Part shown: positions 1 to 58,591 of the stretch, piece after piece
Layout of the letters: each line of letters begins with the position of its first letter
Numbering within the stretch: position 1 is the first letter of the stretch
Assembly (NCBI GenBank): GCA_017650905.1
Contig: JAGCDZ010000107.1
Span: 1-58,591, forward strand
Source: Prevotella sp.
GTDB lineage: Bacteria; Bacteroidota; Bacteroidia; Bacteroidales; Bacteroidaceae
Reading direction: 5' to 3'
Length of the DNA stretch: 58,591 nucleotides
The notes under the pieces: model-generated
What the model was told of the DNA's origin: nothing
The model's input: the letters and a program-made list of their open reading frames with translations, nothing else
Databases searched by the model: none
Translations under genes and position numbers: made by a program

Positions 1-486
1 GGCGCTCTGACGATAGGGGTCGGTAGCGTTGGCATTGTCCTCCATAGCCTCGTTCACCACATCCCAGCAGTAGACAACATCCTTATAACGGCTGACGATA
101 GCCTGGATGTGATTCTTCATACGAGCATAGAACTGCTCCTTAGTCGTACCCTCGGCCGTCATCCAGCGACCAATCTGAGAATGCCACATCAGCGTGTGTC
201 CGCGCAGCTTGATGCCATTGGCACGGGCAAAATTAGCGATACGGTCAGCATTCTCCCAATTGAACTCGCCTTCACGGGGCTCGGTGGGCTCGGGCTTCAT
301 GTCGTTCTCAGCAGTCATGCTGTTGAACTCCTTCTTGATCAGAGCCACCTGATCGGGATTCGTCACATTGCGCTGGTTCACAGCGACACCAATCATGAAG
401 TAGTCTTTATAGACATCCTTCAAACCTTGCGCCTGGACTGACATACAGCCAGCCAGGGCCATTAACAATAAAATTTTCTTCTTCAT
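1..486 (-). CDS. GH10 endo-1,4-beta-xylanase, N-terminal part (cut by window edge)
   Basis: This is the first 162 codons of a secreted glycoside hydrolase family 10 enzyme, which cuts internal beta-1,4 bonds of xylan. The ATG at 484-486 starts a signal peptide (MKKKILLLMALAGCMSVQAQ). The mature part shows GH10 landmarks: FNSMTAENDMKPEP, then LRGHTLMWHSQ, then DVVNEAMED, where Glu146 is the expected acid/base catalyst. The nucleophile half lies outside the window. A TAATTTTG -7 box lies just upstream at 522-529. The next upstream gene on the same strand is a GH31 enzyme, which suggests a xylan or xyloglucan utilisation cluster. Family assignment is secure; the exact substrate is inferred. Confidence 0.95.
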   Translation of the reverse strand, partial: MKKKILLLMALAGCMSVQAQGLKDVYKDYFMIGVAVNQRNVTNPDQVALIKKEFNSMTAENDMKPEPTEPREGEFNWENADRIANFARANGIKLRGHTLMWHSQIGRWMTAEGTTKEQFYARMKNHIQAIVSRYKDVVYCWDVVNEAMEDNANATDPYRQSA

Positions 487-521
487 TTTCCTGAATTTTA
501 ATGAATAGTTTATTAATGGCG

Positions 522-529
522 CAAAATTA
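522..529 (-). promoter_or_regulatory. -7 box of the GH10 gene
   Basis: The minus strand reads TAATTTTG, close to the Bacteroidetes consensus TAnnTTTG, 36 bases before the xylanase ATG. No clear TTTG -33 box is present at the right distance; that position falls inside the hairpin at 529-562. Confidence 0.45.
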
Positions 530-562
530 CAAAAGAAGAGCCACATCGGACTCTTCTTTTGT
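529..562. terminator. 12-bp perfect inverted repeat between GH31 and GH10 genes
   Basis: ACAAAAGAAGAG at 529-540 and its exact reverse complement at 551-562 flank a 10-base loop. It lies 37 bases after the GH31 stop, and the 3' arm is T-rich when read on the minus strand. It could therefore end GH31 transcription. It also abuts the GH10 -7 box and could instead be an operator. Confidence 0.55.
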
Positions 563-598
563 ATCATATATCTTTGCAAATGTAACACGCCCTTGTTA

Positions 599-2932
599 TC
601 AGAGCGAAATAACACATTCTGTGCCGTCGTAATTAATCTCCTGCTGACGACCGTCAGGCAATACAACCATAAACTTACGCGACTTCAACATACCCGGGAA
701 TTCACCCTTTCTGGCACCGATGGTGAGTTTGCGGGCCTTGTCGTTCCAAGAGAAAGTGATGGTGCTGTATACACCCTTCTCATAGTTGTAGTTGTCGCCC
801 TCGTCCTCATAGAGAACAAAGCTGCCATTGGCTCCTGGATAGACGCGGATCTCGAGATTATCCCACGCCTTCTCGCCCACATACTGCATCTCAGGACCGA
901 GAGGCAGGATACTGCCCGCACGTACGAACATCGGCACACGGTCGAGCTGGGTCTCCAGCGTCACACTCTGTCCGCCCTTAAAGGATTTGTTCGTCCAGAA
1001 GTCATACCACACAGCCCCCTTCGGCAGATATTTCACAGCCGTCTTCACAGCCGCCCAGTCAACACTTCTTCCATCTTCCTTCTGCCCTCTTACATCATTC
1101 CGGTCCCATCCCGTCATGGCATTCGTGCGGATGACCTTCTCTTCGGTATACTGCGGATCGACAATAGGGCAAGCCAGGATGCTGTGGCCAAACATAAACT
1201 CATCGGTCATGTTCCACACCTTCTTGTCAGCAGCAAAGTCGGCAAACAGCGGACGCATGTAACTGTCGTTGTTCGAGGTGACCTGCCAAGCCGTACTATA
1301 TAAATAAGGTATAAGGCGGTAGCGCAGACGGATCATCTTCTCAATGGCATCGTAGACGGGTTCACCTTTCTGGCCGAACTGCCAGATCTCGCGGGGCGCA
1401 TCGGCACCGTGACTGCGGAACACCGGGCAGAATAGCCCGTACTGCATCCAGCGCACATACAATTCTTGGAACTGCGGATTCTTCGGAGCCGATCCTGAGC
1501 CTTTCGTGTTATAGGAACTGCAGAAAAAACCGCCAATATCGGTATTGAAGTTAGGATTACCCGTCAGCGTGAAACTCAGACCTGCGGGCACCTGTTTGCG
1601 GAGCATGTCCCACGACGAGTTCACATCGCCGCTCCACATGTTTGAGCCGTAATGCTGCTGACCAGCAAACGACGAGCGCGTCATGATGAATACGCGCTTC
1701 GAGGCATTGGGATAATCCTTGCGTTGCGACTGATAGATGCCGCGCACCGTCTCCAACGGGAAGGCATTGCGCTGCGAGCGCCATGTACCGCCATACACCT
1801 TGTGGGCATAGTCGCTTTCGCGGGGATTGAAGAAGTCGGGATCGGTAGAATCCATCCACCAGGCATCGGTACCGTAGTCGTAAAGTCGTTTCAGATACTT
1901 CCAGTAAATATCCCGGGCTTCAGGACTGAAAGCATCATAGACCTTCACACCCGAGGGATAGTCGCGCATCGGGGGCCAGACATGCGAGATACCGCTCTGC
2001 GGCCAGGTTTCGAAAGGCATGAGCAGACCTTTTGCCTCCAATTCACGGAACTGCTGCGTCATCGGACCGAAGCTGGCCCAGATGGAAATCATGAAGTGGG
2101 CATGTTTCTTGTGCACATTATCAATCATCTGCTTTCCGTTCGAGAAATCCTCGGACAGGAAGTCCATCGCATTCCACAGATAGTTAGAACCCCAATACTG
2201 CCAGTCCTGGATGATACCGTCGAGGGGCACCTGCAACTCACGATACTTATCGACGATGCCCTCCGTCTCGCGGGCAGTCTTATAACGTTCCTTCGACTGC
2301 CAGTAGCCGTAAGTCCACAGGGGGAACATCGGCACATCGCCCGTCAGATAGCGCATCTGGGCTATCACGCCATCGGCAGAGCCGCCATACATGAAGTAAT
2401 AGTCAATCCCCTCGCCCACTTCGGCATCGAAGGTCATACCCTGGGCATTGTCCTCGAAGAGCGTAGGCGAATAGTTCTCCCAATAGAGTCCCCAGCCCTT
2501 GATGCTCTGTAGCACGTTCTGGAAGTCCTCGAGGTTCGACTGTTCCATACGCTTCTTGGTACCGCGACGGTTCATCTTGCCGTCCTGAATCGTGCCTAAG
2601 CCATAGACAGCCTCATCCTTGTCCAAAATAAAGGTCTGACGGACTTCGGCTACATTGCAGTCCTTCTCCTTCAGCAGCAGTTTGCCTTTCGCCGTGAGGA
2701 AGGTCAGGTCTCCCTGGGCATCCTGCTTGACCGTCAGCTCACTGCTTTTCCATTGACCATTGACCATTGAACATTGAACATTTTCGGGCTGAGCCATGAT
2801 GACCAGTGTCTTCGTGGGCAGGCCCTTCACGATGTGTACGATACTGGGAGTGATGAATTCCACCTTTACATCTTGTGCAAAAACAACAACCGCGAACATC
2901 ACGGTCATCAAACTGATAACAAGTCGTTTCAT
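599..2932 (-). CDS. GH31 family glycosidase, probable alpha-xylosidase
   Basis: A secreted 777-residue glycoside hydrolase family 31 enzyme. The start is placed at the ATG at 2930-2932, which gives a signal peptide MKRLVISLMTVMFAVVVFAQ. The longer reading frame would start upstream of the predicted transcription start. An N-terminal beta domain is followed by the TIM barrel with TYGYWQSKERY, DAWWMDSTDPD (Asp361, expected nucleophile) and WSGDVNSSW (Asp436, expected acid/base). A C-terminal beta region contains LYEDEGDNYNYEKG. GH31 includes alpha-glucosidases and alpha-xylosidases; the WMDxTxPD loop and the neighbouring xylanase favour alpha-xylosidase, by inference. It has its own promoter and is separated from the xylanase by a hairpin. 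A short heptamer repeat sits in its 5' coding region. Confidence 0.9.
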   Translation of the reverse strand: MKRLVISLMTVMFAVVVFAQDVKVEFITPSIVHIVKGLPTKTLVIMAQPENVQCSMVNGQWKSSELTVKQDAQGDLTFLTAKGKLLLKEKDCNVAEVRQTFILDKDEAVYGLGTIQDGKMNRRGTKKRMEQSNLEDFQNVLQSIKGWGLYWENYSPTLFEDNAQGMTFDAEVGEGIDYYFMYGGSADGVIAQMRYLTGDVPMFPLWTYGYWQSKERYKTARETEGIVDKYRELQVPLDGIIQDWQYWGSNYLWNAMDFLSEDFSNGKQMIDNVHKKHAHFMISIWASFGPMTQQFRELEAKGLLMPFETWPQSGISHVWPPMRDYPSGVKVYDAFSPEARDIYWKYLKRLYDYGTDAWWMDSTDPDFFNPRESDYAHKVYGGTWRSQRNAFPLETVRGIYQSQRKDYPNASKRVFIMTRSSFAGQQHYGSNMWSGDVNSSWDMLRKQVPAGLSFTLTGNPNFNTDIGGFFCSSYNTKGSGSAPKNPQFQELYVRWMQYGLFCPVFRSHGADAPREIWQFGQKGEPVYDAIEKMIRLRYRLIPYLYSTAWQVTSNNDSYMRPLFADFAADKKVWNMTDEFMFGHSILACPIVDPQYTEEKVIRTNAMTGWDRNDVRGQKEDGRSVDWAAVKTAVKYLPKGAVWYDFWTNKSFKGGQSVTLETQLDRVPMFVRAGSILPLGPEMQYVGEKAWDNLEIRVYPGANGSFVLYEDEGDNYNYEKGVYSTITFSWNDKARKLTIGARKGEFPGMLKSRKFMVVLPDGRQQEINYDGTECVISL
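2751..2782. repeat. Heptamer tandem repeat inside the GH31 gene
   Basis: About 4.5 copies of CATTGAM (two CATTGAC, two CATTGAA, then CATT). On the coding strand it encodes NVQCSMVNGQW, early in the mature enzyme. The reading frame is kept. Confidence 0.8.
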
Positions 2933-2958
2933 TTTAAATAGTTTTGTTGATTTGGCTG

Positions 2959-2990
2959 CAAAGTTACGAAAAATGCTTGTAAAGAACAAC
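2959..2990 (-). promoter_or_regulatory. GH31 promoter
   Basis: The minus strand has TAACTTTG (2959-2966) with GTTG 20 bases upstream (2987-2990), a normal Bacteroidetes promoter. Transcription would start about 20 bases before the chosen ATG, which supports the start at 2932. Confidence 0.65.
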
Positions 2991-3183
2991 GGATTTGGGA
3001 AGATTAACGCAATTCGGCCTAAAATAAAGGTAAAACGGGGAAGAATGAGGAAGTACGAAAATGAGGGTAACGCATAATTCGGAGGATTGGTGAAGGAGTT
3101 GTCGTAGAAAACTCCGAGTAAGTGAGAACAGAGAAAACTTGTTTAATCTCTGCCGAGTCGTGAGAGAGAAAGAATGAAATTCA

Positions 3184-3422
3184 AAGGTCTTGGGATACCA
3201 TTTTTTAAAACTCAAGAATATGGCAACACAATTAAAAACACAAAAAAGACAGAATTGACGGTAAGACGGAAACGGTCTATCAGTTGGCTCGTCAGACATG
3301 ACGAGATCTCAGGATTGTCGATGCGCCACATATCAAGAGAACGCTCGATAGTATCATGATGGCTACCACCAACTTGAAACAGAATATGGACAAGGCATCA
3401 GAAAGGAAAATCGGTTTCTGAC
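3184..3422 (+). pseudogene. Decayed, internally deleted copy of the AAA+ ATPase gene
   Basis: Pieces of this stretch align in order with the intact ATPase locus at 11030-13030. Bases 3184-3206 match the upstream leader at 11030-11052 with one mismatch. A TCAAGAATATG segment matches the sequence before the next start codon there. Bases from 3260 read GKTETVYQLARQT, the Walker A region. After a frame change, RIVDAPHIKRT corresponds to NIMVVDVPQLKS. Then IMMATTNLKQNMDKA matches the sensor region IMIATTNLQENMDKA, followed by SERKIGF and a stop, like the ...IGF end of the intact protein. Large internal segments are missing and the frame is broken. It is in the same orientation as the intact copy. 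This is direct sequence comparison by eye; no function is expected. Confidence 0.8.
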
Positions 3423-3464
3423 TGTTTAATAATACTTAAATTTCACATCCTTATGAATCACAAG

Positions 3465-3496
3465 TTTGTGAAATCACTTTCTTTTTATTACCTTTG
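3465..3496 (+). promoter_or_regulatory. Promoter of the membrane protein gene at 3548
   Basis: TTTG (3465-3468), 20 bases, then TACCTTTG (3489-3496): an exact Bacteroidetes consensus. It implies transcription from about 3503, so the usable start codon is the ATG at 3548. Confidence 0.8.
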
Positions 3497-3547
3497 CTTT
3501 TAACTTCAAAAAGATACGTGAATGTCAGGTCTATTCAGGCAAAAAAA

Positions 3548-4471
3548 ATGGAGACGAAAGATCATAACATACAAAGATTACGTGAGGCAGTGGAATCTGT
3601 TTCTGGCAGACGTATGCAGACACCCAAGGATTTCGATTATCTTCGTAACAGCATTTATGAAGAATGTCATGAGATGGTAAGTATCTCTACGTTGAAAAGG
3701 CTTTGGGGGTATAATAGGTATGATAATACGCCCCGTAAGTCGTCACTCAACCCCATTGCACGCTATGTCGGGTTTCGCGATTGGGATGACTTTCTCCAGC
3801 ATAATTCCAACGATGAAGAGCGGAAAATGCCAGAAGAATTACCTACATCCACCAAGAATGAGCCACATCGGCACATTAGGATTTATGCCCTTGTTGCCCT
3901 TCTTATACTGATAGTAATAGGTGGTGGATTATTGCTGAAACAGACTCTGTCGGAAGGACAGGATGATACTTCGACTCAGAAAGATACTATTGCCTCCTCA
4001 GGAAAGCGTGTGCTGCGAAAGGGACAGGACTGTTTCCGCACGATTGAAGACTATCTGTCACTTTTTGGCATTGAAGCTACCGATACAGCCTACTTCCGTC
4101 CATTGCCAGACCATAAATTTGTCTATCTGTGGGGCCCAGAGTATATGCATCCCGTATGGCACAACGAGGGAGATACGACTCAACTCATGCCTACAATTAC
4201 CGAATATTGGACACCATTGCCTGGCGAACAGGACTATCAAAATAAGGAATATGTGAAACTGGCCAATGAGAAACTCTACTATGAACGGTTGGAGAAAGAC
4301 GAACTGCGCCTCACATTCATGAAGAACATCGTTGACGGTTTTTATGTCTTTCTGGGTATCTACCGTATGGACAAGGAGAACTCCTCCATAGAGAAAACAG
4401 TCTGGAAACGTGTGACTGACCAATGCGATCTGGGCAACCTCGATAAAGTGGAACTGCTGAGAAACGAGTGA
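3548..4471 (+). CDS. Single-pass membrane protein with N-terminal Bacteroidetes HTH-like domain
   Basis: A 307-residue protein of unknown function. Residues 1-85 contain a module common in Bacteroidetes hypothetical proteins: RMQTPKDFDYLRNSIYEE, then ISTLKRLWGYN, then NPIARYVGFRDWDDFL. It looks helical and helix-turn-helix-like. A single membrane helix follows at about 110-131 (IYALVALLILIVIGGGLLL). The C-terminal 170 residues form a soluble domain with no motif I recognise. The layout, cytoplasmic HTH-like head plus membrane anchor plus external domain, resembles an anti-sigma or signal-relay protein, but that is only inference. The gene is monocistronic with a strong promoter and is followed by repeats and an inverted repeat. 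Confidence 0.75.
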   Translation: METKDHNIQRLREAVESVSGRRMQTPKDFDYLRNSIYEECHEMVSISTLKRLWGYNRYDNTPRKSSLNPIARYVGFRDWDDFLQHNSNDEERKMPEELPTSTKNEPHRHIRIYALVALLILIVIGGGLLLKQTLSEGQDDTSTQKDTIASSGKRVLRKGQDCFRTIEDYLSLFGIEATDTAYFRPLPDHKFVYLWGPEYMHPVWHNEGDTTQLMPTITEYWTPLPGEQDYQNKEYVKLANEKLYYERLEKDELRLTFMKNIVDGFYVFLGIYRMDKENSSIEKTVWKRVTDQCDLGNLDKVELLRNE

Positions 4472-4510
4472 CAGCACTCAAAAAGTGACCTGTTTATCGA
4501 GAACCACAAC

Positions 4511-4537
4511 ATTTGAATCAATTTGAATCAATTTGAA
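4511..4537. repeat. Three direct 10-bp repeats
   Basis: ATTTGAATCA occurs twice in tandem and a third unit diverges after ATTTGAA. Each unit carries a TTTG -33-like box. It lies between the membrane protein and the DUF2779 gene. Confidence 0.6.
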
Positions 4538-4538
4538 C

Positions 4539-4569
4539 TGGCGAAAGAACTGAAAGAAGTACTTCGCCA
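4539..4569. promoter_or_regulatory. Inverted repeat upstream of the DUF2779 gene
   Basis: TGGCGAA (4539-4545) and TTCGCCA (4563-4569) form a 7-bp palindrome with a 17-base spacer. It covers the expected -33 region of the promoter at 4585 and could be an operator. Confidence 0.45.
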
Positions 4570-4584
4570 ATGACGCTTTTCTTG

Positions 4585-4592
4585 TATCTTTG
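4585..4592 (+). promoter_or_regulatory. -7 box of the DUF2779 gene
   Basis: TATCTTTG 61 bases before the start codon. A second box, TATATTTG, lies at 4617-4624. Neither has a perfect TTTG partner. Confidence 0.5.
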
Positions 4593-4653
4593 CAACTGTA
4601 TTTATCCCATACAAATTATATTTGCAGCAGAATAACAAAAAACTAAGAACTAT

Positions 4654-6198
4654 ATGGCAAAGAGATTATCCAAATCGCGTTACACCACGTATTGCCAGTG
4701 CCCAAAGGCATTGTGGCTGAAAGTGTATAAACCTGATGAAGCTACTGTTGATGCAAGTGTTGAGGCTCGTTTCGAGAGCGGTAACGAAGTGGGAGACCTG
4801 GCAATGGGGCTGTTTGGCCCGTATGTGGAGGTGACGACGAAACATGAAGACGGCAGCCTCGACCTCAATGCGATGGTGGAGAAAACCAAGCAGGAGATGG
4901 AGCGAGGCACTGAGGTGATCTGCGAGGCTTCGCTGACTTTCGAGTCGCACTATTGCGCAGTTGATATCCTGCGCAAGACACAAGGTGGCTGGGCCATCTA
5001 CGAAGTAAAGAGCAGCAGTTTTCCTGAGTTCGACGGCCAGGCTGCCAGATTAGAGAAATACGCACCCGATATTGCCTATCAGAAGTGGGTGCTGACACAA
5101 TGCGGCATCAATGTGACAGGCACCTATCTCATCTGCCTGAACAGCGACTATGTGCGTCAGGGTGAACTCGATTTACAGCAACTCTTCGTCACCGTCGATA
5201 TGCGTGAGTTGGTGGAGAACGAATATCTGAAGGTGCCTGTCAGAGTGAGTCAGGCCTTGAAGGTCATCAACAACGAGGCTGAGCCCGACCTCGACCTCTC
5301 GGAGCACTGCATGAAGCCCTACCGCTGTGCCTTCCTTGAATATTGTAAACAAAAGCATGGCGTACCCACGCCCTCAGTCTTCGATATCTATGGCGGTAAA
5401 GGCCGAGGCGGTTTCACGTTTGCCAAGAAGCTGGCTTGCTACCAAGCAGGACAAATCACGTTCGAGGACTTAAGAGGTCTGTCGATTGGCCCCATTCAGA
5501 ATATGCAGATTGAGGCAGCGCTAACGGGGCGCGAACACATCAATCCCGCCGGCATCCGCAGTTTCCTCTACAAGCTTTATTATCCTTTGTATTTCCTCGA
5601 CTTCGAGACTATGCAGGATGCCATTCCGCAGTACGATGGGGCAAAGGTCTATGCGCAGATAACCTTCCAGTATTCGCTGCATATCAAGGAGAGTGAGACG
5701 GCACCTTATCAGCACAAAGAGTTCCTGGCTCCCAGCGATGGCAGTGACCCACGCCGCTCGTTAGCGGAGCGTCTTTGTGAGCACATCCCTATGAACGTCT
5801 GTACCTTGGCATATAATATGATGTTCGAGTGTGGACGCATCCGTGAGTTGGCCGCGTTGTATCCAGACCTTGCTACGCATCTGCTGAACATTGCTGACCA
5901 TATCGTTGACCTCATCGACCCGTTCCGTGCAGGTGATTACTATGTGCCTGCTATGGGCGGCTCATTCAGTATCAAGAGTGTGCTGCCTGCCCTTTTCCCC
6001 AATGACCCCGAGCTCGATTACCACAATCTTGATGAGCGTTGTCAGAACGGTGGTCATGCCATGACTATCTTCCCCAAGATCAAGGATATGAAACCTGCCG
6101 AAGCCGCCGCCAGTCGTGAAGCCCTCCTCCGCTATTGCGAGCTCGATACCTGGGCAATGGTAAAAGTCTGGGAGAAACTGAAAGAAGTTGCTGAATAA
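4654..6198 (+). CDS. DUF2779 protein: Cas4/RecB-like nuclease fused to DEDD exonuclease-like domain
   Basis: A 514-residue predicted double nuclease. The N-terminal half resembles Cas4/RecB nucleases. It opens with SKSRYTTYCQCPKALWLK and has the PD-(D/E)xK residues Asp104 (AVDIL), Glu117 and Lys119 (YEVKSSS). Cysteines in CMKPYRCAFLEYC, together with the N-terminal CPKALW cysteine, could bind an iron-sulfur cluster as in Cas4 and AddB. The C-terminal half is the DUF2779 region with DEDD-type exonuclease motifs: FLDFET (Asp316, Glu318), AYNMMFE (388-392) and YCELDT (Asp498). All key residues look intact. DNA or RNA cleavage is known for the component folds; the role of the fusion is not known to me. 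No cas genes or arrays are nearby. It is the first gene after the ATPase relic side of the island. Confidence 0.85.
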   Translation: MAKRLSKSRYTTYCQCPKALWLKVYKPDEATVDASVEARFESGNEVGDLAMGLFGPYVEVTTKHEDGSLDLNAMVEKTKQEMERGTEVICEASLTFESHYCAVDILRKTQGGWAIYEVKSSSFPEFDGQAARLEKYAPDIAYQKWVLTQCGINVTGTYLICLNSDYVRQGELDLQQLFVTVDMRELVENEYLKVPVRVSQALKVINNEAEPDLDLSEHCMKPYRCAFLEYCKQKHGVPTPSVFDIYGGKGRGGFTFAKKLACYQAGQITFEDLRGLSIGPIQNMQIEAALTGREHINPAGIRSFLYKLYYPLYFLDFETMQDAIPQYDGAKVYAQITFQYSLHIKESETAPYQHKEFLAPSDGSDPRRSLAERLCEHIPMNVCTLAYNMMFECGRIRELAALYPDLATHLLNIADHIVDLIDPFRAGDYYVPAMGGSFSIKSVLPALFPNDPELDYHNLDERCQNGGHAMTIFPKIKDMKPAEAAASREALLRYCELDTWAMVKVWEKLKEVAE

Positions 6199-6229
6199 TT
6201 TGAACTTTTCGAGAGAAGTGACTATATTA
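6199..6229 (+). promoter_or_regulatory. Island-type promoter P1 (before the 6258 gene)
   Basis: TTTGAA (from 6199), then TATATTA (6223-6229); the TTTG-to-TATATTA gap is 20 bases. The spacer CTTTTCGAGAGAAGTGAC resembles those of the promoters at 9105 and 11083. It starts directly after the DUF2779 stop codon. The box lacks the usual TTTG ending. Confidence 0.6.
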
Positions 6230-6257
6230 ATGGTATTACATTTAATTAGGAACACAG

Positions 6258-7100
6258 ATGAATAAATTAGTAGAACAGTTGCAGAAGTTGCAAGAGAAAA
6301 AATGGAAGAGGTGGACTGAGGCCTTTGAGGATGAGGACACCCACGAGATGGTTGACGTAGAGCGCGAGGAATTGCTCACCACAGAGACCTCCGACGAGGA
6401 GCACGAATTGTGGCAGCAAATCATTCCTGAACTCCCTAAACTGAGTGACGAAGAACTAAGGACTCTTCAGCGCCAAATACTCTCTACCGACATCGACGAC
6501 ATATCGATTGTCGAGGTGCTAGCAGAGCGAGGCAATGTCGATGCCCTCAGTCAGGTTGGCGATATTGCCATGCTTCAGGAACTCTGCGAACAAGGCAATC
6601 GTGATGCAGCTCGTGAGCTGTACTTGAAGTTCTACTATGGCGACGAGGAAAACGGCATCTTCATCAATCGCAAGAAGGCAAAGGAATATTACAATCTGGC
6701 TGGTGATGCGGCGTATGAGGAATGGGATGACTCTGATGACCCAGGGGAAGAAGATCCCTCTAACTATGAATATACGCTCACTGGCGATGCAGGCACCCTC
6801 AACGCCATCCGCAAGATGATAGACGACTTTTGTCGCGACTATGGTACACCAGGCAATGAACTTGGACTATATGTTCCACAGCGCATCTTGATGAAACTGC
6901 TCGTTGGTTCTGATACAGAATACTATCGTGGCAATATCCTCACGATGGAGCAGCCTGCTCCAAACAATCTCGTCATCACCACCGAGGCCGACAATGGCTA
7001 TTCCCTGCTCTACGCCCTGCGTCAGTGCTTCGAGAATCTGGAGATAACAATGAAAGAAAAAAATAAAAAAAACTCGCGATGTAAAAGGTACCTATATTAA
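6258..7100 (+). CDS. Sel1-like acidic protein, paralogue of the sigma-fusion C-terminus
   Basis: A 280-residue soluble protein, strongly acidic at the N-terminus. From residue about 13 it aligns with residues ~135-390 of the sigma-fusion protein at 9163: KRWTEAFEDEDTHEMVDVERE pairs with HRWNETFIDEDTGEEVTVERD. A Sel1-like unit follows (GNRDAARELYLKFYYGDEENG, then KAKEYYNLAGDA). The last third, TLTGDAGTLNAIRKM to LVITTEADNGYSLLYALRQCF, is the most conserved. Sel1/TPR-type repeats mediate protein contacts. The C-terminal tail after EITMK is extra relative to the paralogue and runs through the promoter-like sequence at 7093, as if an original stop had been lost. Function unknown; likely works with the sigma-fusion protein. 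Confidence 0.75.
   Translation: MNKLVEQLQKLQEKKWKRWTEAFEDEDTHEMVDVEREELLTTETSDEEHELWQQIIPELPKLSDEELRTLQRQILSTDIDDISIVEVLAERGNVDALSQVGDIAMLQELCEQGNRDAARELYLKFYYGDEENGIFINRKKAKEYYNLAGDAAYEEWDDSDDPGEEDPSNYEYTLTGDAGTLNAIRKMIDDFCRDYGTPGNELGLYVPQRILMKLLVGSDTEYYRGNILTMEQPAPNNLVITTEADNGYSLLYALRQCFENLEITMKEKNKKNSRCKRYLY
7093..7099 (+). promoter_or_regulatory. Weak island-type promoter P2
   Basis: CTATATTAA preceded by TCGCGATGT, similar to the promoter at 11083, but the -33 box is replaced by an A tract. It overlaps the stop codon of the upstream gene. It could drive the two small genes at 7129 and 7322. Confidence 0.3.
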
Positions 7101-7128
7101 TCCCAAAAAATCATATAAACAGGAACAG

Positions 7129-7320
7129 ATGACTATATTGACTGTTATTGGCGTTGTCGTTTTGATCATACTGCTTTTTGTGGGCGGTGGTCTGTTGGGA
7201 TGGCTCATCAAGGGGGTGGAGGTCGTCTTCAACTTCTTATCGGAAGGCTGTAGCCATACTCTAGGCTGTCTGTTCTGGATTTTTATAGGTTTCTGTGTGT
7301 TGATCGTTTTATTCTTATAA
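7129..7320 (+). CDS. Small hydrophobic membrane protein (63 aa)
   Basis: A 63-residue protein with two predicted membrane helices: residues 2-27 (TILTVIGVVVLIILLFVGGGLLGWL) and about 43-62 (GCLFWIFIGFCVLIVLFL). A short amphipathic link between them holds two cysteines. It starts 28 bases after the previous stop. One base separates its stop from the next start, so translation of the two genes is probably coupled. I do not recognise a family. Small membrane partners of this kind are common in signalling and defence loci, but nothing here proves such a role. Confidence 0.6.
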   Translation: MTILTVIGVVVLIILLFVGGGLLGWLIKGVEVVFNFLSEGCSHTLGCLFWIFIGFCVLIVLFL

Positions 7321-7321
7321 T

Positions 7322-7696
7322 ATGAAAAGAGGTTTACTATTATTTGTTTTTCTATGTGCCGTAATATCCATGTGGGCACAGAAGGAGATTTCGTATATCG
7401 AGACCACCAAGAACTGGTATTACATATATGATGGAAGTGGTAAGAAAATCAAGACGCTGTACCGCAGTGGCATCGGCGACATCAAGGGATGGGGGAAGGA
7501 CTTCTTTGTGACCAAGCGAGGAGCCTTCTACCTGATTTGTGATGCTGAGGGGAAGACGTTGAAGACGCTTGGCGCACAGTCGGTGGGTGAAGTGGTTTCT
7601 GTATCAGGCAGCACCTTCACCAGTCGCCTCGGCGTATGGATCTACACCTGGAACAAGGAGGGCAAGAAGATTAGCACTCGAGCTGCACAGAAATAA
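7322..7696 (+). CDS. Small secreted protein, beta-rich (124 aa)
   Basis: A 124-residue protein with a signal peptide (MKRGLLLFVFLCAVISMWAQ) and a mature part of about 104 residues. The mature part contains repeating strands: NWYYIYDGSGKKIKTL, GAFYLICDAEGKTLKTL, GVWIYTWNKEGKKISTR. These look like three copies of one blade-like motif (aromatic-Y-x-x-D/W-x-E/S-GKK). It is predicted periplasmic or outer-membrane associated. No family recognised. Coupled to the small membrane protein upstream by a one-base gap. Confidence 0.7.
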   Translation: MKRGLLLFVFLCAVISMWAQKEISYIETTKNWYYIYDGSGKKIKTLYRSGIGDIKGWGKDFFVTKRGAFYLICDAEGKTLKTLGAQSVGEVVSVSGSTFTSRLGVWIYTWNKEGKKISTRAAQK

Positions 7697-7730
7697 TGAA
7701 TAAACTATAATAACTAAAACATTATTAATT

Positions 7731-8795
7731 ATGGAGAACTTTGATTTAGAAAAAGATTTTATTGAGTATTGGGATCATGTGATAAGGCTATGGCTTGACC
7801 AAAATGCCGATGTTACCCTTTTTAAAAAAGATGAGGATGCAAAAGAACAGCTTCAGGTGATAAATGCAATTAATGAGAATTGTAAGAATAGTGCCAATTA
7901 CAAGCTTAACACCATGCACATGCCTGAACCATACTGGGGTAACCCTACTGATTGTTCTATTGTGTTGTTGGATTACAATCCTGCCGGTGGACCAGACCCC
8001 AATCGTCACACTACTATAAAATATAAGGATGGCGACGAGAGTGGCATGAAATTGATTAAATATGTCAATGATCACAACAGTTATAGTAACTTTGCCACTG
8101 AGTGTCCTGTCTTTAGAGATGCCAAAGACTTGGAGAAGAACGGAATGGATTGGTTCTGTGCAAAGAAAGAAGAAGAGGGTAAAGGTGGCTATGAAGGTTA
8201 TCATTGGTGGCAAAGCAAACGTGAATGGCTTGACCATCTCGTGGTAGCTGTCTGTGGCAAGAAAAACGAGAGATTGCCCTTTGGCATGGAGCTTTGCGGA
8301 TGGCATTCGAAGAAGTGGAAAAACAATAGTTGGACAGATAATTGCACTGATATTATCGACAGGAGAGCCATACAGCCACTGTTTGAAAGTCTGAAGAAAA
8401 GCTCTGCAAAGATTGCCGTATGCATAGGTGCAGAGTTTAAATATGAGCTGATGAAGGAATTTTTCCACGATAAGATCGAAGATGTCACAAAAAATATATG
8501 TGATCGTTTAGGTAGCGAAATTTCAATGCCAGAATCTGCTCTCGATAATCTTCGTTATTATGTCAGTAGCGAGGTGGAGAATATCCATGTCGTTGCAAAA
8601 TGGCAATATGTAATGAAGAGGAAAAAGGTGGTTGCTTATGAAGAGAAGCAACGCAATTACCGTGTGTTTAAGATAACGGACAATAATGAAACATATTATA
8701 TTCTCAACACGAACAGTAGTGGCGGCAATCATCATCCAGGGGAACATTTCTGGCCATTTGAGAAAGTATTAATTGATGCCATTAAGAAAGCATGA
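7731..8795 (+). CDS. Hypothetical protein with uracil-DNA-glycosylase-like features
   Basis: A 354-residue soluble protein. Residues about 76-86 (IVLLDYNPAGG) resemble the N-terminal NPG-type motif of proteins with the uracil-DNA glycosylase fold. This is followed by NFATECPVF, DWFCAKKEEE and YHWWQSKREWLDHL. A second hydrophobic strand segment, AKIAVCIGAEFKYELMKEFF, fits a second alpha/beta unit. I cannot confirm catalytic residues, so the family link is tentative. Its last four bases overlap the start of the next gene (ATGA), so the two are translationally coupled. The base composition is more AT-rich than its neighbours, which suggests separate acquisition. Confidence 0.55.
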   Translation: MENFDLEKDFIEYWDHVIRLWLDQNADVTLFKKDEDAKEQLQVINAINENCKNSANYKLNTMHMPEPYWGNPTDCSIVLLDYNPAGGPDPNRHTTIKYKDGDESGMKLIKYVNDHNSYSNFATECPVFRDAKDLEKNGMDWFCAKKEEEGKGGYEGYHWWQSKREWLDHLVVAVCGKKNERLPFGMELCGWHSKKWKNNSWTDNCTDIIDRRAIQPLFESLKKSSAKIAVCIGAEFKYELMKEFFHDKIEDVTKNICDRLGSEISMPESALDNLRYYVSSEVENIHVVAKWQYVMKRKKVVAYEEKQRNYRVFKITDNNETYYILNTNSSGGNHHPGEHFWPFEKVLIDAIKKA

Positions 8796-9088
8796 ATACA
8801 GAGAAAGACTGGGAACTATACATTGAAGAAGAGAGGGACACCGTAGTGGCGGAGCTGAAAGGTGAAGGCTACGAGGTTGCAGAAGAAGGGATGTTCGTCT
8901 CTGGCTTTTGGAACGTCATCTTACAACGAGGCGACGAGCGGGTGGAACTGTCTTGCTCTGCTATCGAACAGGATGAGGTCGACGATGGCACCATCGCCCC
9001 TGAGGATGCCGAATGGTGGGTGCAACTCGTTGTCGTATGGGACGAAAAAGACAGAGAGAGAACGGAGCGAACTTATCCTTGTGAATAA
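8792..9088 (+). CDS. Small acidic hypothetical protein (98 aa)
   Basis: A 98-residue, very acidic, soluble protein (about a quarter Asp/Glu). Its order of charged and beta segments is WELYIEEERDTVVAELKGEGYEVAEEG, then FWNVILQRGDERVELSC, then WWVQLVVVWDE. It may be a small alpha/beta fold. It overlaps the stop of the UDG-like gene by four bases, so it is probably made in fixed ratio with it and could be its partner or inhibitor; that is inference. No family recognised. Confidence 0.6.
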   Translation: MNTEKDWELYIEEERDTVVAELKGEGYEVAEEGMFVSGFWNVILQRGDERVELSCSAIEQDEVDDGTIAPEDAEWWVQLVVVWDEKDRERTERTYPCE

Positions 9089-9104
9089 AAATGTTGCCCT
9101 GATT

Positions 9105-9136
9105 TTTGAATTTTTCATGGAATGTATCTATATTAG
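9105..9136 (+). promoter_or_regulatory. Island-type promoter P3 (before the sigma-fusion gene)
   Basis: TTTG (9105-9108), 20 bases, TATATTAG (9129-9136). The core TTTGAATTTTTCATGG is almost the same as in the promoter at 11083. It lies 26 bases before the sigma-fusion start. Confidence 0.7.
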
Positions 9137-9162
9137 TTTCATAAACAACAAAACAGAAATAT

Positions 9163-10335
9163 ATGATAAACGAAAAAGACAAAAAGAAAGGTTTTAACAT
9201 TGACGAATTCCTTATTGAAATTGGCCGTGAGCCATTGCTGAGTGCAGAGGAAGAAATGGTACTAATCAAGGCCATTCAGGAAAAGGGGCCCGAGTGCAAC
9301 AAGATGGACAAGCTGGTACGTTCCAATATGCGGTTCGTGGTAAGTGTCGCCAACCAGTACAAAAACAAGGGACTCTCTCTTGAAGAACTGATTGAGGTCG
9401 GAACAGAAGGTCTGAAGAAAGCGGTAGAGAAGTTCGACCTCAATGCAGAGTGCAAATTCCTGTCGTATGCCGTCTGGTGGATTCGTCAAGCTATGATTCA
9501 GGCTATTAGCGAAAAGACAGGAAACCCTATGATGGATGCAAGAATTGAATCACTGGTCAAGATGCTGGAGCGGAATCATCATCGCTGGAATGAGACTTTC
9601 ATTGACGAGGATACGGGTGAAGAGGTGACGGTGGAACGTGATGAACTGATCTCTACCGACACCACAGAAGAAGAGCGCAACCTGATGGAGAACGTTGCCG
9701 CCAGTGCTGACAAAATAAGCACGGAGGCCCTGCGCGTTTTCATAGACAAGACAAGAAGTTTCTGGCCACGTCCGTTTGATGATGTCTATATGGAACTGGT
9801 GCGCCGTGGTGACGAGAGTTGGGCATGCGTCATCGACAACCCTGAAATGCTACAGAAACTCTGTGATAAAGGTATCAAGGAGGCTGCCGAACAACTCTAT
9901 CAGAAATACCGTTATGGCGATGAGAAGAATGGCATCTTCATCGACAAAAAGGCAGCCAAGACCTATTACGACATGGCAGGCGATGCGGTCTATGAGCAAT
10001 ATACCACTGAGGATTTTCCTGAAGAGGAATACCCTAAGGAGTTCCACTATACACTTATTGGCAATAGCGTAACACTTGATGGAGTAGAAACACTCATCAA
10101 TGACCTTTGCCAGCAGTTTGGTACGCCAGGCAACGAGTGTGGGCTTTTCGTGCCGCAGCAGATGTTGATGAAGATGTTGGTGGGCAGCGATTCGGAATAC
10201 TATCGCGGTAATGTTCTCGCTATGGAACGGAAAGCCTCCGACAGCCTCGTCATCACCACAGAGGCCGACAATGGAGAGCCGCTGCTCTATGCCCTGCGCC
10301 AGTGCTTTAAGAATTTAGATGTAGAAATGAAATAA
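9163..10335 (+). CDS. Sigma-70 region 1.2/2 fused to a Sel1-like domain
   Basis: A 390-residue chimera. Residues 12-42 (NIDEFLIEIGREPLLSAEEE) match RpoD region 1.2. Residues 49-117 match region 2, including RSNMRFVVSVANQYKNKGLS, a region 2.3/2.4 segment FLSYAVWWIRQAMIQAISEK, and the aromatic residues used to melt the -10 box. Regions 3 and 4, which bind the -35 side, are missing. Instead, residues ~135-390 are a Sel1-like and conserved C-terminal domain shared with the protein at 6258. The reading frame is unbroken. Core RNA polymerase binding and -10 recognition are known for region 2; how this protein would find promoters without region 4 is open. Neighbours with near-identical promoters suggest self-contained regulation. 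Confidence 0.85.
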   Translation: MINEKDKKKGFNIDEFLIEIGREPLLSAEEEMVLIKAIQEKGPECNKMDKLVRSNMRFVVSVANQYKNKGLSLEELIEVGTEGLKKAVEKFDLNAECKFLSYAVWWIRQAMIQAISEKTGNPMMDARIESLVKMLERNHHRWNETFIDEDTGEEVTVERDELISTDTTEEERNLMENVAASADKISTEALRVFIDKTRSFWPRPFDDVYMELVRRGDESWACVIDNPEMLQKLCDKGIKEAAEQLYQKYRYGDEKNGIFIDKKAAKTYYDMAGDAVYEQYTTEDFPEEEYPKEFHYTLIGNSVTLDGVETLINDLCQQFGTPGNECGLFVPQQMLMKMLVGSDSEYYRGNVLAMERKASDSLVITTEADNGEPLLYALRQCFKNLDVEMK

Positions 10336-10347
10336 GTAAAAAAAGAT

Positions 10348-10956
10348 ATGGGTAAGATGAATAGAATACAGGCGATACTTCGCCAAGTAGATCTGGAGAA
10401 TCATTCGTCCAAAAACTGGGAACGGATTCATGAGGCTCCACAGTGTGGTTGTTATTACTGCACCCAAGTATTCTCCTCTTCGGAAGTCAATGATTTCGAG
10501 GAGACCGAGACTGGAGAGAAGGGAGCCGTTTGTCCGTATTGCGGACGCAAAACACTGGTGACACCAGACATGATAGTAGCAGGTGTACCCTTCTCGGCAG
10601 AGACCATGCGTGGCATCAGCGAGGCAATTTGTGAACTCGAAATAAGGCATACGCGATTGAGCGACATGTTCAAGAAAGACAAGTGGGCCTACGGTCATTG
10701 GCACGACTACGTGATAGAGTTCTGGGCAGAAAAGGCACTGAAACCCATCAGTCAATACATAGAACTATGCGTGGAGAGAAAGCTCATCCCTGTTGAAGAA
10801 TTCTCAGCCGAATCGCTTAATTCCATTACAGGTGAGATTGCTGACAGGCATCTGCAACAATATGTAGCGGAAGGTACAGACAACAGTTTCGTTCCCCTGA
10901 TGGAAGCCGAGATTCAGCGCACTATTCTTCGTAAAGCATTGAAATATCAGGAGTAA
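10348..10956 (+). CDS. Zinc-ribbon protein of unknown function
   Basis: A 202-residue soluble protein. A zinc ribbon is visible near the N-terminus: Cys35-x2-Cys38 (GCYYCTQVFS) and Cys62-x2-Cys65 (VCPYCGRKT). Similar ribbons with the CGCYYC...CPYCG spacing occur in a family of small cytoplasmic bacterial proteins of unknown role. The remaining 130 residues are mainly helical. It starts 12 bases after the sigma-fusion stop, so it is almost certainly in the same transcript and may bind nucleic acid or polymerase with it (inference). Start could be Met1 or Met4. Confidence 0.7.
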   Translation: MGKMNRIQAILRQVDLENHSSKNWERIHEAPQCGCYYCTQVFSSSEVNDFEETETGEKGAVCPYCGRKTLVTPDMIVAGVPFSAETMRGISEAICELEIRHTRLSDMFKKDKWAYGHWHDYVIEFWAEKALKPISQYIELCVERKLIPVEEFSAESLNSITGEIADRHLQQYVAEGTDNSFVPLMEAEIQRTILRKALKYQE

Positions 10957-11082
10957 AACTTAAACCAAGAATCAGTTGTAGAAAGCTATATGCCGGAGGC
11001 TGGCAGGCATCCTTCTAATCCTGTAGAAGAAAGGTCTTGGGATGCCATTTTTATATTGCCATGAAAAAAAGTTGGTCGATTT

Positions 11083-11114
11083 TTTGAATTTTTTCGCGAA
11101 TGTGTCTATATTAT
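11083..11114 (+). promoter_or_regulatory. Island-type promoter P4 (before the 11141 gene and the ATPase)
   Basis: TTTG (11083-11086), 20 bases, TATATTAT (11107-11114). The spacer has TTTTTTCGCGAATGTGTC. It lies 26 bases before the 11141 start codon, the same distance as at the sigma-fusion gene. Confidence 0.7.
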
Positions 11115-11140
11115 GCACGTAAACTTAAAAATTCAAGAAT

Positions 11141-11362
11141 ATGACCACAACAATCAGCACCAGTTCCAAAAACTACTTCAACAAAATCCAAAACTACCTC
11201 AACAACAAAAGACTCCTCTTTACCCCATCCATTAACAATGGGGTCTATACCCTCACCATCTTTGAACTCTCATCCTCTCAAACCACCTCTCTCATTCAAA
11301 AAATGACCAAACACTTCCATCTCTCACCCAAACAGTCAGAGCCTTTGGCTTTGGCTGCCTAA
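11141..11362 (+). CDS. Small protein (73 aa) with G-poor coding strand
   Basis: A 73-residue protein that starts 26 bases after a good promoter and ends 14 bases before the ATPase. The sequence is rich in Thr, Ser, Asn, Lys and Leu, with a short beta segment NNGVYTLTIFELSSSQ and a possible helix TTSLIQKMTKHFHLS. The coding strand has very few G bases until the last 25 bases, and third positions are mostly C. This is unlike the neighbouring genes. It may be a recent arrival or its mRNA may need to be unstructured. No family recognised. Position and promoter make it a likely real gene; a leader-peptide role is possible. Confidence 0.55.
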   Translation: MTTTISTSSKNYFNKIQNYLNNKRLLFTPSINNGVYTLTIFELSSSQTTSLIQKMTKHFHLSPKQSEPLALAA

Positions 11363-11376
11363 ACTAATCATCAATA

Positions 11377-13047
11377 ATGGCAACGAAAATGAACAATAAG
11401 AAGAAAGAAATGACACTGCTGCAGGCTATTGAGCATGTCGTGGAGTTGTCGATGGACTCGCAGATGAGTCTGGAGTTTATGAAGAAGGCCAAGGCGGAGA
11501 TTCAGTTGTTGACTAAGAGTTATGGCATCACGGAGCGGCAGGCGGTGCTGTTCTGCGTGTGCATGGAGAAAGGCCCCAGCAGGGTGGACTATCATGACAT
11601 TGCCAGCCATCTGGACATAAACAAAATCAGCGTGTTGAGCTATGCCAGCGACATCGATGCGCTGGTGCGTCGCCGTTTGCTGAAGTATCGCGATGTAAAG
11701 GACGAGGACGACTTTGACATCCCCACCGCTGTCATACGCTGTCTGAAGCACAACGAGGTGTACGAACTGCCCAAACGCACAGGGCTTGACTGTGCCAGCG
11801 TATTCGAGTTGCTCGACTCTTGGTTCGAAGACTTAGATGACGATGCCATCTCGCCCCATGAGCTCTGCGAAGAGCTGCAGTCGCTCTTCGAGGACAATCC
11901 GCAGGTTGGATTTGTGAAGCATCTGAAGGAGTATTGTCTGAATCCAGAAGACCAGATGATGGTGGCGTTCTTCTGTCATCGGCTGGTAAACAGGGATGAT
12001 GACGACATTCGCTTCGGACAGATAGAAGACCTGTTTGACAATCAAGGTGACTTTAACAGGGCCAAGACTGAGCTCAGAAGTGGAGACCACAAAGTGCAAA
12101 AGAAGAATGTCATTGAACATCTGTGTGTAGATGGTATTGCCGACGTGACCAGATATAAACTGACTGAGAGTGCGAAGCGCACGCTGTTGGCAGAGATGAA
12201 AATCAACGAGTCTGAGGAGAAGTTGGCCGATATGCTGGATGCCAGCAAGTTAGGTGAGAAGCAGTTGTTCTTCCCCAAGGACATTGAGCGACAGGTGGAG
12301 GAGCTGGGCAGTTTCCTGCAGCCAGAGAACTACCAGAAGATTCAAGACAGGATGAAGGAGAAGAGGTTCCGCAACGGCTTTGCCTGTCTGTTCTATGGCG
12401 GTCCTGGTACAGGTAAGACAGAAACAGTCTATCAGCTGGCCCGCCAGACAGGAAGAAATATCATGGTGGTGGATGTGCCGCAACTGAAGAGTATGTGGGT
12501 AGGACAGAGTGAGAAGAACGTGAAGGCCTTGTTCGAGCGCTATCGTGAACAGGTAAAGCGCCACAAGCTAACCCCTATCCTACTCTTCAACGAGGCTGAC
12601 GCCATCATCGGCAAACGTAAGAACGGCGCTGAGAATGCCGTCGATAAGATGGAGAACTCGCTACAGAACATCATTCTGCAGGAGATGGAACAGCTTGACG
12701 GCATTATGATAGCCACAACCAACCTGCAGGAGAATATGGACAAGGCCTTCGAACGCCGTTTCCTCTATAAAATCAAGTTTGAGAAGCCTACTGAGGAGGC
12801 TCGCAGACATATCTGGCACACAATGATACCAGAACTGAGCGATATGGATATCCACACGTTGGCTTCAAAGTATGACTTTAGTGGTGGCCAGATAGAGAAT
12901 ATCGCCCGTCACTATGCCATCGACAATATCCTGCATGGTCAAGAGGAGGATGTGCTATCTATGCTCATCAGCCATTGCGACAACGAACGGTTAGATTCAA
13001 AAGAGAAAAGAACAATTGGTTTCGCTTGTTGCAAATATGAGTGTTGA
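11377..13047 (+). CDS. AAA+ ATPase with N-terminal winged-helix-like region
   Basis: A 556-residue AAA+ ATPase. Residues ~1-130 contain a helix-turn-helix or winged-helix-like stretch (DIASHLDINKISVLSYASDIDALVRRRLL). Residues ~130-300 form a helical middle. The AAA core has Walker A GGPGTGKT (341-348, Lys347), Walker B ILLFNEAD (Glu406), sensor IMIATTNLQ and arginine finger region FERRF. The C-terminal lid has YDFSGGQIENIARHYA. Such CDC48/FtsH-like ATPases remodel proteins; wHTH-AAA proteins also occur in phage-tail-like clusters. The last residues ACCKYEC follow an IGF that ends the decayed paralogue at 3422, so the original stop may have been lost here. Probably co-transcribed with the 73-residue gene; start may be Met1 or Met5. 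Confidence 0.85.
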   Translation: MATKMNNKKKEMTLLQAIEHVVELSMDSQMSLEFMKKAKAEIQLLTKSYGITERQAVLFCVCMEKGPSRVDYHDIASHLDINKISVLSYASDIDALVRRRLLKYRDVKDEDDFDIPTAVIRCLKHNEVYELPKRTGLDCASVFELLDSWFEDLDDDAISPHELCEELQSLFEDNPQVGFVKHLKEYCLNPEDQMMVAFFCHRLVNRDDDDIRFGQIEDLFDNQGDFNRAKTELRSGDHKVQKKNVIEHLCVDGIADVTRYKLTESAKRTLLAEMKINESEEKLADMLDASKLGEKQLFFPKDIERQVEELGSFLQPENYQKIQDRMKEKRFRNGFACLFYGGPGTGKTETVYQLARQTGRNIMVVDVPQLKSMWVGQSEKNVKALFERYREQVKRHKLTPILLFNEADAIIGKRKNGAENAVDKMENSLQNIILQEMEQLDGIMIATTNLQENMDKAFERRFLYKIKFEKPTEEARRHIWHTMIPELSDMDIHTLASKYDFSGGQIENIARHYAIDNILHGQEEDVLSMLISHCDNERLDSKEKRTIGFACCKYEC

Positions 13048-13052
13048 AGAAC

Positions 13053-13085
13053 GAACTACCGAGAATTTCTCGGCAGTTCATTTTT
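13053..13085 (+). terminator. Terminator after the ATPase gene
   Basis: GAAC plus CCGAGAA pair with TTCTCGG plus GTTC (13053-13079), followed by a T run at 13081-13085. It lies five bases past the ATPase stop. Confidence 0.75.
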
Positions 13086-13111
13086 ATTCAGCAGGCTCCT
13101 GTGCTCGTCCT

Positions 13112-13135
13112 AAAGTGGTCAAATTCGACCACTTT
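13112..13135. repeat. Perfect 9-bp hairpin
   Basis: AAAGTGGTC (13112-13120), a six-base loop, GACCACTTT (13127-13135). No T tract follows, so it is more likely an operator or RNA structure than a terminator. Confidence 0.55.
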
Positions 13136-13258
13136 GCAATTTTGAATGCGACTCTTCCTCCCAAGTTCCAAGAACTCTATCGTATACTTGCGCATCCTGT
13201 TCTTGATGATACAAAATCACGAAACTAAAGAAGAAAGAGTGAAAAATCCCTCAAAAGT

Positions 13259-13289
13259 TTTGTCTTCTCACATATTCTATGTACCTTTG
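13259..13289 (+). promoter_or_regulatory. Promoter without an adjacent reading frame
   Basis: TTTG (13259-13262), 19 bases, TACCTTTG (13282-13289). The next sizeable gene starts 246 bases later, so it makes either a separate small RNA or a long leader. Confidence 0.65.
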
Positions 13290-13296
13290 CATTTGA

Positions 13297-13451
13297 CAAT
13301 GAGTCATGAAAAGGCTGGTGGCTCAGCGTCGGGTGCTCATTGAAAGCAATTTATAGCAGAACGTGGAATTGAGTACGGTCTCCAATTTGTAACCCTGTTT
13401 TTTCCTCAATTCCCCAGACTGCCTTTATACAAAGAAATCCTGCGATTTCTT
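13297..13451 (+). ncRNA. Candidate structured RNA or 5' leader
   Basis: Downstream of the promoter at 13259 there are three inverted repeats in a row: CAATGAG/CTCATTG (13297-13303, 13336-13342), GGAATTGAG/CTCAATTCC (13365-13373, 13405-13413) and AAGAAATC/GATTTCTT (13432-13439, 13444-13451). The only frame inside is 14 codons long. It could be a free small RNA or the leader of the nucleotidase gene. I do not recognise a known family. Confidence 0.4.
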
Positions 13452-13523
13452 ACAAAGTTACGAAAAAACGTAAGGATTATCTACTTTTTTTGTTTCATTG
13501 TTTTTAGTTTTTGAAAAAATTCG

Positions 13524-13531
13524 TATCTTTG
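13524..13531 (+). promoter_or_regulatory. -7 box directly before the nucleotidase start
   Basis: TATCTTTG ends four bases before the ATG at 13536. Transcription from it would begin at or just past that ATG, giving a leaderless mRNA or a start at the second ATG (13539). Confidence 0.5.
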
Positions 13532-13535
13532 CAGC

Positions 13536-15077
13536 ATGATGACAAAGAAATATTACCTGACCATGATAGCCCTGATGATGGGCTGTCTTTCTGTATCTGC
13601 ACAGAAAAGTATTGTGATTCTCTATGAAAACGATGCCCATTGCGGTATCGATGGCTATACGAAGATGGCTGGTCTGCGTGAAGCCATCGAGGGTTCGGAT
13701 ACGGCCTATGTGGGTACCGTCTGCTGCGGCGACTTCCTTCAGGGCAACACCACGGGTGCCATCTCCAAAGGCCAGTACATCGCTGATATCATGCGGCTGA
13801 TGGACTACCACGCCCTTACCTTAGGCAACCATGAGTTCGACTATGGGGTACCACGTCTGAAGGATTTGTTGGGGCAGATAGGCACACCTGTAACTTGTGC
13901 CAATTTCTATGAGGCTGGTGAGCCGCTGCCCGTGTATGCACCCTATGTCATCCATCAGTACGGCAATAAGAAAGTGGCCTTTATCGGCGCCTGCACCCCA
14001 GAGACCATGATCCTCGAGGGCTATTCATTCTACGATACCAACGGCATCCTACTCTACGACCTGAAGCCGAAGGCCTTCTATGAGCTCATACAACAGGCCG
14101 TCGACAATGCCCGCAAGGCGGGCGCCGACTATGTGGTATTGCTCTCACATGTGGGTGAAACCCCACAATCGATGGGCTTCAGCTCGCACCGCCTCGTCAA
14201 CAACACCCGAGGCATCGATGTGGTCCTCGACGGCCACTCTCACGAGATTTTCGAGAGTGTGAAGGTAAAGAACCTCGATGGTAAGGAGATCACCGTCACG
14301 CAGACAGGCACGCAGTTCGCCAATGTGGGCAAGCTGCTCATCACCCCCAATGGTCGCTTCATCACCCAGCTCATCAAGAGCAAGGACATTCCTTATGAGA
14401 ATGAAAAAGTCAGCAATGCTATCGACGACATCCACAAGAAGGTGAAAGCTGTTACCTCAGAGGTGGTTGCCCACAGCGACTACACCCTCGTGGTGAGCGA
14501 TGAGAACGACCGATGGATTGTGCGCGGACAGGAAACGAATGCCGGCGACTTAGTGGCCGATGCTTACCGTTACGCCATGAAAGCTGATATCGGTCTCGAG
14601 AATGGCGGTGGCATCCGCAACGACATCAACGCCGGCGACATCACCTACGGCGATATTATCGGTATGCTACCCTACGACAACACCTTGCGCCGCATCATGG
14701 TCACTGCCAACCAACTGAAGCAGATGCTCACCCGCTGCACGGCACTTGTACCTGTGCTCGACGGCAACTTCCCGCAGGTATCCGGTTTGCGCTTCACCAT
14801 CCACAGCAAGCGCCATACCGTCAGCGATATCGAAATCCTGCAGGCCGATGGCATTTACAAGCCCATCGATATGCAACGCACCTATAGCGTCGCCTTGACC
14901 AACTATAACCACGATGCCGGCGGATTCTTCGACTGTTTCAAAAAATGTGTGGTACTTCAGGAGAGTACACTGCGCTACTACGAGGCCCTGTCCGACTATC
15001 TGAAGAATGTCCTCGGCGGCAACACCGGCAAGGCCTACGCTCAGCCACAGGGCCGCATCAAGATTTTAGAAGATTAA
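13536..15077 (+). CDS. Secreted 5'-nucleotidase / metallophosphatase family protein
   Basis: A 513-residue exported enzyme of the 5'-nucleotidase/2',3'-cyclic phosphodiesterase (UshA-like) family, which releases phosphate from nucleotides in the periplasm. A signal peptide (TMIALMMGCLSVSAQ) is followed by the metallophosphatase domain with all metal-binding blocks: ENDAHCG (Asp33, His35), CCGDFLQGN, TLGNHEFDYG (Asn98, His99), VLLSHVG and LDGHSHE. The C-terminal nucleotidase domain begins near residue 320 and has LENGGGIRNDI and YGDIIGMLPYDN, which form the substrate pocket. Length is typical. It converges with the fucosidase gene: the two stop codons overlap by bases 15074-15077, leaving no room for a terminator. 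Confidence 0.92.
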   Translation: MMTKKYYLTMIALMMGCLSVSAQKSIVILYENDAHCGIDGYTKMAGLREAIEGSDTAYVGTVCCGDFLQGNTTGAISKGQYIADIMRLMDYHALTLGNHEFDYGVPRLKDLLGQIGTPVTCANFYEAGEPLPVYAPYVIHQYGNKKVAFIGACTPETMILEGYSFYDTNGILLYDLKPKAFYELIQQAVDNARKAGADYVVLLSHVGETPQSMGFSSHRLVNNTRGIDVVLDGHSHEIFESVKVKNLDGKEITVTQTGTQFANVGKLLITPNGRFITQLIKSKDIPYENEKVSNAIDDIHKKVKAVTSEVVAHSDYTLVVSDENDRWIVRGQETNAGDLVADAYRYAMKADIGLENGGGIRNDINAGDITYGDIIGMLPYDNTLRRIMVTANQLKQMLTRCTALVPVLDGNFPQVSGLRFTIHSKRHTVSDIEILQADGIYKPIDMQRTYSVALTNYNHDAGGFFDCFKKCVVLQESTLRYYEALSDYLKNVLGGNTGKAYAQPQGRIKILED

Positions 15078-16687
15078 CGGTTAATCCTCAGCACAGGAGC
15101 AATCTTGTTGCTAGGCTTCGGAAGATTCACCTCAAGCCCGTCGGATGTCTGGCGGGCTTTGATTTTACCGTAACCCATAAGATAGACGGAGGAGATACTC
15201 TTGTGGAAATCCTTATTCCCCTTAGCTAATGACCTGATGATGAGTTTGCCGTCCTGCGGCCACCCCATCGCCGTTGCATACAGATACTTCTTCGTCTGGT
15301 TGAAACGGATGTCACGATAGTCCATGCCATTGTACTGGCCTTCGTTGAAACCCTGCGCATTGATGGCGATATTCTTCTCTGCCACAGGTCCCTCACCGAA
15401 CTTTACCCATGGACGGGTGCCGAAGATGCTCTCACCGTTCTGAGTCATCCAGGCTTCCAGCTCGTCGAGGAACTGGGCCTCCTTCTCGTCGTAGGTGCCG
15501 TCAGCCCGCAGGGGGATATTGAGCAGCAGACAACCGTTCTTCGAGACGATGTCCACCAGTTGCTTCACCAGATTCGTAGCGGTGCGATAGCCGCGCTCAT
15601 AGGTCCTTGTATTGTAGTGCCAGTCGCCGATACAGTTACATGTCTGCCAGACCTCAGGCATGATGGCATTCGGAGCGCCACGCTCCACATCCCAGGTCAG
15701 CGCTTTCTTCTGCTCGTCGTTCAGGATCTTACCAAACACCACACCCCGCGGGTTCTTATTATACAGATGGGTGGCTATCTTCAGTCCGCAGTCGCTCAGC
15801 GGATAGAACGGCAAGACAGTCACGTCGAAATAAATCAAATCGGGATTATAGCGATTGATGGCATCGATGGTACGGTCATAGAAATTAGTCACGAACGCCT
15901 CTGAAGGCGGACAGGCCCCGTTTTCCCAGCCCCACTGCCGATGAATCTGACTGTTGCTCCACGAACGGTCGCTCATCGGGTGGTCCTGCTGATAGAGCAT
16001 CTGCGGGTCGTAGCCTTCCCACCACTTTCCTTTTCCATCTTCCTTGGTCAGCTTTCCATCATAGTAGACGCCGGCCTTCGATCCATTCTGGTCGTAGCGT
16101 TGTGTCGTCTCATACCACAGCCACGCATGATCGGCGTGGAACGAGATGCCCAAGGGCAGGCCAGCCTTCTTAGCAGCCTTAGCCCAACCATCGAGAATAT
16201 CCTTCTTCGGACCGATGTTCTTCGAGTTCCATGGCTGATACTGCGAATCCCATAGGTCATAATTGTCATGGTGATTTCCCAACACGAAGAAATATTTCGC
16301 CCCACATCGCTTATATCGCTCCACGAGCGCCTCGGGATCCCATTTTTCTGCCTTGAATAAAGGCAGGATATCCTTGAAACCAAACTCTGACGGATGGCCG
16401 TAGTGCTCCACATGATACTTATACTGACTATTGCCCTCAATATACATACCTCGGGCCATCCAATCACCGGAACCCTCCACGCATTGCGGCCCCCAATGTG
16501 CCCAAATACCGAACTTCGCATCGCGGAACCACTCTGGTGTCTGATGCATCTCCAACGACTGCCACGTGGGTTCGTATCGCCCCGTCTGCATCTTCTCGTG
16601 CTGCTCCGAAACGAGCACCTGATAATCCTGTGCCATTGCCATAGCCATGCCGTAACACACCGTCAATGTTAAAACGATTCTTTTCAT
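15074..16687 (-). CDS. GH29 alpha-L-fucosidase
   Basis: A 537-residue secreted enzyme of glycoside hydrolase family 29, which removes terminal alpha-L-fucose from host or plant glycans. A signal peptide (MKRIVLTLTVCYGMAMAMAQ) leads into the catalytic barrel with the hallmark FRDAKFGIWAHWGPQCVEG, GAKYFFVLGNHHDNYDLWDS, GLPLGISFHADHAW and PDLIYFDV, where Asp288 is the expected nucleophile. Near the end of the barrel it has NGCLLLNIPLRADGTYDE. A small beta domain completes the C-terminus. Length and motif order are normal. It is convergent with the nucleotidase and divergent from the exporter operon; its promoter at 16712 is separate. Confidence 0.93.
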   Translation of the reverse strand: MKRIVLTLTVCYGMAMAMAQDYQVLVSEQHEKMQTGRYEPTWQSLEMHQTPEWFRDAKFGIWAHWGPQCVEGSGDWMARGMYIEGNSQYKYHVEHYGHPSEFGFKDILPLFKAEKWDPEALVERYKRCGAKYFFVLGNHHDNYDLWDSQYQPWNSKNIGPKKDILDGWAKAAKKAGLPLGISFHADHAWLWYETTQRYDQNGSKAGVYYDGKLTKEDGKGKWWEGYDPQMLYQQDHPMSDRSWSNSQIHRQWGWENGACPPSEAFVTNFYDRTIDAINRYNPDLIYFDVTVLPFYPLSDCGLKIATHLYNKNPRGVVFGKILNDEQKKALTWDVERGAPNAIMPEVWQTCNCIGDWHYNTRTYERGYRTATNLVKQLVDIVSKNGCLLLNIPLRADGTYDEKEAQFLDELEAWMTQNGESIFGTRPWVKFGEGPVAEKNIAINAQGFNEGQYNGMDYRDIRFNQTKKYLYATAMGWPQDGKLIIRSLAKGNKDFHKSISSVYLMGYGKIKARQTSDGLEVNLPKPSNKIAPVLRINR

Positions 16688-16711
16688 TATCTGGGTTTGT
16701 TAGTCTGTGTG

Positions 16712-16719
16712 CAAAGATA
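16712..16719 (-). promoter_or_regulatory. -7 box of the fucosidase gene
   Basis: The minus strand reads TATCTTTG 24 bases before the fucosidase ATG. The -33 side falls at the edge of the long inverted repeat at 16737. Confidence 0.6.
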
Positions 16720-16736
16720 CTAATTTTTTTAAAGGA

Positions 16737-16797
16737 AAGAAGGTAAAAGGGTAAAAAAGTAAAGCACATTCTTCATTTTTTACCATTTAACCTTCTT
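16737..16797. repeat. Imperfect 22-bp inverted repeat between divergent genes
   Basis: Bases 16737-16758 and the reverse complement of 16776-16797 agree at all but two of 22 positions. The arms are A/G-rich and T/C-rich with a 17-base loop. The repeat lies between the fucosidase and exporter promoters and could regulate both. Confidence 0.65.
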
Positions 16798-16815
16798 ACT
16801 TTTTTACTTTTTTAT

Positions 16816-16823
16816 TATCTTTG
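16816..16823 (+). promoter_or_regulatory. -7 box of the exporter operon
   Basis: TATCTTTG 22 bases before the first exporter gene; the -33 position is a T tract. Confidence 0.6.
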
Positions 16824-16845
16824 CAGCAAGATTATCAAAGAAACC

Positions 16846-17682
16846 ATGGCTAAAGAAGATCAAACTACTAATAACAGCCATCCCGACAGGCTGGAGTCGC
16901 CTGATCAGTTGAAAGACTATGTCAGGGTGACGTCGGTGTCGCCACTACTGATCGGCTGCACCATTCTACTATTGCTGTGCGCCTTTGTTGTGTGGGGCGT
17001 ATTCGGCACGGTGACGGAGCGAGTGGAATACAGCGGACTGATATTCCCCCATCACGGTACCGACGATGTGACAATGGACTCAAAAGGAACGATCACAAAG
17101 ATGTTTGTTCATACTGGCGACACGGTAGTGGCAGGCCAGTTGATTGCCCGTGTACAGACATTGGGCAAGGACAGTATGGTGCACAGCACACTGGGCGGAA
17201 CGGTGCTCTTTACCAAGCAGGAGCGTGAGGGCTTTGAGCCTCTGGAACCACTGGTCAGTATGGTTTGCGAAGAAAATGTCGACCATGCGGTACATACGAT
17301 GCTGGTGGCATACGTGGACATGGAGACACAGCACAATCTGCGCGAGGGCATGGAAGCCCAGGTGTGGCCGAAGGGCGAGAAACGCGACGAGATAGGCTAT
17401 GTGCGTGGCAAGATAGCAAGCATTGACCGCTATCCCACCCCACGCGAGGAGATTGTAGGCCATCTGAAAAGTACGGCGATGGCCGAAGCCCTGTTCAGCA
17501 TGCAGGAATCAGCCTGGCAGGTAATCATAGAACTGAACGAGATGCCAGATGACTCGACGCATTATGACTGGTCGTTTGGTCAGCCCCATAATGTAGACAT
17601 GGGTGTAGGAACCTATTGCAATGTGCTGACAGAGACAGAACGGAGATCGATGTATCAGTATCTGTTCGGAATGAAGAATTGA
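16846..17682 (+). CDS. HlyD-like adaptor of an NHLM-type ABC exporter
   Basis: A 278-residue membrane-fusion protein. A cytoplasmic tail is followed by one membrane helix at about 33-55 (PLLIGCTILLLLCAFVVWGVFG). The periplasmic part has a lipoyl-like hairpin: DDVTMDSKGTITKMFVHTGDTV then HSTLGGTVLFTKQEREG. The compact size and the lack of a long coiled coil match adaptor proteins of NHLM bacteriocin-type exporters rather than classical HlyD. Four bases separate it from the next gene, with AGGA acting as a ribosome site. It forms an operon with two ABC proteins. No outer-membrane TolC partner is encoded here, so one from elsewhere would be needed. Confidence 0.8.
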   Translation: MAKEDQTTNNSHPDRLESPDQLKDYVRVTSVSPLLIGCTILLLLCAFVVWGVFGTVTERVEYSGLIFPHHGTDDVTMDSKGTITKMFVHTGDTVVAGQLIARVQTLGKDSMVHSTLGGTVLFTKQEREGFEPLEPLVSMVCEENVDHAVHTMLVAYVDMETQHNLREGMEAQVWPKGEKRDEIGYVRGKIASIDRYPTPREEIVGHLKSTAMAEALFSMQESAWQVIIELNEMPDDSTHYDWSFGQPHNVDMGVGTYCNVLTETERRSMYQYLFGMKN

Positions 17683-17686
17683 AGGA

Positions 17687-19417
17687 ATGAAGAGTGAGAA
17701 GACGACATGGGGATTGTTGCGCCGGTTTATGACGGGTGGCGGCATGCTGATATTACTCAGTGTGCTGCTCTATACCATCACCATCGGCATGAACCTGTTT
17801 CCACCACTCTTCCAACAGGTGTTTACCGACAATATCATTACGGGCAAGAATCCTGAATGGTTCTGGCCATTGATACTGCTTTACTGTGCTCTGTTTATAC
17901 TGGAATTGGTGGCCTGGCTGGTGCTGAACGGACACCGGCGTAAACTGGAGATGCGGTTCAGTCTGGTGAGTCAGGCGCGCTTCGTCTGGCATGCCCTGCG
18001 CATGCCGATGTCAGCCCACCGGCGTTTCTCGTCAGGCGACCTCATTGCCCGCTTTATGGGTATCGGCACCACTGGTGTCAAACTGTTCGACATGGCTCCG
18101 GCGCTGGTGCTGATGCTCAACGTGGTGATATTCTCCTATCTGTTGTTTGTGTATCACTGGAAGTTGGGAATGATAGAGATAGCTGCCATCCTGACCATCG
18201 CACTCTCGATACGGCTGAGCATGGATTATCAAAAGCGCAAGGCCCGCAGTATGGAAGCCACAGAGCGCCATTTGCAAAGTGCCACGATGGCTGGTATGCA
18301 TAGCATGGAAACTATCAAGGCAGCAGGTGCTGAACAGCGGTTCTACCAAAACTGGGAGTCGCTCTATACCCAGGCCCTGAATGCCCGTGTGACAGTGACA
18401 CGCCAGATGATACTGATGGGGGCATTGCCATTGCTCGTGCAACAACTGACAGCTGCTGTCCTCTTGTGCTTAGGAGCTTGGTTTATCCTGAAGGGCGAAC
18501 TGACGCCGGGTATGCTGTTGGCATCACAAGGCTTCATGTCGGTGATGCTGTATCCCATCACCAAGATGAGCGACGTGATGCAGGACGTGTTTAAGGCCCA
18601 CTCCATACTGGAACGCCAAGAAGAGGTACTGGAGGTAATAGTGAATAGTGAAATAGCGAATAGTGAAATAGTGAATAGTGATTTGCTGACGGGGGATATC
18701 GAGCTCCGCAATGTGACCTTCGGCTACGACCGTTCGATGCCTCCATTGATAGAACACCTGTCACTACACATCAAACCTGGCGAAAAAGTAGCCTTTGTGG
18801 GAAAGTCAGGCTGCGGCAAAAGCACACTGGCCATGCTGGTGGCAGGACTCTATGAGCCTTGGGAGGGCGAAGTACTGCTCGACGGTAAGCCGATCCATCA
18901 GACCAGTCGCGCGACACTGACCAGTAGTATCGGCGTAGTGGGACAAGACGTAAAACTGTTTGAAGGCACCATAGCCGACAACATCAGAATGTGGGATGAA
19001 AGCATCAGTGATGAGGCCGTGGTAAATGCCGCCAACTGTGCACAACTGCACGACGAGGTAACCAATATGCCGAATACCTATGACAGCATGGTGGAAACTG
19101 GCGGACAGAACCTCTCGTCAGGCCAGCGGCAACGTCTGGAGATTGCCGCAGCACTGGCCAAACAACCTTCCATTCTGATTATGGACGAAGCCACAGCCAC
19201 ACTCGATCTCACTACTGAGGCAGCCATCATCAAAGCCGTACGTGAACTGGGCATTACCCTGCTGATGGTAGCCCATCGCCTTGAGACTGTACGCCAGTGT
19301 GACACCATCTACGTGATAGCACATGGAAAAGTGATACAACATGGTACTCACGATAGTCTGATGAGCGACACCAAAGGTTTCTATTATCAACTGAACACTT
19401 ATGGGACTGACGATTGA
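17687..19417 (+). CDS. NHLM-type ABC exporter subunit 1 (permease + ATPase, no peptidase domain)
   Basis: A 576-residue half-transporter. The transmembrane domain spans roughly residues 20-300 with about six helices. The ATPase domain begins near 335 with Walker A VGKSGCGKST (Lys378), signature LSSGQRQR, Walker B ILIMDEAT and a switch histidine (VAHRLE). In NHLM bacteriocin systems this position is usually held by a protein that begins with a C39 leader peptidase; here the protein starts directly at the membrane part. A 6-copy heptamer repeat encodes VNSEIANSEIVNSD in the linker between the two domains. The next gene starts 17 bases before this one ends, indicating coupling. Confidence 0.88.
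   Translation: MKSEKTTWGLLRRFMTGGGMLILLSVLLYTITIGMNLFPPLFQQVFTDNIITGKNPEWFWPLILLYCALFILELVAWLVLNGHRRKLEMRFSLVSQARFVWHALRMPMSAHRRFSSGDLIARFMGIGTTGVKLFDMAPALVLMLNVVIFSYLLFVYHWKLGMIEIAAILTIALSIRLSMDYQKRKARSMEATERHLQSATMAGMHSMETIKAAGAEQRFYQNWESLYTQALNARVTVTRQMILMGALPLLVQQLTAAVLLCLGAWFILKGELTPGMLLASQGFMSVMLYPITKMSDVMQDVFKAHSILERQEEVLEVIVNSEIANSEIVNSDLLTGDIELRNVTFGYDRSMPPLIEHLSLHIKPGEKVAFVGKSGCGKSTLAMLVAGLYEPWEGEVLLDGKPIHQTSRATLTSSIGVVGQDVKLFEGTIADNIRMWDESISDEAVVNAANCAQLHDEVTNMPNTYDSMVETGGQNLSSGQRQRLEIAAALAKQPSILIMDEATATLDLTTEAAIIKAVRELGITLLMVAHRLETVRQCDTIYVIAHGKVIQHGTHDSLMSDTKGFYYQLNTYGTDD
18637..18682. repeat. Heptamer/octamer repeat in the ABC transporter linker
   Basis: Six units of AATAGTG or AAATAGYG in tandem. 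In frame they encode a Val/Ile-Asn-Ser-Glu-Ile pattern at residues ~317-332, between membrane and ATPase domains. Confidence 0.85.
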
Positions 19418-21422
19418 ACAACTGACAAAGCGCATAGAGGGCAATCGCAAGGCCGTAGGTCTTGCGGGCGACATCTTCATGTCGATGATCGACCGTCAGC
19501 TCATGAAACAGCTGAAGAGCGGCAATGAGCGCTTGACCAATCCCAGCCAACTGGAGCAGACGCTGATGAGCAAGGGTGTGTTCTTCCGTGAGGTCACCCT
19601 TTCGGGTCCTTGGTGGAAGCGCACGACAGGCAGTCTGCTGGCCTTCATGACCGACGATGACACGCCTGTTGTGCTGAAGCCCGGCTTTGCCAGCTATTCG
19701 TTCGTCCATCCACAGACAGGTAGATTGGTGAATGTGTCGCGCCGTACGGCATCGCTGCTGAAGCCAGAAGCCTACAGCCTGACACAGCCACTTCCAGCTA
19801 AACAATTGTCGCTTCGTGAATTAGGGCGCTTTGCTTGGCGCGGACTCAGTGGCACCGATTTGAGCTATCTCTGTCTGGCCTGCATCAGCGTGGTGCTGCT
19901 CATGATGTTTACACCTTATGTCACCAAGCAGATCTTCAGCGAAGTAGTACCCTCGGGTAGTGCGACGGCCCTATTGCCGATAGCCATGCTATTGTTCAGC
20001 GCCACCGTAGGTCTGGTGATGGTACAGGTGACACGAAGCCTCGTGGTATTCCGGGTGAAAGACAAGTTGGAATATGCCCTGCAGACAGCTCTGATGACCC
20101 GCCTGCTACATCTGTCGACAACGTTCTTCAGACAATGGACGGCTGGCGACTTGTCGAGTCGCGTGCTATCGTTGTCGCACTTCAGCGGACTCCTCACCGA
20201 GAGTATGCTCACCACGATGCTGTCAGCCCTGTTCTCTGCCATCCTGTTCATTCAGTTCTTCATCTATGGCGGGCCGTTGCTGTTTGTGGGTATCGGTGTG
20301 CTGGCACTCGAACTGTTCTTCATCCTGCTGAACTACTATTATGTACGAAAGGTACAGGCCGCTGTCACACCCCATCGCTCACGGATGTTTGGACTGCTCT
20401 ACGAATTGTTCGGCGGCATCCAGAAAATCAGGACCAACGGGGCCGAGGAGCGCGCCTTTGCACAATGGGCGGAACAGTTTGCCTATACCGAGCCCAATAG
20501 TGCCTATCAACCTGCCATGTACACCTATTCCGGTTCACTGGCCTTTGTGGCGAAGATGCTGCCGATGATGATTACCATTGCGGCAGCCTGGTCTTACCAT
20601 CTGCCCCTGTCTGACTATATCGCCTATTGTGCTGTCCTGGGCATTGCCCTCGACACCATCGGCCAATTGGAAACTGTCCTGAAGCAGTTCGGACGGATAT
20701 TACCCGAGGCCCGTCTCTGTCAGCCCATTCTCAGTGCACAGCCCGAGGATGTGCAGAGCCAGCAACTCGTCACCCATTTGAAGGGAGCCATCGGCATCAA
20801 CGGGCTTCGCTTCCGATACAGTGATACGGCACCCTGGATCTTCGACGGCTTCAACCTGCACATCAAGCCGGGAGAGTATGTCGGCATTACAGGCCCTTCT
20901 GGCAGCGGCAAGAGCACCCTGCTGCGACTGCTCTTAGGATTTGAGGCACCCGATGAAGGCTACATTTACTTCGACCTTTTCAATCTGCAAGACCTCAACA
21001 AGTCCGCCCTACGCAGCCATTGTTTGGGAGCAGTATTACAGAACGGACAAATGATAGAGGGTACGCTGCTCGACAACATACGGTTTACGGCTCCGAAAGC
21101 CACAGAAGAAGAGGTATGGGAGGCGGTGCGCTTAGTGGCACTCGACGAGGATATCAGTTACATGCCCCTCGGACTACAGACGCCTATCAGCGAGGATGGG
21201 CATGGTATATCCGGTGGTCAGAGGCAGCGCATCCTGCTGGCACGCGCTCTGGTCCAAAAGCCCGACATCCTGTTGCTTGATGAGGCCACTTCGGCCCTTG
21301 ACAATGTCACACAACAGCGTGTAGCTGAACATCTGGCGCAGATGAAATGTACACGTATAATGATTTCGCAGCGTCAAGAGAACCTGCGCTACTGCGACCG
21401 CATTATCACCATGACTTGCTAA
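19401..21422 (+). CDS. NHLM-type ABC exporter subunit 2
   Basis: A 673-residue half-transporter. The first ~135 residues are a soluble N-terminal domain, as in the second ABC protein of NHLM systems (LLAFMTDDDTPVVLKPG, RLVNVSRRTA). A transmembrane domain (~150-430) follows, with GTDLSYLCLACISVVLLMM and the loop FFRQWTAGDLSSRV. The ATPase domain has GPSGSGKST (Lys504), signature ISGGQRQRI and Walker B ILLLDEAT. The family's second subunit is often longer. Overlaps the previous gene by 17 bases. Likely forms a heterodimer with subunit 1. No precursor peptide or maturation enzyme is encoded nearby, so the cargo is unknown. Confidence 0.87.
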   Translation: MGLTIEQLTKRIEGNRKAVGLAGDIFMSMIDRQLMKQLKSGNERLTNPSQLEQTLMSKGVFFREVTLSGPWWKRTTGSLLAFMTDDDTPVVLKPGFASYSFVHPQTGRLVNVSRRTASLLKPEAYSLTQPLPAKQLSLRELGRFAWRGLSGTDLSYLCLACISVVLLMMFTPYVTKQIFSEVVPSGSATALLPIAMLLFSATVGLVMVQVTRSLVVFRVKDKLEYALQTALMTRLLHLSTTFFRQWTAGDLSSRVLSLSHFSGLLTESMLTTMLSALFSAILFIQFFIYGGPLLFVGIGVLALELFFILLNYYYVRKVQAAVTPHRSRMFGLLYELFGGIQKIRTNGAEERAFAQWAEQFAYTEPNSAYQPAMYTYSGSLAFVAKMLPMMITIAAAWSYHLPLSDYIAYCAVLGIALDTIGQLETVLKQFGRILPEARLCQPILSAQPEDVQSQQLVTHLKGAIGINGLRFRYSDTAPWIFDGFNLHIKPGEYVGITGPSGSGKSTLLRLLLGFEAPDEGYIYFDLFNLQDLNKSALRSHCLGAVLQNGQMIEGTLLDNIRFTAPKATEEEVWEAVRLVALDEDISYMPLGLQTPISEDGHGISGGQRQRILLARALVQKPDILLLDEATSALDNVTQQRVAEHLAQMKCTRIMISQRQENLRYCDRIITMTC

Positions 21423-21448
21423 TACGATGGAATCTTTTTGCCGATTTA

Positions 21449-21480
21449 TTTGGTAATATTCTCACTAATTTGTACCTTTG
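21449..21480 (+). promoter_or_regulatory. Promoter of the DUF4468 gene
   Basis: TTTG (21449-21452), 20 bases, TACCTTTG (21473-21480): exact consensus. It shows that this gene is separate from the exporter operon and that its start is the ATG at 21517. Confidence 0.8.
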
Positions 21481-21516
21481 TCGCCGAATCATAAAAACAT
21501 AGAAAACTGTATCAAA

Positions 21517-22257
21517 ATGAAAAGAAGAATGTTCCAACTTTGTCTCTTGGGTGTGGTATTCGCATTCTGCGGTACGACAATCGTAAGGGCGCAGGTAATG
21601 AAAGCGGCTGACCTGGAAAAATATGCTAAGCAGAAGTATGGAGACAAGTGGCTTGATGCCGCTGCAACTATCGGCGCCGGCGTGACCCTTGACAAGAACC
21701 AAAGTCTGACTTATCAGCAAGTGATAGAAGCGCCGGGCAAGACGAAACAGCAGTTATATGTGGCCCTGAACTACTGGGTAACGGCCACTTTCCAAGATAA
21801 GCAAGCCATCACCCTCAATGACAAGGAGGCTGGTTGTATCATTGTAACCTCCAGTCTCAAAGGCATCGCTGAACACATAGGTACACTGAACAAGTACGCA
21901 GTGAGCATCACCCCCGTTATCCGTCTGGACATCAAGGACAACAAGGTTCGCGTAACGTATACGGTGCAGAACTACGATATCCTGACAGATGTGAGCGGCG
22001 GATGGTTTGGTTTAGCCAATGAGAACAAGACATCGTTAGGTGACTCCAAGCGTAAGGCTGACGACAAGACCAATGCCAACCTTTACGACGAGAAATGGGA
22101 GATAGCCCATCACTATCCCTTCGTTGAGAAAGATGCCCAGAAACGCACCTGTGCTAAGGCACTCGTGATGACCCACGCCTATTCAAACGCTATCATTGAC
22201 AAAGTGGAAGAGGCGATTAAGAACGGTCTGGTGGGGAATGATGACGACGACTGGTAA
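21517..22257 (+). CDS. DUF4468-like secreted protein
   Basis: A 246-residue exported protein, with start at 21517 set by the promoter. A signal peptide (MFQLCLLGVVFAFCGTTIVRAQ) is followed by a segment typical of the Bacteroidetes DUF4468 family: LYVALNYWVTATFQDKQAITLNDKEAGCIIV, and later DNKVRVTYTVQNY. The family is predicted to have a TBP-like alpha/beta fold and to sit in the periplasm or outer membrane; its function is not established. The C-terminus is acidic (GNDDDDW). The gene stops three bases before the convergent CotH gene ends. Confidence 0.75.
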   Translation: MKRRMFQLCLLGVVFAFCGTTIVRAQVMKAADLEKYAKQKYGDKWLDAAATIGAGVTLDKNQSLTYQQVIEAPGKTKQQLYVALNYWVTATFQDKQAITLNDKEAGCIIVTSSLKGIAEHIGTLNKYAVSITPVIRLDIKDNKVRVTYTVQNYDILTDVSGGWFGLANENKTSLGDSKRKADDKTNANLYDEKWEIAHHYPFVEKDAQKRTCAKALVMTHAYSNAIIDKVEEAIKNGLVGNDDDDW

Positions 22258-22260
22258 ATG

Positions 22261-24096
22261 CTATTGATAATATTTCCGGCCGTTTCTGATATAGATGCCC
22301 TTGGAAGGCCGCAAGATACGCTGACCATGCAGGTTGTATAACGAACCTTCGGCCTCGTGTGTGGTTGGGGTATGGTGAATGATGCCCGATTCCACCAACT
22401 GCCGGATGTCGCCAAGCACTTGAGCTGAACGATAGGGGAAGTATTCGTTGAGCAGGCGGTTACGCTCAGTCATGTAAGCTTCGTCGACGGTATAGAGCCG
22501 TCCTTTCGTCTGCCAACGATGCACGTCACGACGATAGTCACCCCAGCGTGCTGCCTCGGCATAGAGGGCTTTGGAGATGACATGATAGAGACTATCCCAC
22601 GTCGCCACTACCGATGCAGGGCCCAATAGTCCGTCATCGGCCAACAATGCTTCAGCCCGACGCCCGTATCGGTAGACAAAGTCATGGTTCTTCAATAAGT
22701 TTTGGAAGATGCCCGTGGGAAATTGGCTGCCATTGTTCTTACCCAACACATTTTCGTAGACTTTCTCGAAAATCACCTCCGAGTCCCAGCAGAGGAAACG
22801 AAAGCCCTGACTCCCCTCCCCCCGACGGAGAATGGCATACCAATTATGGTGATCCCAATCGGTATTGCCTGCATATTGATTGATAAGCATGTAGTCGATA
22901 AAGTTGTCGATATCGAGCATGGATTTCAATTGCTGATAGCGCTCAGCATTAGCTGCGTGTCTGGCAGTTTCCACCATCTGATTCCAAGCGTCGAGCGTGC
23001 CCTCAGTGGCTTCATGGTGATTGCCACCATCCTCCTCAATCTTCACTACATCGATCAAACTCTTACTGCCGCCGAGATGGTCCATGCCATACTGGTCGTT
23101 TACGCGTTCAGCGATGTTGTAGATGCCCCAATACATACCATTGAGGAAGAGGTTGACATATAGGGCATTGACACTGGTACGACCAATCTTCCTTTGCATA
23201 CGACGAGCCCAGACATCACGGGTGTACTGTGCTTTCTCGCGGTTTTCCTCTGACCAGTGCTGCCAGGAATTGCCGAAATGACAACGCAACACAAGCTGGT
23301 CGAATTTTTGGGGCTCATCAGCTCCGAACACCGGATAATCCAGCGATTTCGGACCATATTGTGACTTAAATACTAATCGGAAGGAGTGTTTGGGATTCTT
23401 CTCCGCCAATCGACCATGTCCACCATGCAGACGGAGACCACAGTCGACAGTGAGATCGTGCTGCATAGTACCACCCATCAGTTCGATGCTGGCAGGACGT
23501 GTCCAACCATGACCTGTGTTATCGCCTACCGGAGGCCCTGTGAAGATATAAATGCCGCCCCGATCCTCGTCTTTCTCATGACTGAAAAGATTGTCTTTGT
23601 CAGTGACAATGCTAAGTACGGGCAACGATTTCAAGCCCTCGATTATTTTCGGTGCCAGCACAGGGTCGGTAGTCATCTCTGGGTCCATGCCATAATCGGC
23701 TTTGGCCGTTCCAGAAATCTGCGTATAGCGTCCCCATTCTTCTGGGTAGCCTTCGGGGTGGTCTGACTGCTTCAGCACGTCTTCCGCAAAGATCCATGTA
23801 GCGGTGGCAACAGGTGTCAGCCGAGCTGTAGCAGAAAAGGCCGCAACTCGCAGGATGGTGGTGGTCTTGATATCGAGCGGCTGGGTATAGACCGGGCTGG
23901 TGAGCGTGGGAACGCTACCGTCGACGGTATAACGGATGGCGGCGCCCTCGGGCAGAGCTTTGCCCTCGGCAACAGAAATTGTCAGGGAGAAAGGTGCCTC
24001 GCAGAAGCCATGAGGCTGGCTGAACGTCAGCTTCTGGGCCCGAAGGCTCAGAGGCATCAGCATTGCCAAGATAACAACTAGTAATCTATATTGCAT
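22261..24096 (-). CDS. CotH-like kinase family protein, secreted
   Basis: A 611-residue exported protein. A signal peptide (MQYRLLVVILAMLMPLSLRAQ) and an N-terminal chitobiase/FN3-like beta domain (GAAIRYTVDGSVPTLTSPVYTQPL) precede a CotH kinase-like region. That region has CGLRLHGGHGRLAEKNPKHSFRL, GIYNIAERVND, the active-site-like NTDWDHHNWYAIL and FLCWDSEVIFE. CotH proteins are atypical protein kinases known from spore coats and found in many secreted bacterial proteins. It is the last gene of a three-gene minus-strand operon and starts directly at the stop codon of the propeller lipoprotein, so the two are tightly coupled. Substrate unknown. Confidence 0.85.
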   Translation of the reverse strand: MQYRLLVVILAMLMPLSLRAQKLTFSQPHGFCEAPFSLTISVAEGKALPEGAAIRYTVDGSVPTLTSPVYTQPLDIKTTTILRVAAFSATARLTPVATATWIFAEDVLKQSDHPEGYPEEWGRYTQISGTAKADYGMDPEMTTDPVLAPKIIEGLKSLPVLSIVTDKDNLFSHEKDEDRGGIYIFTGPPVGDNTGHGWTRPASIELMGGTMQHDLTVDCGLRLHGGHGRLAEKNPKHSFRLVFKSQYGPKSLDYPVFGADEPQKFDQLVLRCHFGNSWQHWSEENREKAQYTRDVWARRMQRKIGRTSVNALYVNLFLNGMYWGIYNIAERVNDQYGMDHLGGSKSLIDVVKIEEDGGNHHEATEGTLDAWNQMVETARHAANAERYQQLKSMLDIDNFIDYMLINQYAGNTDWDHHNWYAILRRGEGSQGFRFLCWDSEVIFEKVYENVLGKNNGSQFPTGIFQNLLKNHDFVYRYGRRAEALLADDGLLGPASVVATWDSLYHVISKALYAEAARWGDYRRDVHRWQTKGRLYTVDEAYMTERNRLLNEYFPYRSAQVLGDIRQLVESGIIHHTPTTHEAEGSLYNLHGQRILRPSKGIYIRNGRKYYQ

Positions 24097-25635
24097 TTAC
24101 TTATTCAGTTTCGGAACATACTTCACAGACTCGCCATCGCTGGCCTTCAACACATTGGCGAACTTCTGGGGTGATATCTCAACAGGCCCATGCATAAACT
24201 CGGGGATATTATAGCACTTCATGAACTGACGGTGGTAATCGGGATCGGCCTGTGGCAGTTCGAAAGGCTTGCTGCCCTTGCCATCGGCATCGACATGTGC
24301 AAAGAACGGACGGGTGAAGCTGCCATCATCGCGGCGGCTGCTGAAAACTACCCAGCGACCATTGCTCGACCAGGCATGATAGCTCTCCGTCTCGGGTGAG
24401 TTGATCTCGTCCATAGGTCTCACCTCGCCACTGGTGAGATCGAGCAGATAGAGGTCAGCCTCACGGTGCCAGATATGGAAGACGCCATAATGACCTAAAG
24501 TGAACATCAGATAGCGGCCGTCGGGCGAAATACGTGGCAGAGTGGCACTCTTATTCAGACTGTCAGCCTGAAATACCAGTTCCCGGGGACCGAACTGGTA
24601 GGTGTCGGGATTGAACGATTTCTTATAGATATTGTATTTGACTTCCTGATACCTGTGAACGACCTCATTATCATGAGAAATCGTATCGCGGAACTCGAAA
24701 TGGGCACTGCAATAATAGACCGTCTTACCATCTGGCGCCCAACAAGGGAACACCTCAAACTCGCTTTCTTCGCTCTCGATATTCGTCACCTCGTTCTTCT
24801 TCACATCATAGGCAATCAGGTCGCTCACCGCATCGAACACTTCGATTCGATTGGCCTTTCGTGTATGGAAGCTCTGACTGGTCTTGTTGGTGGAATAGAC
24901 AATCAGCGGGAGCCAGGGGTGCCAAGCGGGATAGACACCAGCAGAAAGGATGGAGTCGTTGCGCATATTGATCTTGCTCAGTTTGCCGTCGTAAGCGATG
25001 ACGGTACCCCCATGGAACTGACGGGCATGGAACTGCATGCGGCGGGGATTATACTGCTGGAAATTATGACAGTTGACACACTGACCCGTGGTTTCCTTAC
25101 CACAAAGCATATTGTTGACCATCACATTTTCATCGTAATTCTCCAGGCAACGCTGATTCAGAGTCAACTCCTCATAGGCGACATAACTCGGCGAAATGAG
25201 TCGGTAACTAAGGTAAGGGTCTATGCTGTCAGGGGAAACGGTGATATGAAAGGGTTTATATCGCCACCACTCCTCATTGAGCCGGACAAACACTTCAACA
25301 TCGATATCCTTGCCAACGGCCTTGTTGACCAATTCACGCCAGTCGTCTATCTCTGGCTGTACGGCCTGACCGCCACATACCAGTTGATGTTCACCCACCG
25401 TGAAGCGTGCCACTATCTCGTCGCAGGAATCATTCATCTCAAAGGTCAGTGGGGCGATGTTGACAGGTATCGTCACGTCCACATAATCCGGATAGATACG
25501 GGGTGCCTTTTTGATGTCGGTAAACTGCGCGGGCACCGAGGCATTATGACAAGACGAGGAGAGAAGGAGTAAGGAGAGAAGGAGTAAGGAGGATACACTC
25601 CCACACCATCTGTTTATGTTTATCTTAGTAATCAT
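24097..25635 (-). CDS. TolB-like beta-propeller lipoprotein with CxxCH motif
   Basis: A 512-residue lipoprotein (lipobox ending LLSSSC, Cys29). After an N-terminal beta region, Cys186-Val-Asn-Cys189-His190 (GQCVNCHNF) forms a CxxCH motif, the classical haem c attachment site. Several WD40/PD40-like propeller blades follow: AGVYPAWHPWLPLIVYST, EFEVFPCWAPDGKTVYYCSA, LPRISPDGRYLMFTLG, YHAWSSNGRWVVFSSRRDDGS. It could be a surface or periplasmic sensor or scaffold. Whether haem is really bound is unproven. The signal-peptide codons carry a 15-bp tandem duplication, and the leader before the ATG is an 8-copy heptamer array. Middle gene of the operon. Confidence 0.8.
   Translation of the reverse strand: MITKININRWCGSVSSLLLLSLLLLSSSCHNASVPAQFTDIKKAPRIYPDYVDVTIPVNIAPLTFEMNDSCDEIVARFTVGEHQLVCGGQAVQPEIDDWRELVNKAVGKDIDVEVFVRLNEEWWRYKPFHITVSPDSIDPYLSYRLISPSYVAYEELTLNQRCLENYDENVMVNNMLCGKETTGQCVNCHNFQQYNPRRMQFHARQFHGGTVIAYDGKLSKINMRNDSILSAGVYPAWHPWLPLIVYSTNKTSQSFHTRKANRIEVFDAVSDLIAYDVKKNEVTNIESEESEFEVFPCWAPDGKTVYYCSAHFEFRDTISHDNEVVHRYQEVKYNIYKKSFNPDTYQFGPRELVFQADSLNKSATLPRISPDGRYLMFTLGHYGVFHIWHREADLYLLDLTSGEVRPMDEINSPETESYHAWSSNGRWVVFSSRRDDGSFTRPFFAHVDADGKGSKPFELPQADPDYHRQFMKCYNIPEFMHGPVEISPQKFANVLKASDGESVKYVPKLNK
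25561..25590. repeat. 15-bp perfect tandem duplication in signal-peptide codons
   Basis: GAGAAGGAGTAAGGA twice in tandem. On the coding strand it gives LLLLS-LLLLS in the lipoprotein signal peptide. A 16-base word within it also occurs at 41910 and 50546, in signal peptides of SusD proteins. Confidence 0.9.
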
Positions 25636-25636
25636 C

Positions 25637-25692
25637 TGTAAACTGTAAACTATAAACTATAAACTGTAAACTATAAACTGTAACCTATAAAC
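25637..25692. repeat. Eight-copy heptamer array TRTAAAC
   Basis: Eight consecutive heptamers, TGTAAAC or TATAAAC with one TGTAACC, fill nearly all the space between the DUF6057-like gene and the propeller lipoprotein start. The same heptamers, in the same orientation relative to the gene, occur before the SusD gene at 50486. Confidence 0.9.
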
Positions 25693-25694
25693 TA

Positions 25695-27587
25695 TTAATA
25701 CATATTCAGGTCGTGGACAAAGAAATAGTTGTAATAGAAGGTATGGCCGAAGCGAGCATAGAAGATGGGGCGCATCTCATCCTCGCTGGGACTTGTAGCA
25801 TTGTTAGCCAAATCCATAAACGCTGCGTAGTCGCGCTTCACCTGTTCGTCAAATGGCATTTGGCTGATATCGACCTCATGCTCCAGGCTGCCATAAAGAT
25901 AAGCCGCTTCCTGATAATGCGTTGGCATACGCTGTCCTGGATGACTGTTCGCATATTCAAAGAATCGGGGCCAGAACATCTGGATATCCTTCATCCATAA
26001 AGCTGATAATAGCGACTGTTCCTGATAGAGTTTGTCGTCGCTGTGACTTCTCACGAATCGTTCCATGATAAACTTCTCGACCATCATCTGGTCAGAACCC
26101 AGATAATCCCCTCCCGTCATCAGCTGGAAGATTGGAGCAAACTCCTTACTGGATTTCAATTGGTCGGGACGGTCGATATAACGCTCATATTTCTCTGCCC
26201 AAGCCTTGTGATAACGGGTATGTTTCAGCAGCGATGCATATTTACGGGCCTCTTGGTTTTCACCAGTCACGAGGGCACAACGCATCAGATATTTCAGGTA
26301 TTCAGCACGCCATCCGAACTCGACACCCTGTTCCAGACACCAGCGATGACAGTAGTTGGCGAGACCATAATTATAATACATACCATAGCCCACGACCTGC
26401 ATCATACGTACCGGAACAGGGGAATCGCAAAGTTTCGAACCCTCGATATAGTGATACATCTCATCGCCCTGACGACCGAGCCGGAACAGAGCCAAGTTGC
26501 GCATCATGACGATAGCACGCGTAGGCTCCACATCATCTCCTGCCTCCTCATTCAACACACCCTGCCAGTCGAGGTTCTCCATGCACTGCTGCATACGGAA
26601 TTCCTTGTGAAAGTTATGATCCTTATACCAGAAGCGGTAGACGCTATAACCAGCCACTGCCACAAGAGCCAGATGAATACCGAGCCACAAAGCGAGCCCT
26701 CTGTCTATGGATTTCTTTCCCTTGCTTCCAGACTTCTTCCTTCTTACCTCATCCTTCTTCCCTCTTACCTCTTCCATCTTCCATCTTCCATCCATCAATG
26801 CCAGGAATACCAGCGAAGCGGCAAGAACATAATAAGGAATATAATAAGCAGGCAGTTCTTTGTCTACCCAATACATTGGTATGCCTGTCCACCAGATGTT
26901 ATGAATACCGGTCTGACAGAATACATAATTATAACAGAACAGCGGCCAGAACACTATCGACAGGACGGCGACCACCGAGCCTATGATGCGATAAGCCTGC
27001 GTCAGTCTATCCATGCGCCATAGGAGCACTCCCATCAGCAACGTGGCAAAAAGGCCATATATGCCAATCAGCGGATAGAGCACACCTGTGCTGACAAACA
27101 TATATACAGATTGCAAGTGATATTTTGCAGGCAGTAGCCTGAACAGCCATACAGACAGTACAGCCACTGTAGTGCCGATTGCCGCAGCAAAGAAATGGCC
27201 ACGCAACTTCAGATAATAGATCCAATAGCCCACATCCATATTCATGATGATGACTGCAGCCAAAGGAATGAGCAATACGGCAGTCCACTTGACGGGTATA
27301 CGGAAGGTGCGCCAGATGACCATCAACAGCACCGCCCACCACAATGTCAGCAGCGTCACACCCCATGCCGGATGATAGAAAAACTCCGTAAAATAGCAGC
27401 CGATCCACGTCAGCAGCCAGCCCGATGTCACCATCTGCTGTTTCAGAAACAGCGGCGTGTCCAAGAAGAGATTCATTTCCTGCGCCTTCCACAAGAATCC
27501 CTGCTCATAAACAAGCAGACAGCAGGCAGTCGTCAGCAGAGCCACCACGACCAAAGCAGGACTTAATAGTTTCAGTTTATCCTTCAT
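25695..27587 (-). CDS. DUF6057-like multi-pass membrane protein
   Basis: A 630-residue protein whose N-terminal half (to about residue 330) has around ten membrane helices and whose C-terminal half is soluble and helical. I believe it matches the Bacteroidetes DUF6057 family, known only as an uncharacterised membrane protein. The soluble half has tetratricopeptide-like helices (FRMQQCMENLDWQGVLNEEAGD, EQGVEFGWRAEYLKYLMRCAL). A cytoplasmic basic linker (RWKMEEVRGKKDEVRRKK) is encoded by a short repeat. It begins the minus-strand operon with the propeller lipoprotein and the CotH-like kinase, so the three may form one envelope complex (inference). Confidence 0.75.
   Translation of the reverse strand: MKDKLKLLSPALVVVALLTTACCLLVYEQGFLWKAQEMNLFLDTPLFLKQQMVTSGWLLTWIGCYFTEFFYHPAWGVTLLTLWWAVLLMVIWRTFRIPVKWTAVLLIPLAAVIIMNMDVGYWIYYLKLRGHFFAAAIGTTVAVLSVWLFRLLPAKYHLQSVYMFVSTGVLYPLIGIYGLFATLLMGVLLWRMDRLTQAYRIIGSVVAVLSIVFWPLFCYNYVFCQTGIHNIWWTGIPMYWVDKELPAYYIPYYVLAASLVFLALMDGRWKMEEVRGKKDEVRRKKSGSKGKKSIDRGLALWLGIHLALVAVAGYSVYRFWYKDHNFHKEFRMQQCMENLDWQGVLNEEAGDDVEPTRAIVMMRNLALFRLGRQGDEMYHYIEGSKLCDSPVPVRMMQVVGYGMYYNYGLANYCHRWCLEQGVEFGWRAEYLKYLMRCALVTGENQEARKYASLLKHTRYHKAWAEKYERYIDRPDQLKSSKEFAPIFQLMTGGDYLGSDQMMVEKFIMERFVRSHSDDKLYQEQSLLSALWMKDIQMFWPRFFEYANSHPGQRMPTHYQEAAYLYGSLEHEVDISQMPFDEQVKRDYAAFMDLANNATSPSEDEMRPIFYARFGHTFYYNYFFVHDLNMY
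26771..26795. repeat. Heptamer repeat CTTCCAT in the DUF6057-like gene
   Basis: Three tandem CTTCCAT units plus a partial fourth, within a longer pyrimidine-rich stretch from about 26735. It encodes the charged linker between membrane segments. Confidence 0.8.
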
Positions 27588-27613
27588 TTCCTTGTTAATT
27601 GCGATATCGGCTG

Positions 27614-27621
27614 CAAAGATA
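27614..27621 (-). promoter_or_regulatory. -7 box of the DUF6057 operon
   Basis: The minus strand reads TATCTTTG 26 bases before the ATG. Its -33 region lies inside the terminator hairpin of the upstream gene. Confidence 0.6.
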
Positions 27622-27626
27622 CAAAA

Positions 27627-27654
27627 AAAGTGGCGAACCGAAGCCCGCCACTTT
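27627..27654 (-). terminator. Terminator of the large surface protein gene
   Basis: AAAGTGGCG and CGCCACTTT pair perfectly around a 10-base loop, with T/A runs on both sides, so it can act in either direction. It lies 17 bases after the stop at 27672. Confidence 0.85.
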
Positions 27655-27671
27655 CGTTTTTTTTCTAAAAT

Positions 27672-30600
27672 TTACTTCACAATGACCTTATCTGTCTGGA
27701 TAGAACCATCGCTCATCACCTTCTTCACAATCGTGATACCCTTCTGGGCCTTGGTCAGGCGACGACCATTGAGGTCGAAGATCTGGATAGCACGAACCTT
27801 AGCTGCAGCAGGCGCATCGAGTGTCTCGATACCGGCAGCAACCTCGTTATAGAGAGCGTTGTAGTCAACACCAGCAGCACTGGTCATCAGGACGTGTACC
27901 CACTCCAGGAACGGCTGAGATACCGTACCAGACCTGAAGCCAAGGGTCAGGACACCATCGGTAACAACGATGTTCTCAACGACTCTATCCCAACCACTGT
28001 TATCAACCTGAGCATAACCGGCAGTATTGACATCCACATTGAACTCAGCACCTTCCTCAACAGCAGGAGTCTCAGAAGTCTTCACATAGACATAAGTACC
28101 ATCTGATTCGCCAGAGTTATCATTTGCGTTAAACTGAATGGTGTAGACACCTGCTGGCAGGTCAGTGATGGTCTGCTCAACACCACATTGAGCGTGCCAC
28201 TGCAGATAGATGCAGCAGTCCTCAACATAAGGAGTCTTCGTATTGTGAGAAACATTACCGTCCCAGCTGCTCCAAGCTGTAGGATTACCGGAAACAGTCG
28301 TCCAACCAGGAACCTCTGTTGTGTATTCACGCGCATAGAGGTTCGGGTTCTTCACGAATACAGACATATCGATAGAGACAGCTTTCATCTCCGGATTCTC
28401 AGGATCTGAGTTATCCAGCTTCTCGAAGATGTTCTCACCATCCTTCAGCTTACCATAGACGTCGGCCTTGATATACTTCTTCACCTCCTCAGCCAGATCA
28501 TCATCGTCGTCAAGGGCATTGAAAGCCTGGGCAACAGGATAAGAATCCTCAGCATGACCCAGAGCCTTCAGCGTCTCAGCACCTAAGCGCAGACGCTCAA
28601 CCAAAGCAGCTACACCAGTGGTATTTCTCTGAGAAGCACCTGTGGTGAACAGTTTGGCTGTCGTATTAACGATGTCAGTCAGTTCAGCAACAGCATCTTT
28701 CAGCTGTGCGTCGTCCTTCAACACGTCGAAGGTATAGTGCTTCTGCCAGTTGGGCTCTTCCTCTGTACCATCGTTCAGCATCTCAGATACACCATGATAT
28801 TTATCAACAAGCGCCTTAAGCTCAGCAAACATCGGCAGGCTCACGAACTTTGTGGGAACACCTGTGTTGCTGGGGTTCTCGTTCTGACGTACAACATCGC
28901 TACCATCTTTAATCAACTTGTCGTAACTGTTGCAGAGATCAACGTGGTCAATCAGGGCAGTTCTGCTGTTGTCAAGCAGTTCAACAGCACCGTAGCACTC
29001 AGAGGGAGAAGTATAGCTATCCTTCTCAGCCTCAACCTTGGCAATAGCATCGTTCAGGGCAGTCTGGGCAGGTCCGTCATAGCGCTCAGCAGCGTTATCA
29101 GCCTGAGTCGTCTTAGCTTTCTCCAGAGCCTCAGCGACAGCGATTGTCTCAACAATACCGAATGAGCTTGGAATATAACCGAATTTCACGTTAGCAAGCA
29201 GCAGTTCATGCCAGGTTTCACCAGCATCTTCACCGTCAGCATTATTAGCTACCACGAAGCGCAGTTCATAGTCGCCAGCAGTTGTGGGAGTAAACTCAAA
29301 AGTGTAAGCCGAAGAATTCTTCACAGCATTCTTTGTGCCATTGACGTCAGGATTACAGGTTACAGTCTGAACGAACTGCTCTTCACCTGCAGCGTTGAGA
29401 ATCACCACCTTCAGATACTCACCACTTGCCTTCCAACGGGCAGTATTGAATGTAAGCGTGTATTTCTTACCGGCTTCCATCGTCAGCTTGTGCTCATCGT
29501 CGTTGAAACCGTAAGTCAGGTAATTAGTACGCATGTAAAGCGCACCGGTGAAGTCACCACCAGCAGCGAAGTCATTGAAGAAACGACCGCCTCCACTATA
29601 GTTACCGCCTGCAACACGTTCCTCCATGTTATCTGCATAGAGTTTGAAGCCCTCAGGAACAGAATTGTTAGCGCAGGTATTGAAATAGCTCAGCGGAATC
29701 AGCTCAATAGCCACATCGGTAGGATCAGGAGCGCCTACACTGAACACGTAAGTCGTGTCGGTATAGATACTCTCATCAAGAATCATCTCAGGATAAACCT
29801 TCGTGACATTGATGGTGTGCAAGCCATCAGACAGGTCTGCACCAGCGTAAGTCATTGTGATTTCCTCAACAAAGCCATCTGCAGGGCTAATAGTCAGAGC
29901 CTTGCCATCAAGCTTAGCAACAATCTGGGCAGCATCAGCCTTCTTATCAAACTTTACCTTGAACTCCTTCAGATCACTCTTGATGTTAAACGAGCCCTGC
30001 TCAGGATATGCAGCCACGATAGTAGGAGCCAGCATCATGTAAGGATAGATGTCGTCATAACCATCATCAAGATAGTCGTTATAGTCTGCGATCTCGTCAA
30101 CATTAGGAATAGCCTGACCAGCGTTAGGACCACCAGCATATTTCAGCTGCATAGCGCCAGCAGCATTGTTATAGGTGACATGAATCTCATCCGTATCGCT
30201 AAAGCCTTCATCCAAGAAGATATAGAAACGACCGTCTTCATAACCCTCAATAGAGGTAAAGCTTACTTCCTGTCCATTCACCAGAACCTTAGCATTCTCA
30301 TTGGGGAACATAATACGCTTCGCACCAGCAGCCTTGCACAACTCAGGAATGTTAGTCTCGAAACCGAAGTCAATCTGGATAAAGTCAGACTTGAACTCAG
30401 CAGTTGTTCCATACTTCCAAATCTCGAACTTAATGTTGTCGAAATAGTAATTATTGGCAGCAGCCAATTCGTTCAGGTTGAAAGCAATAGAGGTAAATAA
30501 TCCGCCCTTGTCGTTAGGGCCTGCCTGCTGAGCTGTTACCACATCTTCCTTAGTGAATGTCTCCCAATCGGTCAGGAAATTCAGATTACCCAGCATTTCA

Positions 30601-31442
30601 TAGTGAATATAATCACTAGGTTCAGCATGTGCCTGCGTACTTACTGTAGCCTCAGTATCGGCACGATAATTAAACGATACGCGATACTTGGTACCCTCAG
30701 GAACAATCTCATTGAAACGGAACCAGAACTGATTATCCCATGCGTTAGCAACTTTTTCAGTAGCAGCAACCAGAATACCACGACTACCATCAACACCCAC
30801 GCCATCTTCGATTATAGAGTTTTCAACAGCACCGTCGGCAATTTTCGTAAAGAAACTGCTGTTATCGTCACCTTCCATATTGCTGTTGTTAATCAGATTA
30901 ACCCAGCCTACCTGCTTCTCCTTACCCTTGCGGATCACTACCATGCTTGTAATAGTAACATTAGCCCAGTTGTCACCCTTAATGGCATGCAAATGTGCAA
31001 AGCCCTTCTCATTGACAATCTGCTTCAGGTCAACAGTCAGGACGCCATCTTGGTCGGTAAAGTACTTGCCTGCCCAAGATGAAGCACACTTGGGATACTC
31101 AATCAGGTGAGATTCAGTCTCAGTGGCATTGAACTGTCCCTCATCCTGGTCACGGTTCATCATCACACGGGGTTTGCCTTCGGTGTAGGTGATTACCAAC
31201 TGATCAAAGCCAGACAGATCAGCCCAAGCGTTTACCGAGCTATCACCGTAAGGCTGACCGGTAGGTTCACCGATTACCCATGCGGGAGTAATCTGTGTGT
31301 TCTTAGGAGCATCCAACCCCCAAAGACCGGCCTCATGCGCCCAGAAGGGAACTTCCTCTAAGGAGATCTCCTCTGCACTTACATTCATTGCACCCAGCAT
31401 CATCATTGCCAGAGCAAGAAACATTTGGTAAATTTTTCTCAT
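27672..31442 (-). CDS. Large secreted multidomain surface protein with C-terminal sorting-type tail
   Basis: A 1256-residue exported protein with signal peptide (MRKIYQMFLALAMMMLGAMNVSAE). Order of parts: a beta-sandwich region ending near 335 (NNYYFDNIKFEIW, like carbohydrate-binding modules); an Ig-like domain from ~480 (APTIVAAYPEQGSFNI); a second binding-module-like region (~600-760, KKYTLTFNTARWK); a helical region (~765-1005) with FIVAR-like helices; a third beta module from ~1030 (PAGVYTIQFNANDNSG); and a tail RAIQIFDLNGRRLTKAQKG followed by KVMSDGSIQTDKVIVK, like type IX-type sorting tails in Prevotella. No catalytic motif is seen. It is probably a surface glycan-binding or adhesin-like protein. 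The nearby sensor gene has its own terminator between them. Confidence 0.75.
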   Translation of the reverse strand: MRKIYQMFLALAMMMLGAMNVSAEEISLEEVPFWAHEAGLWGLDAPKNTQITPAWVIGEPTGQPYGDSSVNAWADLSGFDQLVITYTEGKPRVMMNRDQDEGQFNATETESHLIEYPKCASSWAGKYFTDQDGVLTVDLKQIVNEKGFAHLHAIKGDNWANVTITSMVVIRKGKEKQVGWVNLINNSNMEGDDNSSFFTKIADGAVENSIIEDGVGVDGSRGILVAATEKVANAWDNQFWFRFNEIVPEGTKYRVSFNYRADTEATVSTQAHAEPSDYIHYEMLGNLNFLTDWETFTKEDVVTAQQAGPNDKGGLFTSIAFNLNELAAANNYYFDNIKFEIWKYGTTAEFKSDFIQIDFGFETNIPELCKAAGAKRIMFPNENAKVLVNGQEVSFTSIEGYEDGRFYIFLDEGFSDTDEIHVTYNNAAGAMQLKYAGGPNAGQAIPNVDEIADYNDYLDDGYDDIYPYMMLAPTIVAAYPEQGSFNIKSDLKEFKVKFDKKADAAQIVAKLDGKALTISPADGFVEEITMTYAGADLSDGLHTINVTKVYPEMILDESIYTDTTYVFSVGAPDPTDVAIELIPLSYFNTCANNSVPEGFKLYADNMEERVAGGNYSGGGRFFNDFAAGGDFTGALYMRTNYLTYGFNDDEHKLTMEAGKKYTLTFNTARWKASGEYLKVVILNAAGEEQFVQTVTCNPDVNGTKNAVKNSSAYTFEFTPTTAGDYELRFVVANNADGEDAGETWHELLLANVKFGYIPSSFGIVETIAVAEALEKAKTTQADNAAERYDGPAQTALNDAIAKVEAEKDSYTSPSECYGAVELLDNSRTALIDHVDLCNSYDKLIKDGSDVVRQNENPSNTGVPTKFVSLPMFAELKALVDKYHGVSEMLNDGTEEEPNWQKHYTFDVLKDDAQLKDAVAELTDIVNTTAKLFTTGASQRNTTGVAALVERLRLGAETLKALGHAEDSYPVAQAFNALDDDDDLAEEVKKYIKADVYGKLKDGENIFEKLDNSDPENPEMKAVSIDMSVFVKNPNLYAREYTTEVPGWTTVSGNPTAWSSWDGNVSHNTKTPYVEDCCIYLQWHAQCGVEQTITDLPAGVYTIQFNANDNSGESDGTYVYVKTSETPAVEEGAEFNVDVNTAGYAQVDNSGWDRVVENIVVTDGVLTLGFRSGTVSQPFLEWVHVLMTSAAGVDYNALYNEVAAGIETLDAPAAAKVRAIQIFDLNGRRLTKAQKGITIVKKVMSDGSIQTDKVIVK

Positions 31443-31491
31443 GTTGTTAAAGTTTTAAATGAAAGTTAATAAAAAATTGAAATTTCTGCTG

Positions 31492-31499
31492 CAAAGGTA
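31492..31499 (-). promoter_or_regulatory. -7 box of the large surface protein gene
   Basis: The minus strand reads TACCTTTG 49 bases before the ATG; no clear -33 box is seen. Regulation by an activator is possible. Confidence 0.55.
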
Positions 31500-31564
31500 T
31501 ATAATAACCTACATACACGTTTTTCCAATTGTTTCATTTGCTTTCATTTTTGTGTTCAAATAAC

Positions 31565-31601
31565 AAAAATCCCGCCTTTGTCTATGAAAAGCGGGATTTT
31601 T
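31565..31601 (-). terminator. Terminator of the hybrid sensor gene
   Basis: AAAAATCCCGC and GCGGGATTTTT form an 11-bp perfect stem with a 15-base loop, 20 bases after the sensor stop codon. It can act in both directions. Confidence 0.9.
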
Positions 31602-31621
31602 GAAAAGAAATGAGACAAATA

Positions 31622-34600
31622 TTAAACACCTGCCTCCCGTTCTGCATACTCCGATGGTGCCACACCGAAATGCTTACGGAAAATGGTGGAGAAGTGGGCC
31701 AGATTGGAGAATCCCACCGTATAGGCTACCTGTGTCACGTTAATCTTTTGCTCCTTCAGAAGCCTTGCAGCCTGCTCTAAGCGGATATTGCGGATAAATT
31801 CGCTGGTGGAGATGCCCGTGAGTTCCTTCATCTTACGATGTAGCTGCACGCGGCTGATACCCACTTCCTGAGTCAGGCGTTCCACATTGAAGTCGCTGTC
31901 AGAGATATTCTTATTAATACACTTCATGATACGTTCCATCAACACCTCGTCGTTACCACGAACCTCCGGCTGGTCCACTTTGTCGGCTTGTGCCTGCTGG
32001 GCGCCCGAATACTTACCTTTCAGTCGAAGGCGGCTCTGCACCAGATTCTCAATCACCATGTGCAACTCTTCCATGTCAAAAGGCTTTGCCAGGAAAGCGT
32101 CAGCGCCACGTTCCAAACCTTCCAAACGGTTGGCTACATCGGCCTTGGAGGTGAGCATAATCACCGGTATATGCGAGATGTTGATGTTGGTCTTGACCAT
32201 CCGTAGCATGGTAAAGCCGTCCATCTCGGGCATCATTACATCGCTCACCACGACATCGTATTCATTGGTCAGCAGTTCTTTCAGACCTTCCTTGCCATTC
32301 GGACAGATGCCGAACTTATAATACCGACCCAGTTCCGATGACACGTAACGTGCCATCTCCAAGTCATCGTCGACAATGAGGACACGATATTTCGAAGAGG
32401 ACGTCTTTGCCCGACTCAACTGAACAATCTCTGTCTGTGATTCCAATTCTTCCGGTTTTAGATGGTCCTTACCCAGTGGCAGACGGACAGTAAAGACAGC
32501 ACCATTGGTATCTGTACGATTATGAGCCTCAATGGTTCCGTGGTGCATAGCGACAATCATCTTACACAAGTTCAGGCCAATGCCCGTACCATCAATATGA
32601 ATCCGACGGGAGTTGCTGCCTTGGTAGAAGCGGTCGAAGATATGTTTCAAACTATCTTCATCAATACCCACGCCATTATCTGAAACGGAGAGCTCGAGAG
32701 AATCCTCCAGACTTTTCAGGCCTACTACCACCTCACCACCGTCATTGCAGTATTTAAAGGCATTGGAGAGCAGATTGGAAATCACCTTGTCGAATTGTGT
32801 CCTATCGATCCAGGCATCCAGATGGTCCAGTCCTTCATGATCAAAAGTGAAATGGATATTACGCTCCTTGGCTGGGAAATCGAACATCCTGCAAACACCT
32901 TCAGTAAAGGCAACGATATCGGTCTGTTGGCAATGGAGTTGCATCTGCTGTTTATCAATCTTACGCACGTCAAGAATCTGATTCACCAGATTCAGGATAC
33001 GCTGGGCATTATGCTCAATGGTATCAACGGCAGGATTACCCATTCCCGACTGGTCGTTACCTACCCGTAGCCTTTCAGCCTTGATTTTCTTCAAAGCCGA
33101 TAGGATGATGGTCAGCGGAGAACGGATATCATGGGTAGCATTGATGAGGAACTTCATCTTCTCCTCATCCATCTGCCTATTCGCCCTGCGACGATAGCTG
33201 TAAGCCATAAAGCCAACGAGAGCTATAAGTGCCAGCAGATAAAGGAAATAGGCCAGCGTCGTACGATACCAAGGCGGCGTCACTTCGATGGTAATGGTCT
33301 TTGTAGCTGAACAAAGGTCACCGGCACGTGCCCGCACTTGAATCGGATATTCACCAGGCTGCAGATGACTCAACTGGATGACATTAATGCCCTGAGGATT
33401 CCGTACCCATGAGCCACTACCCACGCAATATTCATAGGCAACGCTACGCGGATTGTTAAAGTCGAGCAGTGAGAATTCCAGTGTCAAATCCGTCTCCATA
33501 TAAGATACTTTGAAACGGTCGGAGCCAATGACAGGCCTCGACTCATGTCCAGCGATGGTGAAACCAGTCAGCTGCACATCTTTCAGTTCAGTCCTGCTGC
33601 TCACCACATTCGACGGGCGGAAACCGACCAGGCCGTCGTTGGTGGCAAAATAGATAAAATCGTCATCGGTATGGAGTCCCACACAGTTGACATACTCCCT
33701 CGTAATCAGACCATTGCCATTGACATGGCTGACATATGTATTCTTACTGACATCATACTGCCAAAGCCCCATCGGCGTGGAACACCAGATATCGCCATTG
33801 TCAGCCTCAACGATGTAGCCTATCACCTTGTCACTCATCGCCTCTACAAGCTGCGGCTCTGCAGAATCCTTATAAACATACAACCCCTCATCCGTACCTA
33901 TCAGGATTTCACCGCGACTCGTAGCACAAAGGGAGTTGCACTTCACATGCGTCAACTGCTGCAGCCACCCTTGCGACAGGAAACTATCAGTTTTAGGGTC
34001 ATAGCACGACAAACCATCAGAGGTAGCCAGCCAGATACGACCTTCCTGATCGGGCAGCATGGCCAACACCCAGTCATTGCAGATATGGCCGCGCAGCGAA
34101 TCGCGGTCGGCAGAACGGAAATTGCGCAATTCTCCTGTCTTCGGATTATAGATACAGAAGCCTCTGGAGTAAGTCGAGATATAGATATTACCGGTATCGT
34201 CGCTGGTCATATCATTAAACTTGTCGCAATCGAAGGTAACCTGCTTCTGGCTGCGGCCCGTAGCAGGGTCGTAGGCATAAAGGGCATCGCCAGTGCCTAC
34301 CCAATAGCGTTTCTGCTTGTCGCGGAAGATAAATTCCGGATTCGGTGGACAGACAGGTTTGGCCACGATACGACCCTGACGGTTGAAACCGTAGATACCA
34401 TTACCCTGAACCGTTACCCAGATCATACCACCGTCGCCCTCACAAACCGATGACACCGTTGAACCAATGTCCACACCTTGGGCGCTGAAACTCATGGTTC
34501 TGAACTGGGGAGGGATATGACGCAAATGAACCAAGCCCTTGGAATAACAGGCAATCCACAGATTACCGTTGCGATCTTCGTTGATATCCCATATCTTGGC

Positions 34601-35476
34601 AGTATTCAGGTCGATGCCCCAGGCTATACACTCCACGCGCTCCACTTTCAGGCTGTTTTTGGGAAGACGGAACAGGCCCTCTCCGCGCGTACCTATATAT
34701 ATATCACCTACGTGATCACGAAAAGCACTGGCCAGAATGATGTTACTTCCAAGAGCAGACATATCAAACGGAGCCGGTTTCAGAACACCATCTGCATAGA
34801 CAGAGATGCCATGCAGGCTAACCACCAGCATCTCATCATTACGCTCGATAATGGTTATCACATTGCCCTGGGCCGACTTCATCTCTATAACGTTACCATC
34901 AGGTTCCCGCATGGTCACGACATCTCCAAAGCCACTTTTCCAGAATCGTCCCTGGCCATCGCACATAAACTGATTGTAGAAACGTTCCTGGCCAGGGGTC
35001 GTATAGCCATCCTCAACATACGCCAATTGTTCATCTTGCAATTTAAACAGGCCATAGCCTGCCGTAGCGACAAACAACTGCCCCTTATCACACTGGGTAA
35101 TGCACGAAACACGGGGTGACACATTACCTTCAAAAGGATAATGCACAAACTGACCCGTCGTATAGTCATAACGGTCCAGTCCTTTGGCAGTTCCCACCCA
35201 AAGACGCCCCTCACTGTCGCAGAACATACTGGAGATATCATTATTGCCAAGCGACCCTGGGTCGTTCTGATGATGCAGGAAAGGCGTGAATCGGTAGCCG
35301 TCGAAACGGTTCAATCCGTATTCGGTGCCAACCCATATATAGCCGTATTGATCCTGACATACTTTATTAACAAGACCGCTGGTGAAGCGTTCTGAGAAAT
35401 AGAAATGCCCCATCTGCGCCTGCACTGGCAATAGTACGGCGAAAAGTCCCACAATATAAGAAGCAATCCGTTTCAT
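31622..35476 (-). CDS. Hybrid two-component system sensor/regulator (HTCS)
   Basis: A 1284-residue one-protein signalling system of the Bacteroidetes HTCS type. A signal peptide (ASYIVGLFAVLLPVQAQ) is followed by a periplasmic double propeller of Reg_prop repeats (WVGTEYGLNRFDGY, WVGTAKGLDRYDY, WLATSDGLSCYDP), a Y_Y_Y domain (SYMETDLTLEFSLLDF) and one membrane helix near 745-765. The cytoplasmic part has histidine kinase His782 (ATHDIRSPL), the ATPase boxes DNGVGIDE and GTGIGLNLC, a receiver domain with Asp1079 (VVSDVMMPEMDG) and a C-terminal AraC-type DNA-binding domain (QVAYTVGFSNLAHFSTIFRK). All key residues are present. HTCS proteins sense glycan fragments and activate nearby SusCD loci; the divergent operon at 35939 is the likely target. 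Confidence 0.95.
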   Translation of the reverse strand: MKRIASYIVGLFAVLLPVQAQMGHFYFSERFTSGLVNKVCQDQYGYIWVGTEYGLNRFDGYRFTPFLHHQNDPGSLGNNDISSMFCDSEGRLWVGTAKGLDRYDYTTGQFVHYPFEGNVSPRVSCITQCDKGQLFVATAGYGLFKLQDEQLAYVEDGYTTPGQERFYNQFMCDGQGRFWKSGFGDVVTMREPDGNVIEMKSAQGNVITIIERNDEMLVVSLHGISVYADGVLKPAPFDMSALGSNIILASAFRDHVGDIYIGTRGEGLFRLPKNSLKVERVECIAWGIDLNTAKIWDINEDRNGNLWIACYSKGLVHLRHIPPQFRTMSFSAQGVDIGSTVSSVCEGDGGMIWVTVQGNGIYGFNRQGRIVAKPVCPPNPEFIFRDKQKRYWVGTGDALYAYDPATGRSQKQVTFDCDKFNDMTSDDTGNIYISTYSRGFCIYNPKTGELRNFRSADRDSLRGHICNDWVLAMLPDQEGRIWLATSDGLSCYDPKTDSFLSQGWLQQLTHVKCNSLCATSRGEILIGTDEGLYVYKDSAEPQLVEAMSDKVIGYIVEADNGDIWCSTPMGLWQYDVSKNTYVSHVNGNGLITREYVNCVGLHTDDDFIYFATNDGLVGFRPSNVVSSRTELKDVQLTGFTIAGHESRPVIGSDRFKVSYMETDLTLEFSLLDFNNPRSVAYEYCVGSGSWVRNPQGINVIQLSHLQPGEYPIQVRARAGDLCSATKTITIEVTPPWYRTTLAYFLYLLALIALVGFMAYSYRRRANRQMDEEKMKFLINATHDIRSPLTIILSALKKIKAERLRVGNDQSGMGNPAVDTIEHNAQRILNLVNQILDVRKIDKQQMQLHCQQTDIVAFTEGVCRMFDFPAKERNIHFTFDHEGLDHLDAWIDRTQFDKVISNLLSNAFKYCNDGGEVVVGLKSLEDSLELSVSDNGVGIDEDSLKHIFDRFYQGSNSRRIHIDGTGIGLNLCKMIVAMHHGTIEAHNRTDTNGAVFTVRLPLGKDHLKPEELESQTEIVQLSRAKTSSSKYRVLIVDDDLEMARYVSSELGRYYKFGICPNGKEGLKELLTNEYDVVVSDVMMPEMDGFTMLRMVKTNINISHIPVIMLTSKADVANRLEGLERGADAFLAKPFDMEELHMVIENLVQSRLRLKGKYSGAQQAQADKVDQPEVRGNDEVLMERIMKCINKNISDSDFNVERLTQEVGISRVQLHRKMKELTGISTSEFIRNIRLEQAARLLKEQKINVTQVAYTVGFSNLAHFSTIFRKHFGVAPSEYAEREAGV

Positions 35477-35522
35477 TAGTTATATGGTAAAACAATGTTG
35501 GTACTACTTTTAAATATCGGCA

Positions 35523-35554
35523 CAAAGATACATAAAAAAAACTAAAGAACCAAA
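35523..35554 (-). promoter_or_regulatory. HTCS promoter
   Basis: The minus strand has TTTG (35551-35554), 20 bases, then TATCTTTG (35523-35530): an exact consensus, 46 bases before the HTCS ATG. Confidence 0.8.
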
Positions 35555-35892
35555 TTTATAGGCAAATAATTTAAATTTGCATCAAAAAAAACGGCCGCCG
35601 ATATTCACATATGGGCTGGCCGCAAAACTTAGTTTTACCATAACTAATGCTAATATACTACTTATGAAGTTTACTACTGATTTTTCATTTCCGGCTGCAA
35701 AGTTACACTATTTCTACGAGAATGATTATCACGTTTGTTTCTCTTTCTTTGCTTTTTGTAATCGCCTGAAAACTCATTTTTTTAACAATTAGCGACACAA
35801 ATGCCAAAAGAAATGAAACAAAAAGGAAAACCACCTTTACAAACAGAAAAGCCTCCGAAATAAAAAGAAACGCACTTCTTATAAATAATAAG

Positions 35893-35900
35893 TACCTTTG
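35893..35900 (+). promoter_or_regulatory. -7 box of the FAS1-SusCD operon
   Basis: TACCTTTG 38 bases before the first gene, with no TTTG at the -33 position. A missing -33 box fits a promoter that depends on an activator such as the HTCS. Confidence 0.6.
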
Positions 35901-35938
35901 CACTCAAATTTGATATATTAACAAACTCAATTAAACGT

Positions 35939-38542
35939 ATGAAAACCAGAAAAGAATTTTGGATTGCACTACTGGTTGGTGTATTCGTCCTATCGTCGTG
36001 TCAACAATATGACCTTGACGAGAATACGCCCGAAGGCTGGGGCAACAGCATTTACAGCTGGCTTGACGAGCAAGGGAACTTCACCAACACGGTACGTATG
36101 ATCAACGACCTGAGCTATCAGGAAGTGCTGGGTAAGACGGGTTCAAAGACGCTCTTCGTAGCCGACGATGCTGCCTATGACCGGTTCTATGGCAACAACC
36201 CGTGGGGTGTGAAACGCTACGAGGACCTCTCACTTGCCCAAAAGAAGATGTTACTGTTTGGCAACATGATTGACAACTCCATTCAGTTGAACAGTCTGTC
36301 GACCATTCAGGGTAAGCCGCTGAAAGAAGGACAGGCCATGCGCCGATTCTCAGCCCTGAGCGAATACGACACGATTCCCGTGCTGAAGACTCAGGACATG
36401 CCCGACAACAAGTATTGGAAGCGCCATCGTGATAGTGGCAAGGACATGGTCTGCATGGAAGATGGTACGGCCGTGCCAATGCTGCTGTTCTTGGAGGCTC
36501 AACTATCCAACAATCGTATTACTAATGAAGATTACAACTTCCTGTTTAACCATACGACAAACCGCCAGTCTGGTGACGCCAGCGTCAATGGCATCAATGT
36601 GGTAGAAGACAATATCCGTTGTGCAAACGGTTTCATACACCGTACAGCTGAAGTGGTCACGCCACTGACGAATATGGCGGAATTAATAGCCAAGAAGCCT
36701 CAGGTAAGTATGTTCAACAAGTTATTGGAACGTTTCTGTGCACCTTACCCCGACGGTAAGGACCTCGCCAAGACGGAACGCTACAACTATCTGTACGGCA
36801 CGAGTGTAGACACTGTCTATACTAAGCGCTTCTTCAACGAAAAGAATCAGGTAGCAGTGGACAGGACTCCTGACGGGGGTGGTGTTCCGGCGCAATTGCT
36901 TTTTGACCCCGAATGGAATTCCTACTATTCAACGAGCAATAAAGATAACAGTGAGGGAAATGCTGCCGAGCAGCGCGATATGGCTGTAATGATGGTGCCC
37001 TCTGACGACGCCATGAAAGAATATTGGAATGGTGCCGGCAAGCCACTAAGCGAGAATTACGCCTCGTGGGATGACGTGCCCGACGACGTAATCATCAAGC
37101 TATTGAATGTCAACATGCTACCATCGTTTACATCTTCAGTTCCCTCTAAGTTCGATGCGGTCCTGAACGATGCCAACGATCCGATGGGTGTTAACGTAGC
37201 CGACATTGACTCGGTGTGGATGTCATGTAACGGTGCAATCTATCTGACCAACAAGGTATATTCGCCGACAGCCTATGTCAGTGTTTCATTCCCTGCCCTG
37301 ATCAACCGCAACATGAAAATTATCGACTGGGCCATCACACAATGCAAATATAACGTTTATCTGAATGCCCTTGGATCAGACTACAGTTTCTTTATACCCA
37401 CCAACAATGCATTGATTGAGTACATCGACCCCTGTTCTTTCGGCAAGCCCAACCTCCAGTTGCTTAGCTTCCGCTGGGATGAAAACAAGACGAATATAAA
37501 TGAGCGTGTTTACGCCGTACTTTACAACTATGATGAAAAGACAGGTGAGAGAGACTCTATCGGAACGGTGACTAACTGGAATCGTATTACGAGGTGTCTG
37601 CAGGACATCCTGGATACCCATATCGTGATTGGCAAGGTATGGGAAGGCGACCACACTTACTTCCGTACAAAGAACGGTACGGGTATCCGTATCACCAACC
37701 CGAAGGATGAAAGCAAAATGCAAGTTGAGGGAAGCTATCAGATGTACGAGGGACAACCCCTGAACGTTACCCGCGTCTACGACCAGCGTAAGGAAGTCGC
37801 TGGCGGTAATGGTAAGAGCTACGTGCTCGAAGGCCAGCCTATCATGGGAACCCGTCTGACGGTTTACGACCAATTGGCTGCCCATCCCAAGTATTTCGGC
37901 AAGTTCCTAGAGCTGTTGGAAGGCAGTCCCTTGTTGGAAACCAAACACGACATGGGCACAGGTGATCCTAATCAGGACAAAGCCTGTGGCGGAACAAACA
38001 TATCGGTATTCAATACCTACCATTACACCATCTACGTACCCGACAACGAGGCCATTGAGCAACTACAGAAGGAAGGCAAGCTGTCATCGTGGGAGGAGGT
38101 CGATGAGGATCATCAGGCAGGAAATGAAGAGAAGGCTGCCAGTGACTCTCTGAATATCGTGAATTTCCTTAAGTATCACATCCAGGATAATGCGCTTTAT
38201 ATCGGCGCCCAGAATGAGTCGGGTGACTTTGAGACTTCGCTGATTAACAAGAAGACCCGCCGATTCTACATGGTGAAGTCGCAGCTGAAAGACGATGAGA
38301 TTGAAGTGCTCGATGCAGTAGACCAACAGAACATGAAAGACGGTTTGGCCACAACGAAGCATACCGTCAAGAAAGTCTCCTATATCGATGATGACGGTAT
38401 ACAGAGAGATCTCTATAACATTCAGGCACGTGAATATATGTATAATAATAACGATGCCTTAACAGCAACCGAGTTGTATACCACCTCTTCGGCTGTGATA
38501 CATCTGATTGACAAACCATTATCATATTCAACTGATGATTAA
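35939..38542 (+). CDS. Fasciclin (FAS1) domain lipoprotein 1
   Basis: An 867-residue lipoprotein (lipobox VFVLSSC, Cys21). It contains several FAS1-like units: the first near 40-115 (TNTVRMINDLSYQEVLGKTGS, TLFVADDAAYDRF), another around 270-370, a third at ~460-500 (YNVYLNALGSDYSFFIPTNNALIEY) and a fourth toward the end (YFGKFLELLEGSPLL, YHYTIYVPDNEAIEQL). FAS1 domains are adhesion or binding modules. It opens a seven-gene operon with two SusC/SusD pairs, so it is probably exposed on the outer membrane as an accessory binding protein. The SusC start lies 13 bases after its stop. Confidence 0.82.
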   Translation: MKTRKEFWIALLVGVFVLSSCQQYDLDENTPEGWGNSIYSWLDEQGNFTNTVRMINDLSYQEVLGKTGSKTLFVADDAAYDRFYGNNPWGVKRYEDLSLAQKKMLLFGNMIDNSIQLNSLSTIQGKPLKEGQAMRRFSALSEYDTIPVLKTQDMPDNKYWKRHRDSGKDMVCMEDGTAVPMLLFLEAQLSNNRITNEDYNFLFNHTTNRQSGDASVNGINVVEDNIRCANGFIHRTAEVVTPLTNMAELIAKKPQVSMFNKLLERFCAPYPDGKDLAKTERYNYLYGTSVDTVYTKRFFNEKNQVAVDRTPDGGGVPAQLLFDPEWNSYYSTSNKDNSEGNAAEQRDMAVMMVPSDDAMKEYWNGAGKPLSENYASWDDVPDDVIIKLLNVNMLPSFTSSVPSKFDAVLNDANDPMGVNVADIDSVWMSCNGAIYLTNKVYSPTAYVSVSFPALINRNMKIIDWAITQCKYNVYLNALGSDYSFFIPTNNALIEYIDPCSFGKPNLQLLSFRWDENKTNINERVYAVLYNYDEKTGERDSIGTVTNWNRITRCLQDILDTHIVIGKVWEGDHTYFRTKNGTGIRITNPKDESKMQVEGSYQMYEGQPLNVTRVYDQRKEVAGGNGKSYVLEGQPIMGTRLTVYDQLAAHPKYFGKFLELLEGSPLLETKHDMGTGDPNQDKACGGTNISVFNTYHYTIYVPDNEAIEQLQKEGKLSSWEEVDEDHQAGNEEKAASDSLNIVNFLKYHIQDNALYIGAQNESGDFETSLINKKTRRFYMVKSQLKDDEIEVLDAVDQQNMKDGLATTKHTVKKVSYIDDDGIQRDLYNIQAREYMYNNNDALTATELYTTSSAVIHLIDKPLSYSTDD

Positions 38543-38555
38543 AAGATCAAAAATT

Positions 38556-41500
38556 ATGAAACGACTGACATTCATATTAATATCATTAGTTAATTGTTTG
38601 ATTGCAGCGAATGCCCAGCAGGCAGGCGATATCATCAGCGGTACGGTCACCGATGAGATGGGACCTGTGATGATGGCAAACGTGGTGGAGATCGACGCTT
38701 CCAACCGTATCGTGGCATCAACGACAACCGATATGAACGGAAACTTCTCGTTCAAACTGAAGAATCCCAAGGACAAACTCCGTGTTACTTTTGTAGGTTA
38801 CAAGACAGTAACACTTCCCTTTAACAAGACCAAGTTCAACGTAAAGATGCAGGATGCTACTCAGGTCCAAGAAGTGACCGTCATAGCCAAGAAACGTGCT
38901 GGCGGCTCTGGTCTTAATATCCCTATCGATGAAATCTCTACGGCCCAGCAGAGCATCAGTATGAAGGAGTTTGAAGGTCTGGCCTTCACCACAGTCGACG
39001 AAGCCTTGCAGGGACGTATTGCAGGTCTCGACATCGTGGGCAACTCCGGTAACCTGGGTTCCGGTACCTCCATGCGTCTGCGTGGTGTGTCAACCATCAA
39101 CGGTTCCAGCGAACCGCTGATTGTGGTCGACGGCAATGTCTGGCAGACCGGTGGTCAGCAAATCGACGGCGACATGAACGAGGAAAAATTCGCCCAATTG
39201 CTGAACATCAACCCTGAGGACATTGAGAGCATCTCCGTGTTGAAGGATGCCGCCGCAACAGCCATCTGGGGTTCGCAGGGTTCGAATGGTGTCATCGAAA
39301 TCAAGACCAAACGTGGTACCCGCGGTAAGACGCGTGTCAGCTATTCGTTCCGTCTGACCGGCACCTATCAGCCCAATGGTTATAAAATGCTCAATGGTGA
39401 CGAGTACACCATGATGATGAAGGAAGAGTACTTCAATCCCGAGATGAGTGACGTGTCGAGTAACATTCCAGAACTCAACTACGACCCCACGTTCTCTGAG
39501 TATCAGATGTATAACAATAACACCGACTGGCTCAGCGAAGTCAAGAAGACCGGTTGGCGCCAGAATCACTACCTGGCTCTGAGCGGTGGTGGTGAAAAAG
39601 CCCATTTCCGCGTGGGTGCCGGTTACGACCATGAGACTGGTTCCATCATTGAGCAGCAGCTCGACCGTTTCAGTTCACGTGTCAATCTGGACTACTTCGT
39701 CAGCGACCGTATCAAGATTGAGACCAATATTGCACTTACCTATACTAAGAACAAGAAGAACAACGGCGATTTGTTGAGTATTGCCTACGTACGCATGCCG
39801 AACCTCTCCATTTACGAGCAGGACCGCAACGGCAATGATCTCGACGAATATTACGCCATGCTCCCAACGGTAAGCAGTCAGTTGCGAGACCAGTTGAGCA
39901 ATAAGAACCCTGTGGCCTTGGCTCACTTGGCCAAGAACGACGAGACAAGTTATAACATTGAGCCTGAGTTCAAACTTCGTTATAACCTCTTGTCGACAGA
40001 AGAAGATAAGACACACCTGAACTACGAAGGAAAGGTGGTCTTCAACATCTTCAACAATTATGTGGATCAGTACATGCCACTGTCACTGAACACCCGTGGT
40101 TGGAACGATACCGACGGCAAGGAAAGTAACTCGACGACTTCCAACTCGTCGAAGAGCTTTGCTGTGACAACCACTCACACGCTGACCTTCACACCGGCAT
40201 TCCGCAACATGGACCACCAACTGACCATGATGCTCCGCGGACAGATGACCAGCGGTCATAACAGTTCTCAGTCAACCTCATCATGGGGCCTTCCCTCTGG
40301 AAGCATCCAGAATCCTGCCGCACAGGGACTCATCAAGAGTATGGATACCAACAGCGGTGAATGGCGCAGCGTCTATTTCACCTATTCTGCCCACTACGCC
40401 TATAAGGGACGCTATATGGCCGACTTCTCGGTACGTCGCGACGGTAGCACGCAGTTTGGCGGTGACCAGCGCTGGGGTAACTTCCCTGCCCTCTCACTGC
40501 GCTGGAACATCCATAAGGAGCCTTGGTTCCAGAAAACACTGCCTTGGGTCTCGATGCTCTCCTTCCGTCCCGGTTGGGGTATCGTAGGTCGTCAGCCTGG
40601 TCAGGAATACCTGTACTTCAGCACCTATACCAGTGGTAACTCGTATATGAACCAGGGTAGTGTCCATCCCGAGAATATCCAGTTGAAGAACCTGAAGTGG
40701 GAAGAAAAGAAAACCTATAACCTGGGTGTCGATTTCGGTTTTTGGAACGACCGCATCAACGGTAACGTGGAAGTTTATTGGCAGTTCACCAGCGACATGC
40801 TGATGAGCAGCTATGGCATTCCGACTTCTTCAGGTTATCAGAACCTGCGCTGGCAGAATGCTGGTAACATGAAGAATATCGGTTGGGAGTTCAACCTGAA
40901 CGGCAGCCGTATCATCCAAGCCGGTAAATTCTCGGCAGACTTCAATATCACCTTCGCCAACAACAAGAACCAGATTACATCGATGGACGAGACCTGTCTG
41001 TCGAATCTTAACAGCGAGTTTAACCGTGACAACGGCAGTTACCTGACACGTGTCGAGTTAAACCGCGCTTTGGGTAGCATCTACGGTTTCCGTTACAAAG
41101 GAGTGTATCAGTACTCTCACTACTCCGAGACGGAAGTCAAGGGTGTCAGTGGTCCCGATGCACCTGTGGCTCGCGATGCCAACGGCAACGTGATTCTCGA
41201 CGAGCATGGCCTGACCATCCCTATGATGTTCTGCGCTGGTTCCGTGAACTATGAGTTCGGCGGTGGTGATGCCAAATATGAGGATATCAACCACGACGGA
41301 CAGATCAATGAGTTGGATATCGTCTACCTCGGCTCTTCACTGCCGAAGTTTACCGGTGGTTTCGGATTCAAGCTCAACTGGGGTCGTCTGTCATGGAACA
41401 ACCAGTTCAACTTCCGCTATGGCAACAAGATTATCAACAAGGCCCGAATGGATGTTGAGAATATGTACTCGAACAATAACCAGAGCCGTGCCGTTAACTG

Positions 41501-41831
41501 GCGTTGGCGTGTAGAGGGTGACATTACGGAGATTCCGCGTGCCCTCCGCCAGACTGGTTACAACTACTTAGGTTCTGACCGCTTTGTGGAAGACGGTTCA
41601 TTCATCCGTCTGAACTACTCGCAGATCAGCTATTCCGTCGATCCGAAGATCATCAAGAAGTGGGGTCTCTCACAACTGAGCCTGTATGTCTCGGCCAACA
41701 ACCTGTTTGTTCTGACCAAGTATAGCGGTGCCGACCCGGAGGTTGGCTATGGCTCTATGGGTATCGTGACTGATGGTGCAAAGACACCGCGTTCTAAATC
41801 GTTCACCGGTGGTGTGACTATTCAGTTCTAA
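38556..41831 (+). CDS. SusC/RagA-type TonB-dependent outer-membrane transporter 1
   Basis: The start is placed at 38556, giving a signal peptide (MKRLTFILISLVNCLIAANAQ) and 1091 residues; an upstream in-frame start at 38508 would overlap the FAS1 gene. A carboxypeptidase-regulatory-like domain (IISGTVTDEMGPVMMANVV, residues ~25-100) is followed by a TonB plug with the SusC hallmarks VDEALQGRIAGLDIV, SMRLRGVSTINGSSEPLIVVDG and VLKDAAATAIWGSQGSNGVI. A 22-strand barrel follows, ending in FTGGVTIQF with a terminal Phe. SusC proteins import substrates captured by SusD across the outer membrane using TonB energy. It pairs with the SusD at 41853. Substrate unknown. Confidence 0.95.
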   Translation: MKRLTFILISLVNCLIAANAQQAGDIISGTVTDEMGPVMMANVVEIDASNRIVASTTTDMNGNFSFKLKNPKDKLRVTFVGYKTVTLPFNKTKFNVKMQDATQVQEVTVIAKKRAGGSGLNIPIDEISTAQQSISMKEFEGLAFTTVDEALQGRIAGLDIVGNSGNLGSGTSMRLRGVSTINGSSEPLIVVDGNVWQTGGQQIDGDMNEEKFAQLLNINPEDIESISVLKDAAATAIWGSQGSNGVIEIKTKRGTRGKTRVSYSFRLTGTYQPNGYKMLNGDEYTMMMKEEYFNPEMSDVSSNIPELNYDPTFSEYQMYNNNTDWLSEVKKTGWRQNHYLALSGGGEKAHFRVGAGYDHETGSIIEQQLDRFSSRVNLDYFVSDRIKIETNIALTYTKNKKNNGDLLSIAYVRMPNLSIYEQDRNGNDLDEYYAMLPTVSSQLRDQLSNKNPVALAHLAKNDETSYNIEPEFKLRYNLLSTEEDKTHLNYEGKVVFNIFNNYVDQYMPLSLNTRGWNDTDGKESNSTTSNSSKSFAVTTTHTLTFTPAFRNMDHQLTMMLRGQMTSGHNSSQSTSSWGLPSGSIQNPAAQGLIKSMDTNSGEWRSVYFTYSAHYAYKGRYMADFSVRRDGSTQFGGDQRWGNFPALSLRWNIHKEPWFQKTLPWVSMLSFRPGWGIVGRQPGQEYLYFSTYTSGNSYMNQGSVHPENIQLKNLKWEEKKTYNLGVDFGFWNDRINGNVEVYWQFTSDMLMSSYGIPTSSGYQNLRWQNAGNMKNIGWEFNLNGSRIIQAGKFSADFNITFANNKNQITSMDETCLSNLNSEFNRDNGSYLTRVELNRALGSIYGFRYKGVYQYSHYSETEVKGVSGPDAPVARDANGNVILDEHGLTIPMMFCAGSVNYEFGGGDAKYEDINHDGQINELDIVYLGSSLPKFTGGFGFKLNWGRLSWNNQFNFRYGNKIINKARMDVENMYSNNNQSRAVNWRWRVEGDITEIPRALRQTGYNYLGSDRFVEDGSFIRLNYSQISYSVDPKIIKKWGLSQLSLYVSANNLFVLTKYSGADPEVGYGSMGIVTDGAKTPRSKSFTGGVTIQF

Positions 41832-41852
41832 TTGACAAACGATAATTGAAAA

Positions 41853-43574
41853 ATGAAAAGTATGAAAACAGTCAATATATATAATAAGGTGAAGGCAGTA
41901 CTATTTTACTTACTCCTTCTCTCCTTCCCTCCTGCTCTTCTTTCCAGCTGCAGCGATTTCCTCGACATTCTGCCCATGAACTCGACAGTGCTTGAGAATT
42001 ACTGGAAGGAGAAGGCCGACGTGACCGGTGCTGTCAACGGTTGTTATGAAGCCCTGGCAGCTGAAGATGTCGTCACCCGTATGGGAGTTTGGGGCGAATT
42101 GCGCTCTGATAACATCGTGGCTGGTACGAATGTCCCCAACCACATCAATGAAATGTTGAGAGAGAATCTTCTGCCTACCAATGACATGTGCAAATGGGCA
42201 TCTCTCTACAACGTTATCAACCGGTGTAACATTGTATGCCACTATGCGCCGGAAGTTCAGGAAATTGACCCGAACTATACTTACAACGAGATGAAAGCGA
42301 CAATCGCAGAGATGAAGACCATCCGTGCCCTCTGCTACTTCTACCTGATCCGCGCGTTCCGTGACGTGCCCTACACAACGGAACCCAGTATCGACGATAA
42401 CCAGAATTACGTTCTCCCTGCAACACCATTCAATGCAGTAATCGACTCACTCATCTACGATTTGGAAGGTGTCAAGGACGATGCCCAACGTCGTTTCGAA
42501 CTGGAGAAGGTGCAAAACAAGAGCATCTATGTACCCGATGCCAACACCAGCCGCATCACCCGCTGGGCCACCTACGCCCTGCTGGCCGACCTCTATCTCT
42601 GGAAAGGCGACTGGGATAATGTCATCAAGTACTGTGACATGGTCATCGACTATAAGGCTCAGGTCTATAATGAATTATTACAGGCTGACCAGATTAACGA
42701 TATTGAGTTGTATGATGGAATCCCCATGATTATTGAGGCTACTGTCAAAGGTACGAAAGATGTGGGTAATGCCTATACTTCCATCTTCGGCACTGGCAAC
42801 TCGTTTGAAGGTATCTTCGAGATATATTATAATGGAAACACCGGTCAGGAGAACAACTTTATCAGCAACTACTATGGTAATAGGGACAACCCTATTGCCC
42901 GTCTGAAAGCACCGGAATTCCTTATGGAGAACCTCTCTTCAAACACGAACCAGCTGTGGCAATCGAGTGATTGTCGCGCCTACGAAGCCATAGCAAGTGA
43001 AGGTACCAGCTATTCCATTACGAAGTACGTCCGCCAGAGTGCCAGCTTCAGCCTCAGGAGCACGAGCAACGTCACCGTAAGCGGCGACCGTCGCACCAGA
43101 AAGGATGCCAATTGGATTATCTACCGTCTGAGCGATGTGATGCTTATGAAGGCCGAAGCACTGATTGAACGCAGTGAGAGTGACTGGCCCGAGGCTTTCA
43201 AGCTGATTAACAATGTCTACAAGCGTGGCAATAATATCTCACCTGAGACGACAACCGGAAGCTTGACATACGAGACTTATGCCATTTCAAAGGATAAGAT
43301 GGAAGACCTGTTGTTTGAGGAGCGCCAGCGCGAGTTCCTGTTCGAGGGCAAGCGTTGGTTCGACCTGGTACGTCTGGCCCGTCGCGATGGAAAGACGGAA
43401 CGACTGTCATCAAACACCATCCGCAAGCACTCAGTGGATCAGAATGTTATCAAGATCAAGTTGACAGATCCCAACTACATCTACTTCCCCTACGCCAAGA
43501 GTGAGTTGAAGGTGAATCCATTGCTGGTTCAGAACCCAGCCTTCAGCAATACCGAGGAGGGTGTGCTTAAGTAA
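41853..43574 (+). CDS. SusD/RagB-type outer-membrane lipoprotein 1
   Basis: A 573-residue lipoprotein (lipobox ALLSSC, Cys33) with the SusD pattern SDFLDILPMNSTVLENYWKEKADVTGAVNGCYEAL. Helical repeats are typical of the family (MKTIRALCYFYLIRAFRDVPYTTEP, ITRWATYALLADLYLWKGDW), and there is a conserved C-terminal segment ERQREFLFEGKRWFDLVRLARRDG. SusD proteins cap SusC and bind the substrate at the cell surface. The signal-peptide codons carry the 16-base word TTACTCCTTCTCTCCT also found in two other lipoproteins here. The 19-base leader before its start recurs before the next gene. Confidence 0.94.
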   Translation: MKSMKTVNIYNKVKAVLFYLLLLSFPPALLSSCSDFLDILPMNSTVLENYWKEKADVTGAVNGCYEALAAEDVVTRMGVWGELRSDNIVAGTNVPNHINEMLRENLLPTNDMCKWASLYNVINRCNIVCHYAPEVQEIDPNYTYNEMKATIAEMKTIRALCYFYLIRAFRDVPYTTEPSIDDNQNYVLPATPFNAVIDSLIYDLEGVKDDAQRRFELEKVQNKSIYVPDANTSRITRWATYALLADLYLWKGDWDNVIKYCDMVIDYKAQVYNELLQADQINDIELYDGIPMIIEATVKGTKDVGNAYTSIFGTGNSFEGIFEIYYNGNTGQENNFISNYYGNRDNPIARLKAPEFLMENLSSNTNQLWQSSDCRAYEAIASEGTSYSITKYVRQSASFSLRSTSNVTVSGDRRTRKDANWIIYRLSDVMLMKAEALIERSESDWPEAFKLINNVYKRGNNISPETTTGSLTYETYAISKDKMEDLLFEERQREFLFEGKRWFDLVRLARRDGKTERLSSNTIRKHSVDQNVIKIKLTDPNYIYFPYAKSELKVNPLLVQNPAFSNTEEGVLK

Positions 43575-43595
43575 TTGAAAACAGATAATTGAAAA

Positions 43596-45599
43596 ATGAA
43601 AAATATGATGACCAAGATAAATAATAAGAAATGGACGAGGATCATGATGGCAGGCGTATTCTACTGTCTCTTGACTTCTGTCTCCTGTCTCTTTTCATCG
43701 TGTGTCGATAATGACGACGATGTGCCCATGAGCAGATATTCGGCTGAAAAGATGACGGCAGCACAGTTCCTTTCGGAAAACGAGGATCGTGTAGGTTCGT
43801 TCGTCAACATTCTTCAGCGTTCAGGCTATTACGCCATGCTTTCTACATACGGCACCTATACAGTTTTCGCCCCCAACAATGAGGCCATTGACAAGTACCT
43901 GGCCAGCAACAACTACAAGACCATCGAGGACATTCCCGATGCGGTCTGCGATACGCTGGCACGTACACATATCATCAAGACCAAGGCATGGTTCACAACA
44001 GAGAAATCAGAAGGTACTTTGAGTATGAACATGGCAGAGACGGATATCACCCTCTCCATCAACACCGATGCTGAGAACAACAATGCCGTGGTACATTATG
44101 CCAATAAGGTGGCACGTATGGTGGAGTTTGACGACTCAGTATCGAATGGTGTGGTACATATTGTAAACAACATCATTCCACGTACCAGTCAGATGCTGCC
44201 CGATGTCATTGCCCTTGACCCCTCAGTAACCCTCTTCACACAAGCATTGTTCCTTACGGGTATGGCCGATTCGCTGATGGCTTACGAGGACAAGACTTAT
44301 CCGGAATGGGGAGCCGACAAGGCATCGCAGGACTCTGCATACCAATGGGTCAACATGCTGGATTGTAGGGCAGAAGGCGCCGATCCTATCCAGTGGGTAC
44401 AGAAGCGCTACTTCAAATATACGGCCTTGGTGGAGCCTGACTCTATCTATAGGCTGCATGGTATCAACAACATTGAGGATCTGATTGCCTATACCAAAAA
44501 GGTCTACGATGCCGTCTATCCTGGAGATGCCGGCAAGTATGACGAGGACTTCAAGAGCCGCAAGAATCCGCTGAACCGTTTCATCAGCTATCACCTCCTC
44601 GATCGTAAAATACCATACGATCAATTCATTATGTTCAGCAAAGAAGCATTCTCACACTGGGATACAAGCCTGAGCGACCCCGAGGAGTTCTACGAGACCA
44701 TGTGCCCTGGTGCCCTCATGCGTTTCAGCTACCCGAATGAGAAGCTTTATATCAACCGGAAGGGTTTGAAAAACAATGCAGAGGTCGAAGGTGTGCGTGT
44801 GCTGAGACCAAGTGATTCGGGCTCTGCCATGCAGGATTGTCCCAATGGCATCTATCATTATCTGGATGGTATTCTGGCCTATACCACAGAGGTGCGCGAT
44901 GTGGTGTTGAACTGCCGTATCCGCTTCGATTCAACCGTCTTGAGTCCAGACTTCCAGAACAGTGAACGAATACTCTGGGACGTACAAAGACTAAGGGGCT
45001 ATCGTCTCGACTTTATCAAGAACTGGAAGGTGATGGGCGAAAAGGCTGTCATCGGTCTGCACGGTGATAGCTGGACATGGCAGCACTATAAGAGCAATGG
45101 TGTCACAGTAAGTGGCATCTTCGATCTGACCATCAAGCTACCGCCCGTACCGTCGGGTACATACGAATTACGCACAGGTTACACAGCCAATCCGCTGCGT
45201 GGTGTGGTACAGTTCTATCTGAACAACGTGCCTTGTGGCATTCCCGCCGACCTGCGTATCGGAGGCCGCGATCCCAGCATTGGTTTTATGGATGACCAGA
45301 CTGGTGATACCAATGAAGCCAAGAATGCCAACAAAGCCATTGACAAGGCCATGCACAACCGTGGCTACATGAAAGCCATGGACATCTACTGGCAGATGGG
45401 TGACAAAGCGAACGTATTACGCTCTAAGGAGAACAACCTCCGTTACATCCTGACCACTCAGTATTTTGACGAGAACGAAACCTATTATCTGCGTTGCCGT
45501 CAGGTATTGAAGGATCCTACCTGCTATTGGAGTTTTGACTATCTTGAACTTTGCCCAAAGAGCGTCTATGGCAGTCCTGAAGGTGAAGACACGCACTAA
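43596..45599 (+). CDS. Fasciclin (FAS1) domain lipoprotein 2
   Basis: A 667-residue lipoprotein (lipobox SCLFSSC, Cys36). The first FAS1 domain lies at ~55-200: RVGSFVNILQRSGYYAMLSTYGTYTVFAPNNEAID, then THIIKT and SNGVVHIVNNII. A second, less regular FAS1-like unit lies at ~205-400, and a C-terminal beta domain follows (LTIKLPPVPSGTYELRTGYTA) that resembles C-terminal domains of other Bacteroidetes FAS1 lipoproteins. Met4 or Met5 could also be the start. The N-terminal codons from Met5 (MTKINNKKW) and the AGGCGTATTCTAC segment are nearly the same as in the SusD gene at 50486. Confidence 0.85.
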   Translation: MKNMMTKINNKKWTRIMMAGVFYCLLTSVSCLFSSCVDNDDDVPMSRYSAEKMTAAQFLSENEDRVGSFVNILQRSGYYAMLSTYGTYTVFAPNNEAIDKYLASNNYKTIEDIPDAVCDTLARTHIIKTKAWFTTEKSEGTLSMNMAETDITLSINTDAENNNAVVHYANKVARMVEFDDSVSNGVVHIVNNIIPRTSQMLPDVIALDPSVTLFTQALFLTGMADSLMAYEDKTYPEWGADKASQDSAYQWVNMLDCRAEGADPIQWVQKRYFKYTALVEPDSIYRLHGINNIEDLIAYTKKVYDAVYPGDAGKYDEDFKSRKNPLNRFISYHLLDRKIPYDQFIMFSKEAFSHWDTSLSDPEEFYETMCPGALMRFSYPNEKLYINRKGLKNNAEVEGVRVLRPSDSGSAMQDCPNGIYHYLDGILAYTTEVRDVVLNCRIRFDSTVLSPDFQNSERILWDVQRLRGYRLDFIKNWKVMGEKAVIGLHGDSWTWQHYKSNGVTVSGIFDLTIKLPPVPSGTYELRTGYTANPLRGVVQFYLNNVPCGIPADLRIGGRDPSIGFMDDQTGDTNEAKNANKAIDKAMHNRGYMKAMDIYWQMGDKANVLRSKENNLRYILTTQYFDENETYYLRCRQVLKDPTCYWSFDYLELCPKSVYGSPEGEDTH

Positions 45600-45662
45600 A
45601 AGGGAAAAGGGATAAGTGAAAAGTGAATAATTTGCTACCGCTTAAAGAAATAAAAAAAGAAT

Positions 45663-47300
45663 ATGAATACAAAAAGCATAAAACAATTCCTCTTGGCAGG
45701 TTGTGTCTGCTGCTGTGCCACAGCAGTTCTCACCGCCTGCTCTGACTGGAACGATCATTATGAGGGCATAGCAGATGCCGCCGAGGGCGCTACGCTATGG
45801 CAGCAGATGAAGGCGAACCCCCAGCTGAGCGATTTCTGCGAAGTGCTGGAGCAGACCAAGGTCTACCGCATGCACAAGAAGACACCCGTGAGCTATGCCG
45901 ACCTGCTCAACAGCGGTCAGACTTTCACCGTCATGGCACCAGTGAACAACTCGTTCGACAAGAATTCCCTGTTGCAGCAGGTACAGACGGCTGTCGGCGA
46001 CTCTGCTGTAGAGAAGAGCTTCGTTCAGAACCATATCACCCGCCAACTCGTATCGTCGACACCCGACGCCGCCAAGATGCTGATGCTCAACTTGAAGCAT
46101 CTGACCATGGCCAACGGCATGATCGACGACATACACTTGACGGCTCCTAACACGAAGTCAAGCAATGGTGTGCTCCACGTCATTGAGCGCGCACTGCCCT
46201 ATAAGCACAATATCCTTGAGATGTTGTGTGACAATACGGCGTTGGAGAACATCGGTGCGAACATCCGCCGCTTCAATGAGGACATTTTCGATCCTGCAAC
46301 GTCAGTATCCAATGGTGTCGTGGATGGTGTTCCCGTCTATGTCGACTCAGTAGTTTATGAGCGTAACCGTCTGTTGGAATATGTCGGCCTTCTGGATGCT
46401 GAAGACTCCACCTACCTTGTTGTGGTTCCCACCACAGAGGGCTGGAACGAGATCTATAATGAGACGGCCCAATACTTCCTCTATGACAAGAGTATTGAGA
46501 AGCGCGATTCACTGCAACAGTTCTATACGATGCATGCCTTGCTGGAAGATGCCGTGTTCAACATGACCGACCAGAAATCCATCAACGACTCGCTGATTTC
46601 CGTGCCGTATATCTACACCCCCCAGTCGTTCGAAAAGGGGAAGAAGGTGTACCATGTGTTCCAGAAGCCTTTCGAAGAGGGCGGCATCCTCTATGGCGCC
46701 GAGAAACTGCCGTGCAGCAATGGCTGGGTATACACAACCCCGAAGTGGTCGTTCAAACCGACGGACACCTTCTTCAAGGAATTACGTACCGAGGGAGAAA
46801 GCACCTGGATGATTACCCAGGAAAGAGACTGTTCCTACAACGCGCGCCGTCAGATTGCCGACAGCATCTCCTCCGATTCCTACTTGCAGATTATTCCCAG
46901 GACGGGAACATCCAACTGGCAGCTGACCTTCCGGCTCAACAACACGCTGGCAGGCGACTATGACATCTGTGCCGTCATCCTGCCCCAGTCGGTGGCTGGC
47001 CTGAGCAGTGAAAAGCCTTGCAAATTCAAAGCCACTATCAGCTATGTGGATGAGGACAACAACACGCAGACGTTCAACTGTAACAACACCCAGTTCCAGA
47101 GTAATCCTGAGCGAGTAGATACCGTCGTGCTGGCAGAAGCCTTCCACTTCCCCACCTGTAACTTTGATCAGAATGAAGTGAAGGTAACGCTTAGACTGGA
47201 GTGCTCCATCCTTGCTCGTGAAACCTCACGTTTCTCTCGTGAGATGTATCTCGACTGCATTTATCTCAGACCCCGAACCTCTAAATCTGACGAACAATGA
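45663..47300 (+). CDS. Fasciclin (FAS1) domain lipoprotein 3
   Basis: A 545-residue lipoprotein (lipobox AVLTAC, Cys26). One FAS1 domain lies at ~40-180 (TLWQQMKANPQLSDFCEVLEQTKVY, FTVMAPVNNSFDKN, SNGVLHVIERALPY). A second lies at ~225-360 (NRLLEYVGLLDAEDSTYLVVVPTTEGW), and a C-terminal beta domain follows (WQLTFRLNNTLAGDYDICAVILP) like that of the preceding lipoprotein. It is probably a surface partner of the SusC that follows, whose start codon overlaps its stop by four bases. The 63-base gap before this gene contains a heptamer-like GGGAAAA/GTGAAAA repeat. Confidence 0.85.
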   Translation: MNTKSIKQFLLAGCVCCCATAVLTACSDWNDHYEGIADAAEGATLWQQMKANPQLSDFCEVLEQTKVYRMHKKTPVSYADLLNSGQTFTVMAPVNNSFDKNSLLQQVQTAVGDSAVEKSFVQNHITRQLVSSTPDAAKMLMLNLKHLTMANGMIDDIHLTAPNTKSSNGVLHVIERALPYKHNILEMLCDNTALENIGANIRRFNEDIFDPATSVSNGVVDGVPVYVDSVVYERNRLLEYVGLLDAEDSTYLVVVPTTEGWNEIYNETAQYFLYDKSIEKRDSLQQFYTMHALLEDAVFNMTDQKSINDSLISVPYIYTPQSFEKGKKVYHVFQKPFEEGGILYGAEKLPCSNGWVYTTPKWSFKPTDTFFKELRTEGESTWMITQERDCSYNARRQIADSISSDSYLQIIPRTGTSNWQLTFRLNNTLAGDYDICAVILPQSVAGLSSEKPCKFKATISYVDEDNNTQTFNCNNTQFQSNPERVDTVVLAEAFHFPTCNFDQNEVKVTLRLECSILARETSRFSREMYLDCIYLRPRTSKSDEQ

Positions 47301-50300
47301 AGAAATCTATCATATCCGCTATTCTGCTGCTTGTCTCATTGACGATGGCAGCACAGGAGAACAACAAGACTGTGACAGGACAGGTTGTCGATGCCGCCAC
47401 CAAGAAACCGTTGGTGGGTGTCATCGTGGCCGCCTATGATAACAGCAAGTACTCGACGATGACCGATGAAGAAGGCCGGTACACGTTGAAAGTTCCCGAC
47501 TATGTAAGTTCGGTACAGATGCGCATCGACGGCTACAACTTCCTACAGTGTGCCATTGCCGATGGCGTGGCCGACGGTCAGCTTTACAACGATGCATTCA
47601 CAGAGGTCTACAAACGTCAGACCAATGCGATTCAGACCTCAGAAGCCAACCGTTTTGCCAACACCTCTGAAGTAAGTATCGACCCCTTCATTGCCCAGCA
47701 GCTGGGCGGTGACGTCCGCTCTGTCTCGCGCAGTGGCAACGTCGGTCTTGGCAACATCATGCTGATGTCGGGTATCAACTCGCTGAACAGCAATGCCCAG
47801 CCGCTGATTATTGTCGACGATGTCATCATGGACATGGAGTACAACCGCAGCACGCTCCACGACGGCTACTTCACCAATATGCTGGCCAACCTGAATGTCA
47901 ACGACATTGAGAGCGTACAGGTGCTGAAAAACGGTACTGCCCTCTATGGCGCCAAGGGTGCCAACGGTGTGCTGATCATCAAGACCAAGCGTAACAAGAG
48001 TATGGCCACCAAGATCGACGTAACCATCAATGGCCGCTACGAACTCATTCCACGCCTGCCAGAGATGATGGGGCCCGAGGACTACCGTCTCTACGCTTCA
48101 GAGATTCTGGCCAACAAGACGCTTGGTTTAAGCCAGATGAAGTTCCTGAACAATGACCCCACCTATTTCTATTACAACCAGTACCACAACAATACGGACT
48201 GGACAGATGAGGTCTACAAGAATGCATTCTCTCAGAACTACGGCATCAACGTACAGGGTGGTGACGATATCGCCTCCTACAATCTTTCCGTAGGCTACTC
48301 ATTAGCCAATAGCACATTGAAGAAGAACGACTACTCGCGTTTCAATATGCGCCTGAATTCTGATATCAATATCGCCCGCGGATTCGACGTACGCTTCGAT
48401 GCTTCCTATAGCGACGTTGACCGTTCACTGTTCGACGACGGTGCACCCTCCACCGTGCTATCAGGCGTCATGACCTCTCCAAGCTTCATCGCTCTGGCTA
48501 AGTCGCCGTTCCTCTCTCCTTACGCCTTCGACAATGCGGGCAATCCGAGCCATTATCTGTCAGAGGCCGACGACTACTTGCAGGGTTTGTTCCAGGGAAG
48601 AGGCCGTCTGGCCAATCCCGCGAGCATTCTGGAGTATGGTGATGGCAAGAACCGCAACTCATTGGGCAACCGTCTGATTGTTTTCGCCATCACGCCGAAA
48701 TATGAGTTCAACAAGCATCTCACGATAAGCGAGCACTTCGCCCTCTCCTTGGTCAACACCAACGAGAACTACTATCTCCCCATCCAGGGCACGCCAACGT
48801 TCATCGTCGACGGACTCGATGAGAGCACCACGCTCAACAACCTGGTTCAGAGCCAGGCCTCAAGCCTCACAGCCATTCAGAGCGATACCCGTCTGGCATG
48901 GAAGAACCAGTTCGGTGCCCATCAGGTGGGTGCCATGGGCGGTATCCGCTACCTGAACTCAGCCTATAAGCTGACATCACAAAGCGGTTACAACACGCCG
49001 AACGACAAGGCGCCCAGAATGAATTCATCGCTGAGCTTCAAGGATACCGACGGTGCCAACGACAAGACCTCCGACTTCATCTGGTACGCCTTAGGCAACT
49101 ACAACTACGCCCAGCGCTATTATCTCAATGCCGGACTCTCTGCCCACGCCTCTTCCCGTTTCGGTAAGGATGCTGAAGGACTGAAGATGGCCGGTGTCGT
49201 ATGGGGACTCTTCCCCAGCGCAGAGGCCGCCTGGGTCATCAGCAACGAGAACTGGTTTGCCGGCATCAAGCCCGTCAACTACCTGCGTCTGAACCTGGGC
49301 TTCGACGTCACAGGTAACGATGACATCGACTACACAGCTTCACGCAGTTACTTCGTGTCGCGCCGCATGATGAACAGCTCCGCCACAGGTATCGTCATCG
49401 GCAACATCGGCAACACCGAGCTGAAGTGGGAGTCCACCTCGCGCCTCACAGCCGGCATAGAGGGTAACTTCTTCAACAACCGTCTGAACCTGCGCTTCAA
49501 CTATTTCAAGAGCTGGACCAGCAACCTGCTCTCTCTGCAGCAGCTGGCATGGACCAGCGGCTTGGATGTCAACTGGAGTAACGAAGGAAAACTGGAAAAC
49601 AACGGCTTCGACGTACACGCCGTGGTCAAGGTGCTCAACACGAAGGACTTCCGCTGGGAGGTCGGTGCCTCTGTAGGCCACTACAAGAACGAGGTGACTG
49701 CCCTACCCGACAACGACCGCAGCTTCGAGACCGATCTCTATGGTGCCACCATCCAGACCAAGGTCGGCCAGCCCGTAGGCCTGTTCTACGGCTACCAGAC
49801 CAACGGTGTCTACAGCAACACGGCAGAAGCCAATGCCGATGCCAAATACCTGATCAAGGAGAATGGTGATAAAGTCTTCTTCAAGTCAGGCGACGTGAAC
49901 TTCGTCGACCTCGACGGCAACCATGTCATCGATGAGAACGACCGCACCGTGATCGGCGATCCCAACCCCGACATCTACGGTAATATCCATACGACGCTCA
50001 GCTATAAGAGCCTGACTCTGTCGGCTGTCTTCAACTACTCTTTGGGCAACGATATCTTCAACTATCAGCGCTCGCTCCTGGAGGGAGGCACCTATTTCCT
50101 GAACCAGACCACCGCCATGAAGAACCGTTGGACCACCGAGGGTCAGCAGACAGACTATCCCCGTGCAGAGTACAAGGATCCCATGGGCAACTCGCGTTTC
50201 AGCGACCGCTGGATCGAGGATGGCTCCTATCTCCGTCTGAGCAATCTCACATTGAGTTATTATCTGCCCATCCAGAGCACCTATCTGCAGGGTATCACTA

Positions 50301-50455
50301 TCTTTGGTAACGTGTCGAACCTCTTCACTATTACCAAGTACCTCGGCAGCGATCCTGACTGCGGCATCGCAGGCAGCATCCTCACACAAGGCATCGACCG
50401 CGGATTGCTTGGCAAGGGCCGTTCGTTCTCTATGGGTGTTAATATTAACTTGTAG
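47297..50455 (+). CDS. SusC/RagA-type TonB-dependent outer-membrane transporter 2
   Basis: A 1052-residue transporter with signal peptide (MKKSIISAILLLVSLTMAAQ), a carboxypeptidase-regulatory-like domain (TVTGQVVDAATKKPLVGVIVAA) and a TonB plug that is more divergent than usual. The region where SusC proteins have LQGRxxGv reads AQQLGGDVRSVSRSGNVGLGN, and the VDG motif is replaced by IIVDDVIMDMEY. Later plug motifs are normal (VNDIESVQVLKNGTALYGAKGANGVLII). The barrel ends in FSMGVNINL. It overlaps the FAS1 lipoprotein by four bases and pairs with the SusD at 50486. It may import a different substrate or act with the first pair. Confidence 0.93.
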   Translation: MKKSIISAILLLVSLTMAAQENNKTVTGQVVDAATKKPLVGVIVAAYDNSKYSTMTDEEGRYTLKVPDYVSSVQMRIDGYNFLQCAIADGVADGQLYNDAFTEVYKRQTNAIQTSEANRFANTSEVSIDPFIAQQLGGDVRSVSRSGNVGLGNIMLMSGINSLNSNAQPLIIVDDVIMDMEYNRSTLHDGYFTNMLANLNVNDIESVQVLKNGTALYGAKGANGVLIIKTKRNKSMATKIDVTINGRYELIPRLPEMMGPEDYRLYASEILANKTLGLSQMKFLNNDPTYFYYNQYHNNTDWTDEVYKNAFSQNYGINVQGGDDIASYNLSVGYSLANSTLKKNDYSRFNMRLNSDINIARGFDVRFDASYSDVDRSLFDDGAPSTVLSGVMTSPSFIALAKSPFLSPYAFDNAGNPSHYLSEADDYLQGLFQGRGRLANPASILEYGDGKNRNSLGNRLIVFAITPKYEFNKHLTISEHFALSLVNTNENYYLPIQGTPTFIVDGLDESTTLNNLVQSQASSLTAIQSDTRLAWKNQFGAHQVGAMGGIRYLNSAYKLTSQSGYNTPNDKAPRMNSSLSFKDTDGANDKTSDFIWYALGNYNYAQRYYLNAGLSAHASSRFGKDAEGLKMAGVVWGLFPSAEAAWVISNENWFAGIKPVNYLRLNLGFDVTGNDDIDYTASRSYFVSRRMMNSSATGIVIGNIGNTELKWESTSRLTAGIEGNFFNNRLNLRFNYFKSWTSNLLSLQQLAWTSGLDVNWSNEGKLENNGFDVHAVVKVLNTKDFRWEVGASVGHYKNEVTALPDNDRSFETDLYGATIQTKVGQPVGLFYGYQTNGVYSNTAEANADAKYLIKENGDKVFFKSGDVNFVDLDGNHVIDENDRTVIGDPNPDIYGNIHTTLSYKSLTLSAVFNYSLGNDIFNYQRSLLEGGTYFLNQTTAMKNRWTTEGQQTDYPRAEYKDPMGNSRFSDRWIEDGSYLRLSNLTLSYYLPIQSTYLQGITIFGNVSNLFTITKYLGSDPDCGIAGSILTQGIDRGLLGKGRSFSMGVNINL

Positions 50456-50485
50456 TTTATAGTTTACAGTTTATAGTTTATAGTT
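50455..50485. repeat. Heptamer array GTTTAYA before the second SusD gene
   Basis: Four GTTTATA/GTTTACA units and a partial fifth run from the SusC stop to the SusD ATG. They are the reverse complement of the TRTAAAC array at 25637, so both arrays have the same orientation relative to the gene that follows. Confidence 0.9.
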
Positions 50486-52213
50486 ATGATTACCAAGATA
50501 AACAATAAAAATTGGGTGAGAAGTTTCATCGCAGGCGTATCCTACTTACTCCTTCTCTCCTCCTCTCCTTTACTCCTTACCAGCTGCGAGGATATGCTGA
50601 AGCCAGAGTCTGACCTGGTGGAGTATGAGGAGGACCACACCCTGGACCACGCCACCGACTCTGTCTATAGCGTCATGGGTATCATCAATAAGCTGCAGAT
50701 CATCGCCGACCGTGTCGTACTTTTAGGCGAGGTACGCGGCGACCTGGTTGCGCCTACCGCAGCTGCCAGCAACGACCTGAAGCGTCTCTCAGCCTTCTCG
50801 TTCAACGAGAAGAACCGCTACAATCAGATCAGCGACTACTACGCCGTCATCAACAACTGCAACTACTACCTGGCCCACATCGACACCGCTATGGAGCGTC
50901 GCGGCCGCAACCTCTTCATGCGAGAGTATGCCGCGGTGAAATCCTACCGTGCATGGACCTATCTGCAGCTGGCACAGGCCTATGGCGAGGTGCCTCTCAT
51001 CCTCACACCGCTGATGACCGAGCGTGAGGCCCTCGAGGCCATGAACCAGCCACGCGTCGGCATCAAGGCCATCTGCGACACGTTCATCGACGACCTCACA
51101 CCCTACGTAGGCGTCAACCTGCCGGAAATCGGCTCCGTCAACGGTATGAGTTCCAAGGCGTTCTTCATCCCGATGCGGGTGCTCCTCGGCGACCTCTGCC
51201 TCTGGGCAGGACGCTATCAGGAGGCCGCACGCTGGTACCACGACTTCCTGACCGACCGCTACTCACCCGTCAATATGAGTCTCCAGCGCACCGCCTGGCC
51301 CAACTCGTCGCAGTACACCTCGCCCAACGACCGCTATTATCCCATCGAGACCATGTCCGCCATCCCCATGGAGGCGCGCGTCTTCGACGGTACCATCAGC
51401 AACCTGCCGAATCTGTTCCAGTCAACCACAGAGAACAACTATTTCTACGAGTTGACCGCCTCATCGGCCATGTCGAAGATCTCGGCCGACCAGATCTACT
51501 GCATCGAGAACGACATGCCCGGCGGTACTACCAAGGACACCGTCTATGTGCCACGCTCAGGATTCACCCGCGCGGAATACGTCGGCGACCTGCGCTTTGC
51601 GTCGAACTTCATCCTCCGCTCCTCGGGCACGCCGAGCGAGTATTCCGAGTACAACTCGTATCTCCAGGGAATCAACAAGATCCAGTCATCGTTCATCAGT
51701 CTCTACCGCAAGACCATGATCTACCTGCGCTATGCCGAGGCCCTCAACCGCGCCGGCTACCCGCAGATCGCATTCGCCATCCTGAAGTACGGCATCTGCG
51801 ATGAGGTGCTCAAGAACCGTGTCGATGCCGAGGAGCTCGAACAGGCAGGCGACCTGGCATTCTTCGATCCCAATGTCTTCAGGATTGAGGATGTGCTTGG
51901 CATCCACTCTCGGGGTTCAGGCGACTCCCACGCCAACGCCTTTTACGTGCTGCCGCAGCCGGAGACAGCTCTGGCCAGCCGTCAGGACACCGTCAACTAT
52001 CAGATTCCTTTGGTGGAGGATATGATCGTCACGGAGATGGCCTTGGAGGGTGCCTTCGAAGGCTACCGCTTCAACGACCTGATGCGCGTGGCCCTGCGCC
52101 GCGGCGATGCCAGCTATCTGGCCGCGCCCATCTCCCGCCGAAACGGCGAGAGCGACGCCACACTCTACTCGCTCCTGATGGATCCCAAGAACTGGTACCT
52201 ACCACTACCGTAA
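50486..52213 (+). CDS. SusD/RagB-type outer-membrane lipoprotein 2
   Basis: A 575-residue lipoprotein (lipobox LLLTSC, Cys34). SusD-like helical repeats are seen in YAVINNCNYYLAHID, REYAAVKSYRAWTYLQLAQAYGEVPLIL and SKAFFIPMRVLLGDLCLWAGRYQEAARWYHDFL; the C-terminal helix EMALEGAFEGYRFNDLMRVALRRGD matches the family. The start codon follows a heptamer array. The first 20 bases of the coding region match the propeller lipoprotein gene at 25635 with one difference. It closes the operon and is followed by a strong terminator. It has higher GC in third positions than the block after it. Confidence 0.92.
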   Translation: MITKINNKNWVRSFIAGVSYLLLLSSSPLLLTSCEDMLKPESDLVEYEEDHTLDHATDSVYSVMGIINKLQIIADRVVLLGEVRGDLVAPTAAASNDLKRLSAFSFNEKNRYNQISDYYAVINNCNYYLAHIDTAMERRGRNLFMREYAAVKSYRAWTYLQLAQAYGEVPLILTPLMTEREALEAMNQPRVGIKAICDTFIDDLTPYVGVNLPEIGSVNGMSSKAFFIPMRVLLGDLCLWAGRYQEAARWYHDFLTDRYSPVNMSLQRTAWPNSSQYTSPNDRYYPIETMSAIPMEARVFDGTISNLPNLFQSTTENNYFYELTASSAMSKISADQIYCIENDMPGGTTKDTVYVPRSGFTRAEYVGDLRFASNFILRSSGTPSEYSEYNSYLQGINKIQSSFISLYRKTMIYLRYAEALNRAGYPQIAFAILKYGICDEVLKNRVDAEELEQAGDLAFFDPNVFRIEDVLGIHSRGSGDSHANAFYVLPQPETALASRQDTVNYQIPLVEDMIVTEMALEGAFEGYRFNDLMRVALRRGDASYLAAPISRRNGESDATLYSLLMDPKNWYLPLP

Positions 52214-52217
52214 ATAT

Positions 52218-52250
52218 AAAAGCCCCCGCCGGTTAAGCGGGGGTTTTTAT
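52218..52250 (+). terminator. Terminator of the FAS1-SusCD operon
   Basis: CCCCCGC (52223-52229) pairs with GCGGGGG (52237-52243) around a 7-base loop, followed by a T run. It lies nine bases after the last SusD stop. Confidence 0.95.
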
Positions 52251-52272
52251 TTTTGTTCCGTCTCGACCGAAC

Positions 52273-52310
52273 GACAAAAAAGACGGGAGACAAAAAAGAC
52301 AAAAAAGACG
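52273..52310. repeat. Three copies of GACAAAAAA
   Basis: GACAAAAAA at 52273, 52289 and 52298, the last two in tandem. The repeat lies at the junction of the SusCD operon and the accessory block. Confidence 0.7.
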
Positions 52311-52325
52311 CATACCGAGCACATA

Positions 52326-52697
52326 TTAAGGACTGCGACCTGCTGTGAGATACTGGCTGAATTCGTTCCAGGCCTCATTGAATGCTACTTGATTAAATTT
52401 TGTATGATACGCTTCAGTAAGTTTGAAAATGAAGGTTCGAAGGAACACATGGGCACTATCGTAATCATTCCAATCCACATAAGTAGGCTTGATATGCTTG
52501 TATGGAGCAAGCACCCGCAACGCCAGCGTTGAGGGGTAGTCAGAGTACTTCAAGGCTGCAAGATAGAAGTCACAAAACCCCCGCTTTGCATATTCCTTCA
52601 AGTTACGCATGCAACAGAGATAAACCATCTTATCGTCCGTTGTGTTGGTCTTATTCCAATGAATGCTATTGGCCTGCATCTTCGTCCTCTTCATCAT
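52326..52697 (-). CDS. Hypothetical protein (123 aa), end of accessory block
   Basis: A mainly helical soluble protein of about 117-123 residues. The start may be any of three Met codons between 52697 and 52679; all overlap the upstream gene, by 32 or 14 bases. Sequence features include LCCMRNLKEYAKRGFCDFYLAALKY and SAHVFLRTFIFKLTEAYHTKF. No family recognised. It is the last gene of a five- or six-gene minus-strand run, tightly packed by overlaps. Confidence 0.55.
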   Translation of the reverse strand: MMKRTKMQANSIHWNKTNTTDDKMVYLCCMRNLKEYAKRGFCDFYLAALKYSDYPSTLALRVLAPYKHIKPTYVDWNDYDSAHVFLRTFIFKLTEAYHTKFNQVAFNEAWNEFSQYLTAGRSP

Positions 52698-53202
52698 CTA
52701 CATTATCCAGGAAATCCCAGCTCTGATTCACCAGATCCTTAAAGAAGTCATCCTCATGCATCTGATAATCCTTAACCTGCTTGTACACCCTGAGAACGAA
52801 TTGATCCTGATGATTCTCCATATAGGCCACCCTGCATGCATCGCTGAATGCCTGACGGAAGTTGTCATCATTTGTGATTTCGTATTGACCTTTATATTCA
52901 GTACCTACAGCAATGTCACCATTCAGCAAGTTAGAGAAATGGTGTGTCAACAAGTCGAACTTCGGCTTGACAGCAAACCCCCTCACCCTATATTTGATGA
53001 CAGGTACGAAGAATCCCCATTGGTTAATCTTCATATCAATGATATAGTTTCCCTCTGGCAGTCTGCAACTCTGTTTGCACTTCATGTCTGAGCCGTCTTT
53101 GAGCTCTAACGTTCTGCAACCAAACTTGATCTTTGGTATGCGCAGTTCGCCAAATGTGCAGCAGACATTTTCTCCTGTTCGTTTCAATCTGATTTCTACC
53201 AT
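52666..53202 (-). CDS. DUF5675-like protein
   Basis: A 178-residue protein. The start is placed at the ATG at 53202, preceded by AAGGA eight bases upstream; the longer frame begins with TTG. Residues 1-70 resemble DUF5675, a small beta domain found in phage and mobile-element proteins: VEIRLKRTGENVCCTFGELRI, CRTLELKDG, CRLPEGNYIIDM. The second half is helical and acidic, ending DNVDDEEDEDAGQ. DUF5675 has no settled function. Its presence beside a primase-like gene supports a mobile-element origin for the block. Confidence 0.65.
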   Translation of the reverse strand: MVEIRLKRTGENVCCTFGELRIPKIKFGCRTLELKDGSDMKCKQSCRLPEGNYIIDMKINQWGFFVPVIKYRVRGFAVKPKFDLLTHHFSNLLNGDIAVGTEYKGQYEITNDDNFRQAFSDACRVAYMENHQDQFVLRVYKQVKDYQMHEDDFFKDLVNQSWDFLDNVDDEEDEDAGQ

Positions 53203-53221
53203 CGTTTTTTCCTTCAATTTT

Positions 53222-55597
53222 TCAGTTCTTCTTTACTTTCTTATAAGTATCCTTTGTGGGGCCATCGGTGATGACTTTGTCTTTCTTCCAGAGATAGACA
53301 ATCTGGCGCACTTGCTGCTTGATGCCTTTCTCGCTACAGAGATTAACGATGTCCATCTTAGTGAAAGTGTCGCCCAATTCACTAAACAATGCCCGATTTC
53401 GAGTTGATGGACTATTGTTGATTGTATTCTGCAATTCATTGTAACGCTTACCGAACATCTTCAGACTCTCCTCGAGATCTCTATCCATAAACCATGTTAC
53501 GAAATCAGCTATCACCTTCTTTTCTCGTTTGCCAACGTTTACCCAGCAAGCCATACAGATTAATGCCAATCTGAATCCCTTCACAGCGGTACGTCTGCGG
53601 AATGTATCCTTAGCCAAATCGTAGGCTATCAGAGAATCCAGGCGTTCTTTGCCAAGCCAATCCATGATGGTTGGTCTCAGCCACATCATATCCACCTCCT
53701 GACGGTCGCGCATCTTGAAACGCCACTTGATCTTCTGGTCATAATTGGAAGATGTGGTATTCTGTGCCTCAGCATCATCGAGTGTGATTTTGAGCGGCTC
53801 GGCATAACTGTTGCTATCGCATCGCTCCAAAAATCTCTCTATCACCTGTATCTGCTTCGGCCCCAACTGCTTCCACTCAACAAAGTCAGCAAACTGCTGA
53901 TTCTCTATCTCACAAATGGAGATCCGCTGAACCATGCCGTCCTCCACATTGTTGTAGTAGTTCCTAACGGCTCCAGGTGTTCCGGTGAGCAGTATGTTGT
54001 AATACAAAGTAACCTTACCTTTGAAGGTGTTGTTGCTACGGAATGATTGGCCATACTCCGAATTATCCCACGCACATCTAAAGAGATCACTCTTGTCTGC
54101 ACCTCCACTTGAACTGCCTTTCTTGAATGTGTCGACTTCTTCTGCATAGGTAAACATGTGATATCCTTTGTTATCCCTCATCTTCTCCAGAAACTCAGGC
54201 AGTGAGTTGATAGCAGGCATGATGCGCACCATCACATGAGGCAAATCGATGCCCTTATCATTGTCAGACTTGGTGCGACTGTCAACCAGCCAGAGCTGCT
54301 CCCTGATGCTATTAATCTCATCCCTCAATGCAATCTTTTTCATCAGCATCTTCACGATCTTCTTCGTGAAGCTCTTACCACAGCCCGGGGGAGCCCACAC
54401 GCATGAAAAAAACGTGGTGGTCTGATCTGTAAAGTCATAGTACTGAGCTTTGAGATAACTTGTCAGCGTACCCATCACAGGCAGCAGCGCGATGATGGTC
54501 GGGAACTTGAAATCCTCAGGCGCGATGCCCACAAACTCACGAAATACAGGAGGCAGGGGTGGCAGTGGTTTCTTTTCGGCAGGAGCCTCATCGAAAGCCT
54601 CCAACATCTTCTTGGTATCCTTCGTCTGGATATACCCCCTATCCTTTAGCCAAAAGTAAAAGTCCCTTGGGATGCGTGTTGAATTGTTGGTCTTGCAGAT
54701 GGAGGCCACTTGCGACCATCGCCTTTCAGGCGTGCCCTCACATAAGGGCAGCACGGCAAAAACAATACGAGGATCATTCTCACAGATATTTCTGAAGTTC
54801 TTTACTAAGTCATTGTAGAATGGATGGCGTAACCCCTCTTCAGGCACACCGCCCTGGTCAATGATATACTCATTAGCGATTTCACTAACCGGTTTGCCAC
54901 CGAATTTGAAGTTACGCTCCTTATCAGTAACCACAGGCAGGGTCTTTTTAACGTCAACGTTAACGTCAACAGAAGCCCCGCCCGAGATGATTTTCTCTGT
55001 AATCTCCTCTTCGAATAGAGCTTTATCGAAATAGAGGATCCAATCAGCTTTCACCATGAACGATCCACGCGCCAAATCATGAACAACATAATCAACATCT
55101 CCGAATCTGTCGAGTCTGAAAGTCTCAGCAAACCATTTAATATGGTCTTCTACTGCTGATAATTTCTGAGTGGCTTTAATCACGATACGTAAACCGCCGC
55201 TTGGTGTTTCGTGAACCAGACGGATACCAAAGAACTTCCTGACGTCAGTTTTAACGTCAACGTTAACGTCAACATTCTGCATATCAATAACGATAGTATT
55301 CCAAATCTCTGGTGCGGGCTGTTTGGGGTGGTCGATATCGATATAGAAATACTGCGTTGGGGTCTGTAGGTCTGCCGCTCTTTTGCCGTCTTTATTGTAT
55401 CCGATCCAAAAGGCCAAAGGCAATTGGCCTTTCAGATTCTCATAGTCCTCACCTCTTCCTTCCTGCTTGGCTCTACGTGCCTCATCACACAGATATGCCA
55501 GGTGCAAATCCTTGATGATGGCATCGTATTGCTGCAAAGTCAGAGGGAGCGTCTTTGTCTGCTTTTTGTTTTGAATGTATCGGAATTTTTCAATCAT
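53222..55597 (-). CDS. VirE/BT4734-type primase-like domain fused to DUF3987-like helicase
   Basis: A 791-residue replication-type protein of Bacteroidetes mobile elements. Residues ~1-220 resemble the BT4734/VirE N-terminal domain (TPTQYFYIDIDHP, RLVHETPSGGLRIVIKA, DYVVHDLARGSFM). A middle helical part follows (GLRHPFYNDLVKNFRNI, RRWSQVASICKTNNSTRIP). A P-loop domain comes next with Walker A APPGCGKS (Lys408) and a probable Walker B near YHMFTYAEEVD, like DUF3987 helicase-type proteins. The C-terminus is helical with basic residues. Two identical 23-bp repeats encode VDVNVDVK at two sites 101 codons apart. It overlaps the upstream gene by four bases. Exact biochemical role inferred from family. 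Confidence 0.75.
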   Translation of the reverse strand: MIEKFRYIQNKKQTKTLPLTLQQYDAIIKDLHLAYLCDEARRAKQEGRGEDYENLKGQLPLAFWIGYNKDGKRAADLQTPTQYFYIDIDHPKQPAPEIWNTIVIDMQNVDVNVDVKTDVRKFFGIRLVHETPSGGLRIVIKATQKLSAVEDHIKWFAETFRLDRFGDVDYVVHDLARGSFMVKADWILYFDKALFEEEITEKIISGGASVDVNVDVKKTLPVVTDKERNFKFGGKPVSEIANEYIIDQGGVPEEGLRHPFYNDLVKNFRNICENDPRIVFAVLPLCEGTPERRWSQVASICKTNNSTRIPRDFYFWLKDRGYIQTKDTKKMLEAFDEAPAEKKPLPPLPPVFREFVGIAPEDFKFPTIIALLPVMGTLTSYLKAQYYDFTDQTTTFFSCVWAPPGCGKSFTKKIVKMLMKKIALRDEINSIREQLWLVDSRTKSDNDKGIDLPHVMVRIMPAINSLPEFLEKMRDNKGYHMFTYAEEVDTFKKGSSSGGADKSDLFRCAWDNSEYGQSFRSNNTFKGKVTLYYNILLTGTPGAVRNYYNNVEDGMVQRISICEIENQQFADFVEWKQLGPKQIQVIERFLERCDSNSYAEPLKITLDDAEAQNTTSSNYDQKIKWRFKMRDRQEVDMMWLRPTIMDWLGKERLDSLIAYDLAKDTFRRRTAVKGFRLALICMACWVNVGKREKKVIADFVTWFMDRDLEESLKMFGKRYNELQNTINNSPSTRNRALFSELGDTFTKMDIVNLCSEKGIKQQVRQIVYLWKKDKVITDGPTKDTYKKVKKN
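54948..54970. repeat. 23-bp direct repeat, copy A
   Basis: TTAACGTCAACG followed by TTAACGTCAAC, identical to copy B at 55251. Internally it is an 11-12 bp tandem repeat. In frame it encodes VDVNVDVK. Confidence 0.9.
55251..55273. repeat. 23-bp direct repeat, copy B
   Basis: Identical to copy A and 303 bases (101 codons) away, in the same frame of the primase-like gene. Confidence 0.9.
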
Positions 55598-55950
55598 AAA
55601 TGCAAGTCATTTAAATCAACGAAACAATTCTGAACTGCATCTCTGTACGCACGTTTCAGAGCTTCCAAATCGGTAGTTCTTTGGAAGGTCATCACAATGC
55701 GCACAAGATGTTTCGAGAGGAAGATTGCATGATTGTCGCCGTCAATAGCCTTTTTCAGATTGCCAGGCTTAGTGCCTCTTTTGTACGGGCGCACATGTAT
55801 GCAACCATTGTTCTGAATACGGAATGATCCTTCATAGGTCACCCCTACTTCAAGATCAAACCTTTCATCTGTAGAATAGTCAGGCATCTCGATACCCGCT
55901 AACTTCTTTACTTCGTCGGTTTTCACCGGCTGCTTGCCTTCATCCTTCAT
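55594..55950 (-). CDS. Hypothetical protein (118 aa)
   Basis: A 118-residue soluble protein. Residues 25-70 contain a beta-rich part (ERFDLEVGVTYEGSFRIQNNGCIHVRPYKRGTKPG is split here by a turn after FRIQ), followed by a helical part (FLSKHLVRIVMTFQ, DLEALKRAYRDAVQNCF). Its motif DLEVGVTYEGSF parallels IAVGTEYKGQYEI in the DUF5675-like gene, and both end with a similar helix (ALKRAYRDAVQNCF versus NFRQAFSDACRVAY). The two proteins may therefore share a domain. It overlaps the primase-like gene by four bases and so is coupled to it. No family recognised. Confidence 0.65.
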   Translation of the reverse strand: MKDEGKQPVKTDEVKKLAGIEMPDYSTDERFDLEVGVTYEGSFRIQNNGCIHVRPYKRGTKPGNLKKAIDGDNHAIFLSKHLVRIVMTFQRTTDLEALKRAYRDAVQNCFVDLNDLHL

Positions 55951-55964
55951 AACTTCAATTCTTT

Positions 55965-56276
55965 TTAGTATTCGCGTTCTTTCATGAAGCTCTGGTCGCG
56001 CAGATACACATACACGTTGTTAAGATAGGTATCTTTGTAAGAAACAACATCGATAGACACATTAACTTCGATAGATTCCTTAGATCCGATCAACTTACGG
56101 ATTTTGTCAACCTCAAATTTCTTTGGACTGAATTCAGCCTTGATGCTGTGGACGACGGGGCCACGAGGCGTTTCCTCGGTACACTCAATGATGAATGGGT
56201 TAATTTCCCAAGGACCATTGTCATTCTTGCCTGTAATGGCAGGCAATTCCTTCTTTACAAATGCTTGAAAAACCAT
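55965..56276 (-). CDS. DUF3127-like putative ssDNA-binding protein
   Basis: A 103-residue basic to neutral beta-rich protein. Pattern and length recall DUF3127 OB-fold proteins proposed to bind single-stranded DNA: GPWEINPFIIECTEETP, then KKFEVDKIRKLIGSKESIEVNVSIDVVSYKD, then YLNNVYVYLRD. The conserved tryptophan pair of the family is only partly visible, so the link is tentative. It lies 14 bases upstream of the next gene and three bases after the small gene at 56280. With the primase-like gene it would form a small DNA-replication set. Confidence 0.55.
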   Translation of the reverse strand: MVFQAFVKKELPAITGKNDNGPWEINPFIIECTEETPRGPVVHSIKAEFSPKKFEVDKIRKLIGSKESIEVNVSIDVVSYKDTYLNNVYVYLRDQSFMKEREY

Positions 56277-56279
56277 ACT

Positions 56280-56450
56280 TTAAAAATTTAAATAAATAAT
56301 TTGACCATTATACTCGTTTAGTGCGATATGTCTGATTTCGCGAGCCATAAGAGAGTCAGAATAGTATAACAGAGCCTTACAAACGTTGACTCTGCCGTAT
56401 TTTCTAATCAATTCATTCCTGTCTTTTCTTCGTATCTTTATCTGTTTCAT
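56280..56450 (-). CDS. Small basic protein (56 aa), first gene of the replication block
   Basis: A 56-residue basic protein (MKQIKIRRKDRNELIRKYGR, then VNVCKALLYYSDSLMAREIR). The start at 56450 is set by the promoter at 56468; a longer frame to 56510 would begin upstream of the transcription start. The charged helical N-terminus and the position beside an iteron-like repeat cluster would suit a DNA-binding or regulatory role, but no family is recognised. Confidence 0.6.
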   Translation of the reverse strand: MKQIKIRRKDRNELIRKYGRVNVCKALLYYSDSLMAREIRHIALNEYNGQIIYLNF

Positions 56451-56467
56451 CTGATAAACTTTTTCTG

Positions 56468-56499
56468 CAAAGTTAGGAAGGCTTTTCAAGAGTATCAAG
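56468..56499 (-). promoter_or_regulatory. Promoter of the replication block
   Basis: The minus strand has TAACTTTG (56468-56475) with CTTG 20 bases upstream. It would drive the five or six overlapping genes down to 52326. Confidence 0.65.
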
Positions 56500-56522
56500 A
56501 AAAAATGCACAAAAACAGGCCC

Positions 56523-56592
56523 CTAATCCACGAAGAATTAGGAGCATTAGCAAGAATTAGTAAGAATTAGTTTTTAGGATTAGTAGAATTAG
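56523..56592. repeat. Iteron-like ATTAG repeat cluster
   Basis: Six ATTAG units begin at 56537, 56546, 56556, 56566, 56579 and 56588, mostly within AAGAATTAG, spaced 9-13 bases (about one helical turn). An inverted CTAATC lies at 56523. The cluster sits just upstream of the promoter of the primase operon, which suits a replication origin or a cooperative operator. Confidence 0.7.
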
Positions 56593-56628
56593 TCGGTCTT
56601 TATTCTCTTTTCTCTTGTTATATACTAT

Positions 56629-57960
56629 TTATTGCGTTAATATCTTGCCAATATCCTCACACGTCTTTTTTTCATTAACAAAGGCCCTTTCATCCCATTC
56701 CACATGTCGGCTTGCAGGAAGAGAGTGCATTTTATATGCCATCCCACCGGCTATATTTTTCATCTCTTCAACCGAAAGTCGGTCCATGATTCCCCATGCA
56801 ACAAGAGCCCTCAGAAGTGGAGTGTGATCATTACGCTTTTTCAGCATATTATGTTCAAAGAGCATGATCTCTATGAGAGCCAGATTAGCCGCACTACCAT
56901 TATAGAAACACTTCACCACAGCCTCAACTTTCTGCCTGACAAACTCATTCTCGATTTTAAAACATCCTGTCTTTTCTGATTGATTCCTCTTTTTTGCAAG
57001 GACTTTGCCTGCCCCCTTTATCATCGTCTCCCTCACCGCCAGCAGCGTCAAGAACCTTACATACAGCTCGTAAGGCAGCGATGAATAGAGCAGATGGGCA
57101 GGAAAAAAATCCCTATCTGCCAGATAATAATGAAACAGTTGTGCCGGAGCCTGGTGCAGCAGCGCTTCCACCTGCTCCAGCGTATAGTTGGCACACTCAT
57201 ACATCTTCAGCAGCGGACCCCTGCTGGCATCATTGAAATAGTTCGTCAGGCAACTGTTCAGCCACCAGTCCATCTTTTCCGGCGACCCTCTGTGAATCAT
57301 GGCATACAGCAGCCTATCACTCTCACGCCTCACCTCCCCGATCTTCGAGTCCTTCATCATCAGATACAGCCTCACGCCCTTTACAAACGTGAGTGTCGAC
57401 AGGTCGTATGGCAATCTCTCAATCACATCCTCTATCCGCAATCTCAGATCCTCGTTCCAGGCATCATCCTCTGCCAGCGCATCCTCCAGCATCATCATGC
57501 TGAGGTTGAGCTTTTCTATCATCCTGCAATGCTGCAACTTAGGCAGATCATTGCCCCAATCCAGATTCAGAAACAGATTCTCGCTGGGGCGTATGGTCAG
57601 CTTCATCGGTGTCAGAGGCTTCGAAATCATAAATCCGTATTTGGTGTTCACCCGACAGATACGCGCCCTCACACGCCCCACCTTATGCGCCAACATCCAT
57701 TCGTACATGGCATACGACTGGTGTACCCACAGATATCCCAAACGCTTCATCGATGAGGTAAACACCCCGATGGCGTATGGGTCGTGATCATTATTCGACC
57801 TCATCAGATAGACTATCTCACAGCCTATTTCCTTCCTGATGTCCTTTTCCTCAATCGGATTACCTTCGCTAAACAACGGGATCAGTTTGTCTGACAGCTC
57901 CCCATGACGACCACCTACAATAATCAATTCGTCTGTTACCAACGGTTTCTTCTTTTCCAT
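56629..57960 (-). CDS. HIRAN-like domain protein (443 aa)
   Basis: A 443-residue protein. The N-terminal ~95 residues look HIRAN-like: LIIVGGRHGELSDKLIPLFSEG, then GCEIVYLMRSNNDHDPYAIGVFT and RLGYLWVHQS. HIRAN domains bind the 3' ends of single-stranded DNA and occur in DNA-repair and mobile-element proteins. The remaining ~340 residues are helical with no motif I know; the C-terminus may hold a separate small domain (KIENEFVRQKVEAVVKCFYN). It is the first gene on this strand and is separated from the replication operon by the repeat cluster. Families like this are common in Prevotella and Bacteroides accessory regions. Confidence 0.65.
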   Translation of the reverse strand: MEKKKPLVTDELIIVGGRHGELSDKLIPLFSEGNPIEEKDIRKEIGCEIVYLMRSNNDHDPYAIGVFTSSMKRLGYLWVHQSYAMYEWMLAHKVGRVRARICRVNTKYGFMISKPLTPMKLTIRPSENLFLNLDWGNDLPKLQHCRMIEKLNLSMMMLEDALAEDDAWNEDLRLRIEDVIERLPYDLSTLTFVKGVRLYLMMKDSKIGEVRRESDRLLYAMIHRGSPEKMDWWLNSCLTNYFNDASRGPLLKMYECANYTLEQVEALLHQAPAQLFHYYLADRDFFPAHLLYSSLPYELYVRFLTLLAVRETMIKGAGKVLAKKRNQSEKTGCFKIENEFVRQKVEAVVKCFYNGSAANLALIEIMLFEHNMLKKRNDHTPLLRALVAWGIMDRLSVEEMKNIAGGMAYKMHSLPASRHVEWDERAFVNEKKTCEDIGKILTQ

Positions 57961-58152
57961 AATGCATTGTATTAATAGTTAAGACTAAATTATAGTTTTG
58001 ATAAAAACCGCCCCGTGTTATGCGTATGAACAGAAGCTATGCTGTGTTCAATATGTCGAAAATCTGGGTGCGAAGATAATCATTTTATCCCAATGCACCA
58101 AATAATTTCCAGATTTTCATCATTCCATTTCGATTTTAGAACTCAAAGGGGA

Positions 58153-58202
58153 CGGTTCTCAGTGAGTTCCGACTGCCGTAACTCAGATGTGATCAAGAAC
58201 CG
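58153..58202. other. Nested stem-loop, candidate RNA or protein-binding site
   Basis: Outer arms CGGTTCT (58153-58159) and AGAACCG (58196-58202) enclose inner arms TGAGTT (58163-58168) and AACTCA (58180-58185). A further GAACTCA/TGAGTTC pair (58139-58145, 58163-58169) offers an alternative fold. Confidence 0.5.
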
Positions 58203-58320
58203 GCATCATGATCAACCTCTTGATTGCGTCGTTCTGCGCAATTTTTCTTTATTAATACTGCTATAAAACCTATAAATATTCAATTTCATAACATTTTTGA
58301 ATAATATTCACCGTAAATTA

Positions 58321-58350
58321 TTGTTTAATCAGATAAAATTCTTATCTTTG
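58321..58350 (+). promoter_or_regulatory. Promoter of the last gene
   Basis: TTG (58321-58323), 19 bases, TATCTTTG (58343-58350), 44 bases before the ATG at 58395. Confidence 0.65.
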
Positions 58351-58394
58351 TGGCAGATTAACTAAAAAAAGAAACCCTTTATACATTATCTATT

Positions 58395-58591
58395 ATGAGA
58401 AAGATTTTTGTATTGGCAGTATTTGCCTGCTTCGCAGCAATGAATGTCTGCGCCCAGACGGAAGGGACGGAAAGCAAGAACGAGGAGATGCTACGCTTGA
58501 CGAAAGCGGCAGACGAGAACCCCACGGACTGGAAGGCCCAATTTGATGCGGGCATGTTCCTGGTCAACAAGGGGACCGAAATGTATAACCC
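58395..58591 (+). CDS. Secreted TPR-like protein, start only (cut by window edge)
   Basis: Only the first 65 codons are present. A signal peptide (RKIFVLAVFACFAAMNVCAQ) is followed by EEMLRLTKAADENPTDWKAQFDAGMFLVNKG, a helix pair resembling a tetratricopeptide repeat. TPR proteins with signal peptides are common in the Bacteroidetes periplasm. Too little is visible to assign a role. Confidence 0.8.
   Translation, partial: MRKIFVLAVFACFAAMNVCAQTEGTESKNEEMLRLTKAADENPTDWKAQFDAGMFLVNKGTEMYN

Follow-up and report, generated by a model that had tools for sequence, protein, structure and literature searches.

A half-sigma module fused to a Sel1-like/C-terminal partner protein in a recurrent gene island of Prevotella and other Bacteroidaceae

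Introduction

In the texts cited here, RsoA is described as a sigma-2 protein whose sigma-4 resides in a separate protein (PMC8103513), and the similarity of the late sigma factor gp55 of bacteriophage T4 to sigma-70 as confined to domain 2 (PMC2988020). PhyR carries a sigma-like domain fused to another domain and binds an anti-sigma factor, not acting as a sigma factor itself (PMC4598750), and the ECF42 sigma factors possess a TPR-rich C-terminal extension (PMC8999054).

Here we analysed a contig of Prevotella sp. (GenBank assembly GCA_017650905.1, contig JAGCDZ010000107.1; 58,591 bp, hereafter the window) encoding a protein in which one half of a sigma factor (regions 1.2 and 2) is followed, in the same frame, by an unrelated part. 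The data agree with an island-borne sigma-2 module linked to this second part. It is possible, and it is the reading that we tentatively prefer, that the fusion protein is an island-encoded mimic of sigma domain 2, either a bait or a regulator, rather than a promoter-melting factor.

Results and Discussion

Domain organization and selection

The ORF of the fusion protein runs from ATG to stop codon without interruption (Table 1). Pfam analysis identified Sigma70_r2 at residues 51–117 (E 4.1e-14; 52.6 bits vs a cutoff of 24) and Sigma70_r1_2 at residues 17–40 (22.3 bits vs a cutoff of 22). These matches uphold the original prediction of RpoD regions 1.2 and 2 followed by another domain in one frame and, by the region 2 profile, the protein belongs to the sigma-70 family at domain level. 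Regions 3 and 4 had been predicted to be absent, and indeed neither gave a Pfam match up to E 1, so that by Pfam the protein lacks the region 4 which a functional sigma-70 factor has for the −35 element. Alignments with the SigA, RpoS and RpoD sequences of the PDB were confined to residues 9–164 (best E 2.9e-23), and the WWIRQ segment occupies residues 105–109. The general sigma70-ECF model of NCBIfam scored above its cutoff (56.6 vs 42.9), and none of the specific RpoD/RpoS models did so among the best 25 of 48 matches. The sigma part (regions 1.2–2.4) is hereafter called half-sigma, and the conserved protein part C-terminal to it, with one Sel1-like repeat, is called CTD.

Table 1. Features of the island locus in the window.
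Positions	Strand	Feature	Evidence
4654..6198	+	514-aa DUF2779 protein that includes a Cas4-like region; recurs in the islands	
6200..6229	+	Island promoter-like motif upstream of CTD paralogue	Pattern search
6258..7100	+	CTD paralogue, 280 aa, 51% identity, without sigma half	Sequence comparison
7129..7317	+	c5, 63-aa protein, hydrophobic by eye; recurrent island member	
7322..7696	+	c9, 124-aa protein, signal-like at the N-terminus by eye; recurs in the islands	
7731..8795	+	354-aa protein, weak match to Brig1 (anti-phage DNA glycosylase), 3.8e-8; 33 bits vs cutoff 230	
8792..9088	+	c4, 98-aa protein, recurrent island member	
9105..9135	+	Island promoter-like motif upstream of fusion gene	Pattern search
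9163..10335	+	Fusion protein, 390 aa: half-sigma, Sel1-like repeat and C-terminal domain	ORF, Pfam, PDB matches
9163..9531	+	Half-sigma part (regions 1.2–2.4), residues 1–123	Pfam, alignment
9532..10332	+	CTD part; internal ATG (Met124) is the start position of the stand-alone CTD gene in L085	
10348..10956	+	202-aa protein, zinc-ribbon-like cysteines by eye; without significant family	
10960..11055	+	Conserved intergenic element, predicted stems and T run	
11083..11113	+	Island promoter-like motif upstream of 73-aa c2 gene	Pattern search
11141..11359	+	c2, 73-aa protein ending ..ALAA	
11377..13047	+	AAA+ ATPase, 556 aa, IetA/Cdc48-like; recurrent partner	

The second part had been called a Sel1-like/conserved domain. 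One such repeat is suggested by weak PDB matches of the C-terminal profile over about 45 residues (TPR protein 6deh, E 0.054; SEL-1 repeat protein 8sxq, E 5.4); Pfam gave no Sel1 match in the fusion protein, and no significant profile assigns it to the Sel1 repeats. Beyond this repeat the C-terminal part has no assigned family: for its sigma-less paralogue in the window, Pfam gave nothing above cutoff, and NCBIfam nothing up to E 1. An internal repeat, with CTD compared to the N-terminal domain of longer CTD proteins, was not supported (hhalign probability 1.8%). The DEDTGEE stretch of CTD (window 9574–9675) matches the phage family phrog_35807, of unknown function, with values of 7.9e-6 for the fusion and 4.5e-6 for the CTD part.

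Comparison with the homologue in L036 gave a dN/dS of 0.21 in the sigma half and 0.12 in the remainder of the fusion protein, values that denote purifying selection. Over the comparisons made the range was 0.09–0.21, with 0.34 for a pair lacking the WW of the melting segment. Purifying selection is in favour of a mimic, although such low values are unlike those of an arms race. They also contradict, for the intact copies, the idea that these genes are relics, that is, decaying RpoD fragments in a recombining island without a selected function. Broken or degenerate copies do occur (a remnant beside a nucleotidase in L097, a 76-aa copy in L085 and a chimaera in L099), but the linkage of half-sigma and CTD is a further argument against decay, which we consider very improbable.

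Recurrence of the fusion and of its separate parts

Half-sigma and CTD were found fused in six genomes or records: the window, L036, L037 (= L102), L009 (L092), L010 (L090) and L091. Identity to the window protein was 87% for L036, 63–64% for L037 and about 50% for L009, L010 and L091. Since independent records share the fusion, a chance fusion or an assembly error was rejected. The original prediction had counted against itself a fusion confined to a single strain, or homologues encoded by two separate genes, and had proposed searching other genomes for the same fusion and neighbours; both the fusion and its neighbours proved to be recurrent. The separate genes occur in other genomes, alongside the fused copies, and this coexistence of split and fused forms is indicative of a functional pair. 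In L085 half-sigma and CTD are adjacent genes, the half-sigma stop codon being followed by 13 nt and the CTD start, and in L087 and L088 one gene lies between them. The CTD protein of L085 begins with MDTRIES and the window reads MMDARIES in frame at the same place, suggesting that the ATG at 9532 once served as a start codon.

A second fusion partner was identified in three genera: an NT5C-type nucleotidase that carries half-sigma at its C-terminus (G111, G200, G339, G417 and G758). The Pfam NT5C assignment was run on L086 and the other fusions were assigned by sequence likeness. Fusion to two unrelated partners favours the mimic. In a tree of 51 rows and 115 columns, 27 full sigmas and L075, an RpoD cut by the contig end, clustered together (support 100/100), to the exclusion of the 23 half-sigmas. 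L075 was left out of these 23 unique half-sigmas, and was grouped with the half-sigmas in the 24 residue rows described below and in the tree set. The CTD and NT5C fusions are scattered among the half-sigmas, with 20 of the 47 inner branches weak, and this interspersion makes repeated fusion or module exchange likely, though not proven.

Screening of 398 genomes of the genus with a CTD profile gave 17 genomes at E 1e-6, some of the matches being fragments. The half-sigma profile gave 16 matches of at least 150 bits in 13 genomes, and the next matches (146 bits or less) were sigma ORFs of ordinary length. Both parts were present together in 11 of the 398 genomes, on one contig in every case; half-sigma was found without CTD in G063 and G189, and CTD without half-sigma in six genomes (Fisher p about 1e-15, a value that does not correct for relatedness). 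At family level, and including the own genome, CTD was present in 12/399 genomes (6/30 genera) and half-sigma, at E 1e-43, in 3/399 (3/30 genera). The source assembly (2.9 Mb in 110 contigs, 72% complete) has four sigma-70 matches besides the fusion, and the paralogue of Table 1 is its second copy of the C-terminal part.

Region 2.2 and the melting segment

In the cited text (PMC4598750), the contact of sigma domain 2 with RNA polymerase is described as lying mainly between the region 2.2 helix and the beta-prime coiled coil. Residues are numbered here as in E. coli, by adding 328 to the window residue according to the matching ranges against PDB sequences. Position 407 is A, V or I in 25/25 half-sigma rows from 19 loci and five genera, a set in which two g20 rows (35 and 41 bits) and the g8 rows are weakly aligned. 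Likewise E407 is replaced by A, V or I in the 23 true, unique half-sigmas, vs E in all 27 unique sigmas of the genus. Changes of E407 impair core binding. Among 89 viral sigma ORFs, retrieved with patterns that ask for part of the melting segment (their WW share is hence biased) and leave 407 outside, E or D is found at 407 in 85, D403 in 86 and N409 in 87. In the 24 half-sigma rows that include L075, D403 is changed to E in 21, N409 is retained in six and position 406 is acidic in 20.

The window protein has E, V and T at 403, 407 and 409, differing at all three from the D403, E407 and N409 of a functional sigma-70 factor. The name of core-binding half, given in the original prediction, is weakened, as the region 2.2 helix is altered in every half-sigma row. 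Judging from the sequences, core binding may be altered and not lost, given the acidic position 406 in most rows.

The change at 407 is one of the arguments for a mimic, and the acidic 406 speaks against it. According to the mechanism that we propose, an RpoD-type sigma piece (regions 1.2–2.4) would be kept as a module, here joined to a Sel1-like/CTD partner protein, and half-sigma would act otherwise than by ordinary holoenzyme formation. Its sigma-2 surface could be presented to a usual binding partner of sigma 2, such as an anti-sigma or polymerase-takeover factor of phage or cellular origin. We know of no anti-sigma target of half-sigma. The fused or neighbouring CTD, or the NT5C-type nucleotidase, might convert this binding into a response, probably against phages or in other conflicts.

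The same residues bear on another explanation, in which half-sigma is an RNA polymerase docking adaptor, a hijacker or blocker that binds the clamp in an altered way and recruits CTD, NT5C or the AAA+ ATPase without starting transcription. It would explain why the sigma-2 sequence is retained overall, why 406 is acidic and why half-sigma is fused to varied cargo. However, those same rows are devoid of E407 and mostly of N409, and we consider it unlikely.

The −10/melting segment is better conserved: F427 is retained in 23 of the 24 rows, Y430 in 21, and W433, W434 and Q437 in 19 each. The WW pair is present in 17/25 half-sigma rows, a share biased upwards because the profile used to collect these rows was derived largely from half-sigmas that have WW. 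Retention of these residues argues against a mimic, since a bait need not keep them, and suggests a split sigma factor in which half-sigma reads and melts the −10 part of the island motif and a partner, CTD or another protein, gives the upstream contacts, as in SigO/RsoA or T4 gp55/gp33. What favours this doubtful alternative is the retained −10 reader together with the island-restricted motif described below; the alteration of 407 in all half-sigma rows is against it.

A promoter-like motif upstream of island genes

The motif TTTGAATTTTT-N9-GTGWCTATATTA precedes many island genes, commonly at about 30 nt from the ATG (range 11–111 nt), and from its place and form it was inferred to be a promoter. 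Within 200 bp upstream it was found in 37/107 genes of recurrent families vs 6/193 other genes and 3/300 shuffled sequences, and among half-sigma genes 13 of 19 have it. Three copies occur in the window, vs 0.04 expected by shuffling, and all three matches of a relaxed pattern in the source assembly, within its 72% completeness, are in the island locus. An island-restricted motif of this kind suggests a dedicated transcription factor for which half-sigma is the obvious candidate, a point for a split sigma and against a mimic.

The exact motif gave 33 matches in 17 of 50 chosen genomes: 11/13 with half-sigma, 3/5 with CTD only, 2/5 with the ATPase only and 1/27 without a half-sigma or CTD match, some of these 27 matching the ATPase profile. 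Of the 33 matches, 27 are on contigs where a locus with half-sigma, CTD or the ATPase is also present. Three matches (G055, G071:C50 and G111:C104) have one other sequence in common and were judged unrelated, and those of G321:C23, G047:C43 and G200:C47 are off the island contigs. A third pattern, which partly accounts for the invariant motif columns by demanding them, gave 41 matches in 19 island loci (335 kb), 17 in 13 loci from other genera (155 kb) and 3 in 8 ATPase loci (109 kb), vs none in 44 control loci (144 kb) and none in 79 viral loci (899 kb).

The motif remains in six of the seven genomes in which all half-sigmas of the fetched loci lack the WW pair (G200, G758, G597, G710, G717 and G063, the last with one W), and melting of those promoters by half-sigma is thus unlikely there. 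This persistence favours a mimic and opposes a split sigma. The occurrence of the motif in AAA+ loci without a detected half-sigma, such as G049 (99% complete), also opposes a split sigma. In addition, the Bacteroides promoter consensus is given in the cited text as TTTG near −33 and TAnnTTTG at −7 (PMC7366714), and the island motif, read as TTTG-N20-TATATTA, could represent a variant form of the usual Bacteroidetes promoter, which again weakens the case for a split sigma.

A conserved intergenic element of the island, about 95 nt long and in many cases immediately preceding the motif, has one copy in the source assembly and 13 more in L085–L097 and L135. Two stems and a T run are predicted (13 of 14 copies aligned). 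No copy was found in viral contigs by exact pattern, and Rfam gave nothing at gathering across the whole window, with three chance-level matches in the intergenic stretch.

Genes of the island

The genes recurrent around half-sigma and CTD encode the AAA+ ATPase, c2, the DUF2779/Cas4-like protein, PD-(D/E)XK proteins (Pfam PDDEXK_4, PADLOC PDC-S26) and small proteins. Nine other loci encode an AAA+ ATPase with 75–84% identity to the window copy, and in the ten loci having both, it lies on the same strand as half-sigma or CTD, the order in L095 starting with the ATPase. Its distribution is wider than that of half-sigma (33/150 genomes at E 1e-80). In the c1 cluster (13 members), the L088 protein 16367 (661 aa) is FtsH-like by eye and not the island ATPase, and L100 and L101 are fragments. 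In L099 (7409–8023) a CTD piece runs, by eye, into a DUF2779-like piece, apparently through recombination or decay. The ..ALAA tail of c2, which we take to be ssrA-like, has 13 further counterparts in other loci, and a DNA hairpin is possible by eye at the 3′ end of the gene (e.g., GGAGCC-TCT-GGCTC).

Of 10 island proteins, selected for the most part as likely nucleases, 8 matched PDC-S26 of PADLOC, which also gave matches in five of ten further island neighbours. This company of candidate defence genes favours a mimic, against which stand the other five neighbours without a match and the absence of PDC-S26 from the nine ORFs of the window locus scanned with PADLOC. The window locus encodes the IetA-like ATPase (IetA match 4.4e-33) together with weak Cas4 and mREase_II matches. 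The IetAS defence system has the protease IetS beside IetA, and no protease was found in the subset of window ORFs scanned. Near the island edge, positions 3548–4468 encode a protein with an SRA-domain match (PF18491, 4.8e-11; PADLOC mREase_II match 2.8e-7) with related genes in L094 and L098.

A phage or plasmid origin of the C-terminal part was rejected, as 65 pattern matches in viral contigs included no relative and plasmids gave none. No match in phage or plasmid records covered 80% of the whole fusion protein; the best 10 of 314 plasmid and the best 20 of 78 phage records matched within its first 195 residues. With half-sigma alone, the best 10 of 57 phage records looked like ordinary sigmas, as did the best 80 viral stretches out of at least 575, and none of 89 viral ORFs ended within 60 aa after region 2.

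Finally, a second captured piece of RpoD was identified in G710 (genus g20). There, positions 4691–5713 of L117 encode a protein of 341 aa, next to a CTD gene, that has two domains of region 4 but lacks region 2 (Pfam 8.1e-18 in two stretches; 54% identity to RpoD L004 over 54 residues). The same contig encodes a 331-aa protein with an RpoD-like start, MRQLKITKSITNR, and a degenerate sigma-2 stretch below the Pfam cutoff. Capture of a further RpoD part is in line with a mimic. A region-4 protein in a related island would also suit a split sigma, but L117 had the only strong region-4 match in a scan of 32 loci (8827 ORFs), of which many were partial contigs; a weak one (0.017) was found in L086 and none in the window.

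Proposed function and comparison with known systems

The original prediction offered a polymerase hijacker, a decoy or a promoter-melting factor. In our reading the decoy fits best, and the melting factor is weakened by position 407 and by the persistence of the motif in most cases where WW is lost. Our reasons for preferring a sigma-2 mimic to a melting factor are this persistence, the change in the docking helix, the diversity of the fusion partners and the company of candidate defence genes. A wider and rather doubtful proposal is that of a Bacteroidaceae conflict system in which captured sigma pieces (sigma 2, and sigma 4 in one genus) would be baits fused to effectors, guarding against attack on the interface of sigma and polymerase, in islands with their own promoter class and AAA+ ATPase. 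Should half-sigma be a bait, bacteria would have a counterpart of the integrated decoys and would be shown to guard their transcription machinery; should it be part of a split sigma, this variable island would have a dedicated promoter system and an altered docking on the polymerase. Under either reading, a half-sigma with the −10 reader mostly kept and the docking helix changed offers a direct test of the need for region 2.2.

The original prediction also stated that no described sigma factor has this layout. A literature search for a fusion of sigma regions 1.2–2 with this layout, or for a half-sigma island, indeed gave no match; nevertheless, RsoA and T4 gp55 as sigma-2-only proteins and the TPR-bearing ECF42 are known relatives in form. 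The likeness to MzaA of the MZA anti-phage system lies in a sigma-70 region-2 stretch inside a defence protein, and both the window fusion and the NT5C fusion match the MzaA models at that stretch. However, these models have 683 and 726 aa, the sigma stretch alone matches (78.5 bits vs an NCBIfam cutoff of 800), and no other Mza match was found in nine window ORFs, so that the locus lacks the full MzaA and further Mza protein of an MZA system. PhyR resembles half-sigma as a sigma-like domain fused to another domain, but it has ECF-type sigma-2 and sigma-4 subdomains with a receiver domain. ECF42 shares with the window fusion the combination of a sigma factor and a TPR-type C-terminal extension, although it is an ECF sigma with a sigma-4 domain. 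T4 gp55, as described in the cited text, is likewise sigma-70-like in domain 2; it is a phage protein that docks on the core and works with gp33 and gp45, and the phage and viral matches listed here were, unlike gp55, ordinary sigma-like ORFs. To our knowledge RsoA has no Sel1-like/CTD fusion. In the aspects covered by the cited description, half-sigma is like RsoA a sigma-2 without a sigma-4 of its own.
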